Part shown: one piece after another, positions 1 through 64,000 of the stretch | How positions within the stretch are numbered: the stretch's first letter is position 1 | How the letters are laid out: every line of letters begins with the position of its first letter | NCBI GenBank assembly: GCA_032027165.1 | Contig: JAVSMO010000001.1 | Coordinates: 3,190,323 to 3,254,322, forward strand | Length of the DNA: 64,000 bases | Source of the DNA: Denitratisoma sp. | GTDB taxonomy: Bacteria; Pseudomonadota; Gammaproteobacteria; Burkholderiales; Rhodocyclaceae | Reading direction: 5' to 3' | The notes under the pieces: generated by a model | Database searches by the model: none | Told to the model about the DNA's origin: nothing | The model's input: only the letters and a program-made list of their open reading frames with translations | Translations under genes and position numbers: made by a program

Positions 1-1
1 G

Positions 2-175
2 GCGGCGCACATCGACATCGTCCTGCACGGCAAGCCCAACACCGCCATGGCGGCCTACGGCGGCCAGCTCAGCGACGGCGACATCGCGGCCGTCGTGACG
101 TACGAGCGCAACGCCTGGGGCAACAAGACCGGCGACGTCGTGCAGCCTGCCGAGATCAAGGCGGCGCGCAAATAA
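2..175 (+). CDS. coxB: Cytochrome c oxidase subunit II, C-terminal fragment
   Basis: The window opens inside a gene whose last 57 codons end at TAA 173-175. The visible tail looks like the end of a class I cytochrome c domain: a short helix, then a Met in an AMAAYG context that fits the sixth heme ligand, then a helix containing VTYERNAWG. Betaproteobacterial subunit II proteins often carry a fused cytochrome c domain of this kind after the CuA domain, and ctaD follows 26 bp downstream, so subunit II of a caa3-like oxidase is the natural call. The CuA site and the CXXCH motif lie outside the window, so the identification rests on this tail and on context. Confidence 0.85.
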
Positions 176-201
176 ACCGAATTCGCGGACAAGGAGACAA
201 G

Positions 202-1812
202 ATGGAAGCCACCCACGCTCACGGCGCAGGTCACGCACACGGGGACGGTCATTCGCATCATCCGAAGGGGATCATGCGCTGGATCACCACCACCAACCAC
301 AAGGACATCGGCACCATGTACCTGTGGTTCAGCTTCGCCATGTTCATGGTCGGCGGGGTGATGGCCCTGATCATCCGCGCCGAGCTGTTCCAGCCGGGCC
401 TGCAGTATGTCCAGCCGGAATTCTTCAACCAGATGATCACGCTGCACGGCCTGATCATGGTGTTCGGCGCGATCATGCCGGCCTTCGTCGGCTTCGCCAA
501 CTGGATGCTCCCGATGATGATCGGCGCGCCCGACATGGCCTTTGCGCGCATGAACAACTGGAGCTTCTGGCTGCTGCCGCCAGCCGGCATCCTGCTGACG
601 GCCTCGATGTTCGTGCCCGGCGGCGCCGCCGGCACCGGCTGGACGCTCTATCCGCCGCTGTCCATCCAGATGGGCATCGGCATGGACATGGCGATCTTCG
701 CGGTGCACATCCTCGGCATGTCGTCGATCATGGGGTCGATCAACATCGTCACGACGATCCTCAACCTGCGCGCGCCCGGCATGACGCTCATGCGCATGCC
801 GATGTTCTGCTGGACCTGGCTGATCACCGGCTTCCTGCTGATCGCCGTGATGCCGGTGCTGGCCGGCGCCGTCACCATGATCCTGACGGACCGCCACTTC
901 GGCACCAGCTTCTTCAGCGCGGCCGGCGGCGGCGATCCGGTGCTGTTCCAGCATATCTTTTGGTTCTTCGGCCATCCCGAGGTGTACATCATCGCCCTGC
1001 CGGCCTTCGGCGTCGTCTCGCACGTCATCCCGGCCTTCGCGCGCAAGCCGATCTTCGGCTACACCTCGATGGTGTACGCCATCGCCTCGATCGCGCTGAT
1101 TTCCTTCATCGTCTGGGCGCACCACATGTACGTGGTCGGCATGCCGGTCGCCGGCCAGCTCTACTTCATGTACGCCACCATCCTGATCGCGGTGCCGACC
1201 GGCGTGAAGGTGTTCAACTGGGTGGCCACCATGTGGCGGGGGTCGATGACCTTCGAAACCCCCATGCTGTTCGCCCTCGGCTTCCTCTTCCTGTTCACCA
1301 TCGGCGGCTTCACCGGCCTGGTGCTGTCCAACACGGCGATCGACGTGCAGCTGCAGGACACCTATTACGTGGTCGCCCATTTCCACTACGTGATGGTGGC
1401 AGGGGCGCTGTTCTCGGCCTTTGCGGCGGTGTACTACTGGCTGCCGAAGTGGACCGGCCACATGTACGACGAGACGCTGGGCCAGTGGCACTTCTGGCTG
1501 TCCATCGTCTCCTTCAACATCGCCTTCTTCCCGCAGCATTTCCTCGGTCTGGCCGGCATGCCGCGCCGCATTCCGGACTACGCCCTGCAGTTCGCCGACT
1601 TCAACCAGGTGTCGACGATCGGCGCATTCGGCTTCGGCCTGAGCCAGCTGCTGTTCCTGTATGTGGTGCTGAAGGCCATTCGCGGCGGCGAGAAGGCGGC
1701 GGCCAAGCCCTGGGAGGGTGCGACCGGCTTGGAGTGGACGGTGCCCTCGCCGGCGCCCTACCACACCTTCGAGGAGCCGCCGGTGGTGGCCGCGGGGAAA
1801 GGCCACTTGTGA
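202..1812 (+). CDS. ctaD: Cytochrome c oxidase subunit I
   Basis: Catalytic subunit of the terminal aa3-type oxidase in the inner membrane; it holds heme a and the heme a3-CuB centre where O2 is reduced. At 536 aa it has normal family length. Visible signatures are the N-terminal TTNHKDIG motif, the heme a ligand region [11 protein letters not shown], the [10 protein letters not shown] motif with the His-Tyr crosslink pair, the CuB ligand pair in AHHMYVVG, and the [12 protein letters not shown] helix with the remaining heme ligands. An unusual His-rich stretch (alternating H with A, G, D) occupies residues 3-20. The AAGGAG before the ATG supports the start. It follows coxB and precedes assembly genes in one operon. 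Confidence 0.97.
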
Positions 1813-1817
1813 GCCCA

Positions 1818-1916
1818 ATGCAGAACGAGAGAAGCCGCAGGACGGCGCTGATCCTCGCTGCGGTGGCGGCAGCGATGTTCGCCGGCTTTGTCCTGCGCTA
1901 CTGGTTGTTCAAATGA
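1818..1916 (+). CDS. Cytochrome oxidase small assembly protein, 32 aa
   Basis: A very short frame between ctaD and ctaG: a basic N-terminus (MQNERSRRTA), one hydrophobic helix of about 20 residues, and the end RYWLFK. Small one-helix proteins of this size and position are annotated as cytochrome oxidase small assembly proteins in many betaproteobacterial ctaD-ctaG intervals. Its TGA overlaps the ctaG ATG (ATGA), implying translational coupling. An in-frame GTG at 1809, overlapping the ctaD stop, is an alternative start. No biochemical role can be read from the sequence. The call rests on position, size and topology. Confidence 0.75.
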   Translation: MQNERSRRTALILAAVAAAMFAGFVLRYWLFK

Positions 1917-2479
1917 GCGCGAACCGGAACGCCGACAACCGGCGCGTCCTCGTCAGGCTGCTGGCGGTGGCCGGGCTCATGTTCGGCTTCGGCTATGCCA
2001 TGGTGCCGCTGTACCAGAAGTTCTGCGAGGTCACCGGCATCAACAACCTGCTCAACCCGGACGATGCGCTGCGCAACACCCAGATCGATACCAGCCGCAA
2101 GGTGACCGTGGAGTTCGATGCCAATCTGCACGGCTTGCCGTGGAGCTTCAAGCCGGGCCAGACCAGCGTTTCGGTGCATCCGGGCGAACTGGTACATGTC
2201 GTCTATCGCGTCAGCAACACGCGCAACCATCCGGTGACCGGCCAGGCGATCCCCAGCTACGGTCCGCAGCTGGCCGCCGCACATTTCAAGAAAATGGAGT
2301 GCTTCTGCTTTGCGCGGCAGACGCTGGGACCGGGAGAATCGCGGGAAATGCCCGTCGTCTTCGTCATCGATCCGGCACTGCCGACGGATGTGAACACGAT
2401 CACCCTGTCGTACACCTTCTTCGAGGTGGCCGGAGCGGTGGCCGAGCCCGCGCCACAGCAGCGCAGGCCGGGCGCATGA
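1913..2479 (+). CDS. ctaG: Cytochrome c oxidase assembly protein CtaG/Cox11
   Basis: Copper chaperone that delivers Cu to the CuB site of subunit I. The 188-aa protein has one N-terminal membrane anchor (residues about 10-28) with the family motif MVPLYQKFCEVTG right after it, then a periplasmic Ig-like domain. The conserved copper-binding CFCF motif is present (MECFCFARQTL), as are the PVTGQAIPSY and VNTITLSYTFF family blocks. The start overlaps the stop of the small upstream gene by ATGA, and the gene ends overlapping the DUF2970 start, so translation is probably coupled along this run. Confidence 0.95.
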   Translation: MSANRNADNRRVLVRLLAVAGLMFGFGYAMVPLYQKFCEVTGINNLLNPDDALRNTQIDTSRKVTVEFDANLHGLPWSFKPGQTSVSVHPGELVHVVYRVSNTRNHPVTGQAIPSYGPQLAAAHFKKMECFCFARQTLGPGESREMPVVFVIDPALPTDVNTITLSYTFFEVAGAVAEPAPQQRRPGA

Positions 2480-2691
2480 ATGCCGGAGCCATGATGGGCG
2501 CGCGCAGAGCGGGGCCGCTTCAGGTGCTGAGGACGGTGCTGTCGGCGCTGTTCGGCGTGCGGCACCGCCGGATGCACGAGGAGGATGCCGCAGGGCTGCA
2601 CCCGGGCCAGGTGATCGTCGCCGGCATCATCGTGGTGGCGGTGTTCGTCCTGGCAATCGTGGCCTTTGTGCAATTCGTCGCCATAAAGTAA
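2476..2691 (+). CDS. DUF2970 small membrane protein
   Basis: A 71-aa protein beginning with ATG inside the last codons of ctaG. A basic amphipathic N-terminal half (QVLRTVLSALFGVRHRRMHEED) is followed by a single transmembrane helix of about 25 residues near the C-terminus (GQVIVAGIIVVAVFVLAIVAF). This layout matches the DUF2970 family found between cox11 and cox3 in Betaproteobacteria. Its function is unknown. Position suggests an accessory or assembly role for the oxidase. Confidence 0.8.
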   Translation: MNAGAMMGARRAGPLQVLRTVLSALFGVRHRRMHEEDAAGLHPGQVIVAGIIVVAVFVLAIVAFVQFVAIK

Positions 2692-2715
2692 AAACACAAC
2701 GATCTGGAGGTAGAC

Positions 2716-3564
2716 ATGAATCAGCAGGCATCCCGCTATTTCGTTCCGGAGCCGTCGCACTTCCCGCTGGTGGGTTCAGCCGCCCTGTTCCTGCTGGCTT
2801 CGGGCGCCGTGCTATGGATGAACAAGATCGCCTTCGGCCCCTATGTCGTGCTGGCCGGTTTCGTTGTCCTGCTGTTCATGCTGTTCGGCTGGTTCGGCCG
2901 GGTCATCGATGAATCCGAGCATGGGAGGTACAACAAGCAGGTCGATGTCTCCTTCCGCTGGGGCATGAGCTGGTTCATCTTCTCGGAAGTGATGTTCTTC
3001 GCCGCCTTCTTCGGCGCCCTGTTCTATGTCCGCGTGCTTTCCGTGCCCGATCTGGCGAGCCCCGAGCAGCAGCTCCTGTGGCCGGGCTTCAACGCGGACT
3101 GGCCGAGCGCCGGGCCGAAGTTCGCCGAGCAGTTCACGCCGATGGGCGCGATGGGCATTCCGCTCATCAACACCCTGCTGCTGCTGTCCTCCGGGGCCAC
3201 CCTGACCTGGGCGCACTGGGGTCTGGTCGCCGGCAAGCGCGGGCAACTGAAGCTCGGCCTGATGCTCACCATCGCCCTCGGCCTGATCTTCCTCAGCCTG
3301 CAGGTCTATGAGTACGTTCATGCCTATCAGGAACTGAACCTGAAGCTGACCACCGGCGTTTACGGCTCGACCTTCTTCATGCTGACCGGTTTCCACGGCT
3401 TGCACGTGACCATCGGCGCAACCATGCTGCTGGTGATCTTCTTCCGCGTCATGGCCGGCCATTTCAAGCCGGATCATCACTTCGCCTTCGAGGCGGTGGC
3501 GTGGTACTGGCACTTCGTCGACGTGGTCTGGCTGTTCCTCTTCGTCGTGGTGTATTGGCTATAG
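2716..3564 (+). CDS. ctaE: Cytochrome c oxidase subunit III
   Basis: Seven-helix subunit III of the aa3 oxidase, 282 aa. The N-terminus (YFVPEPSHFPLVGSAALF), the MSWFIFSEVMFFAAFFGALFY helix and the C-terminal FHGLHVTIGA and WYWHFVDVVWLFLF blocks are hallmark subunit III motifs. A good Shine-Dalgarno sequence (CTGGAGGT) lies before the ATG. It is the last structural gene of the operon and is followed by a terminator-like hairpin at 3605-3631. A lipid-stabilising and proton-uptake-supporting role is known for the family. Confidence 0.97.
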   Translation: MNQQASRYFVPEPSHFPLVGSAALFLLASGAVLWMNKIAFGPYVVLAGFVVLLFMLFGWFGRVIDESEHGRYNKQVDVSFRWGMSWFIFSEVMFFAAFFGALFYVRVLSVPDLASPEQQLLWPGFNADWPSAGPKFAEQFTPMGAMGIPLINTLLLLSSGATLTWAHWGLVAGKRGQLKLGLMLTIALGLIFLSLQVYEYVHAYQELNLKLTTGVYGSTFFMLTGFHGLHVTIGATMLLVIFFRVMAGHFKPDHHFAFEAVAWYWHFVDVVWLFLFVVVYWL

Positions 3565-3604
3565 CGAATCGTCGGGCGGAGGTGCCGCCCGCAGTGACGA
3601 AATG

Positions 3605-3631
3605 CGCCGCACGCCGTGCGGCGTATTTTTT
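3605..3631 (+). terminator. Rho-independent terminator after ctaE
   Basis: A perfect 8-bp GC stem (CGCCGCAC / GTGCGGCG) with a 3-nt loop is followed by TATTTTTTT. It sits 40 bp after the ctaE stop, and its T-run overlaps the stop codon of the convergent small gene, so it separates the cox structural operon from the opposing transcript. Confidence 0.75.
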
Positions 3632-3827
3632 AGAGCTTGCCGGTGATCAGGCCGGAATAGTAGCCTGCGACAAGCAGAACGAAAAGCAGGATGGACAACC
3701 CGACGCGCACGGCGAGCGCCTTGACCATGCGCGTGCGGTCGCGGCCCTGGTCACGAAACAGAAACACCAGTGCGGAGGCCAGGCTGGCGACGATGGCGAC
3801 GAGGAATACGATGACGACGATGCGCAT
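3630..3827 (-). CDS. DUF2909 twin-transmembrane protein
   Basis: A 65-aa protein with two predicted membrane helices (residues about 3-24 and 43-62) separated by a short charged loop (RDQGRDRTRM). This is the pattern of the DUF2909 or 'twin transmembrane protein' family regularly found between ctaE and surf1 in Betaproteobacteria, usually divergent from surf1 as here. It probably assists oxidase assembly, but that is inferred only from gene neighbourhood. Confidence 0.8.
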   Translation of the reverse strand: MRIVVIVFLVAIVASLASALVFLFRDQGRDRTRMVKALAVRVGLSILLFVLLVAGYYSGLITGKL

Positions 3828-3889
3828 GTTTGGAATATCCTTCGGGACGGTCTAGCCTATCACTTCTCCTCCCGCCACAGGCGCCACGC

Positions 3890-4603
3890 TTGAAAATCCG
3901 CCTTGCCTTCCGTTTCGTTCCCCTGCTTGCCGCGCTGGCTTTTTCTGTTGCAGCCGTCATGATCGGCAATCTCCAGCGCGGCCGTGCGGAGCAGAAGCAG
4001 GGCGCCTTCGACCGGATCGAGAGCGCCCGTCATCGTGCGCCGATTCAGATCGCCACGTCGCCGATCGATGCTGCCTTGCTCGACCGACAGCCGGTCGCTG
4101 CGCGCGGCCACTGGGTGAGCGAGAAGACCGTCCTCATCGACAACAGGACGCATAACGGAATTGCCGGCTACCATGTCGTCACACCCTTGCGCATCGAGGG
4201 CGCACACATCGGAATCCTGGTGAACCGCGGCTGGGTGGCCGCGCCCCGCTTGCGTAGCGAACTGCCGCGATTGCCTGTGCTGCCGGAAACGCCGGTGGAG
4301 GTGAAGGGAATCGCGCGGCTCCCGTTGGAGAAAACATTCGAGCTGGCACCTGATCGTGCCCAGGGCGTGGTCTGGCAGCATCTGTCGCTGGAGCGCTTCC
4401 GGGCATGGTCAGGATTGGAATTGCAACCGGTCGTCTTGTTGCAAACCGACGCGGCAGGTGACGGACTCGTACGGGATTGGCTGCCGGCGGACAGCGGCGC
4501 CCTGAAGCATTGGGGATTCGCCCTGGTATGGTATCTGGCGGCCGCCGCTGCTGCGGCTGCAGCCGTCGTTTTTTCAGTGGAGCGCAGGAAACATGAAGCA
4601 TAA
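3890..4603 (+). CDS. SURF1-family oxidase assembly protein
   Basis: SURF1 proteins assist heme a insertion and maturation of subunit I. The 237-aa product has an N-terminal membrane helix (about residues 8-25), a long periplasmic domain with family blocks (HWVSEKTVLIDNRTHNGIAGYHVVTPL, ILVNRGWV, the final HWGFALVWYLAA) and a C-terminal helix. I place the start at TTG 3890, which puts the first helix at the usual distance from the N-terminus. An in-frame ATG at 3830 would add 20 residues but lies 2 bp from the divergent DUF2909 start. The gene overlaps the next one by 11 bp. Confidence 0.85.
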   Translation: MKIRLAFRFVPLLAALAFSVAAVMIGNLQRGRAEQKQGAFDRIESARHRAPIQIATSPIDAALLDRQPVAARGHWVSEKTVLIDNRTHNGIAGYHVVTPLRIEGAHIGILVNRGWVAAPRLRSELPRLPVLPETPVEVKGIARLPLEKTFELAPDRAQGVVWQHLSLERFRAWSGLELQPVVLLQTDAAGDGLVRDWLPADSGALKHWGFALVWYLAAAAAAAAAVVFSVERRKHEA

Positions 4604-5162
4604 GCAGAAGCTCATCGTGCTCGGCGTCGGGCTGGTGAGCGCCTTTCCGATCGTGGCCGCGCTGTTTTTCTACTATCTCTCGCCGCCGGCAGCCCGCATG
4701 AACCACGGGGACTTGTTGCAGCCGGCTCCCCTGCCGGCGCAGCCGCTGCCCCTGTTGCCCGGCGGAGAGTTCCGCTTTGAGCAAATGAAGGGCAAGTGGC
4801 TGTTGCTGCAGATCGATTCCGGCAACTGCGAGGCGCGCTGCCGGGAAAAACTGTATGCCATGCGCCAGATCCGGCTGGCGCAGGGCAAGGACATGGTGCG
4901 CCTGGAGCGTGTCTGGCTGGTGTCGGACGAAAGCCGTCCGGCCCCCGACCTGCTGGCGGAGTACGAGGGCACCCTGGTGGTTCGCGCGGCGGGAAGCGAG
5001 GTGCTGGCCGCTTTTCCGGCGCCGGTCGATCGCGCCGCCCATCTCTATGTGGTCGACCCGCAGGGGAATCTGATGATGCGCTTTCCGGAAAAACCGGATC
5101 CGACCCGCATGATCAAGGATCTGCAGCGCCTGTTGCGCCCATCCCGCATTGGTGCGGGCTAA
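4593..5162 (+). CDS. SCO-like/thioredoxin-fold membrane protein in the cox cluster
   Basis: A 189-aa protein with one N-terminal transmembrane helix (about residues 8-28), then a periplasmic domain with a thioredoxin-like pattern: MKGKWLLLQIDSGNC-EARC, a CX3C motif in the position used by SCO copper chaperones, followed by a late strand AAHLYVVDPQGNLMMRFPE typical of SCO and peroxiredoxin folds. The gene overlaps surf1 by 11 bp. In related betaproteobacterial clusters a similar gene sits between surf1 and the heme A synthase gene. A redox or copper role in oxidase maturation is likely but inferred. Confidence 0.75.
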   Translation: MKHKQKLIVLGVGLVSAFPIVAALFFYYLSPPAARMNHGDLLQPAPLPAQPLPLLPGGEFRFEQMKGKWLLLQIDSGNCEARCREKLYAMRQIRLAQGKDMVRLERVWLVSDESRPAPDLLAEYEGTLVVRAAGSEVLAAFPAPVDRAAHLYVVDPQGNLMMRFPEKPDPTRMIKDLQRLLRPSRIGAG

Positions 5163-5176
5163 ATGTTGAGAGCGTT

Positions 5177-5198
5177 AAACCTTGTCCAAACAAGGTTT
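5177..5198 (+). other. Perfect 8-bp stem-loop upstream of ctaB
   Basis: AAACCTTG and CAAGGTTT flank a 6-nt loop in the 104-bp gap between the SCO-like gene and ctaB. There is no T-run after it, so it is a weak terminator at best. It could be an operator or an mRNA structure. This gap is also where heme A synthase would be expected. Confidence 0.35.
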
Positions 5199-5266
5199 AT
5201 TCCCGGGGCCCGCCGTGGTAAATTCCGACCTTTGAACCGGCGGCCAACCGCCAGCCAGGGGCTTGC

Positions 5267-6163
5267 ATGAAGGCTTTACCCTCTCCCGAACAAACTCTGG
5301 GGTACCGCTTGTACCAGTATTTCCAGTTGACCAAGCCCCGGGTGGTTTCCCTCATCGTGTTCTGCGCGGTCATCGGCATGTTCCTCGCGGTGCCGGGCGC
5401 CGTGCCTCCCGTGGTTCTCGTGGCGGCCACCACCGGCATAGCCCTGATCGCCGGTGCGGCAGCAGCGGTGAACTGCCTGATCGAACAGAAAATCGACGCC
5501 GTCATGGCGCGCACGCGCGGCCGCCCGCTGCCGCGCGGCGAGGTCAATTCCCGGCAGACGCTGCTGTTTTCCGGCGTGATCGGCGGCATCGGCCTGTCCC
5601 TGCTGTACTGGTTCGTCAATCCGCTGACCATGTGGCTGACCCTGGCGACCTTCGTCGGTTACGCCATCATCTACACCATCTTTCTGAAGCCGGCGACGCC
5701 GCAGAACATCGTGATCGGCGGCGCATCCGGCGCCATGCCGCCGATACTGGGCTGGGCTGCCGTGACGGGCGAGGTGACCTCCGAAGCCCTGCTGCTCTTC
5801 CTCATCATCTTCGTCTGGACGCCGCCGCATTTCTGGTCGCTGGCGCTCTACCGCACGAAGGAATACGCCAAGGTCGGCATGCCGATGCTGCCGGTGACGC
5901 ACGGGCCGGAATACACCCGCCTGCAGATCCTGCTCTACACCATCCTGCTGTTCGGCGTCACGCTCATGCCCTACATGATCGGCATGAGCGGCCTCATCTA
6001 TCTTGCCTGCGCCGTGGTGCTGAGCGGAGTGTTCCTCGCCTATGCGATCGGCATGTTCCGGGCCTACAGCGACAAGCTGGCGCACAAGACCTTCCGCTAC
6101 TCCATCTGGTATCTGGCGGCGCTGTTCGCCGCCCTGCTGGTGGATCACTACTTCAAGTTCTGA
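5267..6163 (+). CDS. ctaB: Protoheme IX farnesyltransferase (heme O synthase)
   Basis: UbiA-family membrane prenyltransferase that converts heme B to heme O, the precursor of heme A. The 298-aa product has about nine hydrophobic helices. The first Asp-rich motif is replaced by the CtaB/CyoE form [21 protein letters not shown], and the [11 protein letters not shown] and [19 protein letters not shown] motifs are characteristic. The stop codon overlaps the sco1 start (TGATG), so the two are translationally coupled. Heme A synthase (ctaA), the next enzyme in the pathway, is not next to it. Confidence 0.96.
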
Positions 6164-6738
6164 TGCTTCGACTGCTTTTTCTCACGCTGGCCCTGTTGCT
6201 GGCCGGCTGCGACAGCCAGCCGCAATTCGGCAATACCGATATCAGCGAAGCGGATTATGCGCGGGACTTCGCGCTGACCGACCACACCGGAAAGCCGCGC
6301 ACGATGGCCGATTTCCGCGGCAAGGCGGTGGTGATCTTCTTCGGCTACACGCAATGTCCGGATGTCTGCCCGACGACCATGACCGGCATGGCCGAGGCCA
6401 TGAAACTGATCGGTGCGGATGCCGCCAAGGTGCAGGTGCTCTTCGTCACGGTCGACCCCGAGCGCGACACACAGGAATTGCTGGCGCAATACGTGCCCGT
6501 TTTCAACCCGAGCTTCCTTGGGCTCTATGCGGATGCGCAGACCATCGCGAAAACCGCCCAGGCGTTCCGCGTCTTCTACAAAAAGCAGCCGGGCAGCACG
6601 CCGACGACCTACACGGTGGACCATTCGGCCGGCAGCTATGTCTACGATCCCCAGGGCCGGTTGCGCCTTTACATCAAGCATGGCGAAAAACCCGAGGTGA
6701 TCGCCAAGGACCTCAAGCTCCTGATAGCCGGGAAGTAG
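6163..6738 (+). CDS. SCO1/SenC copper chaperone lipoprotein
   Basis: Thioredoxin-fold copper chaperone for the CuA site of subunit II. The 191-aa product begins with a lipoprotein signal (LLFLTLALLLAGC, lipobox at Cys16). The copper ligands are present: CPDVCP (CX3C) and the distal His in YTVDHSAGSYV. The family motifs GKAVVIFFGYTQ and LFVTVDPERDT are intact. Unlike the gene at 4593-5162, this is a complete canonical SCO. It is the last gene of the cluster, before a strong bidirectional terminator. Confidence 0.95.
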   Translation: MLRLLFLTLALLLAGCDSQPQFGNTDISEADYARDFALTDHTGKPRTMADFRGKAVVIFFGYTQCPDVCPTTMTGMAEAMKLIGADAAKVQVLFVTVDPERDTQELLAQYVPVFNPSFLGLYADAQTIAKTAQAFRVFYKKQPGSTPTTYTVDHSAGSYVYDPQGRLRLYIKHGEKPEVIAKDLKLLIAGK

Positions 6739-6755
6739 GCGTATCCCAGAAACAG

Positions 6756-6794
6756 AAAGGCCGCTGCGGATTCCGCAGCGGCCTTTGGTTTTTC
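6756..6794. terminator. Bidirectional terminator between sco1 and rpoH
   Basis: A perfect 14-bp inverted repeat (AAAGGCCGCTGCGG and its complement) with a 3-nt ATT loop. It has A-rich sequence on one side and TTTGGTTTTT on the other, so it can terminate both converging transcripts. It lies 17 bp past the sco1 stop and about 20 bp past the rpoH stop. Confidence 0.85.
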
Positions 6795-6806
6795 AGCCTC
6801 GCAGGA

Positions 6807-7673
6807 TCAGGCAGCGTGCGCCAGCATGCCCTTCATCTTTTGCATGGCTTTCGCTTCGATCTGGCGGATGCGCTCGGCGGAAACGCCGTACTCGCCGGCC
6901 AGTTCATGCAGGGTCGCCGCCTCGCCTTCAGCCAGCCAGCGACGCTCGATGATGCGCCGGCTGCGCTCGTCCAGTTGCGACAGGGCGTGCTTCAGCCCTT
7001 CGTCCTGCAGGCGTTCCATCTCGCGGTTCGCCAGCGCCTCGGAAGGCTCCTCGGCCGGATCGGCCAGATAGGCGATCGGCGCGAACGCCTCGTCATCATC
7101 CTCGGCGCTGCCCTCCATGGCGATGTCGCGGCCGGTCAGGCGCATTTCCATCTCGCGCACCTCCTCCGGTTTCACGCCGAGCTGCCTCGCCATGGCGCCG
7201 ACCTCTTCGCCGCTCATGGTGTTGAGGCCCTGCTTGAGGCTGCGCAGGTTGAAAAACAGCTTCCGTTGCGCCTTGGTCGTGGCGATTTTCACCAGCCGCC
7301 AGTTGCGCAGGATGTATTCGTGGATTTCGGCCTTGATCCAGTGGATGGCGAAAGAAACCAGCCGCACGCCTCGCTCGGGATCGTAGCGCTTGACTGCTTT
7401 CATCAGGCCCACGTTGCCTTCCTGGATCAGGTCGGCATGCGGCAGGCCATAGCCCAGATAGCCGCGTGCCACCGAAACCACCAGGCGAAGATGCGAAAGC
7501 ACCAATCCACGCGCCGCCTCGATGTCGCCATCCCGGCGGAATCGCCGCGCCAGATCCAATTCTTCCGCTTCACTGAGAAGAGGAAAGCGATTGGCAGCCT
7601 GGATATAACTTTCCAGATTGCCGACGGCAACGGGTACAGCGGGCAGATTCAGGACATGCGTCATAGGATTCAA
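6807..7673 (-). CDS. rpoH: RNA polymerase sigma factor RpoH (sigma-32)
   Basis: Heat-shock sigma factor of 288 aa. It has region 1.2/2.1 (LESYIQAANRFPLLSEAEE), the core-binding and -10 recognition region 2 (GLPHADLIQEGNVGLMKAVKRYDPERGVRLVSFAIHWIKAEIHEYI), the RpoH box just after it (RNWRLVKIATTKAQRKLFFNLR) and a C-terminal region 4 HTH (ATLHELAGEYGVSAERIRQIEAKAMQKM). A CIRCE element lies 16 bp upstream of the start and an AGGAGG Shine-Dalgarno sequence is present, so HrcA repression probably feeds into sigma-32 synthesis here. Confidence 0.97.
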   Translation of the reverse strand: MNPMTHVLNLPAVPVAVGNLESYIQAANRFPLLSEAEELDLARRFRRDGDIEAARGLVLSHLRLVVSVARGYLGYGLPHADLIQEGNVGLMKAVKRYDPERGVRLVSFAIHWIKAEIHEYILRNWRLVKIATTKAQRKLFFNLRSLKQGLNTMSGEEVGAMARQLGVKPEEVREMEMRLTGRDIAMEGSAEDDDEAFAPIAYLADPAEEPSEALANREMERLQDEGLKHALSQLDERSRRIIERRWLAEGEAATLHELAGEYGVSAERIRQIEAKAMQKMKGMLAHAA

Positions 7674-7688
7674 CCTCCTGTAATCATT

Positions 7689-7715
7689 TTAGCACTCCAT
7701 CACATAGAGTGCTAA
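7689..7715 (-). promoter_or_regulatory. CIRCE operator (HrcA site) upstream of rpoH
   Basis: TTAGCACTC, a 9-nt spacer, then GAGTGCTAA. Both 9-bp arms match the CIRCE consensus at every position. CIRCE is the operator of the heat-shock repressor HrcA, most often found upstream of groESL and dnaK. Its place here, 16-42 bp before the rpoH start codon, implies HrcA control of sigma-32. CIRCE before rpoH has been described for some Betaproteobacteria. Confidence 0.95.
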
Positions 7716-7766
7716 GCGAGGGGGAAGTTCCCCCTGTGGGTTGTTTCTAACCTGTTGTTTTATAAA

Positions 7767-8663
7767 TCAGTCCCATAGATGGCGGGAAAGCGAAAGCCAG
7801 GCACCGGCCCAGCCGAGCAGGGCGGCCAGGCCGAAGAGGAGGACCGAATCGGGCAGGGGCAGGATGTGCAGTGCAAACTCGACGCCATACAGGTCGGCCA
7901 GGTCGGCGACCGGCCCGCGCAGCAGCAAGGTGGCGACGAGTACGGCTCCCCAGGCGACCAGGCCACCCGCCAGGCCCTGCAGGGCGCCGAAATAGTAGAA
8001 CGGCCGCCGGATGAAGGCGTCGGTGGCGCCCAGCAGCCGGCTCACCTCGATTTCCGCTCCCTGCGTGAGGATCTGCAGGCGGATGGTGTTGAAGGTGACG
8101 GCAACCAGCGCCACGCCGAGCACGGCCGCCAGCAGGGTGACCGTCAGGCGTGTCAGTCGCAGGAAGGCATCGAGTTTCTTCACCCAGGCCGAATCGAGCT
8201 GCACGTGCTCGACCCTGGGGTATTTCACGAACTCGGCGCGCATCGCTTCGAGGGCGTCGGGCGCCTCGTCGCTCGGCACGACGACGAAGGCATCGGGGAA
8301 GGGGTTGCGCGGCAGGCTCTCGATGACCTCGCCGAGCCCTTCGCTTTCCTTGAGCCGGCGCAGCGTCTCCTCGCGCGGCACCAGGCGCACCTTTTGCGTC
8401 TGCGGGTGCTTTCTCAGCAGCGATTCGACTTCGGCGACATCCTTCTTTCCGGCATCGAGGGCCATGAATACCGAAATCTGAGGGGTGGCGGCGATCCGCT
8501 GTGCCAGTCGCTGGAAATTGGCGAGCATCATCTCGCCGCCGGCAGGCAGGGCCAGTGCGATGCCCAGCACCAGTGCGCCGAGCAGGGTATTGAGGGGCGT
8601 GGCCGCCAGGCGGCGCAGCGCCTGTGCGGCGGCCTGGCGATGGTGCAGCAGCCAGCCCTTCAT
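7767..8663 (-). CDS. ftsX: Cell division protein FtsX
   Basis: Permease-like partner of the FtsE ATPase at the divisome. It transmits ATP hydrolysis in the cytoplasm to activate cell-wall amidases in the periplasm. The 298-aa protein has an N-terminal membrane helix (about residues 23-45), a periplasmic loop of about 130 residues, and three C-terminal helices, including the conserved NTIRLQILTQGAEIEVSRLLGATDAFIRRPF cytoplasmic stretch. Its start overlaps the ftsE stop by 4 bp. The order ftsY-ftsE-ftsX is conserved in Proteobacteria. Confidence 0.95.
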   Translation of the reverse strand: MKGWLLHHRQAAAQALRRLAATPLNTLLGALVLGIALALPAGGEMMLANFQRLAQRIAATPQISVFMALDAGKKDVAEVESLLRKHPQTQKVRLVPREETLRRLKESEGLGEVIESLPRNPFPDAFVVVPSDEAPDALEAMRAEFVKYPRVEHVQLDSAWVKKLDAFLRLTRLTVTLLAAVLGVALVAVTFNTIRLQILTQGAEIEVSRLLGATDAFIRRPFYYFGALQGLAGGLVAWGAVLVATLLLRGPVADLADLYGVEFALHILPLPDSVLLFGLAALLGWAGAWLSLSRHLWD

Positions 8664-9313
8664 GGCAGGAGCCTCCCGTGTGCCAAGGTGATGCGGCGCG
8701 TCATGAAGGGCGTGAACAGCGACTCATGGTGGGTGGCCACCAGCACGGTGACGCCGACCTGGTTGAAGGCATGAAACGTCGTGGCGATGTCGCGTGCCGT
8801 GTCGTCGTCGAGATGGGCCGTCGGCTCGTCGGCGATGAGGATCGAAGGGCGCGCCACCACTGCGCGGGCGATGGCCAGGCGCTGCTGTTCGCCCCCGGAG
8901 AGCGCCACCGGCATGGCCTTTTCCCGCTCGAGCAGGCCGACCTTGTCGAGGGCGGCGCGCACACGGCGGCCGGCGTCGCGCGTGGCCACCCCGGCGATGG
9001 CCAGCGGCAGCATGACGTTGTCGAAGACGCTGCGGTCGTAGAGCAGCTTCTGGTCCTGGAAGACCATGCCGATGTTCCGGCGCAGGAAGGGGACGGCGGC
9101 GCGCTTCAGGGCGGCGACGTTCTGGCCGTTCACGACGACCGCCCCCTGCGTCGGCCGCTCGATGGCGGGAATCAGCTTGAGCAAGGTGCTCTTGCCGGCG
9201 CCGGAATGGCCGGAGAGGATGACCATCTCGCCGGACTCGACGGCGAAAGTCAGTTCCGCCAGGGCGGCGATGCCGCCGGGATAGCGCTTGCTGACTTGTT
9301 CGAACCTGATCAT
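8660..9313 (-). CDS. ftsE: Cell division ATP-binding protein FtsE
   Basis: ABC-type ATPase of the FtsEX complex, 217 aa. All ABC motifs are intact: Walker A GHSGAGKSTLLK, Q-loop (VFQDQKLL), signature LSGGEQQR, Walker B ILIADEPTAHLD and the switch His (VATHHE). It overlaps ftsX downstream and ftsY upstream by 4 bp each, so the three genes form a tightly coupled operon read leftward. Confidence 0.97.
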   Translation of the reverse strand: MIRFEQVSKRYPGGIAALAELTFAVESGEMVILSGHSGAGKSTLLKLIPAIERPTQGAVVVNGQNVAALKRAAVPFLRRNIGMVFQDQKLLYDRSVFDNVMLPLAIAGVATRDAGRRVRAALDKVGLLEREKAMPVALSGGEQQRLAIARAVVARPSILIADEPTAHLDDDTARDIATTFHAFNQVGVTVLVATHHESLFTPFMTRRITLAHGRLLP

Positions 9314-10263
9314 GCCTTCTCGAATAGCGCGCCGACAAATTCGTGCGCCGAGAAAGGCTGCAGGTCGTCGATGCCCTCGCCGACGCCGATATAGCGCAGC
9401 GCGATGGGGTGGCCGGCGGGCTGCTGGCGCGCAATGGCGGCGATGACGCCGCCCTTGGCGGTGCCGTCCAGCTTGGTGAGCACAAGGCCGGTGACGCCGA
9501 TGGCCGCATCGAAGGCCTTGACCTGGGCCAGCGCGTTCTGGCCGATGTTGGCGTCGAGCACCAGCAGCACCTCGTGCGGCGCCGTCGCATCGGCCTTGCC
9601 GATGACGCGCCTGACCTTGGCGATTTCCTCCATCAGGTGCAGCTGGGTCGGCAGGCGTCCTGCGGTGTCGGCCAGCACCACGTCGATGCCGCGCGCCTTG
9701 GCGGCAGTCACGGCATCGAAGATGACGGCGGCCGGGTCGCCCGATTCCTGCGCGATGACCATCACGTCGTTGCGCTCGCCCCAGATGGCCAGCTGCTCGC
9801 GCGCGGCGGCGCGGAAGGTGTCGCCGGCGGCCAGCAGGACCGATTTGCCCTGCGCCTGGAAATGCTTCGCCAGCTTGCCGATGGAGGTGGTCTTGCCCGA
9901 GCCGTTCACGCCGGCGATCATGATGATGAAGGGTTTGTGGGCGGAGACGTCGAGCGGCTGCTCCAGCGGCGCGATCAGTTTCAGCAGGATATCGCCCAGC
10001 GCCCGCCGCAATTGCTCGCCGGTTTCCAGCTTGTCGCGGCGGACGGCGGTTTTCAGTTCATCGAGCAGGTATTGCGTCGCTTCGACGCCGACATCGGCCA
10101 TGAGCAGCGTGGTTTCCAGTTCCTCCAGCATCTCGTCGTCGATGCGCCGGCCGAACAGGCCGCCGAGCTGGGCACGGGTGCGCGAGAGGCCGGCCTTCAG
10201 GCGCTCGGTCCACGAGGGCCGCGGTTCGGCGGGAGCATCGGACTTCTTCAGGAAACCAAACAT
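9310..10263 (-). CDS. ftsY: Signal recognition particle receptor FtsY
   Basis: SRP-type GTPase that docks ribosome-SRP complexes at the membrane. The 317-aa protein has only a short N-terminal extension (about 20 residues before the N domain) and lacks the long acidic A domain of E. coli FtsY. GTPase motifs are clear: G1 [15 protein letters not shown], the insertion-box region around [13 protein letters not shown]3 DTAGRLPT, G4 [10 protein letters not shown], and the C-terminal [12 protein letters not shown] motif. It is the first gene of the leftward ftsYEX operon and is divergent from the M16 peptidase genes. Confidence 0.96.
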
Positions 10264-10346
10264 AGATGCGGCGGTCAGACCGGACGCGGGCTCGTTACCC
10301 GTGCGAAAATGACAATACGAATTTTATCAGAAGCGCGAATGACCCC

Positions 10347-11705
10347 ATGAAGATCAGGCTATTTGTTTTGGCGGCGCTGTCTCTGGCCGCCGCCGCGGCG
10401 CAGGCCGACCCCTACGAAAAGACGCTGGCCAACGGCCTGCGCGTCATCGTCCAGGAGGATCGCCGTGCGCCGACGGCGGTGCACATGGTCTGGTATCGCG
10501 CCGGCAGCATGGACGAGGTGGATGGCACGTCCGGGGTCGCCCATGTCCTCGAGCATATGATGTTCAAGGGAACGAAGAACCTCAAGCCGGGCGAGTTCAA
10601 TAAGCGCGTCGCCGCCGCCGGCGGCCGCGACAACGCCTTTACCAGCCTCGACTACACCGCCTATTTCCAGCAGGTGCCGGCCAGGCGGCTCGGCGACATG
10701 ATGGCCCTGGAGGCCGACCGCATGGCCAACCTGGTCCTGGATGCGAAGGAATTCGAGCAGGAAATCAAGGTTGTCATGGAGGAACGTCGCCTGCGCACCG
10801 AGGACAACCCGCAGGCCCTGGTGCACGAGAAGCAGATGGCGGCCGCCTTCCAGGCGCATCCCTACCGCCGGCCGATCATCGGCTGGATGAACGATCTGGA
10901 GAACATGACCGCGGCGGATGCGCGCGACTGGTACCGCCGCTGGTATGCGCCGAACAACGCCTATGTGATCGTCGTCGGCGACGTGAACAAGGACGAGGTG
11001 TTCCGGCTGGCCGAGAAGCATTACGGCAATATCCCGCGCCGCGCCCTGCCGGGCCGCAAGCCGCAGGCGGAGCCTCCTCAGATTGGCGTCAAGCGCCTGG
11101 TCGTCAAGGCACCGGCCAAGCTGCCCTATCTGTCGATGGCCTGGAAAGTGCCGGCGCTGCGCGACCTGCAGACGGAGCGCGAACCTTATGCCCTGGAAGT
11201 GCTCGCCGGCGTGCTCGACGGGCACGAGGGCGCGCGCTTCCCCCGCAATCTGGTGCGCGGCACGCGAATGGCCGTTTCGGCCGGCGCCGGCTACGATGCC
11301 ACCGTGCGCGGCGAGGCGCTGTTCAGCGTCGCCGGCACGCCGGCCGAGGGCAAGACCGTAGCCGACCTGGAAGCGGCGCTGCGCGCCGAGATAGCCCGCG
11401 TGGCGAACGAGGGGGTCAGCCCCGAGGAGCTCGAACGCGTCAAGACGCAGACCATCGCCGCGCAGGTCTACAAGCGCGACTCGATGATGGCGCAGGCGAT
11501 GGAGATCGGCCGCCTCGAGGCTGCCGGGGTGCGCTGGCGCGACATCGACACCCTGCTGGAAAAAATCCGCAGCGTGACCGCCGAGGAGGTGCAGGCGGTG
11601 GCGAAGAAATACTTCGACGATGCCAGGCTGACCGTGGCCGTGCTCGATCCGCAGCCGCTGCCCGAGGGAGCGGCGCAAAAGTCAGTCTCCTCACTACGGC
11701 ATTGA
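10347..11705 (+). CDS. M16 family zinc peptidase, catalytic subunit
   Basis: Insulinase/processing-peptidase-type metalloprotease of 452 aa with a Sec signal peptide (residues 1-20, cut probably after AQA), so exported to the periplasm. The inverted zinc motif HXXEH is present as HVLEH at residues 66-70, with the third ligand region in VVMEERRLRTED. The adjacent gene encodes a second M16 protein without this motif, matching two-chain M16B enzymes in which one chain holds zinc and the other supplies substrate-binding residues. Substrate is unknown; signal peptides or oligopeptides are possible. Confidence 0.92.
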   Translation: MKIRLFVLAALSLAAAAAQADPYEKTLANGLRVIVQEDRRAPTAVHMVWYRAGSMDEVDGTSGVAHVLEHMMFKGTKNLKPGEFNKRVAAAGGRDNAFTSLDYTAYFQQVPARRLGDMMALEADRMANLVLDAKEFEQEIKVVMEERRLRTEDNPQALVHEKQMAAAFQAHPYRRPIIGWMNDLENMTAADARDWYRRWYAPNNAYVIVVGDVNKDEVFRLAEKHYGNIPRRALPGRKPQAEPPQIGVKRLVVKAPAKLPYLSMAWKVPALRDLQTEREPYALEVLAGVLDGHEGARFPRNLVRGTRMAVSAGAGYDATVRGEALFSVAGTPAEGKTVADLEAALRAEIARVANEGVSPEELERVKTQTIAAQVYKRDSMMAQAMEIGRLEAAGVRWRDIDTLLEKIRSVTAEEVQAVAKKYFDDARLTVAVLDPQPLPEGAAQKSVSSLRH

Positions 11706-11716
11706 AAGATAGCGCC

Positions 11717-13005
11717 ATGGAAAGATTCCTGCTGTTTGTCCTGCTGACCACGGCCGCAACCCTGGCCCAGGCAGGCCCTCGCATCGAGCAATGGACCGCT
11801 CCCTCCGGTGCGCGCGTGCTCTTCATCGAAAGCCGTGTCGTGCCGATCATCGACGTGCAGGTCGACTTCGCCGCCGGAGGCGCCTATGCCCCGGCGGACA
11901 AGACCGGCCTCGCCGGCCTCACGCGCGGCCTGCTTGACATGGGCGCCGGTGCGCTCGACGAGGAAAAGATCGCCGACCGGCTCGCCGACATCGGCGCGCG
12001 GCTGGGAGGCGGCGCCGACCAGGATCGCGCCAGCGTCTCCCTGCGTTCCCTCTCCTCGCCGCGCGAGCGCGAGGCGGCGCTGGATCTGATGCGGCTGGTG
12101 CTGCAGCAGCCGGCCTTCCCCGCCGCCGCGCTCGAGCGCGAAAAGGCGCGCACCGTCGCCGGCATCCGCGAAGCCGACACGCGCCCGGCCAGCATCGCCG
12201 CCAAGCGCTTTTCCGCCGCCCTCTACCCGGCGCATCCTTACGGCCGCTCCGCCACCGTCGAGAGCGTCGAAAGGATCACCCGCGAGGACGTGATGGCCTT
12301 CTACCGTGGACATTACGGCGCGCGGCGCGCCGTCGTCTCCATCATCGGCGACCTCTCGCGTGCCGAGGCCGAAGCGATCGCACAGCGCCTGACGACAAGC
12401 CTGCCGGACGCGCCGGCGGAAGTCAGTCTGCCGGAGACGGCGCTGCCGGCGCGCAACACCGTACGCATCGATCATCCGGCGACGCAGGCGCACATTCTTC
12501 TCGGCCTGCCCGCCGTGCGCCGCGGCGATCCGGACCACATTCCCCTCTTCGTCGGCAACTACATCCTCGGCGGGGGCGGCTTCGTTTCGCGCCTGATGAA
12601 GGAGGTCCGCGAGAAACGCGGCTATGCCTACAGCGTGTACAGCTACTTCCAGCCGCAGAAGCAGCCCGGCCCCTTTCAGGTCGGCCTGCAGACCAAGCGC
12701 GAGCAGGCAAGCGAAGCACTCAAGGTGGTCGAGGACGTGCTGTCCGCATTCCTCGCCCATGGGCCGAGCGAGGAGGAACTCAGGGCGGCGCGGCGCAACC
12801 TGGCCGATGGTTTTCCACTGCGCATCGACAGCAACCGCAAGCTGCTCGAGTATCTGTCGATGGTCGGTTTCTACGGCCTGCCGCTCAGCTATCTCGACGA
12901 CTTCCCGCGCAAGGTGGAGGCGGTGACCGTCGCCGACATCCGCGCGGCCTTCGCGCGGCACGTGAAGCCGGAGCATTTCGTCACGGTGATCGTTGCCGGA
13001 GACTG

Positions 13006-13006
<1 letters not shown>
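11717..13006 (+). CDS. M16 family peptidase-like protein, non-catalytic partner
   Basis: A 429-aa secreted protein (signal peptide about residues 1-17). It has the M16 fold and the conserved C-terminal Arg-Tyr block (MKEVREKRGYAYSVYSYF), but at the position of HXXEH it reads GLTRGLLDMGAG, so both zinc His residues and the catalytic Glu are gone. It starts 11 bp after the stop of the catalytic subunit gene. The pair probably forms a heterodimer. I chose ATG 11717 because it begins a normal signal peptide. The longer frame from TTG 11702 overlaps the upstream stop. Confidence 0.92.
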
Positions 13007-14301
<1,295 letters not shown>

Positions 14302-14310
14302 TTGCGCCGT

Positions 14311-16269
14311 TCAGGCTGCTGCCGCGACGGCGGCAGCCTCTCCCGCCTCGGCATGCAGCGTACCCTGCAGCGCTGCGGCGATTCCGTTCAACTCCGCCAG
14401 CTGGGCCTCCAGCGCAGCCTGCATCTGCGCCAGTTCGCGCACGCGGTCTTCCAGCGTATCCGTGGCCTGGTGGATGCGCTTGACGCTCTCCAGCCGCCGC
14501 TTCAGCTGCAACTGGTATTCGCGCACCTGGGTTTCCAGCGGCGACATGACGGCGCGCAGCCAGTGGTCGACGTCCCGGTTGATCAGTTCGAATGCGCGCC
14601 GCACCTGCGTCGCCACGGTCTCGAAGAATCGCTGCGTGAGGCCGCGCTTGGCGTGCGTCACCATGTTGAGCAGAGTGTTGAAATGGGCATTGAAGCCGGC
14701 CTCGAGCCGGTCGATCTCCTTTTCGTAGCGCAGCAGCGAGAAAGGTGCCGGCGGGGCCAGTTTCATGCCGTGCTCGTTCGAGAACCGCTCGTACATGGCG
14801 TCCATCATCTTCGTGATTTCGGCGATTTCGCCGGCGGACTTCTCCAGGTTGAGGCGCACGTGGCGGAAGAAGCTCTTCATCGCGTCGCGCAGATTCTTCG
14901 TGAAGGCGGCCTCCAGCATGATCTCCCGTGTGCGGCGCGTCTCCTCGCGCAAGGCGTCCATGCCGAGGTGCGAGTAGAGATTGTTGGTGAGCTGGGAGAA
15001 AACGCTGCGCACGGCGTAGTAGCGTTGCAGGCCTTTCTCGAACTCGTCCTTCTCGCTTTTCACCTTGCGCATCATGTATTCGATGACGCTTTGGTTCTTG
15101 CCGCGCAGATCGGTGAGTTCGGCGAGCTGCTCGACGATGCCGCGCCGGCGCGTCTGCAGCAGGGTGAGGGTGCGGGCGACGAGATCCACCGCCTCGCTCT
15201 CGGTATTGTCGCGGACGATGTCCTGCTTGGCGGGAATCAGTTCTGCGGTGAGCGCCTGCTCCAGCCCCAGCAGCCGGCTTTTCGCCAGCAGTTCGGGGTC
15301 GCGGTTGATCTTGGCGAGCAGACCCTTCTGTGCGGAGACGGGGAAGACATGGGCCGCATCCAGTTCGAGAATCTCCGCGGTGCTGCGTGCCTGTCGGGAA
15401 ATTTCCTGCTCGATCTCGACGTCGCTGCGGATGCCGTCCCACAGGCCGTCGATCTTGTTGAGCACGGCGATGCGGCCTTTTTGCCGGGTGCGCGCACCAT
15501 TGACGTGATTTCGCCAGACGGCGAGATCGGATTGCGTCACGCCGGTGTCGGCGGCCAAAATGAACAGGATGGCGTGGGCGCTGGGCAGCTGCGACAGCGT
15601 CAGCTCCGGTTCGGCGCCGATCGCGTTCAGGCCGGGCGTGTCGAGGATCACCAGACCCTGCTCGAGCAAGGGGTGCGGGAAGTTGATGATGGCGTGGCGC
15701 CAGCAGGGAATTTCCACCAATCCCTCGGAGTCCGGCTTGAGCCCTTCCTTGCCCTCGGTTTCGACGGAAAAGCCGAGCTTGACGGCGTATTCCTGGGCGA
15801 CGCGCTTTTGCTCGCCGACGCGGGCAAGCGCGGCGTGCATGGCCTCCGCCGAGGCGGTGTCCAGCGGGACAATGCGCCACTCCTCCGGGAAGCGCCGGAA
15901 TTCGGCCACGCTGGCGTTTGTCGAGCGCGTTTCGATGGGCAGGAGCTCGATCGCGGGCGGCTTGCCGGCGTCGAACAGCAGTTCGGTCGGGCACATGGTG
16001 GTGCGCCCGGCGCTCGAGGGCAGGATGCGGCTGCCATAATCGCCGAAGAAGATGGCGTTGATCAACTCGGATTTGCCGCGAGAGAACTCCGCAACGAAGG
16101 CGATGATCAGCTTGTCCTCGCGCAGTCGCTCCAGCAGCTGCTGCAGGCGCAATTCGCTTTGTGCGTCGCCGAGTTCGTTTTCGGCAAGCCAGTTCTGCAG
16201 ATTCAGCAGGTTCTCTGAGACGGCCTGGCGCCATCTGCTGTAGGCGGAAAAGTGCTGGACAAGCCCCAT
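14311..16269 (-). CDS. Dynamin-like GTPase
   Basis: A 652-aa bacterial dynamin-family protein. G1 is in EFSRGKSELINA (residues about 61-72; the usual leading Gly is Ala), the switch Thr is in GRTTMCPTELLF, G3 is ILDTPGLNAIG and G4 is VLNKIDGLWD. The remaining two thirds is helical with several heptad-like stretches, as in the stalk of bacterial dynamins, and ends in an Ala-rich tail. Such proteins remodel or protect membranes. No partner dynamin gene is adjacent. It lies 88 bp downstream of mutM on the same strand. Confidence 0.88.
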   Translation of the reverse strand: MGLVQHFSAYSRWRQAVSENLLNLQNWLAENELGDAQSELRLQQLLERLREDKLIIAFVAEFSRGKSELINAIFFGDYGSRILPSSAGRTTMCPTELLFDAGKPPAIELLPIETRSTNASVAEFRRFPEEWRIVPLDTASAEAMHAALARVGEQKRVAQEYAVKLGFSVETEGKEGLKPDSEGLVEIPCWRHAIINFPHPLLEQGLVILDTPGLNAIGAEPELTLSQLPSAHAILFILAADTGVTQSDLAVWRNHVNGARTRQKGRIAVLNKIDGLWDGIRSDVEIEQEISRQARSTAEILELDAAHVFPVSAQKGLLAKINRDPELLAKSRLLGLEQALTAELIPAKQDIVRDNTESEAVDLVARTLTLLQTRRRGIVEQLAELTDLRGKNQSVIEYMMRKVKSEKDEFEKGLQRYYAVRSVFSQLTNNLYSHLGMDALREETRRTREIMLEAAFTKNLRDAMKSFFRHVRLNLEKSAGEIAEITKMMDAMYERFSNEHGMKLAPPAPFSLLRYEKEIDRLEAGFNAHFNTLLNMVTHAKRGLTQRFFETVATQVRRAFELINRDVDHWLRAVMSPLETQVREYQLQLKRRLESVKRIHQATDTLEDRVRELAQMQAALEAQLAELNGIAAALQGTLHAEAGEAAAVAAAA

Positions 16270-16357
16270 GGCAACCCCGGAAAGTGCTTCAAAAACGCCA
16301 ATTTAGCACACAACATTGCGAAAGCAATGCAACTCGGAGGCTGCAATCGGCCGTTCG

Positions 16358-17170
16358 TCAGCGCTGGCAGCGGGGGCAGTGGAAGGTGGAGCGCTGGCCC
16401 AGCCGCAGGGAATGCACCAGGGTGCCGCAGATGCGGCAGGGTTCCCCCTCGCGACCATAGACGAAAAGCTGTTGCTGGAACCAGCCGGCACTCCCGTCGC
16501 TGTGGATGAAGTCGCGCAGGGTGCTGCCGCCGGCGGCAAGCGCGGCCTCCAGTGTGGCCTTGACCGCCTCCGCGATCCTCCCGCAGCGCGCGCGGGAAAG
16601 CCGCCCGGCCGGCGTGCGTGGATCGATGCCGGCGCGGAACAGGCTTTCCGAGGCGTAGATGTTGCCGACACCGACGATGGCATGGCTGTCCATAAGAAAA
16701 AGCTTGATGGGCGTAGCGCGACCGCGCGTGGCGGCATGCAGCCAGTCGCCGGTGAAGGCATCCGAGAGCGGCTCGATGCCCAGCGGAGCGATGAGGGGAT
16801 GCGCCGAGGCATCGTCCCCGACCCAGAGCGCGGCACCGAAACGGCGTGGGTCGCGCAAGCGCAGTGCCTGTCCGCCGAAGACGAGATCGAGATGCTCATG
16901 CTTCCCCGGCGGCTCGCCGGCGGGCACCAGTCGCAGGCTGCCGGACATGCCCAGGTGGAGGATCAGCGTGCCCTTTTCGAAACGGAACAGCAGATACTTG
17001 CCGCGCCGCTCGATGTCGCGCAGGGTCTGTCCGGCGAGCCGGCGGCCGAGAGCGCGCGGCAACGGGTAGCGCAGCGAGGCGTGGCGTGCGATGGCGCCGT
17101 CGATTTTCCGCCCTTGCAGATGGGGCAGCAGGCCTCGGCGGGTGATCTCGACTTCGGGCAGTTCTGGCAT
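16358..17170 (-). CDS. mutM: Formamidopyrimidine-DNA glycosylase
   Basis: Base-excision repair enzyme for 8-oxoguanine and Fapy lesions. The 270-aa product begins with the mandatory MPELPEVE (catalytic Pro1 after Met removal, Glu2 next), carries the H2TH region (VGVGNIYASESLFRAGIDPRTPAG) and ends in a four-Cys zinc finger (CRICGT and CPRC). A longer frame starts 39 bp upstream, but the chemistry needs Pro2, which fixes the start at 17170. It is divergent from the TPR-lolB-ispE operon. Confidence 0.97.
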   Translation of the reverse strand: MPELPEVEITRRGLLPHLQGRKIDGAIARHASLRYPLPRALGRRLAGQTLRDIERRGKYLLFRFEKGTLILHLGMSGSLRLVPAGEPPGKHEHLDLVFGGQALRLRDPRRFGAALWVGDDASAHPLIAPLGIEPLSDAFTGDWLHAATRGRATPIKLFLMDSHAIVGVGNIYASESLFRAGIDPRTPAGRLSRARCGRIAEAVKATLEAALAAGGSTLRDFIHSDGSAGWFQQQLFVYGREGEPCRICGTLVHSLRLGQRSTFHCPRCQR

Positions 17171-17193
17171 GACAAGTGTCGGAACGGACTCGC

Positions 17194-17222
17194 TTGCCGG
17201 GGGTGGCAAAACCCCCTAACAT
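17194..17222 (+). promoter_or_regulatory. Candidate sigma-70 promoter for the TPR-lolB-ispE operon
   Basis: TTGCCG, a 17-bp spacer, then TAACAT, ending 51 bp before the TPR gene start, in the 103-bp gap divergent from mutM. The match is moderate and the assignment is by eye. Confidence 0.4.
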
Positions 17223-17273
17223 GATCCGGACAAATTTTAATTCTACGCTGCGCTGCGCCGCCCCAACCCCGAC

Positions 17274-19013
17274 ATGACCGACTCTCCCCGTTCCCTGCTG
17301 TTGCCCGCCGCGGTCATTGCGGCATGCTTCCTTTCCGCCTGCGCCCAGGCGCCAGCCAAGCGTCCGGCGGAATCCGAGCCGGGAGAAGCGACTGCGCCGA
17401 AAGTACGCAGCGAACCCTTGCCCAAGATGGAACTTACGGGGCAGATCCTCTACCAGACGCTGCTGGCCGAAGTGGCTGGCCAGCGCGGCAACCTTGGACT
17501 GTCGGCCTCGGCCTACATGGACTTGGCACGCTCGACGCGCGATCCCCGCCTGGCCCGCCGCGCCGCAGAGGTCGCCCTGCATGGCCGCAATCTGGACATG
17601 GCCCTGCAGGCAACCCGGCTGTGGGTGGAGATCGACCCCGAGTCGCCGCAGGCACGCCAGATGATGGCGGGACTGCTGGTCAGCGCCAACCGCCTCGACG
17701 AACTGCAACCCCATGTCGCCAAGCTCCTGGCGCAGGAAGGGGAGAACCTCGGGGACGGCCTGCTGCGGTTGAATCGCCTGTTTGCCCGCTACCCGAACAA
17801 GAAGGCCGTGCTGGCCATGGTCGAACAGCTTACCCTGCCCTATGTCGGCATCGCCGAAGCCCATTTCGCGCGCGCCCAGGCGGCACTCAATGCGGCGGAG
17901 TGGCAGCGCGGCATCGCTGAAGCCGACAAGGCGCTTGCCCAGAGGCCGGACTGGGACATTGCGGTGATGCTCAAGGCCCAATTGCAGCGCGCCGAATCGC
18001 CCGAAGCGGCACTCGATACGCTGCGGCGTTATCTTGCCGGTCATCCCCAGGCGCGCGAAGTCCGCCTGCAGTATGCCCGCAACCTGGTCGGGGCCCGGAA
18101 CTTTCCGCAGGCGCGCGCCGAATTCCAGCGGCTGCTGGGCGATTTTCCCGGCAATGCCGACGTGATCTACGCCGTGGCGGTGCTGTCCATGCAGCTGTCC
18201 GACTGGGCAACGGCGGAGGAAAACTTCAGGAAGCTGCTTGGCCTCGACTTTGCCGAGCTGGACACGGTGCGCCTGTACCTCGGCCAGATTGCGGAAGAGC
18301 GCAAGCAGTACGACGACGCCCTGCGCTGGTATGCCGAGGTGGCGCCGGGCGAGCAGTATCTGGCGGCGCAGTTGCGCATTGCCCAGTTGCTGGCCAAGCA
18401 GGGCAAGCTGGACGCCGGACGCCGCCATCTGCAGGAGGCCCAAACCGCAGGCAATGCCGACCGCATCCAGCTGCTGCTGGCCGAAAGTCAGCTCCTGCGG
18501 GACGCCGGCAGGACGAGCGAGGCGTATGAGCTGCTCGCCGGCGGCCTCGCCGGCGAGCCGGAGCAGCCGGAGCTGCTCTATGAATCCGCGCTGCTGGCGG
18601 AAAAGCTTGGCCGGCACGATGTGATGGAGGCCAATCTGCGCAAGCTCATCCGCATCAAGCCCGATCACGCCCATGCCTACAACGCGCTGGGCTACTCCTT
18701 CGCCGAGCGCAACCTGCGCCTGGCGGAAGCGGAGGAGTTGATCGTCAAGGCATTGCAACTCTCTCCCGACGACCCCTTCATCATCGACAGCATGGGCTGG
18801 GTGCTCTTCCGCAAGGGCGACAACGCCGGTGCGCTGACCCAGTTGCAGCGGGCCTTCTCGATCCGGCCCGATCCGGAGATCGCCGCCCATCTCGGCGAAG
18901 TGCTGTGGGTGCTGGGCCGCCGCGACGAGGCGAAGAGAACCTGGCAGGAGGCCGCCAGGTCCCATCCCGGCAACGAAGCCCTGGCCGAGGTCATCAAGCG
19001 TTTCGTCCCCTGA
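17274..19013 (+). CDS. Tetratricopeptide repeat lipoprotein
   Basis: A 579-aa protein with a lipoprotein signal (LLLPAAVIAACFLSAC, lipobox ending LSAC) and many TPR units through most of its length, for example around PDHAHAYNALGYSFAERN and DPFIIDSMGWVLFRKGDNAGA near the C-terminus. Similar large TPR proteins precede lolB in many Betaproteobacteria. It is probably anchored in the outer membrane facing the periplasm as a scaffold. Its TGA overlaps the lolB ATG, so it is coupled to lolB. The specific partner is unknown. Confidence 0.85.
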   Translation: MTDSPRSLLLPAAVIAACFLSACAQAPAKRPAESEPGEATAPKVRSEPLPKMELTGQILYQTLLAEVAGQRGNLGLSASAYMDLARSTRDPRLARRAAEVALHGRNLDMALQATRLWVEIDPESPQARQMMAGLLVSANRLDELQPHVAKLLAQEGENLGDGLLRLNRLFARYPNKKAVLAMVEQLTLPYVGIAEAHFARAQAALNAAEWQRGIAEADKALAQRPDWDIAVMLKAQLQRAESPEAALDTLRRYLAGHPQAREVRLQYARNLVGARNFPQARAEFQRLLGDFPGNADVIYAVAVLSMQLSDWATAEENFRKLLGLDFAELDTVRLYLGQIAEERKQYDDALRWYAEVAPGEQYLAAQLRIAQLLAKQGKLDAGRRHLQEAQTAGNADRIQLLLAESQLLRDAGRTSEAYELLAGGLAGEPEQPELLYESALLAEKLGRHDVMEANLRKLIRIKPDHAHAYNALGYSFAERNLRLAEAEELIVKALQLSPDDPFIIDSMGWVLFRKGDNAGALTQLQRAFSIRPDPEIAAHLGEVLWVLGRRDEAKRTWQEAARSHPGNEALAEVIKRFVP

Positions 19014-19579
19014 TGCTGCGCATTCTGTCGGCGGCGGCCTTTATCGCACTGTCGGCCGGTTGCGCCATGCTGGAGCCGGCGGCGACGGCATCGCGCCCGG
19101 CGCGGGAAGCGATCGAGGCTTTTCGCCTCGAAGGCCGCATTGCCGTGCGGCGCGCCGGCGAAAGCTTCTCTGCAGGCATCGAGTGGCGCCACGATGCGCA
19201 ATCCGACGAAATCGTCGTCAGCGGACCGCTCGGCCAGGGGCTCGCCCGCCTCACCTCCGGACACGGAACCGCGCTGCTGGAGACATCCGACCAGAAGCGT
19301 TATATGGCAGCGGATCTGGACGGCCTCTCCGAGCAGGTGTTCGGCGCACGGCTGCCGGTGTCCGGGTTGGGGCGCTGGGTGCTCGGGCGCTCCGCGTTCG
19401 GCGGCGCTGCCAGCGTGGATGCGGCCGGACGGCTGACCGGCCTTTCGGAACAGGGCTGGTCGATCGAATACCTTCGCTACGAGAGCGAGGCGCGGGATGC
19501 CCTGCCGGAACTGTTGCAGGCCCGGCGCGAGGACGTCGAGGTGCGCCTGAAGATCGACAACTGGAGCCTGGTGCGATGA
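19013..19579 (+). CDS. lolB: Outer membrane lipoprotein receptor LolB
   Basis: Final acceptor of the Lol pathway that inserts lipoproteins in the outer membrane. The 188-aa precursor has its own lipobox (ALSAGC, Cys17). Family features include the FRLEGRIAVRRAGESFSAGIEWRH opening of the half-barrel, GPLGQGLARL, and WSIEYLRYE near the end. Its start overlaps the TPR gene stop (TGATG) and its end overlaps ispE by 4 bp. The lolB-ispE-prs order is conserved in Proteobacteria. Confidence 0.93.
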   Translation: MLRILSAAAFIALSAGCAMLEPAATASRPAREAIEAFRLEGRIAVRRAGESFSAGIEWRHDAQSDEIVVSGPLGQGLARLTSGHGTALLETSDQKRYMAADLDGLSEQVFGARLPVSGLGRWVLGRSAFGGAASVDAAGRLTGLSEQGWSIEYLRYESEARDALPELLQARREDVEVRLKIDNWSLVR

Positions 19580-20430
19580 CGAACCGGGACCGTGCCTTTC
19601 CGGCACCGGCCAAGCTCAACCTCTTCCTGCATGTCATCGGCCGCCGCCCCGACGGCTACCACCTGCTGCAATCGGTATTCCGCCTGATCGACCGCGGCGA
19701 CACGTTGCACCTTGCGCCGCGAGCGGACGGCCGCATCCTGCGCGCCCATCCGATTGCCGGGGTGTCCGAGGAGAGCGACCTGTGCGTGCGCGCGGCGCGG
19801 CTGCTGCAGGCGGCGGCCGGCTGCAGGCAGGGCGTCGAGATAGCGTTGGAAAAGCGCCTGCCCATGGGCGGCGGGCTGGGCGGTGGCAGTTCGGACGCCG
19901 CGACCGTGCTGCTGGGGCTCAACCGGCTTTGGGGCCTCGATTGGCCGCGTGAGCGCCTGCAGGCGCTGGGATTGCGCCTGGGGGCGGATGTGCCTTTTTT
20001 TATCTTCGGACGAAATGCCTTCGTGGAAGGGGTCGGTGAGTGCTTCCAGCCGGTCGATCTGCCCATGGCCTGGTACCTTGTGATCGAGCCGCCGGTGAGT
20101 GTGCCGACCGCCGAAATCTTCTCCGCGCCGAATTTGACACGGGATACGAAAGCCATCAAAATGGCGGACTTTTCAGCGGGTTGGGGCGGCCTGTTCGGCC
20201 AAAACGATCTCGAACCCGTCGTGTGCGAACGCTACCCGGAGGTGGCGCGGGCGCTGGCCTGGCTCAGGCAGCACGCCGAAGCGCGCATGACCGGTTCCGG
20301 AGCCTGTGTTTTCGCCCCCTTTGCTGTCGAGCAGGATGCGCGCACCGTGCTGGCGCAAGTGCCGGAAGGCATGACCGGCTGGGTGGCGCGGGGCTTGGAT
20401 GAACATCCCCTGCGGGCACTCGCTGACTGA
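19576..20430 (+). CDS. ispE: 4-diphosphocytidyl-2-C-methyl-D-erythritol kinase
   Basis: GHMP kinase of the non-mevalonate isoprenoid pathway. The 284-aa protein has the substrate motif PAPAKLNLFLHVIGRRPDGYHLL, the ATP-binding glycine-rich loop LPMGGGLGGGSSDAAT and the third GHMP motif ARMTGSGACVFAPF. It starts by ATG overlapping the lolB stop and is followed 6 bp later by the tRNA-Gln gene. Confidence 0.97.
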   Translation: MTNRDRAFPAPAKLNLFLHVIGRRPDGYHLLQSVFRLIDRGDTLHLAPRADGRILRAHPIAGVSEESDLCVRAARLLQAAAGCRQGVEIALEKRLPMGGGLGGGSSDAATVLLGLNRLWGLDWPRERLQALGLRLGADVPFFIFGRNAFVEGVGECFQPVDLPMAWYLVIEPPVSVPTAEIFSAPNLTRDTKAIKMADFSAGWGGLFGQNDLEPVVCERYPEVARALAWLRQHAEARMTGSGACVFAPFAVEQDARTVLAQVPEGMTGWVARGLDEHPLRALAD

Positions 20431-20436
20431 GACTCT

Positions 20437-20513
20437 TGGGGAGTCGCCAAGTTGGTTAAGGCACCGGATTTTGATTCCGGCATGCGAAGGTTCGAATCCT
20501 TCCTCCCCAGCCA
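20437..20513 (+). tRNA. tRNA-Gln (anticodon TTG)
   Basis: A complete cloverleaf with encoded CCA: 7-bp acceptor stem TGGGGAG / CTCCCCA, discriminator G, CCA at 20511-20513, anticodon stem CCGGA / TCCGG around loop TTTTGAT with anticodon TTG at 20471-20473, and TTCGAAT in the T-loop. It sits between ispE and prs, as in many Beta- and Gammaproteobacteria. Confidence 0.97.
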
Positions 20514-20584
20514 AATTTTATAATGCGGGCAGGTGAATCACCTGCCCGCATCGTTTGCAACGACGGATCGTCCCAGAGGCGCTC

Positions 20585-21535
20585 ATGGCCTACGACAGCC
20601 TGATGGTATTCACGGGGAACGCCAACCCCAAGCTTGCCGCCGACGTGGTCAGGCGCCTCAACATCTCGCTCGGGCGCGCCACGGTGGGCCGCTTCTCGGA
20701 CGGCGAGGTGAATGTCGAGATCATGGAGAATGTCCGCGGCAAGGACTGCTTCATCCTGCAATCGACCTGCGCGCCGACCAACGACAACCTGATGGAACTC
20801 ATCATCATGGTCGACGCGTTGAAGCGCTCCTCGGCCGGCCGCGTCACGGCGGCGATCCCCTACATGGGGTATTCGCGCCAGGATCGCCGGCCGCGCTCGG
20901 CGCGCGTGGCGATTTCGGCCAAGGTGGTGGCAAACATGCTGCAGGCAGCTGGTGTCGACCGCGTCCTGACGGTGGACCTGCATGCGGACCAGATCCAGGG
21001 TTTTTTCGACATCCCGGTGGACAACGTCTATGCGGCGCCGATTTTGCTTGGCGACATCTGGAAGAACCAGCACAAGGATCTGCTGGTCGTCTCCCCTGAC
21101 GTCGGTGGCGTGGTGCGTGCGCGGGCGTTGGCGAAGCGTCTGGAGTCCGACTTGGCGATCATCGACAAGCGCCGCCCGAAGGCCAACGTCTCGGAGGTGA
21201 TGAACATCATCGGTGAAGTCGATGGGCGAACCTGCGTCATCATGGACGACATGGTGGATACCGCCGGCACGCTGTGCAAGGCGGCGCAGGCGCTGAAGGA
21301 CCATGGCGCCGCCAAGGTGCTGGCCTATTGCACGCACCCGGTGCTTTCCGGCAGCGCCGTGCAGCGCGTTGCCGACTCGGTGCTGGACGAACTGGTGGTG
21401 ACCGACACCATCCCGCTCAGCGAGGAGGCCCGTGCCTGTTCGCGCATCCGGCAGATCTCCATCGCCGAACTGATGGCCGAGACGATGTTGCGCATCAGCA
21501 ACGAGGAGTCGGTTTCCTCGCTGTTCATGGAATAG
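20585..21535 (+). CDS. prs: Ribose-phosphate pyrophosphokinase
   Basis: Makes PRPP from ribose 5-phosphate and ATP for nucleotide, His and Trp synthesis. The 316-aa protein has [13 protein letters not shown], the flexible loop motif [29 protein letters not shown] and the PRPP-binding loop [16 protein letters not shown] 20585 gives the family-standard N-terminus. The frame stays open 30 bp further, but those residues do not fit. It is followed by rplY. Confidence 0.97.
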
Positions 21536-21547
21536 TTTTTTACAACC

Positions 21548-21574
21548 CCCTGGCTGGTCGCGGTCAGGGTTTTT
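21548..21574 (+). terminator. Weak terminator or attenuator between prs and rplY
   Basis: CCCTG and CAGGG pair across a 12-nt loop, followed by five T, 15 bp before the rplY start codon. The short stem makes partial read-through likely. It may only trim the prs transcript. Confidence 0.3.
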
Positions 21575-21588
21575 ACTGGAGCAATCAT

Positions 21589-22263
21589 ATGAAAATCGAG
21601 TTCAACGCAAACAAGCGCGAACTGCAGGGCACCGGAGCGAGCCGCCGCCTGCGTCGCGCTGGCAAGGTGCCCGGCATTCTGTACGGTGGCGAGACGGCGG
21701 CCCTGCCGATCGAGGTGGATCACAACGCCCTCTTCCACAGCCTGAAGCAGGAGGCATTCCACGCTTCCATTCTGACCATGAACCTGGACGGCCAGAAGCA
21801 GCCGGTCCTGCTGCGCGACTACCAGATGCACGCTTTCAAGCCGCAGGTGCTGCACATCGACTTCCAGCGTGTCGCCGCCGACAAGAAAATCCACATGAAG
21901 GTGCCCCTGCATTTCGTCAACGCCGACATCGCTCCGGGCGTCAAGCTTCAGGGCGGCGTGGTCAGCCATGTGCTGAACGAACTCAATATCATCTGCCTGC
22001 CGGCCGATCTGCCGGAGTTCGTCGAGGTGGACATGAAGGACGTCTCCGTCGGCCATTCGGTGCACGTCAAGGACCTCAATCTGCCGAAGGGCGTCGAGGC
22101 GGTTCTGCACCGGAACGAGAATCCGGTGGTGGCGACCATCACCGTGCCGCGCGGCACGACAGAAGCCGAACTGGCCGTGGTTGAGCAGGCTGCCGCTGCC
22201 GCCCCTGCGGCGGGAGCTGCCGCCCCTGCGGCCGCTCCGGCCAAGCAGCCCGAGAAGAAGTAA
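21589..22263 (+). CDS. rplY: 50S ribosomal protein L25/Ctc
   Basis: 5S rRNA-binding protein of the long Ctc type, 224 aa: an N-terminal L25 domain ([30 protein letters not shown]) plus the C-terminal TL5 beta domain ([31 protein letters not shown]). It ends in a low-complexity Ala/Pro tail before KQPEKK. TGGAGCAA before the ATG serves as ribosome binding site. An extended GC hairpin (10-bp arms at 22272-22281 and 22285-22294) follows the stop, without a T-run. Confidence 0.96.
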
Positions 22264-22311
22264 GCGCGTCTGCGGCGGCGGTTCCCGCCGCCGCAACGCA
22301 ACGCTTCCCTC

Positions 22312-22908
22312 GTGGCCGCGCCGCGCCTCATCGTCGGCCTCGGCAATCCGGGCGCCGAGTACGAAGATACCCGTCACAACGCCGGCTTCTGGCTGTGCGA
22401 GCGGCTGGCGGCGAAGCTCGGCACGGCGCTCAAGCGCGAATCCCGCTTCCACGGCATCGTCGGTCGCACGCATGGGCAGGTCTGGCTGCTGATGCCGCAG
22501 ACCTTCATGAACTGTTCCGGCCAGGCGGTGGCCGCCCTGGCGCGGTTCTATCGCGTCTCGCCCGCAGACATGCTGGTTCTGCATGACGAGCTTGATCTGC
22601 CGCCGGGCGCGCTGCGCCTGAAGTTCGGTGGCGGTCTCGGCGGGCACAACGGCCTCAAGGATATCGCCGCGCATCTCGGCACCCAGGATTTCTGGCGCCT
22701 GCGCATCGGCGTCGGCCACCCGGGCGACCGTAACCAGGTGGTGGACTACGTCCTGAAAAAACCCCGCAGCGAGGAGCGCTCGCTGATCGAAGAAGCATTG
22801 GGCCGCGCCCTCGATGCCTGGCCGATGTTGGAACGGGGCGAATACCCGGCAGCCATGCAGAAGATCAATACACGGCCGGCGCCGCCGGCCCCCCAAGGAA
22901 AACCATGA
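22312..22908 (+). CDS. pth: Peptidyl-tRNA hydrolase
   Basis: Releases tRNA from stalled peptidyl-tRNAs. The 198-aa protein has the [23 protein letters not shown] signature with the catalytic His, [13 protein letters not shown], the Asp-containing [10 protein letters not shown], and GGHNGLKDI. It begins with GTG at 22312; no ATG lies at a suitable place. Its stop overlaps the ychF start by 4 bp. Confidence 0.96.
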
Positions 22909-23996
22909 GCCTCAAATGCGGCATCGTCGGCCTGCCCAACGTCGGCAAGTCGACCCTCTTCAACGCCCTGACCAAGTCCGGCATCGCGGCGGAGAACTAT
23001 CCCTTCTGCACCATCGAGCCGAACGTCGGCATTGTCGAGGTGCCGGACTCCCGGATTGCCCAGCTTGCTGCCATCGTCAAGCCGCAGCGCGTGCAGAACG
23101 CCATCGTCGAGTTCGTCGACATCGCCGGGCTGGTGGCGGGTGCAAGCAAGGGCGAGGGCCTGGGCAACCAGTTCCTCGCCAATATTCGCGAGACCGATGC
23201 CATCGTGCATGTCGTGCGCTGTTTCCACAACGAGAACATCGTGCACGTCGCAGGCGAGGTGAGGCCGCTCTCCGACATCGAGACCATCGAGACCGAGCTG
23301 GCGCTGGCCGACCTGGCGACGGTCGAGAAGGCGCTGGCGCGCTACCGCAAACCGGCCCAGGCCGGCGACAAGGAGGCCAAGCTGCTGGTGGCGGTGCTCG
23401 ACAAGTGCGCCGCGCAATTGAACCAGGCGAAGCCGGTGCGCGCGCTCGACCTGTCGAAGGAGGAATGGCTCAATCTCAAGTCCTTCTGCCTGATCACGGC
23501 CAAGCCGACGCTGTATGCCGCCAACGTCGACGAGCAGGGCTTCACGGATAACCCGCTGCTGGCCGCGGTGGAGGCGCATGCGGCCAAGGAGAAGGCGCCT
23601 GTGGTGGCCTTTTGTGCGGCCATGGAAGCGGAAATCGCCGACCTAGCCGACGAGGACAAGGCGGTATTCCTGGCGGACATGGGACTGGAGGAGCCGGGGC
23701 TGAATCGCCTGATCCGCGCCGGCTACCAGTTGCTGGGGCTGCAGACCTACTTTACCGCCGGCGTGAAGGAAGTCAGGGCGTGGACCATACACGCGGGCGA
23801 TACCGCACCGCAGGCGGCAGGCGTCATCCATACCGACTTCGAGCATGGCTTCATCCGCGCCGAGGTAATTTCGTTCGCCGACTTCATCGCCTGCAAGGGG
23901 GAGCAGGGGGCGAAGGAGGCCGGCAAGATGCGGCTGGAAGGCAAGGACTACGTCGTGCGGGACGGTGACGTCATGCACTTCCGCTTCAATGTGTGA
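22905..23996 (+). CDS. ychF: Redox-regulated ATPase YchF (Obg family)
   Basis: A 363-aa OBG-family P-loop protein that binds ribosomes and prefers ATP. It shows [43 protein letters not shown], a coiled-coil middle domain, and the C-terminal TGS domain ([41 protein letters not shown]) ending HFRFNV. The last 20 bases are one copy of the 20-bp repeat that bounds the integrative element. The insertion leaves the reading frame intact and supplies the TGA (the other copy supplies TAG). Confidence 0.97.
23975..23994 (+). repeat. attL core: 20-bp direct repeat at the ychF 3' end
   Basis: GCACTTCCGCTTCAATGTGT lies at the end of ychF and recurs exactly at 33597-33616. It encodes the last residues of YchF, and its final T is the first base of the TGA. 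The integrase gene begins 292 bp inside this end, as expected for a tyrosine-recombinase element. Confidence 0.93.
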
Positions 23997-24002
23997 CTTG
24001 AG

Positions 24003-24270
24003 ATACCCGCTTCAGGACATTCCAGAACGTCGCATCATTCAATAAATAGCCTTGTAAATCAGCATTCAACGCTCTTAGTACGTTTCACACCATCGCTGGA
24101 CAACGCACGGGAAAGCGGGTACAAAAGCGGGTACCGAGGCCGGAGAGGTCGGAAGGTGTACCCGCTTTCTGGGGTGACTGTGGATAAGTTGCCCGCTCTC
24201 CGTACCCGCTTTTTCTGAATCGCCTCGGTAAATCAGTGGGCTGCGGAACTGACCCCAGTACCCGCTTTTT
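24003..24270. repeat. Arm-type integrase site cluster, left end
   Basis: An 11-bp motif, AAAGCGGGTAC or its complement GTACCCGCTTT, occurs at 24112-24122, 24124-24134 (direct pair), 24158-24168, 24202-24212 and 24258-24268 (inverted), with a close variant at 24003-24012 and a degenerate one near 24191. The same motif recurs at the right end. Tyrosine integrases with a DUF4102 arm-binding domain use repeated sites like these beside the att core. The 289-bp gap between ychF and the integrase holds nothing else apart from a DnaA-box-like 9-mer at 24179-24187. Confidence 0.75.
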
Positions 24271-24285
24271 CGAGGAGGCGAGGCG

Positions 24286-25575
24286 ATGGCGCGATTTCTG
24301 ACGAACGACAAGGCGATCCAGGCGGCCAAGAAGCGGGCCGTGGACTACAAACTCAACGACGGCGGCGGTTTGTACCTGCTGGTGAAGTCGGCCGGCTCGA
24401 AACTCTGGCGCTACCGCTACAAGCTGGCTGGCAAGGAAAACACCTTCGCCCTGGGCGAATACACCCGTGCCCCGGATGGCGAGAGCGAGGAGCAACGGGC
24501 GCAGCGCATCGCCGCCGGCTTCCTCACCCTGGCCGAGGCGCGCATCGAGCGCGACAGGGCGTGTGGACTGGTGGCGAAGGGCATCCATCCTGCGCACCAT
24601 CGGCAGAGCGAGCGCCAGCGCAACCTCGAGGCGAGCGAAGCACGCAAGCGAAAGTCTGAAAACAGCTTTGAGCGCGCCGCCCGCGCCTGGCTGGAAGACG
24701 GCAAGGGCAAATGGGCGGCCGGCACCCACCGTGCCAAGAAAGCCCGCGTCGAAAAACACCTGCTGCCGGCTCTCGGCGAGCTGCCCCTTGAAGAGATCGG
24801 CGTGAAGACGCTGCGCCCGCTACTGCTCGATCTGAAAGGCGGGGTGTGGACGGCGATCCACATCAAGGGGGACCTGTCGGGCATCTTCGACTTCGCCATC
24901 CTGCGCGGCTGGTGCGAGTCGAATCCGGTGTACCTGCTGCGCTCCTTGGTGGAGATCCCGCGGAGCGAGAACAAGGCGGCGCTGCAGGCGCCCCAGCTCC
25001 GCGACTTCTTCAAGAAGCTAACCGGCTATCGCGGCTGGCCGGAAACAGCGCTCGCCCTGCGCCTGATCCTGCTCACGGCCGCGCGTCCCGGCGAGGTGGC
25101 GGCGGCCGAATGGTCGGAGATCGATTTCGAGGCGCGCCTGTGGCGCCGGCCGGCGGCGAAGATGAAGGCGCGGGTCGACCATATTTCCCCGCTGTCCGAC
25201 CAGGCGGTGGCCCTGCTGCAGGAACTGCGCGCCATCACCGGCAACAGCGCACACTTGGTGCCGCGCCGCGACGGCACGCAGCGCCCCATCGATCCCGCCC
25301 GCTTCGCTTATGCGATGCGCGATCTGGCGCTCGCCGAGCGCGCCAGTCCGCACTGCTTCCGCGCCACCTTCTCGACATGGGCGAACGAACGGGGCTTCCG
25401 TCCCGACGCCATCGAAAAGCAGCTCGCCCATGTGCCCCGCGATGCGGTGCGCGCCGCCTATGACCGCTCGCTGCTGATCGAGGAGCGGCGGGCAATGATG
25501 CAGGCCTGGGCCGATTACCTGTCCTCCTTGGCGGCCGAGAATGTCATCGTCTCCCACTTCGGCCGCGCCGCCTGA
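24286..25575 (+). CDS. P4-type tyrosine integrase
   Basis: Site-specific recombinase of 429 aa that integrates the element at ychF. The N-terminal DUF4102 arm-binding domain is clear (LTNDKAIQAAKKRAVDYKLNDGGGLYLLV). The catalytic residues are Arg267 in LLTAARPGEVAAAEW, His356 and Arg359 in HCFRATFSTWANERG, His382 in QLAHVPRD, and Tyr392 in RAAYDRS. All are intact, so the enzyme should be active. A GAGG lies before the ATG. It reads into the element, with repeated arm sites in front. Confidence 0.95.
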   Translation: MARFLTNDKAIQAAKKRAVDYKLNDGGGLYLLVKSAGSKLWRYRYKLAGKENTFALGEYTRAPDGESEEQRAQRIAAGFLTLAEARIERDRACGLVAKGIHPAHHRQSERQRNLEASEARKRKSENSFERAARAWLEDGKGKWAAGTHRAKKARVEKHLLPALGELPLEEIGVKTLRPLLLDLKGGVWTAIHIKGDLSGIFDFAILRGWCESNPVYLLRSLVEIPRSENKAALQAPQLRDFFKKLTGYRGWPETALALRLILLTAARPGEVAAAEWSEIDFEARLWRRPAAKMKARVDHISPLSDQAVALLQELRAITGNSAHLVPRRDGTQRPIDPARFAYAMRDLALAERASPHCFRATFSTWANERGFRPDAIEKQLAHVPRDAVRAAYDRSLLIEERRAMMQAWADYLSSLAAENVIVSHFGRAA

Positions 25576-25593
25576 CCTTTCGCTGCCGGTTTC

Positions 25594-25727
25594 TTTTCTG
25601 ACCCTGTGTTTTGCGGTGGGGCAAGTGGGGCAGGTGGGGCAATCGCCCGGAAACCCGCGCCAGTGCTTGATCTACGCTGCCCCACTTCCTCCGAAAACGC
25701 ATGGGGCACGGTGGGGCGCGGTGGGGC
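25594..25727 (+). repeat. 134-bp iteron-rich inverted repeat, left copy
   Basis: This stretch matches the reverse complement of 32799-32932 over 134 bp with 3 substitutions by eye. It contains three tandem 9-bp-spaced copies of GTGGGGCA (25616, 25625, 25634), one inverted copy at 25678-25685, and three more near-copies spaced about 10 bp apart (25702-25728). Iterons of this kind typify replication-initiator binding sites. The 430-bp gap between integrase and HTH gene also holds the palindromes at 25874-25940. I see no convincing gene in it. Confidence 0.85.
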
Positions 25728-25873
25728 ATTTCCGTGTCAAGACGGCGCATCGGCGGCGCGAAAGGCGCCCCCTGCCTGCCGCCATCGGAAGGGGCGATTT
25801 TTGGATTTCCCACCCAGAGGCCAAAAATAGCCGGAAAACGTACGCAATTTCCCACTTCCTCGAATTACTACCG

Positions 25874-25940
25874 ATAACAGGTGTTATGTTTAATTGTGTC
25901 TCCCACTTTTACAATGAAATCAGAAAATACTTTGTATTTT
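25874..25940 (+). promoter_or_regulatory. Two palindromic operator candidates before the HTH gene
   Basis: A perfect 14-bp palindrome ATAACAGGTGTTAT (25874-25887) and an inverted repeat AAAATAC-TTT-GTATTTT (25924-25940) lie in AT-rich DNA 66-132 bp upstream of the HTH protein start. Autoregulation by that protein is likely but inferred. Confidence 0.5.
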
Positions 25941-26005
25941 CGCGTAGTTGCGCTATCCTCGGATTGTCACGCGCGCGCGAGGCGCGTAATACGGGAGCGC
26001 ACTGA

Positions 26006-26344
26006 ATGACGGCGGAAGAACTGAAGCAGGCTTTGAAGACGCTCGGATGGAAGCAAAGCGAGCTGGCGCGGCGCGTCGAGGTCGGGGATACCACCGTGTC
26101 TCGCTGGGCAGCCGGCGATCCGCCGGTGCCGGGACCGGTGGCGGCGTACCTCGGCATGGCGCTGGAAATTGACCGCCTGCACCGCCAGTACGTGCGCCCC
26201 ATCAAGCCGGCAAAAGCGGCTGCCGAAGAAGGCGCGGCCGACGAACCCGGCGGGGAGGGGCGCGCCCGGCAGCGGGTGCGCGAGCTGGGCGGCGCCGATC
26301 TGTTGGCCGGGACGCAACCGGGCAAGCCGGCGCCGGAGGCCTGA
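26006..26344 (+). CDS. HTH (XRE-like) regulator of the element
   Basis: A 112-aa protein with an N-terminal helix-turn-helix: LKQALKTLGWKQSELARRVEVGDTTVSRWAAGDPPVPGPVAAYLGMAL. This is a lambda-repressor/Cro-like fold with a TTVSRW recognition helix. The second half is Ala/Gly/Glu-rich and charged, without a recognisable domain. It is the first gene after a regulatory gap with two palindromes, so it is probably the element's master or autogenous repressor. Confidence 0.85.
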   Translation: MTAEELKQALKTLGWKQSELARRVEVGDTTVSRWAAGDPPVPGPVAAYLGMALEIDRLHRQYVRPIKPAKAAAEEGAADEPGGEGRARQRVRELGGADLLAGTQPGKPAPEA

Positions 26345-26375
26345 AGCGCTTGCAAAGGGCGCGGCGCGTGCTACG

Positions 26376-26397
26376 ATGTATCGACACGTTTATACAT
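26376..26397 (+). promoter_or_regulatory. VapB operator candidate overlapping a promoter
   Basis: ATGTAT-N10-ATACAT inverted repeat directly before the antitoxin start (ATG 26409). A plausible promoter precedes and overlaps it: TTGCAA at 26350-26355, 16-bp spacer, TACGAT at 26372-26377. Toxin-antitoxin operons are normally autorepressed at such sites. Confidence 0.55.
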
Positions 26398-26408
26398 AGG
26401 AGTGCGTC

Positions 26409-26657
26409 ATGAAACTGCAGGTGGCGAAATGGGGCAACAGCCTGGCGGTGCGCCTGCCCGCCGAATGCACGCGCGCTGCGGGTCTGCGCGAGGGCGATAG
26501 CGTTGAGGCAGAGATCACGCCGGCCGGCGAAATCACCCTGACGCCGGCCAAGCCCTTCGACAAGGTGGCCTTTCTCGCCCGCACCCGCAAGCGGCGTGCG
26601 GCGATGCCGCTCACCGAGGCGACGGTCGAGGGCATGCGCAAGGAGGCGCGCTACTGA
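26409..26657 (+). CDS. VapB-type antitoxin (AbrB/MazE-like domain)
   Basis: An 82-aa protein with an N-terminal swapped-hairpin AbrB domain (KLQVAKWGNSLAVRLPAECTRAAGLREGDSVEAEITPAGEITLTP) and a basic, probably unstructured C-terminal tail that would bind the toxin. The AGGAG Shine-Dalgarno sequence is strong. The stop overlaps the start of the PIN toxin gene, which is standard for vapBC operons. Confidence 0.92.
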   Translation: MKLQVAKWGNSLAVRLPAECTRAAGLREGDSVEAEITPAGEITLTPAKPFDKVAFLARTRKRRAAMPLTEATVEGMRKEARY

Positions 26658-27085
26658 TGATCTATCTCGATACCAGCGCCGCCGTGCCGCTGTTCGTGCT
26701 CGAGCCGTCGAGCGCGGCCGTCGACGCCTGGTACGAGGGCTGCGCCGTGCCGCTGGTGTCGTCGGATTGGATCGTGACCGAGTTCGCCAGCGCGCTGGCA
26801 ATGAAGGAGCGTGCCGGCATGCTGGCCGCGAAGGATGCGCGGGACGCCTGGCGCGAGTTCGAGGACTTTTGCGACGCCGGCCTGCGTCTGCTGCCGCTCA
26901 GCCGGGAGGCCTATCGAGAGGCCGCCGCGCTCGCCCGCCAGCACGGGCACGGCCTGCGCGCCGGTGATGCGCTGCACTTAGCGGCTGCGCTGGAAGCCGG
27001 GGCGAAGGAACTGGCCACGCTCGACGCGAACCAGGCGAGCAACGCGCGGCGGCTGAAGCTGCGCACGGTGGGGTTTTCGCTGTGA
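26657..27085 (+). CDS. VapC-type PIN-domain ribonuclease toxin
   Basis: A 142-aa PIN-domain protein. The acidic metal-binding residues are in place: Asp5 (YLDTSAAV), Glu42 (IVTEFASAL), Asp104 (RAGDALHLAA) and Asp123 (ATLDANQ). VapC toxins cut tRNA or rRNA when the antitoxin is lost, and the module should stabilise the element. It starts at the antitoxin stop and overlaps the following small gene by 4 bp. Confidence 0.93.
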   Translation: MIYLDTSAAVPLFVLEPSSAAVDAWYEGCAVPLVSSDWIVTEFASALAMKERAGMLAAKDARDAWREFEDFCDAGLRLLPLSREAYREAAALARQHGHGLRAGDALHLAAALEAGAKELATLDANQASNARRLKLRTVGFSL

Positions 27086-27264
27086 CGAAGAAGACGCCCG
27101 GGCCGAAGCTGGCCAAGGCGGGCGGAAATCGGCGCCGTCAGATCATTGTGGTTGCCGCCAACAAGCCGGACCCGGCGATCGCGGCCAAGGCGATCCTGCC
27201 GCTTCTTCTGGATTATGTGAGGCGCGAGCGCGCCAAGCTGAAGGAAGGGGCGGACGAGAAGTAG
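27082..27264 (+). CDS. Small basic protein, third gene of the vapBC operon
   Basis: A 60-aa frame starting with GTG at 27082 inside the end of vapC (4-bp overlap). The product is Lys/Arg-rich at both ends with a hydrophobic middle (PAIAAKAILPLLLDYVRRERAKL). I do not recognise it. The tight overlap suggests co-translation with VapC, and a long hairpin follows at 27289-27322. It could be a short regulator or simply a fortuitous frame. Confidence 0.55.
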   Translation: MTKKTPGPKLAKAGGNRRRQIIVVAANKPDPAIAAKAILPLLLDYVRRERAKLKEGADEK

Positions 27265-27288
27265 AGTTTACGCCGTAAGGCAAAGAGC

Positions 27289-27322
27289 GAGGGCGCAGCG
27301 TGTGACAGCACGCAGCGCCCTC
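27289..27322 (+). other. Long imperfect stem-loop after the vapBC operon
   Basis: GAGGGCGC and GCGCCCTC (8 bp), an A/A mismatch, then GCGTG and CACGC (5 bp) around the loop TGACAG. There is no T-run, so it may be a Rho-type or processing structure closing the toxin-antitoxin transcript. Confidence 0.5.
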
Positions 27323-27357
27323 TACCCACGAAGCAACCTGTGCAGGAGGTAAGCATC

Positions 27358-28149
27358 ATGGATGAGTCGCAGCCTACCACGTGTAACACAAAGAACGCAG
27401 AGTCTATTTGCCCATCCTGGGGAATGCCGACGATAGAGATGCCGGCAGATGCAGCCATGGATACCCGTGGATATATCGGGTTTAAATTGGGTACAGCGGA
27501 GGGACCGGTGCATGTTCGGGCTTACTGGAAAACTTGGGAGTGCCGTGGGACTGTCGCAGCTCTGGTAGCAGGAGGCTTGCTGCGCCCGGAATGGTGCCCC
27601 GGCTTACCCGGCAACAACAAAACCCGCCAGCAGGTTCTTTTCGACTCGGATGGTCCGCGCTTGCTCTTAGGAAATACCCGCGGGAAAAAGCAGCAAGGGG
27701 CGCATATCACCGTGTGCCGAATCTCAGCTCGTTCATTCATGGTCGAGGTGCTAGCAACGTTCGGTCAGCAAAAACGTCTTGAGGAATTCCATGAGAGAAG
27801 GCGGGCCAAATTGGACGCCGAAATAGAAAAAAAGCGACTGGCGTGCAAACCGGATGTGAATGAAGAGGTCTGCGACGGCGAGAATCCGGAAGATCGTGCG
27901 CGGCGCACTGCCGGCTTGGCGGATGCCATGCTGAACCAACTACGTGGGCTTGCTCTCGTTGAGCATAAGGGGCTAAAGCTCAGCATCGAGTCGCAGCAGC
28001 GGATTCTTCGGCAGATGGCCGAACTGCGCCGCGCCTTCGCCGAAGCGCGAGTGGTGGCCACGGCGCCCAGGTGCGCGCAGATCGAGAACATCATCTGCTG
28101 GCCTGGGCGCGGCAGTGTTGCGCAGGTTTCTCCAACGGCATTGCTCTAG
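27358..28149 (+). CDS. Hypothetical protein of the element, 263 aa
   Basis: I do not recognise this protein. An AGGAGGT sequence seven bases before ATG 27358 fixes the start; the frame is open from GTG 27340. The N-terminal half is rich in Cys, Gly and Trp (CPSWGMPTIEMP, WKTWECRGT, LRPEWCPGLPGNNKTRQQ). The middle is a long charged helix (KRLEEFHERRRAKLDAEIEKKRL), and the C-terminal part is another likely helix (IESQQRILRQMAELRRAFAEA). There is no signal peptide or membrane segment. GC and codon use are lower than in the flanking element genes, suggesting recent acquisition as cargo. Confidence 0.7.
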   Translation: MDESQPTTCNTKNAESICPSWGMPTIEMPADAAMDTRGYIGFKLGTAEGPVHVRAYWKTWECRGTVAALVAGGLLRPEWCPGLPGNNKTRQQVLFDSDGPRLLLGNTRGKKQQGAHITVCRISARSFMVEVLATFGQQKRLEEFHERRRAKLDAEIEKKRLACKPDVNEEVCDGENPEDRARRTAGLADAMLNQLRGLALVEHKGLKLSIESQQRILRQMAELRRAFAEARVVATAPRCAQIENIICWPGRGSVAQVSPTALL

Positions 28150-28196
28150 GCGCGGCATCCTGTCTCATGGGGTGCGCGGAAGCGGGGAGCATAAAC

Positions 28197-28787
28197 ATGC
28201 AGAGCAAGTATCCCGATTTAAACCTAGAAGCGAGTCTCAGTAAGCTGATCGAGTGGCTGGCATGGCGCCGTGGAAATCGCTACGACTATGCAGAGGATTC
28301 TCGGCGCCATCGAGGCCTTGCGACGAGGTTGCGGTCTATCACTTCCATGCTTGATGAGCAGGAATGGCTCTACTTGGAATGCGAATTCGACAAGGACCCG
28401 CCGCCCCGTGTCGGCGATGATGGTAGTTGGATTGCGCATCCTGGAGCCAACACGGCGCGGTACAAGGGGTTGCTTTCACAATTGACCGAGCTGGCGGAAA
28501 CAGCTGATCGCTTGGCTGACGAGAACCCGAGGTCGCGCACTAAGCCGGAGCTTCCAATAGCGGCGGACTTCTTTCTTCACCTTTGGTTGGCAGCCGGCAG
28601 AGACAGGCCTTCCCTTTACGATAAGAGCGATGCTGTGGCGGCTTTGCAAGATGTTCTGGCAAAGGCTGGCTATTCGCTATCCGCAGAGCGTGTGCGGGGC
28701 ATATTGTCCGATGCGTTGGGAAAATTTGATCCTCACTTTTGCCTTGACCAATGGCAGCTAGATCGTTTTATGGTTTGGCAAGAGTGA
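28197..28787 (+). CDS. Hypothetical protein of the element, 196 aa
   Basis: An unrecognised soluble protein. I start at ATG 28197, preceded by GGGGAG. The frame is open further upstream into the previous gene, with alternative starts at 28167 or earlier. It is mainly helical with aromatic-rich patches (SKLIEWLAWRRGNRYDYAEDSRRHRG, EEWLYLECEF-like stretch, FFLHLWLAAGRDRPSLYDKSD). The GC is clearly lower than in the neighbours. It probably forms a two-gene cargo unit with the gene before it. No function can be assigned from sequence. Confidence 0.65.
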   Translation: MQSKYPDLNLEASLSKLIEWLAWRRGNRYDYAEDSRRHRGLATRLRSITSMLDEQEWLYLECEFDKDPPPRVGDDGSWIAHPGANTARYKGLLSQLTELAETADRLADENPRSRTKPELPIAADFFLHLWLAAGRDRPSLYDKSDAVAALQDVLAKAGYSLSAERVRGILSDALGKFDPHFCLDQWQLDRFMVWQE

Positions 28788-28906
28788 GTTATTTTCGCAA
28801 GAGGAAATCAGCGTTTAAATTAACCTTTCGTCGCGAACACGCTCCGCTTAGAAATACGCTCCGTTAGCCCTGCCATCCGGTGGGGCCACACTCAACGGAG
28901 CGAAAC

Positions 28907-29140
28907 ATGTCTCAAACTCTCGAACGTCCCCGCGATGCTGCGAAGCGTTGCGGAATTTCCGTTTCCCAGCTGTACCGCGAAGTGAAAGCCGGGCGCATCG
29001 CGCCGCCGATCAAGGTTGGTGAGCGGGCCAGTGCGTTTCCCTCTGAGGAAATCGACCGCTTCATCTCCGAGCGGATCAAGGAAAGTCGCAAGGCGCAGCG
29101 TGCTGGTGCGTCAGCGCCGAATCCCGAAACGCAGGCGTAG
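28907..29140 (+). CDS. AlpA-like HTH protein
   Basis: A 77-aa protein with a winged-helix/MerR-like HTH of the AlpA/excisionase type: RPRDAAKRCGISVSQLYREVKAGRIAPPIKVGERASAFPSEEIDRFISERI. AlpA-family proteins in P4-like and CP4-57-like elements activate integrase or excision, or control the replication operon. The ACGGAGC before ATG 28907 supports this start. It heads the rightward block leading to the primase-helicase. Confidence 0.88.
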   Translation: MSQTLERPRDAAKRCGISVSQLYREVKAGRIAPPIKVGERASAFPSEEIDRFISERIKESRKAQRAGASAPNPETQA

Positions 29141-29149
29141 GGGGCGGCC

Positions 29150-29386
29150 ATGAGGGAACAAGAACAGAGCGCGCCCGCTGGCGTGAATATCAGCGAACTG
29201 GAAGTCAGTGCCGGCGATACGGCGATGAGCTTCCTGGAATCGGCCGAGCATTGCATCGATCTGCAGTTCGGCGCCGGCTTTGCGGCCAGGCACCCGGTGC
29301 TGGTGGCGGGATTCGTGCAAGCGTCTGCACTGATCTTTCTCGCCGAACGGGTCGCCGAGCGAATGGAGGGGCGCCAGCATGGTTGA
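29150..29386 (+). CDS. Small hypothetical protein, 78 aa
   Basis: Begins 9 bp after the AlpA-like gene and ends overlapping the next gene by 8 bp, so it belongs to one operon. The product has an acidic N-terminus and a hydrophobic segment near the C-terminus (HPVLVAGFVQASALIFLAERVAERM). That segment may be amphipathic or a weak membrane helix. I do not recognise it. Small proteins in this position of satellite elements are common and mostly uncharacterised. Confidence 0.65.
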   Translation: MREQEQSAPAGVNISELEVSAGDTAMSFLESAEHCIDLQFGAGFAARHPVLVAGFVQASALIFLAERVAERMEGRQHG

Positions 29387-29939
29387 ACGACCGCCCTTCC
29401 TGGTGGGCATCGAGGATTTTCTGAACAAGCCCACGCCACTGCCGGACCATACCTTCCGCATCGGGGAAGGTGGGCACGCCAACGCCGGGCAGTTCCCCAA
29501 CTTCCGCTACATGGCCTTCCACGTCATCGGCAAGGCGCCGGCGCCGATGCCGGACGGTTCCGTCGACACGCTGGGCATGGGTATCTTCGCCTTGGGCGGG
29601 TTGATTGGCGATGCCTGCCTGAAGCTGGCACGGCCCTGGCCGCTCGCGCCAGGCGAGCGATTCGTCGCCGATCCGGCGCAGGGGTTGATCGTGGAAATTG
29701 CTGACGGTCTGTTGCCGCTGTCGCCGAAGGCGGACGCGGTGCGCGGCGCCTTCCTGTGCCGGATGGGTGAGTTTCTGGAAATCGTCCTGCACCGGCCCGA
29801 GCGGTTGCCGGCCATCATCGCGAATGTCGACGCGCTCACGAATGCGCGCCTTACGGAGCGGGCGGCGGCGATCCTGCGCACCGGCGTTGATCCCGGCGCC
29901 GCCGATCTGTGGCAATCGGCCAACCCTCTCGATCTCTGA
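29379..29939 (+). CDS. Hypothetical protein, 186 aa
   Basis: An unrecognised protein in the replication operon. The N-terminal third has PPFLVGIEDFLNKPTPLPDHTFRIGEGGHANAG. The middle is a Gly/Ala-rich hydrophobic stretch (LGMGIFALGGLIGDACLKLARPWPL) too short for a confident membrane span, and the C-terminus is helical (NVDALTNARLTERAAAILRTGVDPGAADLW). It overlaps the gene before it and ends 11 bp before the primase-helicase start, so it is cotranscribed with it and may be a replication accessory factor. Confidence 0.65.
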   Translation: MVERPPFLVGIEDFLNKPTPLPDHTFRIGEGGHANAGQFPNFRYMAFHVIGKAPAPMPDGSVDTLGMGIFALGGLIGDACLKLARPWPLAPGERFVADPAQGLIVEIADGLLPLSPKADAVRGAFLCRMGEFLEIVLHRPERLPAIIANVDALTNARLTERAAAILRTGVDPGAADLWQSANPLDL

Positions 29940-29950
29940 GGGCGCGCGAG

Positions 29951-32728
29951 ATGATCCGAGTGGACATAGTTGCGGCCTTCCGCGCCGCCATGCGAGAGGC
30001 CGGCATCGATACCGACGACGAGATCGAAGCCGATGGCCAGCCGCATCGCTTCTACGTCGCTGGCGACAAGGCGGGCACGAAGAACGGCACCTACTGCCTG
30101 TACGCCGATGGCGTGCCGGCGGGTTGGTTCGGCACCCATCGCGGCGGCTGGGAAACGCATACTTGGTGCCTGAAGGCGGAGCGGGAGATCTCCGAGGACG
30201 AGCGGACGGCGCATCGCCAACGCATGGAGGAGGCCGAGCGATCAAAGGCGGCCGAGGAGGCGAAGCGCAAGGCCGATGCCCGCAAGCGCGCGGCGGCGAT
30301 CTGGAGGGGCGCCAAGGCCTGCGACGATGCGCACCCTTACCTGCAGCGCAAGGGCGTCAAGGGGCACGGCCTGAAGGCGGCAACCTGGCGCGCCTGGCAC
30401 CAGGCCGAGGGCGGGCAGTGGCAGGAACGGCGCATCGATGGGGCGCTGCTGGTGCCGATGCGCGACAGCAAGGGCACGCTGCACAGCCTGCAGGCGATCT
30501 TCCCCGAGCGGGATGCGGCCCTGGGGCGGGACAAGGATTTTCTGCCCGGCGGCGAGAAGCGCGGCTGCTATCACGCCATCGGCAAGCCGGCCGGCGTCAT
30601 CCTGGTGGCGGAAGGCTACGCCACCGGCGCGAGCCTGCATGAAGCGACCGGGCATGCCGTTGCTGTGGCCTTCGACTGCGGCAACCTGAAGCCGGTTGCC
30701 GAGGTGCTTCGGGTGAAATATCCCGAGGCGCGCCTGGTCGTCTGCGTCGACAACGATCAATTCACCGAAGGCAATCCGGGCGTGACGAAAGGGCGCGAGG
30801 CGGCGGAAGCGGCCGGCGCCGAGCTGGCCGTGCCCGAGTTCGCCGACCTGGCCGGCGAGCCGACCGACTTCAACGACCTGGCGCAGCGGGAAGGGGCGGC
30901 GAAGATCAAGGAGTCGATCCAGGCGGCGTTGCAGGCCTTGGGAGATGCCTCGGCATCAACTGCCCTCAGAAAGCCGCGCAGCGGCCGGGATTCGGCGCCG
31001 GCGGAGGCGGATGCTCCGGCTGCGAAGGCGCAATCCGGCCGGCGCTTCGAGTTGAACGAGCGCGGCCTGTGGCTGCATGAGCCCGAGAAATCGCCGCGCT
31101 GGATATCGCCGCCGCTGGAAGTCGTCGCCCTGGTGCGCGATCACTCGAATTGCGGTTGGGGCCTGCTGCTGGCCTTCGATGATCGGGACTGGAAGCGGCA
31201 CCGTGTCATCATCCCGCACGCCTTCCTGAAGGGCGAGGGCGCCGAAGCGCTGGCGCTGCTGCTCGACCGGGGCTTCATCCCGGCGCACAAGAGCGAGTCG
31301 CATCTGATCGATTATCTGAAGCGGGCGAATCCGGAAAAGCGCGCCCGCGTAACGGACCGCACCGGCTGGCACGAAGGCGGTGTCTTCGTGTTGCCTGACC
31401 GCAGCATCGGCGCCGCCGAGGAGGAAGTGATTTTCCAGAGCGACGCGCCGGGTACGAACACTTTCAAGAGCAAGGGCACGCTCGACGCCTGGCGGGAACA
31501 CGTCGCCAAGCCCTGCGCCGGCAATTCTCGCCTGGTGTTCGCCGTGTCGGCGGCCTTCGCCTCGGCACTGCTGCACCCGGCCGGCGCCGAGGGCGGCGGC
31601 TTCCACTATCGCGGTGGCTCCTCGGCCGGCAAGACGACGCTGCTGCGTGTGGCAGCCAGCGTGTGCGGCGGGCCGGAATTCATGCAGCGCTGGCGTGCGA
31701 CGGACAACGGGCTTGAGGCGATGGCGCTGCAGCATTGCGATTCGCCTCTGCTGCTCGACGAACTGGCGCAGCTCGATCCGCGGGCGGCGGGCGAGGTGGC
31801 GTACATGCTCGCCAACGGCAGCGGCAAGAGCCGGGCGGCGAGAACCGGCACGTTGCGTGAGCGGGCGAACTGGCGCGTGCTGTTCCAGTCGGCCGGCGAG
31901 ATCGGCCTGGCCGAACACATGGCGGAAGCCGGCAAGCGCACCCGCGCCGGGCAGGAAATCCGCCTGTGCGAAATTCCTTCCGATGCCGGCGCAGGCCTTG
32001 GCTGCTTCGAGGATCTGCGCGGCCAGGCGAACGGCAGCGAGTTCGCCAAGACGCTCGACCAGGCAACGCGCCGCTACTACGGCACGGCCTGGCCGGCGTT
32101 CCTTGAAGCGATCATCGCCGAGCTTGATGCGCTGCCGGGGCTGCTGCGCGAACTGCAGCGCAAGTTCGAAGCGCAATACCTCACCGGCGAGGCCGGCGGG
32201 CAGGCAATGCGCGTGTCGGGACGCTTCGCCCTGGTGGCGGGCGCCGGCGAGCTGGCAACGAAACTGGGCTTGACCGGCTGGCAGCCGGGCGAGGCGCTGC
32301 AGGCGGCCGGCGCCTGCCTCAAGGCCTGGCTGTCGCAGCGCGGCGGCGAGAGCAACCAGGAAGAGCGCGCCATGCTGGCGCAGGTACGGGAGTTCTTCGA
32401 GCGGCACGGAGAGGCACGCTTTGCCGACTGGGAGAGGCCGGCAACGAAGGACGATCATGCGCCACGCGTCATCAACAAGGCCGGCTTCAGGCGACACGAT
32501 GAAGTCGAGGACCGCACCGAGTGGTACGTCTACCCGCAGGTGTGGCGCAGCGAGGTATGCAAAGGCTTCGATCCCCGTGAAGTTGCGCGCCTGCTGTCGC
32601 AGCGTGAAATGATCGAGACAACCAAGGAGGAGAAGCACGCGCATACCCCCAAGATCGAGCTGCCCGGCGAAGGCCGGCGCCGTGTGTACCACGTGCTGCC
32701 GGCGCTGTTCGGAGACGACGATGCTTGA
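29951..32728 (+). CDS. TOPRIM/DUF927 primase-helicase
   Basis: Likely replication protein of the element, 925 aa. An N-terminal primase-associated region (FYVAGDKAGTKNGTYCLYADGVPAGWFGTHRGG) is followed by a TOPRIM domain, with catalytic Glu in VAEGYATGAS near residue 222 and the DXD motif in VVCVDNDQ near 262. The C-terminal half is a DUF927/superfamily-3-like helicase with Walker A GGSSAGKTTLL near residue 555, Walker B PLLLDELAQLD, and a further motif LANGSGKSRAARTG. This parallels the phage P4 alpha protein. I chose ATG 29951; the open frame begins 42 bp earlier at GTG. Confidence 0.9.
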   Translation: MIRVDIVAAFRAAMREAGIDTDDEIEADGQPHRFYVAGDKAGTKNGTYCLYADGVPAGWFGTHRGGWETHTWCLKAEREISEDERTAHRQRMEEAERSKAAEEAKRKADARKRAAAIWRGAKACDDAHPYLQRKGVKGHGLKAATWRAWHQAEGGQWQERRIDGALLVPMRDSKGTLHSLQAIFPERDAALGRDKDFLPGGEKRGCYHAIGKPAGVILVAEGYATGASLHEATGHAVAVAFDCGNLKPVAEVLRVKYPEARLVVCVDNDQFTEGNPGVTKGREAAEAAGAELAVPEFADLAGEPTDFNDLAQREGAAKIKESIQAALQALGDASASTALRKPRSGRDSAPAEADAPAAKAQSGRRFELNERGLWLHEPEKSPRWISPPLEVVALVRDHSNCGWGLLLAFDDRDWKRHRVIIPHAFLKGEGAEALALLLDRGFIPAHKSESHLIDYLKRANPEKRARVTDRTGWHEGGVFVLPDRSIGAAEEEVIFQSDAPGTNTFKSKGTLDAWREHVAKPCAGNSRLVFAVSAAFASALLHPAGAEGGGFHYRGGSSAGKTTLLRVAASVCGGPEFMQRWRATDNGLEAMALQHCDSPLLLDELAQLDPRAAGEVAYMLANGSGKSRAARTGTLRERANWRVLFQSAGEIGLAEHMAEAGKRTRAGQEIRLCEIPSDAGAGLGCFEDLRGQANGSEFAKTLDQATRRYYGTAWPAFLEAIIAELDALPGLLRELQRKFEAQYLTGEAGGQAMRVSGRFALVAGAGELATKLGLTGWQPGEALQAAGACLKAWLSQRGGESNQEERAMLAQVREFFERHGEARFADWERPATKDDHAPRVINKAGFRRHDEVEDRTEWYVYPQVWRSEVCKGFDPREVARLLSQREMIETTKEEKHAHTPKIELPGEGRRRVYHVLPALFGDDDA

Positions 32729-33389
32729 TCTGGACACTCTCTTTCCGCCGCCGGCGGGGCAGCCTGGGGCGGGTGGTGCTACGTCCTGCGACGATTCCGC
32801 CCCACCGCGCCCCACCGTGCCCCATGCGTTTTCGGATGAAGTGGGGCAACGTAGATCAAGCACTGGCGCGGGTTTCCGGGCGATTGCCCCACCTGCCCCA
32901 CTTGCCCCACCGCAAAATACAGGGTCAGAAAAAAAACCGATGGAAGCCGGCGCGCGTGCGGCGCGGCGCACGGACGAACTTCGCGCCGTCGAAACGCTAC
33001 CCTGGCAGCCGCAGGAGGCCGAGCGAGCGCAAGCCGCATTCCTGGTGGCCAGCGTCTTCACCCATGAGAACGACACGGAGGCGGATCGCGCCGAGGCCTT
33101 CGGTATGGCGCTGGAATCGCGGGAGCAGTTCGAGTGGCTGCGTCTGCGCAGCGGCAGGCCTGCGGTGTTCGATGACCAGGAAGACAACCGCCGGCCGTGC
33201 GCCTGCTGCCGCAACCTGGCGGAGTCGGGCCGCTGCCTGGCGGCGATCCGCCGGGAGATCGTGGCACGCCTGCCCTACAGCCCGCCGCGCTTCCTGCTGC
33301 AGCGCTGCCCGGCCTATCTACCTGCTGCGGGAGATCCAGACCCGAGGCCGGCGCTTGAGCGCTGGCCGGGGTTGTGTGAGCAAGGGTAG
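32721..33389 (+). CDS. Hypothetical protein overlapping the right iteron repeat, 222 aa
   Basis: Starts at ATG 32721 inside the last codons of the primase gene. Residues about 27-71 are encoded by the 134-bp iteron repeat and are Pro/Ala-rich low complexity (APPRPTVPHAF, APPAPLAPPQN), so this part is probably a by-product of DNA-level constraint. The C-terminal two thirds looks like a real domain, with an EREQFEWLRLRSG-like block and three Cys in RRPCACCRNLAESGRC that could bind a metal. I do not recognise it. The start could lie beyond the repeat (ATG 32941). Confidence 0.65.
   Translation: MLDLDTLFPPPAGQPGAGGATSCDDSAPPRPTVPHAFSDEVGQRRSSTGAGFRAIAPPAPLAPPQNTGSEKKPMEAGARAARRTDELRAVETLPWQPQEAERAQAAFLVASVFTHENDTEADRAEAFGMALESREQFEWLRLRSGRPAVFDDQEDNRRPCACCRNLAESGRCLAAIRREIVARLPYSPPRFLLQRCPAYLPAAGDPDPRPALERWPGLCEQG
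32799..32932 (-). repeat. 134-bp iteron-rich inverted repeat, right copy
   Basis: Reverse complement of 25594-25727 with about 3 mismatches, carrying the same seven GTGGGGCA-type iterons. It lies just after the primase-helicase gene, inside the coding frame of the next gene. The copies face each other across about 7.1 kb that holds the regulator, toxin-antitoxin, cargo and replication genes. Confidence 0.85.
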
Positions 33390-33462
33390 GGGGGGTGTAA
33401 ATCTCTGCAGTCTCTTCACCGGACACCGGACGCCTAGGCAAATTTTTTCGAGCGGGAGTTTC

Positions 33463-33493
33463 GGGGGGGTGGGGGTGGGTTGCAGGGGGAGGG
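33463..33493 (+). other. G-quadruplex-forming tract
   Basis: Runs of 7, 5, 3, 5 and 3 G separated by 1-5 nt, all on the + strand, in the 207-bp noncoding right end of the element. A perfect 6-bp hairpin (GCGGCA / TGCCGC, 33496-33511) follows at once, then the arm sites. The tract satisfies the usual four-run quadruplex rule. Confidence 0.7.
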
Positions 33494-33511
33494 TTGCGGC
33501 ACGCATGCCGC

Positions 33512-33534
33512 AAAGCGGGTACGGAAGCGGGTAC
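33512..33534 (+). repeat. Arm-type integrase sites, right end
   Basis: Two tandem copies, AAAGCGGGTAC (33512-33522) and GAAGCGGGTAC (33524-33534), 63 bp inside the right core repeat. They match the motif clustered at the left end, as expected for P' arm sites. Confidence 0.75.
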
Positions 33535-33596
33535 GGAAGCTAAAATGAAAACGGCATATAGCGGAAAAGCGATTGAAAAACAGTGTGATGACTACA

Positions 33597-33616
33597 GCAC
33601 TTCCGCTTCAATGTGT
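33597..33616 (+). repeat. attR core: 20-bp direct repeat
   Basis: Exact second copy of 23975-23994. It contains the stop codon (TGA, read leftward at 33610-33608) and the last two codons of the diguanylate cyclase gene. Together with the next bases it also recreates a YchF end with TAG. Confidence 0.93.
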
Positions 33617-35554
33617 AGTCTTGTTTTCCGGGGCCTGTCCGGCCGGATGCAAGGACGCTGAGCTATCGGCGGCCGTGGTGCCGTCGGCGAAGCGATAGGC
33701 GGCACCGCCTGCCTGCTTGGCGCGATACATGGCGATATCCGCCTTCTGCATCAGGCCTTCCATGTTGGGAGCGTGCTCGGGAAAATGTGCGATGCCGACC
33801 GAGACGCCCAGCAGGTATTGACGTCCGCCGACCTCGACCGGCTCCCGCACTGCCTCGATAATCTTTTCGGCCACTCGCGTGGCGTCTCTCGGGTGCCCCA
33901 TTTCCTGAAGCAGGATGACAAATTCGTCGCCACCGAGGCGGGCGACGGTATCGATTTCGCGCACGAGGCCGCGCAGACGCTGGGCGATGGTGACAAGCAC
34001 GGTGTCGCCCGCCGAATGGCCGTCGGTATCGTTGATGATCTTGAAGTCGTCGAGGTCGAGCAACAGCATTGCGACGAGATGGCCGCTTCGCTTGGCTAGC
34101 GCAAACGCCTGCTCCGCCCGATCGCCAAGCAGGCGCCGGTTGGGCAGGCCGGTTAGTGTGTCGTGATGGGCTAGATGGCGGAATTGCTCGGCGGCATGGA
34201 CGCGTTCGGTGATGTCGGTGCCGACGCCATGGTAGCCGGCAAAATCGCCGTTCTCGTCGAAGGCCGGATTGCCGCTGATGGAAAACCAGCGCCGCTCCCC
34301 CGAGGGCGGCCGGATTTCATAGATGAAATCCCGGAAGGGCAGATGCGCCCGCAGGGTTTCCTGGTGGTCCTGCCATTGTTCCGGCGTGACCCCGTCGAAC
34401 TGACCTATTTCCCATCGCGATTTTCCGAGAATCGTACTGAGGTCGATGCCGATCTTCTCCAGGGCCGGTCCGCTAAAGCGGGTGAAGCGGAACTCGGCGT
34501 CCTGCTCCCAGTACCAGTCGGTGGAGAGTGAAACCAGGTCGCGGAAACGCTGTTCGCTGGCCTTCAGTTCCGCCTCGGTGCGTAGCCGGTCGCTGATGTC
34601 CGTTCCCATCCACACCACGCCAAAGTCAAGATTGTCTGGGTCGACCGCCATGCCGCTGATTTCCGCCCAGAACAATTCGCCGCTCTTGCGGCGCAATTGG
34701 ACGATGGCACTATAGGGCTTGCCCTCGCTGACGGGCGCCATGCAGTCGCGGGCGAACCGGCTCCACTCTTCATAGCTCGGCCACCAAGCCCAGGCCGGCA
34801 TGCCGATGGCCTCGTCCATTTCATAACCGAACAGAGCGCACCATTGCCGGTTGCATTTCGCCAGGTAGTTCGGTCTGAGCAGGCCGATGGCTTCTGCGGC
34901 GGAATCGAGAATCACCTTGTGCTCTGCGGCGAGCGCCTCGCTTTCGTAGCGTCCGCGGAAGGTGTCGACCAGGTTCCGGTGCAGGACGTCATGCGCGCCG
35001 ACGAGCACCGCGAGGTAGATCAACACGGCCCAGCCTGTCGCAGCGAAACCGTCCGGCTGGCCGGATAGCAGAAAAATTGCCGCCGGCAGCACCATTGGAG
35101 CTATGAACGCGTAATAGGCGGGACGCGAAGGCGCGAGCAGGGCAGTAGCGCCCAGGCAGACCAGGCACAGCGCAAGGACGATGAAGAGGTGTGCGGATTC
35201 CCCCACCTGGGGAGCGAACAACCAGGCCGCCATGCCCCAGAGCAGGCCGCCGACCGCCGTCTTGACCGAGAACCAGCGCTCCCAGCGCGGCGCTTCTTCA
35301 ACGCGAGGCCGTTGCGCGCGATAGCGTCGTTGCATCCAGATCAGGGCGCCGATATTGCAGAACATGATGGACAACCAGATGAACAGCGCGCCGCGGGAGG
35401 CGATGGGCCATAGCCAGACCGCGACAAGCAGGGCGGCGGCGAGCGAGGCGGCGATGGAGGTGCCGGATAGCCTGAACAACAGCCGCACGCGCTCGGCATG
35501 GCACGCCATGCTGACGCCCGTCTGCCAGTTCTCAAGCCGGTACGGCTCCGACAC
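33608..35554 (-). CDS. Membrane-bound PAS-PAS-GGDEF diguanylate cyclase
   Basis: A 648-aa c-di-GMP synthase. About six N-terminal membrane helices (residues about 30-205) are followed by a PAS domain (SAAEAIGLLRPNYLAKCNRQWCALFGY), a second PAS domain with its PAC (TRFSGPALEKIGID ... FAGYHGVGTDITERV) and a complete GGDEF domain (DTLTGLPNRRLL ... DTVARLGGDEFVILLQEMG). The inhibitory I-site RXXD is present as REID just before the GGDEF block, so product inhibition is expected. No EAL domain follows. Its stop codon lies inside the right att repeat, so it was convergent and slightly overlapping with ychF before the element inserted. Confidence 0.93.
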   Translation of the reverse strand: MSEPYRLENWQTGVSMACHAERVRLLFRLSGTSIAASLAAALLVAVWLWPIASRGALFIWLSIMFCNIGALIWMQRRYRAQRPRVEEAPRWERWFSVKTAVGGLLWGMAAWLFAPQVGESAHLFIVLALCLVCLGATALLAPSRPAYYAFIAPMVLPAAIFLLSGQPDGFAATGWAVLIYLAVLVGAHDVLHRNLVDTFRGRYESEALAAEHKVILDSAAEAIGLLRPNYLAKCNRQWCALFGYEMDEAIGMPAWAWWPSYEEWSRFARDCMAPVSEGKPYSAIVQLRRKSGELFWAEISGMAVDPDNLDFGVVWMGTDISDRLRTEAELKASEQRFRDLVSLSTDWYWEQDAEFRFTRFSGPALEKIGIDLSTILGKSRWEIGQFDGVTPEQWQDHQETLRAHLPFRDFIYEIRPPSGERRWFSISGNPAFDENGDFAGYHGVGTDITERVHAAEQFRHLAHHDTLTGLPNRRLLGDRAEQAFALAKRSGHLVAMLLLDLDDFKIINDTDGHSAGDTVLVTIAQRLRGLVREIDTVARLGGDEFVILLQEMGHPRDATRVAEKIIEAVREPVEVGGRQYLLGVSVGIAHFPEHAPNMEGLMQKADIAMYRAKQAGGAAYRFADGTTAADSSASLHPAGQAPENKTTH

Positions 35555-35717
35555 GCATCTCCCCCTCTGTGGTTAGTCGGCCATCATGCGTCGCCGCACG
35601 ATCGAGCAGCGATGCTACTCGCAAATGTCATGAGTCGCCGTGAAAAGCGTCACGCTTCCCCTCAGCGGCAGATCCCGGCCGACGGCCGGCTGAGCCGCGC
35701 TGCGCTATCATCCGGGC

Positions 35718-36644
35718 ATGATTCCGAAGGAGGTTTCCGCAGCGGCATATTGCGGGCGTTTTGCGCCTTCGCCGACGGGACCGCTGCATTTCGGCTCTCT
35801 CGTGGCAGCCCTGGGAAGCTGCCTCGACGCACGTGCGGCGGGCGGCAAATGGCTGATGCGCATGGAGGATGTGGACGAACCGCGATCAGTGCCCGGCGCG
35901 GCGGGTGCCATCCTGCGCACCCTGGAGCGATTTGGCTTCGCCTGGGATGGTGAGGTTGCCTGTCAGAGTCGGCGCAAGCGCCATTACCAGGCGGCGTTCG
36001 AGCGCCTGCGCCTCGCCGGCGCCGTCTTTGCCTGTGCCTGCACCCGGCGCGAAGTCGCCGATTCCATCATCGGCGTCGACGGGGCGCCACGCTATCCCGG
36101 CACTTGCCGCAATGGCCTGCCTCAGGGCCGCGAGGCGCGCGCCTGGCGGCTCAAGGTCGAGCCCGGGCAGGTTTGCTTCGAGGATGCACTCCAGGGTCTT
36201 TACTGCCAGGACCTGGCCGCCGAGGTGGGCGATTTCGTGGTGCTGCGCGCCGACGGCTATTTTGCTTACCAACTGGCGGTAGTGGTGGATGATGCGGAGC
36301 AGGGTGTGACGCACGTTGTGCGCGGCGCCGACCTGATCGATTCGACGCCACGCCAGATCTGCCTGCAGCGGCATCTCGGCCTGGCACAGCCAGGCTATCT
36401 GCATCTGCCGGCCGCAGTCAACGCGTCGGGGGAAAAGCTGTCGAAGCAGACACGGGCGAAGCCGGTCGAAGACTTACGACCGCAGGCAGCGCTTTCGGCC
36501 GCGCTGGCATTTCTCGGCCAGCAGCCACCCGCCGCCTTGCCAGAAGCCGACCTGGACAGCCTGTGGCGCTGGGCGATAATGCACTGGAATCGGAAGGGGC
36601 TGCCACGCTGTCGCACTGCCGTCGCCCCGGCCGCCTATTCATGA
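35718..36644 (+). CDS. gluQ: Glutamyl-queuosine tRNA(Asp) synthetase
   Basis: Truncated glutamyl-tRNA synthetase paralogue that attaches Glu to queuosine in the tRNA-Asp anticodon. The 308-aa protein has the catalytic core only: GRFAPSPTGPLHFGSLVAALGS with HFGS in place of HIGH, the MRMEDVDEPR motif, zinc ligands in FACACTRREV, and KLSKQTRA as KMSKS equivalent. There is no anticodon-binding domain, which separates it from GltX. It stands alone between two divergent regions. Confidence 0.94.
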   Translation: MIPKEVSAAAYCGRFAPSPTGPLHFGSLVAALGSCLDARAAGGKWLMRMEDVDEPRSVPGAAGAILRTLERFGFAWDGEVACQSRRKRHYQAAFERLRLAGAVFACACTRREVADSIIGVDGAPRYPGTCRNGLPQGREARAWRLKVEPGQVCFEDALQGLYCQDLAAEVGDFVVLRADGYFAYQLAVVVDDAEQGVTHVVRGADLIDSTPRQICLQRHLGLAQPGYLHLPAAVNASGEKLSKQTRAKPVEDLRPQAALSAALAFLGQQPPAALPEADLDSLWRWAIMHWNRKGLPRCRTAVAPAAYS

Positions 36645-36659
36645 ACAGACGAGGTTGGA

Positions 36660-37142
36660 ATGATCGATGATGTTGCCGGCTTGCGCCGCATCCTGACGCA
36701 GAACCGCACGATCGCGGTGGTGGGCCTGTCCGCCAACTGGCATCGGCCAAGCTATTTCGCCGCCAAGTACATGCTCGAACACGGCTACACGGTGATCCCC
36801 GTCAATCCCGCCTACAAGGAGGTGCTGGGACAGGCATGCTATCCCTCCCTGCGGGATGTGCCGCAAAAGGTAGACATGGTCGACTGCTTTCGCCGTGCAG
36901 AAGATATTCCTGCCATCGCGGACGAGGCGATCGGCATCGGCGCCAGGGTGCTGTGGATGCAGCTCGGTGTGATCAACCCCGAGGCGGCGCGCAGGGCGGA
37001 GGCGGCCGGGCTGGAAGTGGTGATGGACCGCTGCGTGAAGATCGAATACGCGCGCCTCTTCGGCGGCCTGAGCTGGTTCGGCGTGAACACCGGCATCGTC
37101 TCGTCCCGGCGACCGCCCTGCCCGGCGCCGGCAGGGCGCTGA
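36660..37142 (+). CDS. CoA-binding domain protein (YccU family)
   Basis: A 160-aa protein with a Rossmann-like CoA-binding domain of the succinyl-CoA-ligase type: RTIAVVGLSANWHRPSYFAAKYMLEHGYTVIPVNPAYKEVLG, then VDMVDCFRRAEDIPAIADEAIGIGARVLWMQLGV and VVMDRCVKIEYARLFGG. The family is widespread and its function is not established. It follows gluQ by 15 bp and may be cotranscribed. Confidence 0.9.
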   Translation: MIDDVAGLRRILTQNRTIAVVGLSANWHRPSYFAAKYMLEHGYTVIPVNPAYKEVLGQACYPSLRDVPQKVDMVDCFRRAEDIPAIADEAIGIGARVLWMQLGVINPEAARRAEAAGLEVVMDRCVKIEYARLFGGLSWFGVNTGIVSSRRPPCPAPAGR

Positions 37143-37143
37143 T

Positions 37144-38463
37144 TCAGCGCCGGCGCATCGCCAGGTGCGCCACCGGCGGGGCCGTGTGGGCGTCCCGCGA
37201 ATCCAGCTCGAAAAAAAGGCTGACGAAATAGGTGACGTTTCCCGCATGGTCGCGAATGGCGCTGACGTTGCGCCATTCGCGGTAGAGCGAGCCGTCCTTG
37301 CGGCGGCTCCATGTCGTGCCGGTCCAGCGGCCTTCGCGCTCGACCGTGGCATACAGTTCGTCGTAAAACGACGCGGGCTGGCAGGCCAGGCGGGTGTTTC
37401 GCTCGGAGCTGCCGATCACATCGCCGGCGGCCAGCCCGGTGATGCGGCAGAAGGCCTCGTTTACCGTGACCACCGTGCCGTCGGCCGCGCAGATCATGAT
37501 GGCCTCCGTCATCTCGTCGAAGGCATGCGCCGCCACCTCCAGCCGCTCCTGCTGATCGCAAAGCTCGCTGATGTCGCGCGACACGAGGACGACATGCGCG
37601 GGAAAGCCCATGGCGCCGGCGACCGCGCGGCCGATGCTCTTCAGCAGGCGTGTGCGGCCGTCCCTGGCCGGCAAGTGCAGTCTCAGTTCGAAGGGCGTGC
37701 CGTGAGCCATCGCTTCCTGCACCGCCGCCGCGAGCCGGGGGCGGTCTTCCGGCGCCAGGCAGGCATAGGCATCGCCGCCGATACGCAGCGCCGCGTCGTC
37801 GAGATAGAGGCTGTGCGAGGGACTGAAATAGACCCAGCGCCCCTCCCCGTCGAGCAACGCAACGAGGTCGCCCACGTTTTCGGTGATCAGGCGATAGCGT
37901 TCCTCGCTGCGACGGACGTCCTTCTGCGCCTTGGCCAGCTTGCGGCTGTTGTGGAAGACGAAATAGCTGATCATCCAGGCATAGGCGAGCGAGCCGACCA
38001 TGCAGAGGATGAATACCGCCTGGCCCACTTCGGGTTCATAGCGGAATCCGGTAGTTGCGCCGACGAGGAGAGCGCCTGCGGAGAACAGAAACAGGCTGCC
38101 GGCAAAGCCGGGCAGGCCGCGGAAGACGATGCTGTTCTGCGTGGTCGCCAGCACCAGCCCGAAGGCGATCCATTCGGAGAAGCCGAACAGGGCCAGCCAG
38201 GCGCCAAGCAGGAAGGAGTCCAGCCAGAGGTGGTTCAGTTCGGCCCGCTTGGGATCCGCCGCCTGCCGTGAGTGCACATACAGGATATGCGGGTAGGCAA
38301 GGAACTGGAGCGCGAGGCCGATCCAGATATGGCCCCCCATGTCGCGCTGCCAGGCGAGAAGCGCCAGCACGCCGAACGCATAGGCGAACGACAGCGTTCG
38401 CGAGATGTAAATGACGCGTACCGAGCGGGGTGCTGCGCCCGCGCCAATGCCTTGAGCCGTCAT
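37144..38463 (-). CDS. MASE2-like membrane sensor with two PAS domains, no output domain
   Basis: A 439-aa protein. The N-terminal membrane region (about residues 20-165) resembles the MASE2 sensor (RTLSFAYAFGVLALLAW, LAYPHILYVHSRQAADPKRAELNHLWLDSFLLGAW). It is followed by two PAS domains (YRLITENVGDLVALLDGEGRWVYFSPS and AFDEMTEAIMICAADGTVVTVNEAFCRITGLAAGDVIG) with a PAC (SLYREWRNVSAIRDHAGNVTYFVSLFFELD). The protein then ends, with no GGDEF, EAL, kinase or methyl-accepting domain. I start at ATG 38463, which has CAGGAG at good spacing. ATG 38511 has its GGAGG too close. Confidence 0.85.
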   Translation of the reverse strand: MTAQGIGAGAAPRSVRVIYISRTLSFAYAFGVLALLAWQRDMGGHIWIGLALQFLAYPHILYVHSRQAADPKRAELNHLWLDSFLLGAWLALFGFSEWIAFGLVLATTQNSIVFRGLPGFAGSLFLFSAGALLVGATTGFRYEPEVGQAVFILCMVGSLAYAWMISYFVFHNSRKLAKAQKDVRRSEERYRLITENVGDLVALLDGEGRWVYFSPSHSLYLDDAALRIGGDAYACLAPEDRPRLAAAVQEAMAHGTPFELRLHLPARDGRTRLLKSIGRAVAGAMGFPAHVVLVSRDISELCDQQERLEVAAHAFDEMTEAIMICAADGTVVTVNEAFCRITGLAAGDVIGSSERNTRLACQPASFYDELYATVEREGRWTGTTWSRRKDGSLYREWRNVSAIRDHAGNVTYFVSLFFELDSRDAHTAPPVAHLAMRRR

Positions 38464-38576
38464 CGGGTGCCTGCTCCTGCAACAGTTTTCCCCGGATGGC
38501 GCCCTGAGCATCCTCCGGGTAAATTATTTTGGCTTCAATTATGCGCCCATCGCCGGCGCTTTGGACAGGCCTGAAT

Positions 38577-39734
38577 TCAGTGCCTGCCGCCATAGCCGGC
38601 GATGCCGATCATCAGGCGCACCAGGCCATAGGCCATCCAGCTGGCCAGGCGGTGCGGCCAAGGCTTGCGCTGCCAGTCCTCGCGCTTCACTTCCCTGGCG
38701 CCGCCGACGATTGCGCTTTCCAGGCTGGCGCGAAGCTCCCCGGCGAAGGCCTCGTCGCTCACCACGACATTCGCTTCGCGTGCGAGCAGCAGGCTGAAAG
38801 GATCGATGTTGCTGGACCCAACCGTGGCCCATTGGCCGTCGATCACCGCCACCTTGGCATGCAGGAAGCTGAGGTGGTACTCAAAAATGTGGATGCCGGC
38901 GCCGAGCAGTGCGTCGAAGAGCGCCTGGGATGCATAGTGCTGCAGCAGGTATTCCACGCGCCCTTGCAGCAGGATGGTGACCCGGACACCGCGTTGCGCG
39001 GCGTGCATGAGCGCATGACGAAAACGGATGCCGGGGAGGAAGTAGGCATTGGCCAGGAAGATTTCCTTGCTTGCCGCCTTGATGGCCTCCAGGTAGGCCT
39101 CCTCGATGTCGCGGCGATGGCGCAGGTTGTCGCGAACCAGGAAGGCAGCGCGCATGCTGCCGCAGGGGTCGGCAATCACCGGGGCGTGGATGAGCACGCG
39201 CAGTCGGCGCCGGAAATTGGCCCAGGCCACGAGTTTCCATAGCTGGTGGACCGAGGCGTGGATGGGCGCGATGAGCGGGCCCTCCACGCGCACCGCGTAG
39301 TCGTAGCGCGGCGGCTGGCCCGGCGCATGCGCGTCGTCGATGATGTTGATGCCGCCGACGAAGGCCAGGCGGGCATCCACGACGACCAGCTTGCGGTGCA
39401 GGCGGCGCAGGCGTTGGCGGCGCAGCGTCAGGGGCGAAATCTTCCTTCGGTAGACCAATGCCCGCACGCCGGACGCTTCGAGCGCGGGCATCAGCTTGGC
39501 GGGGAATTCGCGCGCGCCGAAGCCATCCACCAGCACACGGACCTTCACGCCGCGGCGGGCGGCGCGCGAGAGGGCCGCGGCGGTCAGGCGACCGGTCTCG
39601 TCGTCTTCGAAGATGTAGGTTTCGAGGTGGATCTCGTCCGTTGCGGCGTCGATGGCTTCCAGCAGCGCAGGAAAGTAGGCACTGCCGGTTTCGAGCAGGG
39701 TGATGCGGTTGCCGGGAAGGAACTCGGCTTTCAT
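38577..39734 (-). CDS. clsB: Cardiolipin synthase B-type phospholipase D family protein
   Basis: A 385-aa PLD-superfamily enzyme with two HKD motifs, HRKLVVVDARLAFVGGINI and HAKVAVIDGQWATVGSSNID, which together form one active site. There is no N-terminal membrane helix pair, unlike ClsA, and a hydrophobic patch near the end could contact the membrane. The gene upstream encodes an EEP-family protein like E. coli YbhP, which neighbours clsB (ybhO) there too. Expected reaction: phosphatidyl transfer to make cardiolipin. Confidence 0.9.
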   Translation of the reverse strand: MKAEFLPGNRITLLETGSAYFPALLEAIDAATDEIHLETYIFEDDETGRLTAAALSRAARRGVKVRVLVDGFGAREFPAKLMPALEASGVRALVYRRKISPLTLRRQRLRRLHRKLVVVDARLAFVGGINIIDDAHAPGQPPRYDYAVRVEGPLIAPIHASVHQLWKLVAWANFRRRLRVLIHAPVIADPCGSMRAAFLVRDNLRHRRDIEEAYLEAIKAASKEIFLANAYFLPGIRFRHALMHAAQRGVRVTILLQGRVEYLLQHYASQALFDALLGAGIHIFEYHLSFLHAKVAVIDGQWATVGSSNIDPFSLLLAREANVVVSDEAFAGELRASLESAIVGGAREVKREDWQRKPWPHRLASWMAYGLVRLMIGIAGYGGRH

Positions 39735-39743
39735 CCCCGCTGC

Positions 39744-40556
39744 TTACTCGACGGCGATGTGCGCCGACAGCGCGGCGTGGTCGGAGATCTTCGACCAGGG
39801 GCGGCCGAAATGCACTTCGGAGCGCTCGATGGCAAAGCCCCTCACGTAGATGCGGTCCAGCCTGAACATCGGCAGCGTGGCCGGGAAGCTGCGCGCCGGC
39901 TGGCCGTTGATGCCGCCGAAGACCTCGACCATGCCGAGCCGTTCCGCGATCAGGTTGCCGGCGCGGTTGTGCCAGTCGTTGAAGTCGCCGGCGATGATGA
40001 GCGGCGTGTCGCCGGGACTGACTTCTTCCATGCGCTCGGCAAGGGCCAGCATCTGGCGGCGCCGCGCGGCCGCGGTGAGCCCGAGGTGCACGCAGACGCA
40101 ATGCAGGGGTTGCTCCCAGCCGGGCACGGCGATTTCGGTGTGCAGCATGCCGCGCCGCTCGAATTTCAGCTCGGAGATGTCCTGGTTGTGCGAGGACAGG
40201 ATGGGAAAGCGCGACAGGATGGCGTTGCCGTGATGGCCGTGGTCGTAGATGGCGTTGCCGCCGTAGGCCGTATCCGGCCAGACGCCGTCGGCAAGGAAAT
40301 CATGCTGGCCTTCCTCGGGCCAGTCGTGGTGACGCTCGGCGTGGCCCTCGTGCAGCCCCTGGACTTCCTGCAGGAAGACGATGTCCGGGCCGAGGCTGTG
40401 CAGGCGCTTGCGCAGCTCGTGGATCATCATGCGGGCCTTGAACTGCGAGAAGCCCTTGTGGATGTTGTAGGTGCACACGTGCAGCTTGCGCACCGGTGCT
40501 CGCGTTGCGGCGCCCGACGGACTTGTCTGGCGGCGGGTGACGGCGGGCTTGACCAC
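39744..40556 (-). CDS. Endonuclease/exonuclease/phosphatase family protein (YbhP-like)
   Basis: A 270-aa EEP-fold metal-dependent hydrolase: TYNIHKGFSQF, the Glu motif VFLQEVQG, LTAAARRRQ, AGDFNDWHNR and the final ISDHAALSAHI with the catalytic Asp-His. It lies 9 bp upstream of clsB in the same direction, the E. coli ybhP-clsB order. The substrate may be lipid-related but is unknown. Confidence 0.9.
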   Translation of the reverse strand: MVKPAVTRRQTSPSGAATRAPVRKLHVCTYNIHKGFSQFKARMMIHELRKRLHSLGPDIVFLQEVQGLHEGHAERHHDWPEEGQHDFLADGVWPDTAYGGNAIYDHGHHGNAILSRFPILSSHNQDISELKFERRGMLHTEIAVPGWEQPLHCVCVHLGLTAAARRRQMLALAERMEEVSPGDTPLIIAGDFNDWHNRAGNLIAERLGMVEVFGGINGQPARSFPATLPMFRLDRIYVRGFAIERSEVHFGRPWSKISDHAALSAHIAVE

Positions 40557-40562
40557 GAACTC

Positions 40563-41660
40563 TTACGAAGCGTCCAGCATGCGGTTGAGGGCCACTTTCG
40601 CCAGTTCCGCCTCGTGCGCCGGCACCGAGATGCGATTGACGACATTGCCTTCGGCCAGGTTCTCCAGGCACCAGGCCAGATGCTGCGGGTCGATGCGTCC
40701 CATGGTCGAGCACATGCAGACCATCGGCGCCATGAACTGCACGACCTTGCCTTCCGGCTTCACTTCCTCGGCGAGGCGGCTGACGAGGTTCAGCTCGGTG
40801 CCGACCAGCCAGCGCGTGTTGGCCGGCGCCGCCTTGATGGTCTTGATGATGTACTCGGTCGAGCCGACGTGGTCGGACAGGCGGCAGACGTCGAAATTCG
40901 ATTCGGGATGGGAGATGACCAGGCCGTCAGGATGCTCGTTGCGGAAGCGCAGGATGTGGCCGGCCTGGAACATCTGGTGCACCGAGCAGTGGCCCTTCCA
41001 CAGCAGGATGCGGGCGCGTCGGATCTGCTCGGCCGTGAGGCCGCCGTTTTCCAGGTCAGGATCCCACACCACCATCTCTTCGAGCGGGATGCCCATCTTG
41101 TGGCCGCTCCAGCGGCCGAGGTGCTGGTCGGGGAAGAACAGCACCTTTTCCCGCTGCGCGAACGACCACTCGAGAATCTTCGGCGCATTGCTGGAGGTGC
41201 AGACGATGCCGCCGTGCTCGCCGCAGAAGGCCTTCAGGTCGGCGCTGGAATTGATGTAGGTGACCGGGGTGAACAGCTTGTCGGGATCGCCGACGACGGC
41301 TTCCAGTTCGCGCCAGCAGCGCTCCACCTTGGCCAGGTTCGCCATGTCGGCCATCGAGCAGCCGGCGGCGAGGTCCGGCAGGATCGACACCTGCTCCGGT
41401 TTCGAGAGGATGTCGGCCACCTCGGCCATGAAATGCACGCCGCAGAAGACGATGAATTCGGCATCGCTTTGCGCCGCCAGGCGCGACAGCTTGAGCGAGT
41501 CGCCAGTGAGGTCGGCGTGACGGTAGACGTCGGCGCGCTGATAGTGGTGGCAAAGCAGGACGGCGCGGCTGCCGAGCCGCGCGCGCGCAGCGAGAATGCG
41601 CTCCTGCGCGTCCGCGTCGGCGAGGGTGTTGAAACGGTCGAACTGAATGGCTGCTTGCAT
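40563..41660 (-). CDS. nadA: Quinolinate synthase A
   Basis: [4Fe-4S] enzyme that condenses iminoaspartate with dihydroxyacetone phosphate in NAD synthesis. At 365 aa it shows LCHHYQRADVYRHADLTGDSLKLSRLAA, FCGVHFMAEVADILS, the cluster Cys region in GGIVCTSSNAPK, SHPESNFDVC, and MVCMCSTMGRID near the C-terminus. nadB and nadC are not in the window. It sits 6 bp upstream of the EEP-family gene, on the same strand. Confidence 0.96.
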   Translation of the reverse strand: MQAAIQFDRFNTLADADAQERILAARARLGSRAVLLCHHYQRADVYRHADLTGDSLKLSRLAAQSDAEFIVFCGVHFMAEVADILSKPEQVSILPDLAAGCSMADMANLAKVERCWRELEAVVGDPDKLFTPVTYINSSADLKAFCGEHGGIVCTSSNAPKILEWSFAQREKVLFFPDQHLGRWSGHKMGIPLEEMVVWDPDLENGGLTAEQIRRARILLWKGHCSVHQMFQAGHILRFRNEHPDGLVISHPESNFDVCRLSDHVGSTEYIIKTIKAAPANTRWLVGTELNLVSRLAEEVKPEGKVVQFMAPMVCMCSTMGRIDPQHLAWCLENLAEGNVVNRISVPAHEAELAKVALNRMLDAS

Positions 41661-41728
41661 GTTTTGCGGGTATTCCGGGCTTGCGGGTTTGCAAGCCGCC
41701 TAATTTAACAAATTTGGGAAGGAATCCC

Positions 41729-42181
41729 TCAGCTTTGTTGCCACGGAAGGCCGGCTGCGCGCCAGCCGCCCACCTTGCCGCGGTGCCCTTTCGCGTCCTT
41801 GTCTCCTTCGAAACCTTCCAGCACGTTGTAGCAGTCGGGAAAGCCGGCTTCGGTCGCCTGGGCGGCGGCACGGTGCGAGCGGTGGCCGCTGCGGCAGATG
41901 AACAGCGCCAGCGACTCCGGGTCGACCTGTTGCTTCAGTTCCGCCATGAAATGGGTGTTCACCGCGTACCCCGGATAAAACTGCCATTCGATCTCGACCG
42001 CGCCGGGAATGCGGCCGACGAAATCCAGTTCGGCGCGCGTGCGCACGTCCACCAGCTTCGCACCCGGCGCGAGCTGGAGCACCTCATAGGCTTCCGCCGG
42101 CGTGAGCGCGCCTTCATAGGGCAGGCCAAGTTCGCGGGCGCGCTTCTGCGCCAGGGCCAGTATGTCGCTGAGTTTTCCCAT
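41729..42181 (-). CDS. Rhodanese-like sulfurtransferase
   Basis: A single-domain, 150-aa rhodanese. The fold motifs are LTPAEAYEVLQLAPGAKLVDVRTRAELDFVGRIPGAVEIEW and the active-site loop FICRSGHRSHRAAAQA with catalytic Cys. The C-terminal NVLEGFEGDKDAKGHRGKVGGWRAAGLPW is typical of this subgroup. I start at ATG 42181 (MGKLSDI). A very long in-frame extension upstream is antisense to the CDF gene and not real. Confidence 0.9.
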   Translation of the reverse strand: MGKLSDILALAQKRARELGLPYEGALTPAEAYEVLQLAPGAKLVDVRTRAELDFVGRIPGAVEIEWQFYPGYAVNTHFMAELKQQVDPESLALFICRSGHRSHRAAAQATEAGFPDCYNVLEGFEGDKDAKGHRGKVGGWRAAGLPWQQS

Positions 42182-42229
42182 TGCGGCTGCGGCGATTAGA
42201 ATGACGAAACAAGTATAAGTGAAGCCCCC

Positions 42230-43408
42230 ATGTCCGTCGAAGAATCCCTGCTGCGTGCCGGGCCGGTCGATCCGCAACGCTACCGCGAGGCGAATCGGGC
42301 CACCTGGATCTCGGCGGCGCTCAACCTGGCCCTGACCGTTGCCCAGCTGGTCGTCGGCTGGGTGGCCCACTCGCAATCGCTGATTGCCCACGGGCTGCAC
42401 TCCTTCTCCGATCTGCTGTCGGATTTTCTCGTCCTCTATGCCAATCGCCAGGGCAGTCACCCGGCCGACCGCGAGCACCCCTACGGCCACGCCCGCGTCG
42501 AGACGGCCGCCACGCTGATCCTCGGCGCTTCGCTGGCGACGATCGGCTTTGGCATCCTCTGGGAAGCAACGTTGCGCCTGCAGCATGTTGCCGAACTGCC
42601 GCCGGTCGAGCTGCTGGCCCTGTGGGTGGCGATCTTCACGGCGGCGTCGAAGGAAGTCCTGTTCCGCTATCTGCTGCGCGTCGCCGAACGCCTGCGCTCG
42701 CCCATGCTGGCGGCCAACGCCTGGCACACGCGCGCCGATGCCGCCTCGGCGCTGGTGGTGGTGGTCGGCATCGCCGGCGCCCTCATGGGCTGGAAATTCC
42801 TCGATCTGCTGGCGGCAGCGATCATGGGCTTCATGATCCTGCGCATGGGCCTCAAGCTGGCCTGGGAATCCCTGCAGGAGCTGATCGACACCGGACTCGA
42901 CAAGGAGAAGGTAGAGGCGATTCGCATGACGTTGCTGGACACGCCCGGCGTGCTGGGCCTGCATGAACTGCGGACGCGGCGCATGGCCCATCAGGCGCTG
43001 GTCGATGCGCATGTGCTGGTCGATCCGCGCATCAGCGTGTCCGAGGGCCATCGTCTTGGCGAGCAAGCCCGCCAGCGCGTGCTGGACGCGCATCCCGAGG
43101 TGGCCGATGTGCTGGTGCACATTGATGCCGAGGAGGATCAGGCACTGATGAGCAGCGGCGCCGACCTGCCGGATCGCGACGCGCTCATGGCGCACCTGCA
43201 TGTTTTGCTGGGGGAGGAAGCGGCAGGGATCGAGAAAACGGTGCTGCACTATCTTGGGAACCGGGTCGAGGCGGAAGTTTTCCTGCCGCTCGAGACCTGC
43301 CAGGATTTGGCGCGCATGAACCGGCTGGAACAGCGTATTGCCGGGCAATTGAGTAGCGACCCCGTATTTCGCGCCATCTCCCTGAATTGCCGGATCGCAC
43401 CAAAGTAG
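42230..43408 (+). CDS. Cation diffusion facilitator (FieF/MamM-like)
   Basis: A 392-aa inner-membrane divalent-metal/proton antiporter. The first half contains six helices with the metal site pair HSFSDLLSD (helix 2) and HTRADAASA (helix 5). A cytoplasmic ferredoxin-like domain follows (ALVDAHVLVDPRISVSEGHRLGEQARQRVLDAHPEVADVLVHIDAEED). The protein then runs about 80 residues beyond the usual end with a second region of similar character (HVLLGEEAAGIEKTVLHYLGNRVEAEVFLPLE). This looks like a duplicated C-terminal domain. The metal is probably iron, zinc or manganese. Confidence 0.92.
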   Translation: MSVEESLLRAGPVDPQRYREANRATWISAALNLALTVAQLVVGWVAHSQSLIAHGLHSFSDLLSDFLVLYANRQGSHPADREHPYGHARVETAATLILGASLATIGFGILWEATLRLQHVAELPPVELLALWVAIFTAASKEVLFRYLLRVAERLRSPMLAANAWHTRADAASALVVVVGIAGALMGWKFLDLLAAAIMGFMILRMGLKLAWESLQELIDTGLDKEKVEAIRMTLLDTPGVLGLHELRTRRMAHQALVDAHVLVDPRISVSEGHRLGEQARQRVLDAHPEVADVLVHIDAEEDQALMSSGADLPDRDALMAHLHVLLGEEAAGIEKTVLHYLGNRVEAEVFLPLETCQDLARMNRLEQRIAGQLSSDPVFRAISLNCRIAPK

Positions 43409-43442
43409 TGCGCCATTGATTTATTGCGCACTACTTTGGTGC
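43397..43442 (+). promoter_or_regulatory. Paired NtrC sites upstream of glnA, forming a 17-bp perfect stem
   Basis: GCACCAAAGTAGTGC (43397-43411) and GCACTACTTTGGTGC (43428-43442) are inverted copies that fit the NtrC consensus core GCAC-Y-N5-GGTGC (one arm exactly, its mirror with one change). Their centres are 31 bp apart, about three helical turns. As RNA the same DNA makes a perfect 17-bp hairpin followed by ATTTTTCTTTTC, so it also looks like the terminator of the upstream transporter gene, whose stop codon lies in the first arm. Confidence 0.85.
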
Positions 43443-43505
43443 ATTTTTCTTTTCGGCTTGCCGGGTTCTCCCTTGTGCCACAATGACCTCCCCTTTTTCG
43501 GGCGT

Positions 43506-43521
43506 TGGCACATTTTCTGCT
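43506..43521 (+). promoter_or_regulatory. Sigma-54 promoter of glnA
   Basis: TGGCACATTTTCTGCT: the invariant GG (43507-43508) and GC (43519-43520) are 10 nt apart, as required for RpoN. The start of transcription would fall near 43532, about 47 bp before the glnA ATG. The proximal NtrC site is about 97 bp upstream of it. Confidence 0.85.
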
Positions 43522-43578
43522 AAAGCCCTTGGCATGCAGTTTTTTCGTTGTCCGAATTCAATTCGCTAGGAGAGTGCG

Positions 43579-44988
43579 ATGTCCCCTCAAGACGTTCTTA
43601 AGCTGGTCAAGGAAAGGGAAGTCAAATTCGTCGATTTCCGCTTCACGGATACACGCGGCAAGGAGCAGCATGTCGGCGTGCCGGTCAAGCACTTCGGCGC
43701 CGACAAGTTCGAGTCCGGCCATGCCTTCGACGGTTCGTCCATCGCCGGCTGGAAGGGCATCCAGGCCTCCGACATGCTGCTGATGCCCGACCCCGCCACC
43801 GCCTACATCGATCCCTTCATGGACGAGACCACCCTGGTGTTGTCCTGCGACGTGGTCGAGCCGGCCGACGGCAAGGGTTATGACCGCGACCCGCGCTCCA
43901 TCGCCAAGCGTGCCGAGGCTTACCTGAAGTCCACCGGCCTGGGCGACGTCGCCTACTTCGGTCCCGAGCCTGAGTTCTTCATTTTCGATTCCGTGGAGTG
44001 GTCGGTCGACATGTCCGGCTCCTACTCCAAGGTGTTCTCCGAGGAGGCCGCCTGGGCCTCCGCCGAGAAGTTCGACGGCGGCAACACCGGCCACCGTCCC
44101 ACCGTCAAGGGCGGCTATTTCCCGGTGCCGCCGGTCGACAGCCTGAACGACATCCGCGCCGCCATGTGCCTGGCGCTGGAAGCCTGCGGCGTCGAGGTGG
44201 AAGTGCATCACCATGAAGTGGCCACCGCCGGCCAGTGCGAGATCGGCACGCTCTTCAACACCCTGGTGCGCCGCGCCGACCAGACCCAGGTGCTGAAGTA
44301 CATCGTGCACAACGTGGCGCACAGCTACGGCAAGACCGCCACCTTCATGCCCAAGCCGATCGTCGGCGACAACGGTTCCGGCATGCACGTGCACCAGTCG
44401 ATCTGGAAGGGCGGCAAGAACCTGTTCGCCGGCAACGGCTATGCCGGCCTGTCCGAGTTCGCCCTCTACTACATCGGCGGCATCATCAAGCACGCCCGCG
44501 CGCTCAACGCCATCACCAACCCCGGCACCAACTCCTACAAGCGCCTGGTGCCCGGCTTCGAGGCCCCGGTCAAGCTGGCCTACTCGGCGCGCAACCGCTC
44601 CGCCTCGATCCGCATTCCCTACGTGCAGAGCGACAAGGCGCGCCGCATCGAGGTGCGCTTCCCGGACCCGACCGCCAACCCGTACCTGGCCTTCACCGCC
44701 CTGATGATGGCCGGCCTCGACGGCGTGCAGAACAAGATCCACCCGGGCGACCCGGCCGACAAGAACCTCTACGACCTGCCGCCGGAAGAGGATGCCAAGA
44801 TACCGACCGTCTGCTCCTCGCTCGACCAGGCGCTCGACTACCTCGACAAGGACCGCGAGTTCCTCACCCGCGGCGGCGTCTTCTCCAACGAGATGATCGA
44901 TGCCTACATCGAACTGAAGATGGAGGAGGTCACGCGCTTCCGCATGACGACTCACCCGGTCGAGTACGACATGTATTACAGCCTGTAA
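43579..44988 (+). CDS. glnA: Glutamine synthetase, type I
   Basis: Assimilates ammonium onto glutamate. The 469-aa GSI-beta protein carries [23 protein letters not shown], the metal ligands in [10 protein letters not shown] and [13 protein letters not shown], the [10 protein letters not shown] motif, NRSASIRIP, and the adenylylation Tyr (about residue 398) in [10 protein letters not shown], so activity is probably covalently controlled by GlnE. AGGAGAG lies before the ATG. Expression is expected to depend on NtrC and sigma-54. It is followed by a strong terminator, so it is not cotranscribed with ntrBC by default. Confidence 0.98.
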
Positions 44989-45003
44989 GGCCGGCAAACC
45001 CGG

Positions 45004-45032
45004 AAAAGGACGGCTGCGGCCGTCCTTTTTTT
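45004..45032 (+). terminator. Rho-independent terminator of glnA
   Basis: An 11-bp perfect stem (AAAAGGACGGC and complement) with loop TGCG and a run of seven T, starting 15 bp after the glnA stop. Confidence 0.92.
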
Positions 45033-45118
45033 GTGCACTTCCCGGCGTCAAAAGCGTTTGTAAAGGGCCCACTCTTCGCATACACTTGAGGTAGGTTCTC
45101 GTTTTACGGCGGAACATC

Positions 45119-45586
45119 ATGAATATTTTGAAAAAAATGATTGCCTTCGGGTTTGGCTTGCTGGCCATTCCGTTGGCACAGGCGGATGTCTTCAAGTGCG
45201 TGGATGAGGATGGCCACGTCACCTATACCAACGCCAAGCCTTCCCCCAAGGCGAAATGCACCACCTTGAGCCGCGATCAGCGCGTGTCCACCGTGCCGGG
45301 TCGCGCAGCGAGTACGCCTTCGCCTGCCAGCTTTCCGAAAGTCGATGGCGACACGCAGAAGGCGCGCGACAACGACCGGCGCAAGATCCTCGAGCAGGAA
45401 CTGACGGCCGAGCAGAAAAGCCTGGAGCAGGCGAAAAAGGAACTGGCCGAACAGGAGGCCATTCGTACCGGCGACGAGCGCAACTACCAGCGGGTGCTGG
45501 ATCGCCTGCAGCCCTACAAGGACAGGGTGGCGCTGCACGAGCGCAACATAGAGGCCCTGAAGAAGGAAATCGGCAACCTCAGGTAA
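45119..45586 (+). CDS. Exported DUF4124-domain protein with coiled coil
   Basis: A 155-aa precursor with a signal peptide (about residues 1-22, ending LAQA). An N-terminal DUF4124 unit follows (DVFKCVDEDGHVTYTNAKPSPKAKC). Then comes a linker and a long charged coiled coil (RRKILEQELTAEQKSLEQAKKELAEQEAIRTGDERNYQ). Such proteins are periplasmic and of unknown role. It is positioned between glnA and ntrB in many Betaproteobacteria. Confidence 0.87.
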   Translation: MNILKKMIAFGFGLLAIPLAQADVFKCVDEDGHVTYTNAKPSPKAKCTTLSRDQRVSTVPGRAASTPSPASFPKVDGDTQKARDNDRRKILEQELTAEQKSLEQAKKELAEQEAIRTGDERNYQRVLDRLQPYKDRVALHERNIEALKKEIGNLR

Positions 45587-45635
45587 GCACGCCCCGCCCC
45601 GGCTCGATGGTGCGGTTTTTGCTAACCTTCAATGC

Positions 45636-46708
45636 ATGGCCGCACCGGAAAAACTCCCAGTCACCGCCTTTGCCGGACTTGACCTGCTTTCCTCGGCCGT
45701 CATCCTGCTGGATGCCGATCTGGTCATCCAGTACCTGAATCCGGCAGCGGAAAATCTCTTTGCTATCAGTGCCAGGCAATTGTTACGCCGGCCGCTTGCC
45801 CAGCTGCTGGGGGAGCCCCCGGGCCTGTCGGCCGCTCTCGACAATGCGCTGACGAACAACTGGAGCTATACCGGGCAGAACCTTACGACGCACCGTCATG
45901 GTGCAGTGCCCCTGCACCTGGACTGCACGGTGACCCCGGTGGAAGCCGGCAAGATCCGCCTGTTGCTCGAGTTTCGCCACATCGACCAGCAGCTGAAGAC
46001 GGAGCGGGAGGAGCGTCTGGCCGAACAGCAGCAGGCCAACCGCGAGCTGATCCGCAATCTGGCCCATGAAATCAAGAACCCGCTCGGCGGCATCCGCGGT
46101 TCGGCCCAATTGCTCGAGCGGGAGCTGGCCAACCCCCAGCTGCACGAATACACCCAGGTCATCATCAAGGAGGCCGATCGGCTGCAGGAACTGATGAACC
46201 GCCTGCTCAGTTCGCATCGCCTGATGCAGCCGCAGCAGGTAAATATCCACGAACTCCTCGAACGGGTGCGATCGCTGATCCTGGCCGAGTTTCCCGACGT
46301 GGACGTCAAGCGCGACTACGACACCAGCCTGCCCGATGTCACAGGAGACCGTGAGCAGTTGATCCAGGCCATCCTCAACATCGTGCGCAATGCCGCCCAG
46401 GCGCTGGAGGGGCACGGCGAGATCGTCCTGCGCACCCGCGCGCTGCGTCAGGTGACCCTGGCCAAGCGGCGCTATCGACTGGCGCTGCAACTGCAGGTGA
46501 TCGACAACGGTCCCGGCATCCCGGATGCGATCCGCGACCAGATGTTCTATCCGCTGGTTTCCGGTCGAGAAGGCGGCAGCGGGCTGGGCCTGACGCTGGC
46601 ACAGAACTTCATCCAGCAGCATCATGGCAGCATCGAGATCGACAGCCGGCCCGGACGCACCTGCTTCACGGTAATGCTGCCCTTACACGAGAGCAATGAG
46701 GAACCACG

Positions 46709-46712
<4 letters not shown>
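45636..46712 (+). CDS. ntrB: Nitrogen sensor histidine kinase NtrB
   Basis: Cytoplasmic kinase/phosphatase of the nitrogen two-component system, controlled by PII. At 358 aa it has a PAS domain (about residues 15-115: SSAVILLDADLVIQYLNPAAENLF), the H box with phospho-acceptor His144 in NLAHEIKNPLGGIRGSAQLLE, the N box LNIVRNAAQAL and the G boxes DNGPGIPDAIRDQMFYPLVSGREGGSGLGLTLAQNFIQQHHG. The stop overlaps the ntrC start (ATGA). glnA and amtB in this window carry its likely downstream sites. Confidence 0.96.
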
Positions 46713-48139
<1,427 letters not shown>

Positions 48140-48165
48140 AGGACGGCGGCGATGCCCTGACAGCC

Positions 48166-49302
48166 CTAGCGTCGCCTGCTCTTCTTCGTTGTCTTGCGGA
48201 TCGTTTTCCCGGGTTTTTTCACGGCCGGCTGCCTGATACTCCCCCGCGTTTTCTTGGCCGCAGCGTTCTTGGGCGGGGCCGGGGCCACCTGTGGCGCTTC
48301 CACGGCCTTATCGGGCTCGGGCGCGGATACGGCAAGCTGTGAAACGACCGACGCCCCGGCCATGGCGGTCACTTCCTGAGGCGGAATGACTTGTTCATCG
48401 TCGGGCCAGGGGTCGGGCGCGGCGGCCAAGGCGAGCGAAGGCGGCGCTTCGTCCGGCCAGGGGTCGGGTAGCGCCAATGCAGCCACCTTGTCGCGCGAAG
48501 CCAGAAACGAAGGCAGCCAGCCTAGCTTCAACGCACCCTGCGGCGAGTTTGACAGTGGATCCGCCAGCGCCTTCGGATCGTAGCCGGCCGCCATGATTAG
48601 CTTGCCTGCGAACGCGTCAGCCTCGTCCTGCTGCGAAGACTCGACCAGCTGTTCGGTGCCCATCGAGGCGAGCAGCGAGATGCCCACCTTCGCGAGTGCG
48701 CCCATCGGAAAAATGATGTCGGCCAGGATGGAGGTGGCCAGATAGGCGCTGGTCAGCGGCGACCCGACTACCAGGGAGACCGCAAGGCCCGCCGAGGTGC
48801 TTTCGCGGTGATGCGCCGCGGCCAGCCGGCCGAATTCGCGCGCCAGCGCGAAGGCCAGGTCCGTGTCCGTGAGATCGAGCCGGGCGAGGCCGACGCCGAC
48901 GGCGATTTTTCCGCCGGCGCTGGAACTCACCGCCGGCGAGTCGCCGGGCACGACGAAGACCTCCACCTGCGGGATGCGGGACGCCAGCTCCGGGCTGAGC
49001 TGCGCGGCCGTGGTGCCGAGGCGCTCGGCGATGGGTGCGATGCGCTGCGCGAGCTTTTCGGCGGCTTCCCGGGCCGGGCAGGGATCTTCGTCCTCGCGGC
49101 AGAATTCGCCGCCGGAGACGAGCAGGGTTTTCGCGCCGAAGCGCAGGTCCGGCACGGTGGTCTCGAGTTCGCCGGGCAGGATGTTGAACTGTGCGCGCCC
49201 GCTGGTGGGGGAAGTGCTGCAGCCGGTGGCCAGTATTGCTGCACAGGCAAGCGGCAGAACCATGCGCGAAAGGACGGGGAGGACGGGTTTGGGAAAGCGC
49301 AT
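48166..49302 (-). CDS. M48-like lipoprotein with degenerate zinc motif
   Basis: A 378-aa precursor with lipobox (LACAAILATGC). The central region follows the M48 peptidase layout: FVVPGDSPAVSSSAGGKIAVGVGLARL, then FALAREFGRLAAAHH where active enzymes have HEXXH, and SSQQDEADAFAGKLIMAAGYDPKALADPL where active ones have EXEAD. The first His and the second His of HEXXH are replaced by Arg, leaving only Glu, so zinc binding and proteolysis should be lost. The tail has two DPWPD repeats, a Pro/Ala linker and a very Lys/Arg-rich end (KKTRGSIRQPAVKKPGKTIRK) that could bind anionic surfaces. Confidence 0.8.
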   Translation of the reverse strand: MRFPKPVLPVLSRMVLPLACAAILATGCSTSPTSGRAQFNILPGELETTVPDLRFGAKTLLVSGGEFCREDEDPCPAREAAEKLAQRIAPIAERLGTTAAQLSPELASRIPQVEVFVVPGDSPAVSSSAGGKIAVGVGLARLDLTDTDLAFALAREFGRLAAAHHRESTSAGLAVSLVVGSPLTSAYLATSILADIIFPMGALAKVGISLLASMGTEQLVESSQQDEADAFAGKLIMAAGYDPKALADPLSNSPQGALKLGWLPSFLASRDKVAALALPDPWPDEAPPSLALAAAPDPWPDDEQVIPPQEVTAMAGASVVSQLAVSAPEPDKAVEAPQVAPAPPKNAAAKKTRGSIRQPAVKKPGKTIRKTTKKSRRR

Positions 49303-49400
49303 ATGCCGGAGTGTAGATGAGCCTGCCCTCCCAAGTCACGGCGAAAATCGGGCGATTCCAGCATAATGCGGCGGAGAAGCCGCAGCCCTATCCAAACCGC

Positions 49401-50201
49401 ATGCAAACAAACGCGCCCGAGCCCTTGGACACCCGGATCGTTGCAGCAGCGCTGTCCGCGCCGGAGCGATTCTCCATTGCGCTGCTCGACAGCTGCGAAT
49501 CGACCAGCACCCTGCTGCTGGAGCGCGCCCAGCAGGGCGCGCCGTCCGGCAGCGTTGTCGTCTGCGAGCGGCAGACAGCCGGCCGCGGCCGGCGCGGCCG
49601 CAGCTGGCTGTCGGCGCCGGGCGACAGCCTGACCTTTTCCCTGCTCTGGCGCTTCCCCGAGGGCACGCCGCCGCCTGCCGGCCTCAGCCTGGCCGTCGGG
49701 GTGGCCGCGGCGCGCGTGCTGGAAGGCATGGGCGCTGCCGGCGTGCGTCTGAAGTGGCCGAACGACATCCTCGCCGGCGGCGCCAAGCTCGGCGGCATCC
49801 TGATCGAAACCCTGACGTCGGGCGGCCGGCATGTCGCGGTGATCGGCATTGGCCTGAACGTACGTCTGCCCGAGACGATCGCCTCGGCCATCGATGTTCC
49901 GGCGGGCGCGCTCGATGCAGTGATGCCTTTCACGCCCTCGCGCAATCTGCTGCTGGCGGGTTTGCTCGAGGGATTGGCGGAGATGCTCGAGACCTTCGGC
50001 CAGGCCGGCTTTCCCGGCTTCATCGAGGATTGGCTGGCGCGCAACGCCCATGCCGGACAGCTCGTCAGCATCCTCGCAGAAGGCGCCGACCCGGTCGAGG
50101 GGCGTTGCGCCGGGGTCGACGCCGATGGCGCGCTGCTGCTGGAGACCGCGACGGGCCTGCGCCGCATCGTCAGCGGCGAAGTCTCGCTGAGGCAGAAATG
50201 A
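49401..50201 (+). CDS. birA: Biotin-[acetyl-CoA-carboxylase] ligase, monofunctional
   Basis: Attaches biotin to the biotin carboxyl carrier protein. The 266-aa protein has the ligase core: CESTSTLLLERAQ, CERQTAGRGRRGRSWLSAPG (biotinyl-AMP-binding loop), LKWPNDILAGGAKLGGILIE, and a C-terminal SH3-like cap. The N-terminal HTH of E. coli BirA is absent, so it cannot repress biotin genes. I start at ATG 49401; the open frame extends 84 bp upstream without homology-like content. Its stop overlaps coaX by 4 bp. Confidence 0.93.
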   Translation: MQTNAPEPLDTRIVAAALSAPERFSIALLDSCESTSTLLLERAQQGAPSGSVVVCERQTAGRGRRGRSWLSAPGDSLTFSLLWRFPEGTPPPAGLSLAVGVAAARVLEGMGAAGVRLKWPNDILAGGAKLGGILIETLTSGGRHVAVIGIGLNVRLPETIASAIDVPAGALDAVMPFTPSRNLLLAGLLEGLAEMLETFGQAGFPGFIEDWLARNAHAGQLVSILAEGADPVEGRCAGVDADGALLLETATGLRRIVSGEVSLRQK

Positions 50202-50923
50202 TCCTGGCCATCGACTGCGGCAACACGCGACTCAAATGGGGCTTGCATGACGGCGATGCTTGGCGCGCGCAGGGGCCGCTCGACTATGCCGGCCTGCCCG
50301 GGCTGGCCGAACTGCTGCAATCCCAGCCGCGCGCAACGAAGGCGGTCGCGGCCAATGTCGCCGGTCCGCAGGTGGGCGAAGCCGTCGCCGCCGCCGTGGC
50401 GGCGCTCGGCATTCCGCTGCATTGGGCGGAAAGTCAGTCTGCGCAATACGGCGTGCGCAACCTCTACGAGCGGCCGGAACAGCTCGGTGTCGACCGTTGG
50501 GCGGCGCTGGTCGGCGCGCGCGCTCTGCATCCGCAGGCCTGCCTGGTCGTCTGTGCCGGCACCGCGACGACGGTCGATGTGCTGGACGCCGAGGGCAGCT
50601 TCCAGGGCGGCCTGATCCTGCCCGGCGTCGAACTGATGTACCGCGCGCTGGCCGCCAACACTGCGCAGCTGCCGCTGGCCGACGGCAAGTTCACCGGTCT
50701 GCCGCGCAACACCATGGACGCCATCGTCAGCGGCTGCCTGCACGCGCAGGCCGGGGCCGTCGAGCGCATGTTCGAGCAGGTGGCGACCCATCCGGGCGCG
50801 GCCTGCCTCGTCGGCGGCGGCGCGGCAGGACAGTTCTTCGATTTGCTGCGCGTGCCGAAGACGAGGGTCGACAACCTGGTGCTCGAAGGCCTGGCCCGCA
50901 TCGGCCGCGAATTAACCCCGTAG
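50198..50923 (+). CDS. coaX: Type III pantothenate kinase
   Basis: First step of CoA synthesis. The 241-aa ASKHA-fold protein shows the phosphate motif AIDCGNTRLKWGL, the GVDRWAALVGA motif, the CAGTATTVDVLD motif and LVGGGAAGQFFDLL. It is coupled by overlap to birA, an order common in Betaproteobacteria. Steps four and five (coaD, coaE) are also in this window but in separate operons. Confidence 0.95.
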   Translation: MILAIDCGNTRLKWGLHDGDAWRAQGPLDYAGLPGLAELLQSQPRATKAVAANVAGPQVGEAVAAAVAALGIPLHWAESQSAQYGVRNLYERPEQLGVDRWAALVGARALHPQACLVVCAGTATTVDVLDAEGSFQGGLILPGVELMYRALAANTAQLPLADGKFTGLPRNTMDAIVSGCLHAQAGAVERMFEQVATHPGAACLVGGGAAGQFFDLLRVPKTRVDNLVLEGLARIGRELTP

Positions 50924-50969
50924 GCGAGGCTGCGGCGTTTACGCAGCCGTACCCACCACTGGAGCCGAC

Positions 50970-52382
50970 ATGAATATCCGCACACCGCGCCGCGCCCTTG
51001 CGCTGGCGATCCTCGCCGCCTTTTCCCTGACCGCGCTCGCTGCCGAGACAATCAGCCGCGCCGAGGACCGCGAGGAAGTCGCCGTCACCATCTACAACGA
51101 TTCGCTCGCCCTCATCAAGGAGGTGCGCCGCATTCCCTTCGGGCGCGGCGCCAACAGCATCGCCCTGCGCGACGTCAGCGCGAAGATGCGGCCGGAAACC
51201 GCCAGCCTGCGCGCGCTGTCCGGCGGCAGCCTGCGCCTCATCGAGCAGAACTTCGACTTCGACCTGCTGACGCCGCAGAAGCTGCTGGAGAAATACGTCG
51301 GCCGCAGCGTCACCGTCATCAAGACCAATCCCGCCACCGGCGCGGAAACGCGCGAGCAGGCCGAGGTGCTGGCGACCAACGGCGGCGTGGTGCTGAAATA
51401 CGCCGACCGCATCGAGACCGGCGTGCCCGGCCGCATCGCCTACGGCGCGATTCCCGCCAACCTGCGCGACCGGCCGACCCTGGTGGTGCAGCTGGAGAGC
51501 GCGGCGGCGGGCCGGCCGGCGACGGAACTGTCCTATCTTTCCGGCGGGCTGTCCTGGCGCGCCGACTACGTGGCCGAACTGACCGGCGACGAGTCGAAAC
51601 TCGACCTGGCCGGCTGGGTGACGCTGACCAACCAGAGCGGGGCGAGCTACGAGAAGGCCCGCCTGCAGCTGGTGGCCGGCGACGTCAATCGCGTGCGCGA
51701 GGAGATGCGCGTGCAGCAGTTCGCCGCCAAGGTCATGGCGGCGCCGGCGCCGGAAATGGCGCGCGAACAGCTGTTCGAATACCACCTCTATTCGCTCAAC
51801 CGGCCGACGACCATTCTCGACAACCAGACCAAGCAGGTGGCGCTGCTCTCCGCCTCAAGCGTGCCGCTGCGCAAGGAATACCGTCTCGCCGGGCAGGACT
51901 GGTATTACCGCGGCGCCCAGTCCGACCTCGGCCGCCAGCACAAGGTCGGCGTCTTCATCGAGTTCGACAACAAGGGCGGCGAGCTAGGCCAGCCGCTGCC
52001 CAAGGGCATCGTGCGGGTGTACAAGAAGGACTCGCGCGGCAACGCCCTCTTCATCGGCGAGGACCGCATCGACCACACGGCGAAGAACGAGGTGGTGCGG
52101 CTGAAACTGGGCGATGCCTTCGACGTCAAGGCGGCGCGCAAGCAGACGTCCTTCCGCAAGATCGCCGACAAGGTCTACGAGAGCGCCTTCAGCATCGAGT
52201 TGAGCAACGCGAAGGACATTCCGGTGACGGTGAAAGTGGTCGAGCCGGTGCCGGGCGACTGGGAGATGGTCGCGGAGAGCCAGAAGCACACCAAGGGCGA
52301 CGCCCATTCCGCCGTCTGGCTGGTGGCGGTTCCGGCCGGCGGCAAGGCCACGCTCGACTACAGCGTCAGGATGCGCTGGTGA
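50970..52382 (+). CDS. DUF4139-domain exported protein
   Basis: A 470-aa protein with a Sec signal peptide (about residues 1-24, ending ALAAE). The mature part matches the DUF4139 family: EVAVTIYNDSLALIKEVRRIPF near the start, YLSGGLSWRADYVAELTGDESKLDLAGWVTLTNQSGASYEKARLQLVAGDVNR in the middle, then a beta-rich C-terminal half (TILDNQTKQVALLSASSVPLRKEY, IELSNAKDIPVTVKVVEP). Probably periplasmic or outer-membrane associated. The family has no assigned function in bacteria. Confidence 0.88.
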   Translation: MNIRTPRRALALAILAAFSLTALAAETISRAEDREEVAVTIYNDSLALIKEVRRIPFGRGANSIALRDVSAKMRPETASLRALSGGSLRLIEQNFDFDLLTPQKLLEKYVGRSVTVIKTNPATGAETREQAEVLATNGGVVLKYADRIETGVPGRIAYGAIPANLRDRPTLVVQLESAAAGRPATELSYLSGGLSWRADYVAELTGDESKLDLAGWVTLTNQSGASYEKARLQLVAGDVNRVREEMRVQQFAAKVMAAPAPEMAREQLFEYHLYSLNRPTTILDNQTKQVALLSASSVPLRKEYRLAGQDWYYRGAQSDLGRQHKVGVFIEFDNKGGELGQPLPKGIVRVYKKDSRGNALFIGEDRIDHTAKNEVVRLKLGDAFDVKAARKQTSFRKIADKVYESAFSIELSNAKDIPVTVKVVEPVPGDWEMVAESQKHTKGDAHSAVWLVAVPAGGKATLDYSVRMRW

Positions 52383-52579
52383 GCAGCCTCATAAGGCGGG
52401 ACCGGGCTGCTAACTGATGGACGAACCCGACAGAAAAGCAGCTTGTGTATGCAGTATACCCGGGCTATTATTTTTCCCGCACTTGGGCTAAGGTGATTCT
52501 GCAAGGCGGTATCGATCAGGCTGCGGGGAGAGGGAGCGGGCCTGGCATCCATCCATAAATAACGAGGAGGAGAAACGAG

Positions 52580-53932
52580 ATGTCTGACGTCAAGATTTTG
52601 CTCAACGAATCCGATATTCCCACCCACTGGTACAACGTCGTTGCCGACATGCCGAATCCGCCCCTGCCGCCGCTGGCACCGGACGGCAACCCGGTCACGC
52701 CCGAGCAGATGCTGGCCATCTTTCCCGGGCCGCTGCTCGAGCAGGAAATGTCCGGCGAGCGCTGGATCCCGATCCCCGAACCGGTGCGCGAGATCTACAA
52801 GCAATGGCGCCCGACCCCGATGTTCCGCGCCCGCCGCCTCGAGCAGATGCTCGGCACGCCGGCGAAAATCTACTACAAGTACGAGGGCGTCAGCCCGGCC
52901 GGCTCGCACAAGGTCAATACCTCGGTGCCGCAGGCCTTCTTCAACAAGATGGTCGGCATCACCCGCCTGACCACCGAAACCGGCGCCGGCCAGTGGGGCT
53001 CCTCGATTTCCTACGCCGGCCAGATGTTCGGCATCGAGGTGCGCGTCTACATGGTGAAGGTGAGCTACAACCAGAAGCCCTTCCGCCGCTCGATGATGCA
53101 GACCTGGGGCGCGGAGGTCTACGCCTCGCCGACCGACATGACCAACGCCGGCCGCGCCGCGCTGGCGGCCGACCCGAACAACCCCGGCTCGCTCGGCCTG
53201 GCGATCTCCGAAGCGGTCGAAGAGGCCGCCTCGCGCAAGGACACCAACTACAGCCTCGGCTCGGTGCTCAACCACGTCTGCCTGCACCAGACGGTGATCG
53301 GCCTCGAGGCCAAGAAGCAGTTCGAGAAGGTCGGCGACTATCCCGACATGGTGTTCGCCTGCTGCGGCGGCGGCTCCAACTTCGCCGGCACCGCCTTCCC
53401 CTTCCTCGCCGACAAGGCGGCCGGCAAGAAGGTGCGCCTGGTGGCGGCCGAGCCGAGCTCCTGCCCGAGCCTGACCAAGGGCGTCTATGCCTACGATTTC
53501 GGCGACGTCTCCGGCTACACGCCGCTGATGAAGATGTACACCCTCGGCCACGACTTCATGCCGCCCTCGATCCATGCCGGCGGCCTGCGCTACCACGGCG
53601 ATTCGCCCCTGGTGTGCCAGCTCTACAACGAGGGCCTGATCGAAGCGGTGGCGGTGCCGCAGATCGCCACCTTCGAGGCCGGCGTGCAGTTCGCCCGTGC
53701 CGAGGGCATCATCCCGGCGCCGGAGTCCTGCCACGCCATCCGTGCCTGCATCGACGAGGCGCTGCGCTGCAAGGCAAGCGGCGAGAAGAAGACCCTCTTC
53801 TTCAACCTGTCCGGCCACGGCCACTTCGACATGGCGTCGTACGACAAGTATTTCGCCGGCGAGCTGGTGGACTACGAGTATCCGGCCGAAGCCGTGCAGG
53901 AAGCGCTCAAGCGCCTGCCGAAGGTCGCCTAA
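52580..53932 (+). CDS. trpB2: TrpB2-type tryptophan synthase beta chain-like protein
   Basis: PLP-dependent enzyme of 450 aa. It is the TrpB2 form, longer than TrpB1, and lacks an adjacent trpA. The PLP Lys is in [20 protein letters not shown], the phosphate-binding glycine loop is [19 protein letters not shown], and the N-terminal extension ([31 protein letters not shown]) is typical of TrpB2. TrpB2 enzymes condense indole or a related acceptor with serine. GAGGAGG before the ATG is strong. The 197-bp gap upstream suggests its own promoter. Confidence 0.93.
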
Positions 53933-53947
53933 GGCGGAAAGGACGGC

Positions 53948-54604
53948 ATGCAGGTTCTGCGCACCCTCTTTTTCCTGCTGGTGCTCGGCAACCTGCTGCT
54001 GTTCGTCTGGGGACAGGGTTATTTCGGCACGACGGGCGGCGGCGAAGCCGAACGCCTGTCCGCCCAGATCGAACCCGAAAAATTGCGTATTGCCGGCAAG
54101 GGCGCGCCGCCCGCAACGGCGGCCGCCCCGCCCCGTGAGGAGTGCCGCGTCCTCGCCGGACTGGAGCGCGAAGCGGCTGGAAAACTGGCCGACCTGATTT
54201 CCGGCCGCGATGCGCAACTCAAGGTGTCCCTGCGGGCGCTCGAAGAACCGAAGTCCTGGTGGGTGCATATCCCGCCCCAGCCCAACGGCGCTCAGGCCGA
54301 CAGGAAGGCTGCCGAACTTTCCAAGCTGGCCGTCAAGGATTTCTACGTTGTGCGGGAGAGCGGCCCCAACCAGTATGCGGTCTCGCTTGGCCTGTTCAAG
54401 AGCGAGGAGGCCGCGAAGGACTATCTTGGCGCCCTGCAAAAGAAGGGCGTGAAATCGGCGCGCATCCTGGCCCGCGAAACGGCCGGCGACAAGATGATCG
54501 TCGAAGTGAGCGGAAAACCTGACCAGTTGTCCAAGGCACTGACCGAGTTGCCGGCGGAGTTCTCGGCCGCGCAGAAAGCCGAATGCCCGGCCGCCAGGCC
54601 ATGA
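53948..54604 (+). CDS. SPOR-domain membrane protein
   Basis: A 218-aa protein with one N-terminal membrane helix (VLRTLFFLLVLGNLLLFVW) and a periplasmic part. From about residue 100 to 180 it follows the SPOR pattern (SWWVHIPPQPNGAQADRKAAELSKLAVKDFYVV, then GPNQYAVSLGLFKSEEAAKDYLGALQKKGVKSARI). SPOR domains bind denuded glycans at division sites. It overlaps coaE by 4 bp and lies in the operon that holds zapD, fitting a division-site role. Confidence 0.85.
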   Translation: MQVLRTLFFLLVLGNLLLFVWGQGYFGTTGGGEAERLSAQIEPEKLRIAGKGAPPATAAAPPREECRVLAGLEREAAGKLADLISGRDAQLKVSLRALEEPKSWWVHIPPQPNGAQADRKAAELSKLAVKDFYVVRESGPNQYAVSLGLFKSEEAAKDYLGALQKKGVKSARILARETAGDKMIVEVSGKPDQLSKALTELPAEFSAAQKAECPAARP

Positions 54605-55206
54605 CGTTCCTCGTCGGCCTTACCGGTGGCATCGGCAGCGGCAAGAGCGCGGCGGCCTCGCTTTTCGAGGCGCTCGGCGCCGCCGTGGTCGATACGGATG
54701 TCATCGCACATGAATTGACCGCACCGGGCGGGGCAGCGATCGAATCCATACGCTGCGCCTTCGGCGATAAGGTCATCGATGCGCGTGGCGCGCTCGACCG
54801 CGCCGTCATGCGTCTCAAGGTCTTCGCCGACGCCTCGGCCAAGGCCCGCCTGGAAGCCATCCTGCATCCCCTGATCCGCGCCGAAGCCGACCGCCGCAGC
54901 GCCGCCGCCCGTGCGCCGTATGTCGTGCTCGTGGTGCCCCTGCTGGTCGAGTCCGGCGGCTACCGCAGCCGCGTCCGGCGCGTGGTGGTGGTCGATTGCC
55001 CGGAGGAGGTGCAAGTGGCGCGGGTCATGTCCCGCAGCGGGCTATCTGCCGAGGAAGCCCGTGCCATCATGGCGGCGCAGGTCAGCCGCGAGCAGCGCCT
55101 GGCCGTGGCCGACGATGTCATCGACAATGGCGGCGACCTGGCCGCCCTGCGCCCGCAAGTCGAGGCCCTGCACCGGCGCTATCTGGAAATGGCCGCAGTT
55201 TCATAG
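54601..55206 (+). CDS. coaE: Dephospho-CoA kinase
   Basis: Last step of CoA synthesis. The 201-aa P-loop kinase has VGLTGGIGSGKSAAASLFEALGAAVVDTDVIAHEL, LHPLIRAEADRR, VVLVVPLLVESGGY and the lid RSGLSAEEARAIMAAQ. I start at ATG 54601, which overlaps the SPOR gene stop and gives the family N-terminus MTFLVGLTGG; the frame is open 18 bp further up. coaE-zapD-yacG is a conserved proteobacterial order. Confidence 0.96.
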   Translation: MTFLVGLTGGIGSGKSAAASLFEALGAAVVDTDVIAHELTAPGGAAIESIRCAFGDKVIDARGALDRAVMRLKVFADASAKARLEAILHPLIRAEADRRSAAARAPYVVLVVPLLVESGGYRSRVRRVVVVDCPEEVQVARVMSRSGLSAEEARAIMAAQVSREQRLAVADDVIDNGGDLAALRPQVEALHRRYLEMAAVS

Positions 55207-55289
55207 GTTTCCGGGGGCTTTTTGTTGTTATTTGTCGGGGAATGGTTCAGAATTGGCCGAATTTATTCCTCGGCACGGCACGGCGCGGC

Positions 55290-56045
55290 GTGATCACCTA
55301 CGAATATCCTCTGAACGAGCGCATTCGCACATTGCTGCGCCTGGAGGACCTGTTCGACAAGACGGGGCACTTCATCGGCGCGGACGGTGCGCAGGAGCAC
55401 CATGTCGCCCTGGTGACGCTGTTCGAGATCCTTGATGTCGCCAGCCGCGCCGACCTGAAATTCGACCTCGTGCAGGAACTCGAGCGCCAGCGCCAGATCC
55501 TGCTCTCCTTCCGCAACAACCCCGACATCTCCGAGGCGGCGCTTTCCGGCGCGCTCTACGAGATCGAACAGGCCAGCGCCGCGCTGCTCAACATGCAGGG
55601 CAAGATCGGCCACTACCTGCGCGAGAACGACTGGCTGATGAGCATCAAGAGCCGCGCCTCGATTCCCGGCGGCGTCTGCGAATTCGACCTGCCTTCCTAC
55701 CATTACTGGCTGCACCGCGAGCCGCAGGCACGCCAGCGCGACCTCGCCGCCTGGCTAAATCCGATGCTGCCGATCCGCGACGGCCTGTCCATCGTGCTGC
55801 GCCTGCTGCGCGCCTCAGGCCGCCAGGAAGAGCAGGTCGCGCAGCATGGCGCCTACCAGCTCATGCTCGGCGGCCGCACGGCGCAGATGGTGCGCCTGCG
55901 CGTCAAGCGCAGCGAACCCTATGTGCCCGAGATCAGCGCCAACAAGTACGCCCTCAACATCCGCTTCACCACGCCCGGCACCGACGCGCGCCCGCGCCAG
56001 GCCGACAGCGATGTCGTCTTCGAGATGACCTTCTGCAACCTGTAG
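55290..56045 (+). CDS. zapD: Cell division protein ZapD
   Basis: FtsZ-ring stabilising protein of 251 aa. The N-terminus [23 protein letters not shown] is the family hallmark and argues for GTG 55290. ATG 55242 would add 16 residues (MVQNWPNLFLGTARRG) not seen in relatives. Helical N-terminal part ([26 protein letters not shown]) and C-terminal beta domain ([38 protein letters not shown]) are both complete. Confidence 0.92.
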
Positions 56046-56064
56046 TTCTCATCCCGTCCGGATC

Positions 56065-56250
56065 GTGACGAAGCCTGCCGCCCCGCGCGTCGTCAACTGC
56101 CCCACTTGCGGCAAGCCGGTGCCGTGGGTTTCCGCCAGCGCCTTCCGCCCGTTCTGCTCCGAGCGTTGCCGCAATATCGACCTTGGCGCCTGGGCGGCGG
56201 AAGAGTATCGCGTGGCCGAGCAGGAGAAGCCGCTGCCCGACGAGCAGTAG
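56065..56250 (+). CDS. yacG: YacG zinc-finger DNA gyrase inhibitor
   Basis: A 61-aa zinc protein with two Cys pairs, CPTCGKPV and [13 protein letters not shown]. In E. coli YacG binds GyrB and blocks gyrase. It begins with GTG at 56065, 19 bp after zapD, and closes the coaE-zapD-yacG block. It is complete. Confidence 0.93.
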
Positions 56251-56304
56251 GTCTGGCTTCAGCCCGACATCGGCCGCTGTCGGCCTGAAGGCCGACCTAC
56301 AGGG

Positions 56305-57243
56305 CTACGCCCACGCCGCGCGGATGGCGGCGATGCCATGCGCGCCGGCGCGTTGCGCCGCCTCCAGGTCGCCGCGTTGCAGGCCGCCGAGGGCGAATAC
56401 CGGCAGCGGGATATTTTCCAGCAGATGCGCGACGCGCTCCCAGCCCAGGCCGGCGACGCCGGGATGGCTGAGCGTTTCGCGCACCGGACCCAGCACGGCG
56501 AAATCCAGCTTCAGCGCGGCGGCGCGCGCCAGTTCCGGTGCATTGTGGCAGGAGGCCGCCACCAGCGGCAGGTCGGGCCGCTCGGCCAATTGCATGAGCT
56601 GGGTGCAGGGCAGGTGCACGCCGTCGGCGCCGACGTGCCGCGCCAGCGCGAGGTCGCCGTTCACCAGCACGCGCGCGCCTTGAGCGTGCGCCAGCCGCGT
56701 CGCCTCGCGGGCGAAGGCCTCGCGCTTTTCCACCGCCAGCGTCGCCTCGCGGACCTGCAGCAGGCGCAGGCCGCCGGCGAGCGCACGCTCCAGCTTCTCC
56801 AGCTGCGCCTCGGCGCCGACCTCGCCGGCGTGGGTGATGGCGTAGAAATCCGGCAAAGTCAGTCCGCGCAGCACGGCGACATTGGCCGGCAGCATTGGCG
56901 CGACGTCGACCTTGTCGGCGCGTTTCCAGGCCAGCGCGTCGTGGTGGATGTCGCGGATCTCGCCGCGCCAGCCGCTGACGCGGAAGAAGTGCAGCCGCAC
57001 GTGAGCGTGCGGATAGACATGCTCGCGGGTGATCCACGGCGTGTAGCGGTCGGCCTCGATGCCGAGCTCCTCGTGCAGCTCGCGCACCAGCGCCTGCGCC
57101 GCGGTCTCGCCCGGCTCGATCTTGCCGCCGGGGAATTCCCAGTAGCCGGCATAGGGCTTGCCCTCGGGCCGCCGGCCGAGCAGGAAGCTGCCGTCGGGCC
57201 GCAGGATGACCGCGGCCGCCGCCTCGACGATCTTGCGCGTCAT
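56305..57243 (-). CDS. Nudix hydrolase fused to a ThiE-like domain
   Basis: A 312-aa two-domain protein. Residues about 1-130 form a MutT-type Nudix hydrolase with a complete Nudix box (GGKIEPGETAAQALVRELHEELG) and N-terminal AAAVILRPDGSFLLGRRPEGKPYAGYWEFPGG. Residues about 145-312 form a thiamine-phosphate-synthase-like TIM barrel (GLRLLQVREATLAVEKREAFAREATRLAHAQGARVLVNGDLALARHVGADGVHLP, then FALGGLQRGDLEAAQRAGAHGIAAIRAAW). This fusion is known in Proteobacteria. The role of the ThiE-like part in these proteins is unsettled. Its ATG overlaps the stop of the DUF815 gene. Confidence 0.92.
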   Translation of the reverse strand: MTRKIVEAAAAVILRPDGSFLLGRRPEGKPYAGYWEFPGGKIEPGETAAQALVRELHEELGIEADRYTPWITREHVYPHAHVRLHFFRVSGWRGEIRDIHHDALAWKRADKVDVAPMLPANVAVLRGLTLPDFYAITHAGEVGAEAQLEKLERALAGGLRLLQVREATLAVEKREAFAREATRLAHAQGARVLVNGDLALARHVGADGVHLPCTQLMQLAERPDLPLVAASCHNAPELARAAALKLDFAVLGPVRETLSHPGVAGLGWERVAHLLENIPLPVFALGGLQRGDLEAAQRAGAHGIAAIRAAWA

Positions 57244-58106
57244 TTCCCGCCGTGCCGGCCGGCGTAGTCGCGGGCGAACTGCCAGGCGACGCGGCCGCTG
57301 CGCGAGCCGCGCATCAGCGCCCACTGCAGGGCGTCCTCGCGCGCGGCGGCGACGGCGGCGGCCGGCACGCCGTACTCGCGCAGCCAGTGGCCGGCGATGG
57401 CGAGGTACTCGTCCTGGTCGAAGGGATAGAAGGACAGCCACAGGCCGAAGCGCTCGGAGAGCGAGACCTTCTCCTCGGTGGTCTCGCCGGGATGGATCTC
57501 GCCGTCGACGTGCTTCGTCTCCAGGTTCTCGTCCATGAATTCCGGCATCAGGTGGCGGCGGTTCGAGGTGGCGTAGAGCAACACGTTGTCCGGCGTGCTC
57601 GCCACCGAGCCGTCGAGGATGCTCTTCAGCGCCTTGTAGCCGGGCTCGCTCGCCTCGAAGGAGAGGTCGTCGCAGAAGAGGATGAAGCGCTCGCTGCGCC
57701 CGGCGATGAGGTCGACGATGTCGGGCAGGTCGATGAGGTCGTGCTTGTCCACCTCGATCAGGCGCAGCCCCTTCGCCGCGTACCGGTTGAGCAGCGCCTT
57801 CACCAGCGAGCTCTTGCCCGTGCCGCGCGCACCGGTGAGCAGCACGTTGTTGGCGCTGCGTCCTTCGACGAACTGGCGCGTGTTCTGCTCGATGCGCTGC
57901 TTCTGCTCGTCGACGTTGCGCAGGTCCTTCAGGCGGATGCGGTGCGGCTTGGCCACCGGCTCGAGATGGCTGCGGCCGCCGCGCTTGCGCCAGCGGAAGG
58001 CGGTCGACGCCTTCCAGTCGGGCGCGGCGGCAGGCTGAGGCAACAGGGTTTCGATGCGCTCGAGCAGCGCCTCGGCGCGGGAGATCAATCGGGAAAGGTC
58101 GTTCAT
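57240..58106 (-). CDS. DUF815-family ATPase
   Basis: A 288-aa AAA-like ATPase. Walker A GARGTGKSSLVKALLNRY and Walker B RFILFCDDLSFEASEPGYKALKSILDGS are intact, followed by sensor-like LLYATSNRRHLMPEFM and the family motif EKVSLSERFGLWLSFYPFDQDEYLAI. DUF815 proteins usually neighbour the Nudix-ThiE or mutT gene in Betaproteobacteria, as here. Function is not established. The start at 58106 (MNDLSRLISRAEALLERI) is divergent from mltA, 43 bp away. Confidence 0.9.
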   Translation of the reverse strand: MNDLSRLISRAEALLERIETLLPQPAAAPDWKASTAFRWRKRGGRSHLEPVAKPHRIRLKDLRNVDEQKQRIEQNTRQFVEGRSANNVLLTGARGTGKSSLVKALLNRYAAKGLRLIEVDKHDLIDLPDIVDLIAGRSERFILFCDDLSFEASEPGYKALKSILDGSVASTPDNVLLYATSNRRHLMPEFMDENLETKHVDGEIHPGETTEEKVSLSERFGLWLSFYPFDQDEYLAIAGHWLREYGVPAAAVAAAREDALQWALMRGSRSGRVAWQFARDYAGRHGGK

Positions 58107-58149
58107 CGCGGTTGCTATACTTGCGGAAACTTCGACTTTAGCGAAATTC

Positions 58150-59355
58150 ATGTTCCTTCGCCAACTCGCGCCCGCGCTGGGCGCCATGCTCGTGCTTGCC
58201 GGCTGCGCCCAATTGCCGACTGCCCAAACGAAACCCGATGCGCAATGCGTGTGCGCCGCCTGCCCCGTCTGCCCGGCCGTGACGCCGCCCAAGCCTCCAG
58301 CCAAGCCGCTGCAGGAAGCGCGCTGGGAAGACGTCAAGGGCTGGGGTGCCGACAACCTCGCCGAGGCGCACGGCGCGCTGCTTGCCTCCTGCGACGCGCT
58401 CGCGAAGCAGGCCGCCTGGCGCGGCGTGTGCGAAGAGGCGCGCGCGCTGCCGGCGGAGCACGCCGCCCTGCGCGCCTTCTTCGAATCGCGCTTCCGCCCC
58501 TGGCGGGTGGTGAACCCGGACGAATCCACCGAGGGCCTCGTCACCGGCTACTACGAGCCGCTGCTGCGCGGCAGCCGCGAGCGCAGCCGCAGCTTCGCCC
58601 ACGCCATTTACGGCGTGCCCGACGATCTGCTGGTGGTGGACCTCGGCGAACTCTATCCGGAGCTGAAGAACTTCCGCCTGCGCGGCCGCCTCGACGGGCG
58701 CCGCGTGGTGCCCTACTGGTCGCGCGCGGAACTCACGCCGCAGGCGCCGGCGCTCGCCGGCAAGGCGCTGCTCTGGGTGGCCGACCCGATCGAGCTGTTC
58801 TTCCTGCAGGTGCAGGGCTCGGGCCGCGTCGAGCTGCCCGACGGACGCCGCGTGCGCGTCGGCTATGCCGACCAGAACGGCCATCCCTATCAGTCGATCG
58901 GCCGCTGGCTGGTGGAGAAGGGCGAACTGAAGCTGGAAGAGGCCTCGATGCAGGGCATCCAGGCCTGGGCGCGCGCCAACCCGCGTCGCCTGAACGAATT
59001 GCTCAACGCCAACCCGAGCTTCGTCTTCTTTCGTGAACTGCCGGACAACGGCGGCGGCCCGCTCGGCGCGCTCGGCGTGCCGCTGACGCCGGGGCGCAGC
59101 ATCGCCGTCGACCCGCGCGCCGTTCCGCTCGGCGCACCGGTGTTCCTGTCCACCACGCTGCCCTTGAGCGAGCAGTCATTGCAACGCCTGGTCATGGCGC
59201 AGGACACCGGCGGCGCCATCAAGGGCGCCGTGCGTGCCGACTTCTTCTGGGGCTTCGGCGCCGAGGCCGGCGCGCAGGCCGGGCGCATGCGACAGAAGGG
59301 TGAGATGTGGGCCGTGCTGCCGTACGGTCACATTCCGAACAACGCCGCGAAGTAG
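58150..59355 (+). CDS. mltA: Membrane-bound lytic murein transglycosylase A
   Basis: Outer-membrane lipoprotein that cuts peptidoglycan glycan strands, forming 1,6-anhydro ends. The 401-aa precursor has lipobox LVLAGC (Cys18), an odd Cys/Pro-rich stretch just after it (CVCAACPVCPAVTPP, residues about 31-45), the MltA domain (VTGYYEPLLRGS, VQGSGRVELPDGRRVRVGYADQNGHPYQSIG) and the C-terminal 3D domain with catalytic Asp in VMAQDTGGAIKGAVRADFFWG. Confidence 0.95.
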   Translation: MFLRQLAPALGAMLVLAGCAQLPTAQTKPDAQCVCAACPVCPAVTPPKPPAKPLQEARWEDVKGWGADNLAEAHGALLASCDALAKQAAWRGVCEEARALPAEHAALRAFFESRFRPWRVVNPDESTEGLVTGYYEPLLRGSRERSRSFAHAIYGVPDDLLVVDLGELYPELKNFRLRGRLDGRRVVPYWSRAELTPQAPALAGKALLWVADPIELFFLQVQGSGRVELPDGRRVRVGYADQNGHPYQSIGRWLVEKGELKLEEASMQGIQAWARANPRRLNELLNANPSFVFFRELPDNGGGPLGALGVPLTPGRSIAVDPRAVPLGAPVFLSTTLPLSEQSLQRLVMAQDTGGAIKGAVRADFFWGFGAEAGAQAGRMRQKGEMWAVLPYGHIPNNAAK

Positions 59356-59374
59356 TGCGTAAGACCTGATCCCG

Positions 59375-59422
59375 TGCACCGTCGCGGTGCGCGACCCCGA
59401 CGCCCTGCACCGCGCTGGTGCG
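59375..59422 (+). promoter_or_regulatory. Two NtrC sites upstream of amtB
   Basis: TGCACCGTCGCGGTGCG (59375-59391) and TGCACCGCGCTGGTGCG (59406-59422) each match TGCAC-Y-N5-GGTGCA except the last base. Their starts are exactly 31 bp apart, the same spacing as the glnA pair. They begin 19 bp after the mltA stop and lie about 80-125 bp upstream of the sigma-54 start site. Confidence 0.88.
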
Positions 59423-59473
59423 CCGCCCCGCAGGGGCTGACTTTAATTCCCTGATTCGACGTTCCAATTTTTC

Positions 59474-59489
59474 TGGAACGGTTTTTGCA
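59474..59489 (+). promoter_or_regulatory. Sigma-54 promoter of amtB
   Basis: TGGAACGGTTTTTGCA: GG at 59475-59476 and GC at 59487-59488, 10 nt apart, with a consensus TTTTTGC half. The predicted start near 59500 leaves a leader of about 22 nt before the amtB ATG, which itself is preceded by CGGAGCG. Confidence 0.9.
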
Positions 59490-59521
59490 CCAAAGCGCTC
59501 AGTCCATTCTCGGAGCGCACC

Positions 59522-60727
59522 ATGGAGCCCCTCAAGATCACGTCCGCCGACGTCCTGTTCGTCCTGCTCGGCGCCATCATGATCCTCGCCATGCACGCCG
59601 GCTTCGCTTTTCTGGAGCTGGGTACGGTGAGAAAGAAAAACCAGGTCAACGCCCTGGTGAAGATCATGGTCGACTTCGCGGTGTCGACCATTGCCTACTT
59701 CTTCATAGGCTACGGCATCGCCTACGGCGTGAGCTTTTTCGCCGGCGCCGAGACACTGGCGCAGAAGAACGGCTACGACCTGGTGAAGTTCTTCTTCCTG
59801 CTCACCTTCGCCGCGGCCATCCCCGCCATCGTCTCCGGCGGCATCGCCGAGCGCGCCAAGTTCAACCCGCAGCTGGCGGCGACCTTCCTGCTAGTCGGCT
59901 TCGTCTATCCCTTCTTCGAGGGCATCGCCTGGAACCAGGCCTTCGGCATCCAGGCCTGGCTGAAGGCCAGCTTCGGCGAGGAGTTCCACGACTTCGCCGG
60001 CTCGGTGGTGGTGCATGCCGTCGGCGGCTGGATCGGCCTCGTCGCCGTCGTCCTGCTCGGCGCGCGCCGCGGCCGCTACAACAAGGACGGCGGCGTCTCG
60101 GCGCATCCGCCCTCGAGCATTCCCTTCCTCGCGCTCGGCGCCTGGGTGCTCACCGTCGGCTGGTTCGGCTTCAACGTCATGAGCGCGCAGCTGCTGGATA
60201 AAATCAGCGGCCTCGTGGCGATGAACTCGCTGATGGCGATGGTCGGCGGCACGCTCGCCGCGCTGATCGCCGGCAGGAACGACCCGGGCTTCGTGCACAA
60301 CGGCCCGCTCGCCGGCCTCGTCGCCGTCTGCGCCGGCTCGGACCTGATGCATCCGCTCGGCGCGCTGGCGACCGGCGCGATCGCCGGCGCCCTGTTCGTC
60401 TATCTATTCACCATGACGCAGAACCGCTGGAAGATCGACGACGTGCTCGGCGTCTGGCCCTTGCACGGCCTGTGCGGCGCCTGGGGCGGCATCGCCGCCG
60501 GCATCTTCGGCGCCAAGGCGCTTGGCGGCATGGGCGGCGTCGCCTTCATGTCGCAACTCGCAGGCACGCTGATGGGCATTGCAGTGGCCGTGGCCGGCAG
60601 CTTCATCGTCTACGGCACGCTGAAGAAGCTGTTCGGCCTGCGCCTCGATGCCGAGGAAGAATTCAACGGCGCCGACCTTTCCATCCACAAGATCACGGCG
60701 ACGGCCGAGCGCGAGACGCTGTGGTGA
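59522..60727 (+). CDS. amtB: Ammonium transporter AmtB
   Basis: A 401-aa ammonium channel of the Amt/Rh family with eleven expected helices. The pore twin His are His165 (DFAGSVVVHAVGG, with Asp157 before it) and His315 (VWPLHGLCGAWGG). The conserved GWFGFNVMSA helix supplies the pore Phe. The N-terminus begins directly with helix 1 (SADVLFVLLGAIMILAMHAGFAFLELG), so there is no cleaved signal. The usual partner glnK is not next to it. Control by NtrC and sigma-54 is supported by sites directly upstream. Confidence 0.96.
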   Translation: MEPLKITSADVLFVLLGAIMILAMHAGFAFLELGTVRKKNQVNALVKIMVDFAVSTIAYFFIGYGIAYGVSFFAGAETLAQKNGYDLVKFFFLLTFAAAIPAIVSGGIAERAKFNPQLAATFLLVGFVYPFFEGIAWNQAFGIQAWLKASFGEEFHDFAGSVVVHAVGGWIGLVAVVLLGARRGRYNKDGGVSAHPPSSIPFLALGAWVLTVGWFGFNVMSAQLLDKISGLVAMNSLMAMVGGTLAALIAGRNDPGFVHNGPLAGLVAVCAGSDLMHPLGALATGAIAGALFVYLFTMTQNRWKIDDVLGVWPLHGLCGAWGGIAAGIFGAKALGGMGGVAFMSQLAGTLMGIAVAVAGSFIVYGTLKKLFGLRLDAEEEFNGADLSIHKITATAERETLW

Positions 60728-60747
60728 GGGCGGCGTTGATAGGAAAC

Positions 60748-60781
60748 AATAAAGTCTGTCGGATGGGAATAAAGTCTGTCG
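60748..60781 (+). repeat. Tandem 14-bp direct repeat beyond the integron integrase
   Basis: AATAAAGTCTGTCG occurs at 60748-60761 and again at 60768-60781 (20-bp period), between the amtB stop and the integrase stop. The AT-rich unit stands out from its surroundings and may mark the integron's outer boundary. Confidence 0.7.
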
Positions 60782-60827
60782 AGACCGAGGCGGAGCAACC
60801 CGCCTCGATACCTCCATGCACTACCTC

Positions 60828-61803
60828 TTAAAGCCGGTCCAGCGGACTTTTCACGGCCCGGGTCACCTCCAGGACATGGGTGTAGATCATCGTGGTTTGC
60901 AGGCTGCGATGACCCAACAGCAACTGGATGGTCCGGATATCCGTACCGGAGGCGAGCAGATGCGTGGCAAAGCTGTGGCGCAGGCAATGCACGCTGGCGT
61001 GCTTGCGAATCTCAGCGCCTGCGATTGCCTGTTTGAAGGCGCGCTGGATGGTGGAATCCGACACATGCCAACGCACCAGCCGGCCGCTCTTGCCCCACGG
61101 CCTCAATACGGACGAGGGGAACAAATACTGCCAGGCCAAGGATGCCGAGGCGGCAGGATACTTCCTCGCCAGCGCATCCGGCATCGGCGCCAGGCCCGCC
61201 CCGCGCAACAGGTCCTCCTTGTGAAGGGTCGCTACCCGGAGCAGGTGTTGCTGAATCGATAGCGCTGCCAGGTCGGGCAGCACCGTCGTCCTGTCCTTGC
61301 TTCCCTTGCTGTTCCGGATAGAGATCGTGCGTGCGCCCATGTCGATATCCTTGACCCTGAGCGTGACGCACTCATGCACACGCAGTCCGGCGCCATACAT
61401 CAGCTCCGCCATCAGGCGGCAGGATCCCGTCATCAGGCCAAGGGTCGCGCGCACCTCATCCTGAGTCAGCACCACTGGAACGCGATGCCGGTGCTGCACG
61501 CGCTTCAACCCGGCCATTTGCCCAAGCGGCTTGTGCAGCACGCTGTCGTACAGAAACACCAGGGCATTCAGGGCCTGGGTCTGGGTGGAGGCCGCCACCC
61601 GTCGTTCAACGGCCAGGTGGTTCAGAAAGCCTTCGACCTCAATGGCCCCCAGATCGCTCGGATGCTGCTTGCCGTGAAAGAAGATGAATTGCCTGATCCA
61701 GAAACGGTAGGCCTCTTCAGTGCGCCGGCTGTAATGACGGCGCCGGCAAGTGGCGGAAACCTGATCGAGCAGGCGAGGGCGGGCGGGGTTTAATGGACCC
61801 CAT
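60828..61803 (-). CDS. intI: Integron integrase IntI with a frameshift next to its start
   Basis: Tyrosine recombinase of the integron type. The catalytic Arg (MYGAGLRVHECVTLRVKD), HXXR (HCLRHSFATHLL), second His (LLLGHRSLQTTM) and Tyr (IYTHV) are intact, and the IntI-specific extra helix is present (PDALARKYPAASASLAWQYLFPSS). The N-terminal domain (LLDQVSATCRRRHYSRRTEEAYRFWIRQFIFFHGKQHPSDL) is readable but one base out of frame with the only good ATG (61803). Removing one base from the run of four C at 61798-61801 would give MGPLNPARPRLLDQV and a 324-aa protein. As sequenced, the open frame lacks a standard start before GTG 61598. Confidence 0.88.
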
Positions 61804-61999
61804 GATTGTCACTCCTTGATGAAATAGCGCCAACCTAGCGGCTGGCGGCCCCCTTGCCAACCTGTCCGGACTATTGAGGGTTCTTAGGCGGACGCAGGAA
61901 TTTCAAAAAACTTGCAAATCATATGGATAGACCAATAAAATGCCTGCATCATTATCAATTGATAGACGGACCCATGGGTCCGTCTAATAACTGTTAGAT
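61804..61999 (+). promoter_or_regulatory. attI region with cassette promoter and palindrome
   Basis: The gap between intI and the first cassette. A candidate cassette promoter reads TTGCAA (61912-61917), 18-bp spacer, TAAAAT (61936-61941), directed into the array. A perfect 24-bp palindrome centred on CCATGG lies at 61963-61986, and the recombination core GTTAGAT is at 61993-61999. The palindrome ends 6 bp before the core, so it may be part of the integrase-binding structure. Confidence 0.65.
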
Positions 62000-62008
62000 G
62001 CTTATCTC

Positions 62009-62569
62009 ATGACTCCAATCACTAAAGACATCAAGACCCAGTTATCCACCGGTGAAAGTGTGCTGTGGTCCGGGCAACCACGTCAGGGCATCATTCTTCG
62101 GGGCACCGACGCTTTCATGATTCCGTTCAGCCTGTTGTGGGGCGGCTTCGCCATATTCTGGGAGCTTTCAGTTATCAATTCCAACGCGCCGGCATTTTTC
62201 GTGCTGTTTGGAATTCCCTTCGTTCTCATCGGCATTTACCTCATCATCGGCCGCTTCTTTTTCGAGGCAAAGCGCCGCGCCCGTACCTACTACGCGGTAA
62301 CCAATGAACGGGTACTAATTGTCTCTGGCTTGTTTGGGCGCAAAGTTCAGTCGCTAAACCTTCGCACCCTCTCCGACCTCTCGCTTTCAGAAACCAAAGG
62401 CGATGAAGGCACCATCGCCTTCGGAGGTGGATCACCTTTCGGTTCAATGTTTGGCGGCTTTTCTGGCTGGCCGGGCATGGGTGCGTACTTAGGCCCTCGC
62501 TTCGAGTTAGTCGCAAACGCGAAAACCATCTTCGAAACCATTCGTGGGGCACAACGTGCTGCTGCTTAA
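62009..62569 (+). CDS. Cassette 1: PH-like membrane protein
   Basis: A 186-aa protein. A short soluble start (KDIKTQLSTGESVLWSGQPRQGI) is followed by two membrane helices (about residues 35-55 and 60-80), then a bacterial PH-like domain (RARTYYAVTNERVLIVSGLFGRKVQSLNLRTLSDLSLSE) and a Gly/Phe-rich segment. Proteins of this shape are common in cassette arrays and their role is unknown. The start codon lies 10 bp inside the cassette core, typical for cassette genes without a promoter of their own. Confidence 0.8.
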   Translation: MTPITKDIKTQLSTGESVLWSGQPRQGIILRGTDAFMIPFSLLWGGFAIFWELSVINSNAPAFFVLFGIPFVLIGIYLIIGRFFFEAKRRARTYYAVTNERVLIVSGLFGRKVQSLNLRTLSDLSLSETKGDEGTIAFGGGSPFGSMFGGFSGWPGMGAYLGPRFELVANAKTIFETIRGAQRAAA

Positions 62570-62573
62570 TCCC

Positions 62574-62647
62574 GCATCAAACCCGCCGCTCCAGGGGACG
62601 CTGCGCGATAAAGCGCCGCGCAGCGCCCCTGAGCTATCACGTTATGC
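62574..62647 (+). repeat. attC site of cassette 1
   Basis: From GCATCAAAC (62574-62582, one mismatch to the complement of the cassette's first bases) to the core GTTATGC (62641-62647). The middle holds GACGCTGCGCG-AT...-CGCGCAGCG arms that fold into a long hairpin, shared by all attC sites here. Confidence 0.85.
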
Positions 62648-62690
62648 GTCACAATCATTTGCCACTCCGGCAGCACAAGGGAGAAATATC

Positions 62691-63329
62691 ATGCGTCGCT
62701 TGCTGATCATTGCAATTCCGCTTTCTGTCGCGGCATGCGCCGGAAAAGTCGATTACGTTCGCCCAACTACGCAACTTGCTCCCGCATCGAACGTCAAGAC
62801 CATCGATAGACCGCGTGAGGCGGTATGGAACGCAAGCGTTCCTGAACTGGGTAAGCAGTTTTTTGTAATCAACAATCTCGATAAATCGTCCGGCCTAATG
62901 AACATCAGCTATACGGGCGACCCCGAACGCTACATAGACTGCGGACGAATTACCTCCTATGTGAAGAACGCTCGCGGAGAGCGTACATACGACTTCCCCG
63001 GAGCGAAGGCGCAACAGTCATACGAAATAATGAATCCGAGTGTTGGACTATTTCACCTTGATCGCCGCATGAATCTAGAAGGTCGAGTGAACTTGATCTT
63101 CGAGGAAGTTAGCCCCACGACAACCCGCATAACTGCAAATACGAGATATGTCGTGACAAGAACGCAAGTTGTTCAGAGTGCGGCTAACAACATCCCGCAA
63201 ACCAAGACCGACACTATCTCTTTCAATTCAGGGTCTGGTGCTTCATTTCCAATGGCTAACCAAGGGCAGGCAGCCGAATGTGTCTCTACGGGTGCATTGG
63301 AGCGAGAGATTCTCTCGGCGATCAAATGA
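62691..63329 (+). CDS. Cassette 2: lipoprotein of unknown function
   Basis: A 212-aa precursor with lipobox (LLIIAIPLSVAAC, Cys15), preceded by AAGGGAG. The mature part has RPREAVWNASVPELGKQFFVINNLDKSSGLMNISYTGDPERYIDCGRI, a pattern like the BamC/NlpB-type lipoprotein repeats (conserved W..V...L....F.I...D...G.I...Y). A central basic helix-poor region and a Ser/Thr-rich end follow. I cannot assign a role. Non-cassette relatives are likely chromosomal outer-membrane lipoproteins. Start at 62691 is fixed by the signal sequence; the open frame before it is attC DNA. Confidence 0.8.
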   Translation: MRRLLIIAIPLSVAACAGKVDYVRPTTQLAPASNVKTIDRPREAVWNASVPELGKQFFVINNLDKSSGLMNISYTGDPERYIDCGRITSYVKNARGERTYDFPGAKAQQSYEIMNPSVGLFHLDRRMNLEGRVNLIFEEVSPTTTRITANTRYVVTRTQVVQSAANNIPQTKTDTISFNSGSGASFPMANQGQAAECVSTGALEREILSAIK

Positions 63330-63330
63330 C

Positions 63331-63400
63331 GCATAACCCGGCAGTCCACACGGACGCTGCGCGATAAAGCCGCGCAGCGCCGGTGACCTCCACGTTAGAA
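63331..63400 (+). repeat. attC site of cassette 2
   Basis: R'' box GCATAAC (63331-63337) is the exact complement of the cassette's starting core GTTATGC. The site ends in the core GTTAGAA (63394-63400). The 70-bp site has the same central CGCTGCGCGATAAAGC-CGCGCAGCG hairpin. Confidence 0.9.
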
Positions 63401-63404
63401 CTCT

Positions 63405-63941
63405 ATGGCTATCCACTTCTGGAACACTGACAAACTGATCAAGCGCCTCGCGGATGACAACGTCTCCGAGATTGAGACGATGCGCTACGCCATGATTGGC
63501 GCAGGGCTGTATTCGTTTGCTATTTACTACGCCCTTTTGGCCGGTACCTATCGGAGTTGGCTTCTTCTGTATGAATTTATTTGCGTATTGCTCATCTCTG
63601 TAATTGGTGTCGCGGAATGCTTTAAGGCCAACGGTGGTCCACTCGGCCGCGACTTCCTGAAACGCTTTACCGTTATAAGTATTCCAGTCGGTATCAAGCT
63701 ATTTCTGGCGGGACTTTTTTTCGGCATTGTTGGATATTTCGGGTTTAGTTATGTTGTTACCCCGCAAAGCTTCCGAAATCCAGCTTTTGTATTTGAGCTG
63801 TACTCCTTTGCATTTGCGGCGCTCTTCATGTTTGTTTACTACTGGCGCATTGCAACACATTTATCTCGGTTGCAATTGCAACAGAGTTCTAACACTGCGC
63901 TCCAAGGGACGCTGCGCGATGAAGCCGCGCAGCGCCCCTGA
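63405..63941 (+). CDS. Cassette 3: membrane protein whose C-terminus is encoded by attC
   Basis: A 178-aa protein with four hydrophobic segments (about residues 28-47, 52-70, 88-110 and 125-147) after an amphipathic start (WNTDKLIKRLADDNVSEIETMRYAMIGAG). I do not recognise the family. The frame runs on into the attC site, so the last 18 or so residues (TALQGTLRDEAAQRP) are encoded by the recombination site itself. It starts 10 bp into the cassette. Confidence 0.78.
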   Translation: MAIHFWNTDKLIKRLADDNVSEIETMRYAMIGAGLYSFAIYYALLAGTYRSWLLLYEFICVLLISVIGVAECFKANGGPLGRDFLKRFTVISIPVGIKLFLAGLFFGIVGYFGFSYVVTPQSFRNPAFVFELYSFAFAALFMFVYYWRIATHLSRLQLQQSSNTALQGTLRDEAAQRP

Positions 63942-63956
63942 GCTTGGACGTTAGAA
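63887..63956 (+). repeat. attC site of cassette 3
   Basis: R'' TTCTAAC (63887-63893) complements the cassette's first core GTTAGAA; the flanking GAG extends the match to 10 bp. The site ends in GTTAGAA (63950-63956). It is 70 bp long and nearly identical in its core hairpin to the attC of cassette 1. Confidence 0.9.
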
Positions 63957-63959
63957 CTC

Positions 63960-64000
63960 ATGGCGCCGCACGTCTCTGACCAGTCAACAGTTGTTCGGTG
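63960..64000 (+). CDS. Cassette 4: start of an unidentified gene (truncated by the window)
   Basis: ATG 63960, 10 bp inside the cassette core as in cassettes 1 and 3, opens a frame beginning MAPHVSDQSTVVR. Only 13 codons are visible, too few for a call. Confidence 0.5.
   Translation, partial: MAPHVSDQSTVVR

Follow-up and report, generated by a model that had tools for sequence, protein, structure and literature searches.

Two separate variable slots behind a phage-type integrase in a Denitratisoma element, the first a probable target of a SymR-type cis-antisense RNA

Two adjacent genes of low GC content, here called A and B, lie in an integrated element of Denitratisoma sp. On balance, we favor the view that they occupy two separate slots, that a SymR-type cis-antisense RNA has the gene in slot 1 as its target and that slot 2 is RNA-led in related elements. 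Judged from the DNA sequence, A is very probably such a target. The argument is carried by a structured leader ahead of A, an antisense -10 box at a fixed position, the geometry of the symE/symR locus of Escherichia coli and the absence of A-B linkage in the loci examined. We further infer that the RNA is produced, that it represses A and that translation of A affects the operon. Two anonymous ORFs thus turn into a regulatory locus which can be tested.

The element extends from 23975 to 33616 of the window, i.e., of the entire stretch of 64,000 nucleotides which was analysed. It is integrated, about 9.6 kb long and bounded by a 20-bp direct repeat. The left att copy (23975..23994) is located at the 3' end of ychF (named by eye) and the right one (33597..33616) is identical to it. 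On the + strand the gene order is as follows: a tyrosine integrase (24286..25575; PF00589, E 2.6e-16; PF13356, E 1.8e-20), a Cro/CI-type HTH regulator (26006..26344; PF01381, E 6.5e-06), a VapB-like antitoxin of the MazE/AbrB kind (26409..26657; PF04014, E 1.1e-12) with a VapC-like PIN toxin (26657..27085; PF01850, E 3.9e-14), a 60-aa ORF, A, B, an AlpA-like excisionase/regulator (28907..29140; PF12728, E 3.4e-06; phrog_66, E 1.2e-08), two unknown ORFs and a Toprim/DUF927 primase-helicase (29951..32728; PF06048, E 6.8e-86; phrog_1139, E 1.9e-102). A hairpin with a perfect 9-bp stem (28857..28902, + strand) sequesters the SD of alpA, which is held in the 3' strand of the stem according to the fold of this leader.

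A long inverted repeat flanks the core of the element. Arm 1 (25587..25749) with TGGGGCA iteron-like units is directly 3' of the integrase gene, arm 2 (32777..32939) directly 3' of the primase gene. The arms have 163 nt and are 91% complementary; by blastn they match over 141 nt at 97%. Such pairs of about 130-160 nt with TGGGGCA-like iterons were seen in 6 of 28 sources, e.g., at 7662-7807/12799-12944 of L007, 9764-9908/15246-15390 of L018, 5714-5864/10772-10922 of L057, 6047-6187/10872-11012 of L060 and 7142-7274/8317-8449 of L059. L059 differs from the rest, its two arms both being on the primase side; five elements have one arm 3' of the integrase and the other 3' of the primase gene. Within one element the arms are 91-99% identical, across elements clearly less. 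The pairs look like paired replication origins which are kept alike by concerted evolution; P4 with ori and crr serves as a comparison. They could also permit inversion of the element core. A 710-nt repeat in L053 seems to be unrelated to these pairs.

A and B form the lowest-GC stretch of the element (GC 0.580 and 0.547, GC3 0.629 and 0.579, respectively, vs 0.648 for the whole element). When windows of the same length are moved through the element in 50-nt steps, 7 of 164 are as low, all of them starting at 27351-27651. The 64-kb window has 35 of 1252 such windows; the other 28 start at 61151-62551, and a second low-GC stretch with a GC of about 0.50-0.60 is present at 61001-64000. The low GC does not stop at 28787, as alpA has 0.611 and the ORF after it 0.624, hence this edge is blurred. 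The sequence-only reading of this region had described two closely spaced genes of lower GC with ribosome binding sites of their own, which match no recognisable family and constitute variable cargo between VapBC and AlpA. This description was borne out: SD-like stretches precede A (AGGAGG) and B (GGGGAG), and for neither protein did Pfam, PHROGs, PADLOC and NCBIfam give a family match better than chance.

The leader of A (27289-27363, + strand view) consists of a hairpin, TACCCACGA, the SD and the start codon. Upstream of relatives of A a common hairpin is followed by TAACCACAA or a similar stretch, the SD and ATGGCT. In an unfitted count using the outer six pairs of seven loci, 39 of 42 cells were paired compared to 27.0 expected from strand shuffling; 13 of 20000 shuffles reached this value. 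Three of the seven loci were used to build the model R1, which ends at +6. At E 0.01, R1 detected the leader in 20 of 100 related genomes. Another draw of genomes, which overlaps in part with the first, had it in 12 of 75 at E 0.001, adding six new genomes with eight loci. The R1 alignment has 29 distinct rows, two of which lie opposite a stronger row; likewise, two of the 31 rows of R1 matches are other-strand matches of stronger ones. In this alignment, which was fitted to the model and thus leans to it and which contains some weak rows, 87.5% of the pair cells are paired vs 66.0% after shuffling and 35-48% after sliding, and 69 pair cells have changed on both sides vs 20.6 after shuffling. 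The covariation comes from the hairpin and not from the part around the SD. The SD-proximal CCT/AGG pairing (helix 2) exists in part of the loci and varies on one side only.

The leader is regularly found behind integrases, and the genes which follow it differ widely. Counting leader loci, 21 of 27 have a same-strand integrase match at most 1.8 kb upstream (in 7 of 27 within 50 nt), the entry 'no integrase' for L088 being uninformative due to a wrongly chosen orientation; of the eight new loci six have an integrase upstream when either strand is counted. The leader precedes A in six cases, RadC-like proteins in L068 and L080, and otherwise many small ORFs. A few slot-1 ORFs are very short (13 aa in L103), and the slot-1 product may not be what selection acts on. 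In one genome (G081) two slot-1 leaders are spaced 435 nt apart behind a single integrase match (1501-1574 and 1936-2009 of L083); either leader has a separate ORF and shows the antisense -10 pattern. The leaders may spread as DNA cassettes, in which case the loci are not fully independent.

A position inside the coding region, beyond the end of R1, points to the opposite strand. In the window a predicted antisense -10 box, TAGGCT preceded by TGG, is located on the minus strand at 27371..27376, i.e., inside codons 5-7 of A. The predicted start is 27363, and the predicted SymR-type cis-antisense RNA occupies 27289..27363 on the minus strand; the prediction draws on R1, the covariation, a weak RF00043 match and the geometry of symR. 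Across loci, TANNNT occurs on the antisense strand at sense positions +14..+19 in 22 of 25; the next best offset reaches 3 of 25 and the mean over 240 offsets is 0.28. R1 ends at +6, and therefore positions +14..+19 were not selected for. A T at +6, 7 nt from the box where the start would fall, is invariant (25/25), as is a T at +18, a third codon position, in genes most of which are from GC-rich genomes. The set of 25 leaves out L088, whose GTG start had not been set, and L097, whose leader does not end at a start codon; also missing are L014 and L018, which lack an R1 match, and L016, where R1 matches only weakly and on the opposite strand. The set comprises the three sequences used to build R1 as well as two leaders (L083 and L098) of one genome. 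With the offset fixed beforehand, the box was at +14..+19 in 7 of the 8 new loci, in the eighth at +13, and all eight have T at +6.

The other promoter and terminator signals are modest. A strict promoter scan of 27000-29200 returned no site. The antisense -35 region is weak with a mean combined promoter z of 0.51 vs -0.42 for a control stretch (23 loci). The T-tract of an antisense terminator shows as an A at -3, -4 and -5 in 29, 24 and 21 of 33 loci, respectively. An antisense -10 box was not seen in slot 2, where the best offset is 2 of 15. A promoter box which keeps one exact position in the coding starts of genes that are not related to each other strongly points to a conserved gene for an antisense RNA.

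The same geometry is realized at the symE locus. The annotated symR of E. coli MG1655 covers +6 to -71 of symE; the RNA predicted for A has a similar extent, +6 to about -70. Opposite +14..+19 symE has TAGAAT, with T at +6; the window has TAGGCT at the same offset. The symE leader consists of a hairpin, TAATCACAA, the SD and the start codon, and the place of TAATCACAA is taken by TAACCACAA in relatives of A and by TACCCACGA in the window. At symE, two silent changes in the -10 region of symR (CATTCT to CACTCC) are reported to have abolished SymR and to have raised SymE protein (Kawano et al., 2007; PMC1891008). R1 does not score the symE leader; thus the link to symE/symR is one of geometry and motif, together with Rfam matches which are weak. 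A search with Rfam over slot-1 leaders gave, at several loci, RF00043 on the sense strand and SymR (RF01809) or PtaRNA1 (RF01811) on the antisense strand; none of these matches reaches the gathering cutoff. The matches to the R1162-like plasmid antisense RNA (RF00043) and PtaRNA1 (RF01811) lie exactly over the slot-1 leader, the best, at L090, having 54.4 bits vs a cutoff of 55. In the window, RF00043 matches 27288-27365 with 20.6 bits (gathering 55); the window itself has no Rfam SymR match, those of related loci being below gathering, and Rfam at the scale of the element shows no other credible RNA. We also considered A as a derived SymE from a GL...G stretch which looks similar by eye. The best blastp E value was 0.23 over 7 residues and hhalign gave probabilities of 0.2 and 0.1, and the idea was discarded. 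The occurrence of symE in integron cassettes is on record (PMC12444791). A search of the open literature for int-alpA, PtaRNA1 and SymR plus integrase, covering titles and the beginnings of abstracts, returned no description of the present arrangement.

How might such a locus operate? The minus-strand promoter in codons 5-7 of A would start an RNA of about 75 nt at about 27363, which would run back to 27289 and on its way cover the start codon, the SD and the hairpin of the leader. By pairing with the mRNA it would prevent A from being translated; the precedent for repression is symE/symR. In the integrated state the RNA would keep A off, and polarity exerted by the untranslated slot-1 message may dampen slot 2, alpA and the primase gene. 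A would then appear upon a change in copy number or transcription, as might be caused by helper infection, excision or replication. A far wider proposition is conceivable, if doubtful: SymR-class RNA may be the standing repression switch of many integrase-borne elements in Burkholderiales, gating the next gene and, by polarity, the excision/replication operon. It would then resemble the immunity RNAs of phages, of which P4 has one. The c4 RNA of P1 represses Ant synthesis (PMC8546580). The slot-1 proteins including A would be exchangeable passengers of a switch which the E. coli symE locus has borrowed or shares.

Gene A (27358..28149, + strand; ATG at 27358, stop at 28149) encodes 263 aa with 9 Cys and 5 Trp. 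The sequence-only reading had spoken of a Cys/Trp-rich protein. This fits in halves: Cys is true of A and Trp is true of B, which has 7 Trp and 2 Cys. A predicted model of A (mean pLDDT 68.3) has a beta domain at about residues 20-135, over most of which pLDDT is >80, followed by long helices. The beta domain holds a loosely conserved, PG-rich ALxxxGLxxxxxPGxxG stretch. Profile and structure comparisons, proposed earlier as a check, identified no family (PADLOC: none for A or B at E up to 1) and for the A model no notable fold match in PDB (best Foldseek E 0.11) or BFVD (0.046). VIA-align gave Z up to 6.9, nearly all rows covering the helical part. Searches of PDB sequences with A and B yielded nothing useful. 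Neither A nor B was found in the plasmid and phage records searched, there also with the distant form of A from L012, and scans of viral contigs gave no relatives of either. A class-level search with the distant form gave 0 of 369, which is uninformative as the search had no positive control.

Relatives of A are rare. Matches were found in 4 of 100 related genomes, the own genome included, and by a profile search of the order in at least 5 of 399 genomes, with up to six candidates scored per genome; six loci came from genomes of named species and overlap in part with the other searches. After merging, the A-family has 10 distinct loci: the window, Sterolibacterium (L015), Methylobacillus arboreus (L007/L017), M. 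rhizosphaerae (L018), a Burkholderiales MAG (L014), a Pseudomonadota MAG (L016, cut inside A by the contig end), Nitrosomonas (L019, frame-shifted) and the genomes G007 (L008), G225 (L012) and G342 (L013). R1 is positioned directly ahead of A in 6 of the 10. L014 has neither an R1 match nor the box; L018 has kept the box and lost the hairpin together with the R1 match; in L016 R1 matches only weakly and on the opposite strand; and the leader of L008 is followed first by an ORF of 122 aa, the end of which overlaps with the beginning of A. Both Methylobacillus elements have A between the integrase and a primase which is about 50% identical to that of the window over 590 residues. Just past the primase end of the M. 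rhizosphaerae element there is a DarT + macro-domain (DarG-like) pair (L018, 15964-17713).

Could A and the antisense RNA be a toxin with its antitoxin, i.e., a type I pair which stabilizes the element or aborts a phage infection when the RNA decays? The leader geometry is that of symE/symR, a toxin locus, and 4 of the 10 A-family loci have toxin-antitoxin genes in the interval from the integrase to A (VapBC in the window, HigBA in L015 and L019, a HigA-like gene in L013). However, the sequence of A is related neither to SymE nor to any family in Pfam. RadC-like proteins and many small proteins of unrelated kinds are preceded by the same RNA, which hence is not tied to toxins; further, SymR is reported to be very stable (PMC1891008). 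We consider a toxin-antitoxin pair unlikely. Quite improbable is a leader which acts in cis as a riboregulator or attenuator of the integrase-slot-1 transcript and dispenses with an antisense RNA. The strong covariation of the sense hairpin and the CCT/AGG pairing which some of the loci have near the SD would suit it, yet it leaves unexplained why a minus-strand -10 box is found at one exact offset in non-homologous genes and why a T occupies the predicted start.

The proximity of the integrase gene raises a further candidate function for A. A same-strand tyrosine integrase or a part of one is upstream in 9 of 10 A-family loci, L016 being the exception (the integrase match in L019 falls below the cutoff of Pfam). 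Thus A might be a helper which the integrase needs for excision, by analogy with iolg, which is adjacent to int in PICMI satellites and is reported to be necessary for their excision (PMC10803314). The slot is occupied by an unrelated gene at most of the leader loci, which does not imply a common helper, and we rate an excision helper as a rather remote prospect.

Gene B (28197..28787, + strand; ATG at 28197, stop at 28787) encodes 196 aa. Its predicted model is helical and of low confidence (mean pLDDT 48.5). Among 100 related genomes B was found in its own genome only. A family search of 249 genomes at E 0.01 returned B itself and four weak matches, of which the one in G906 was kept (L077, 8047-8637; 28% identity over 86 aa, E 5e-4; 29% over 92 aa in a direct comparison). 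The other three were discounted: an ORF resembling malate synthase by eye, a match with internal stops and one with E 0.00999. B itself matches malate synthase weakly (E 0.015, 38 residues), which drew the ORF read by eye as malate synthase (L074) into the genome search; we take this match to be chance because the matched stretch is not conserved in the relative of B. A profile from the two rows found 1 of 300 genomes, which was that of the window.

Slot 2 has an RNA context of its own in related elements. Matches to the int-alpA RNA of Rfam (RF02996) end just ahead of the slot-2 ORF, between integrase and alpA. A model, R2, was built from ten int-alpA loci with the start codon included and matched 15 distinct loci. 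In all 15 an ORF starts at the match end or at most 8 nt from it; 13 loci share one offset of the start codon within the match, and the remaining two have it 2 and 8 nt past the match end. As to this offset only the five loci not used for building are independent, three having the same offset and two being those 2 and 8 nt beyond. The relative of B in G906 begins at an R2 match and is one of these five. An AlpA-like ORF follows the R2 match in 11 of 15 loci, in four of which the AlpA itself had been the query. The slot-2 proteins are mostly unalike, with four related pairs among 18; a common HTH end, suspected by eye, was not shown by Pfam or PHROGs. These matches assign a definite place to the int-alpA RNA of Rfam: it directly precedes the slot-2 gene and extends over its start. 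Ahead of B neither Rfam nor R2 detects an int-alpA RNA in the window. It may constitute a second RNA-led control point, which the window would have lost or never had. Other RNA matches were seen in related elements: a C4 antisense RNA (RF01695, 61.6 bits) at 3632-3718 of L061, another primase element, and sRNA-Xcc1 (RF02221) shortly ahead of the primase at 7781-7868 of L053 and 11798-11889 of L055.

The sequence-only reading had proposed that A and B form a two-gene defence unit. A check for co-occurrence, the lack of which that reading had named as refuting, speaks against it, as no A-B linkage emerged in any locus examined. Using tblastn, B was not found in the available DNA of the other A-family loci (L016 ends inside A; L014 has 3.4 kb). 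Conversely, the A profile found nothing at E 0.001 in G906, the genome with the convincing relative of B, where the arrangement is int - radC - B' - primase without A. No relative of A has B adjoining and the relative of B is without A; consequently A and B are not a paired defence unit as far as these loci are concerned, and it is unlikely that they are a paired defence system rather than the fillings of two separate variable slots. A joint role against phages or competing elements is thus very hard to credit, even though the two genes of unrecognised kind occupy a variable slot beside an integrase, where P4-like satellites carry defence genes (PMC9122126), since A and B do not co-occur in the loci examined, PADLOC is empty and each slot has its own RNA context in relatives.

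How does the element relate to known satellites? Definitions of P4 and PICMI are available (PMC8628076, PMC9122126, PMC10803314). The element had initially been read as a P4-like satellite. It has the integrase, AlpA and primase-helicase in common with these, but the PHROGs scan of its ORFs, run without a positive control, detected no Psu, Sid, delta or epsilon family, and the label is not upheld. PICMI are similar in that they, too, are small int - alpA - primase elements, and no capsid gene was present among the element ORFs scanned. PICMI are described from a fis site in Vibrionaceae and with a DUF3987/DUF5906 primase (PMC10803314), whereas the present element uses ychF and has a Toprim/DUF927 primase. 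With respect to symE/symR the differences are of another kind: the predicted target A is unrelated to SymE, and it resides behind an integrase in a mobile element. The shared geometry ties the E. coli symE/symR locus to a recurrent site behind phage-type integrases.
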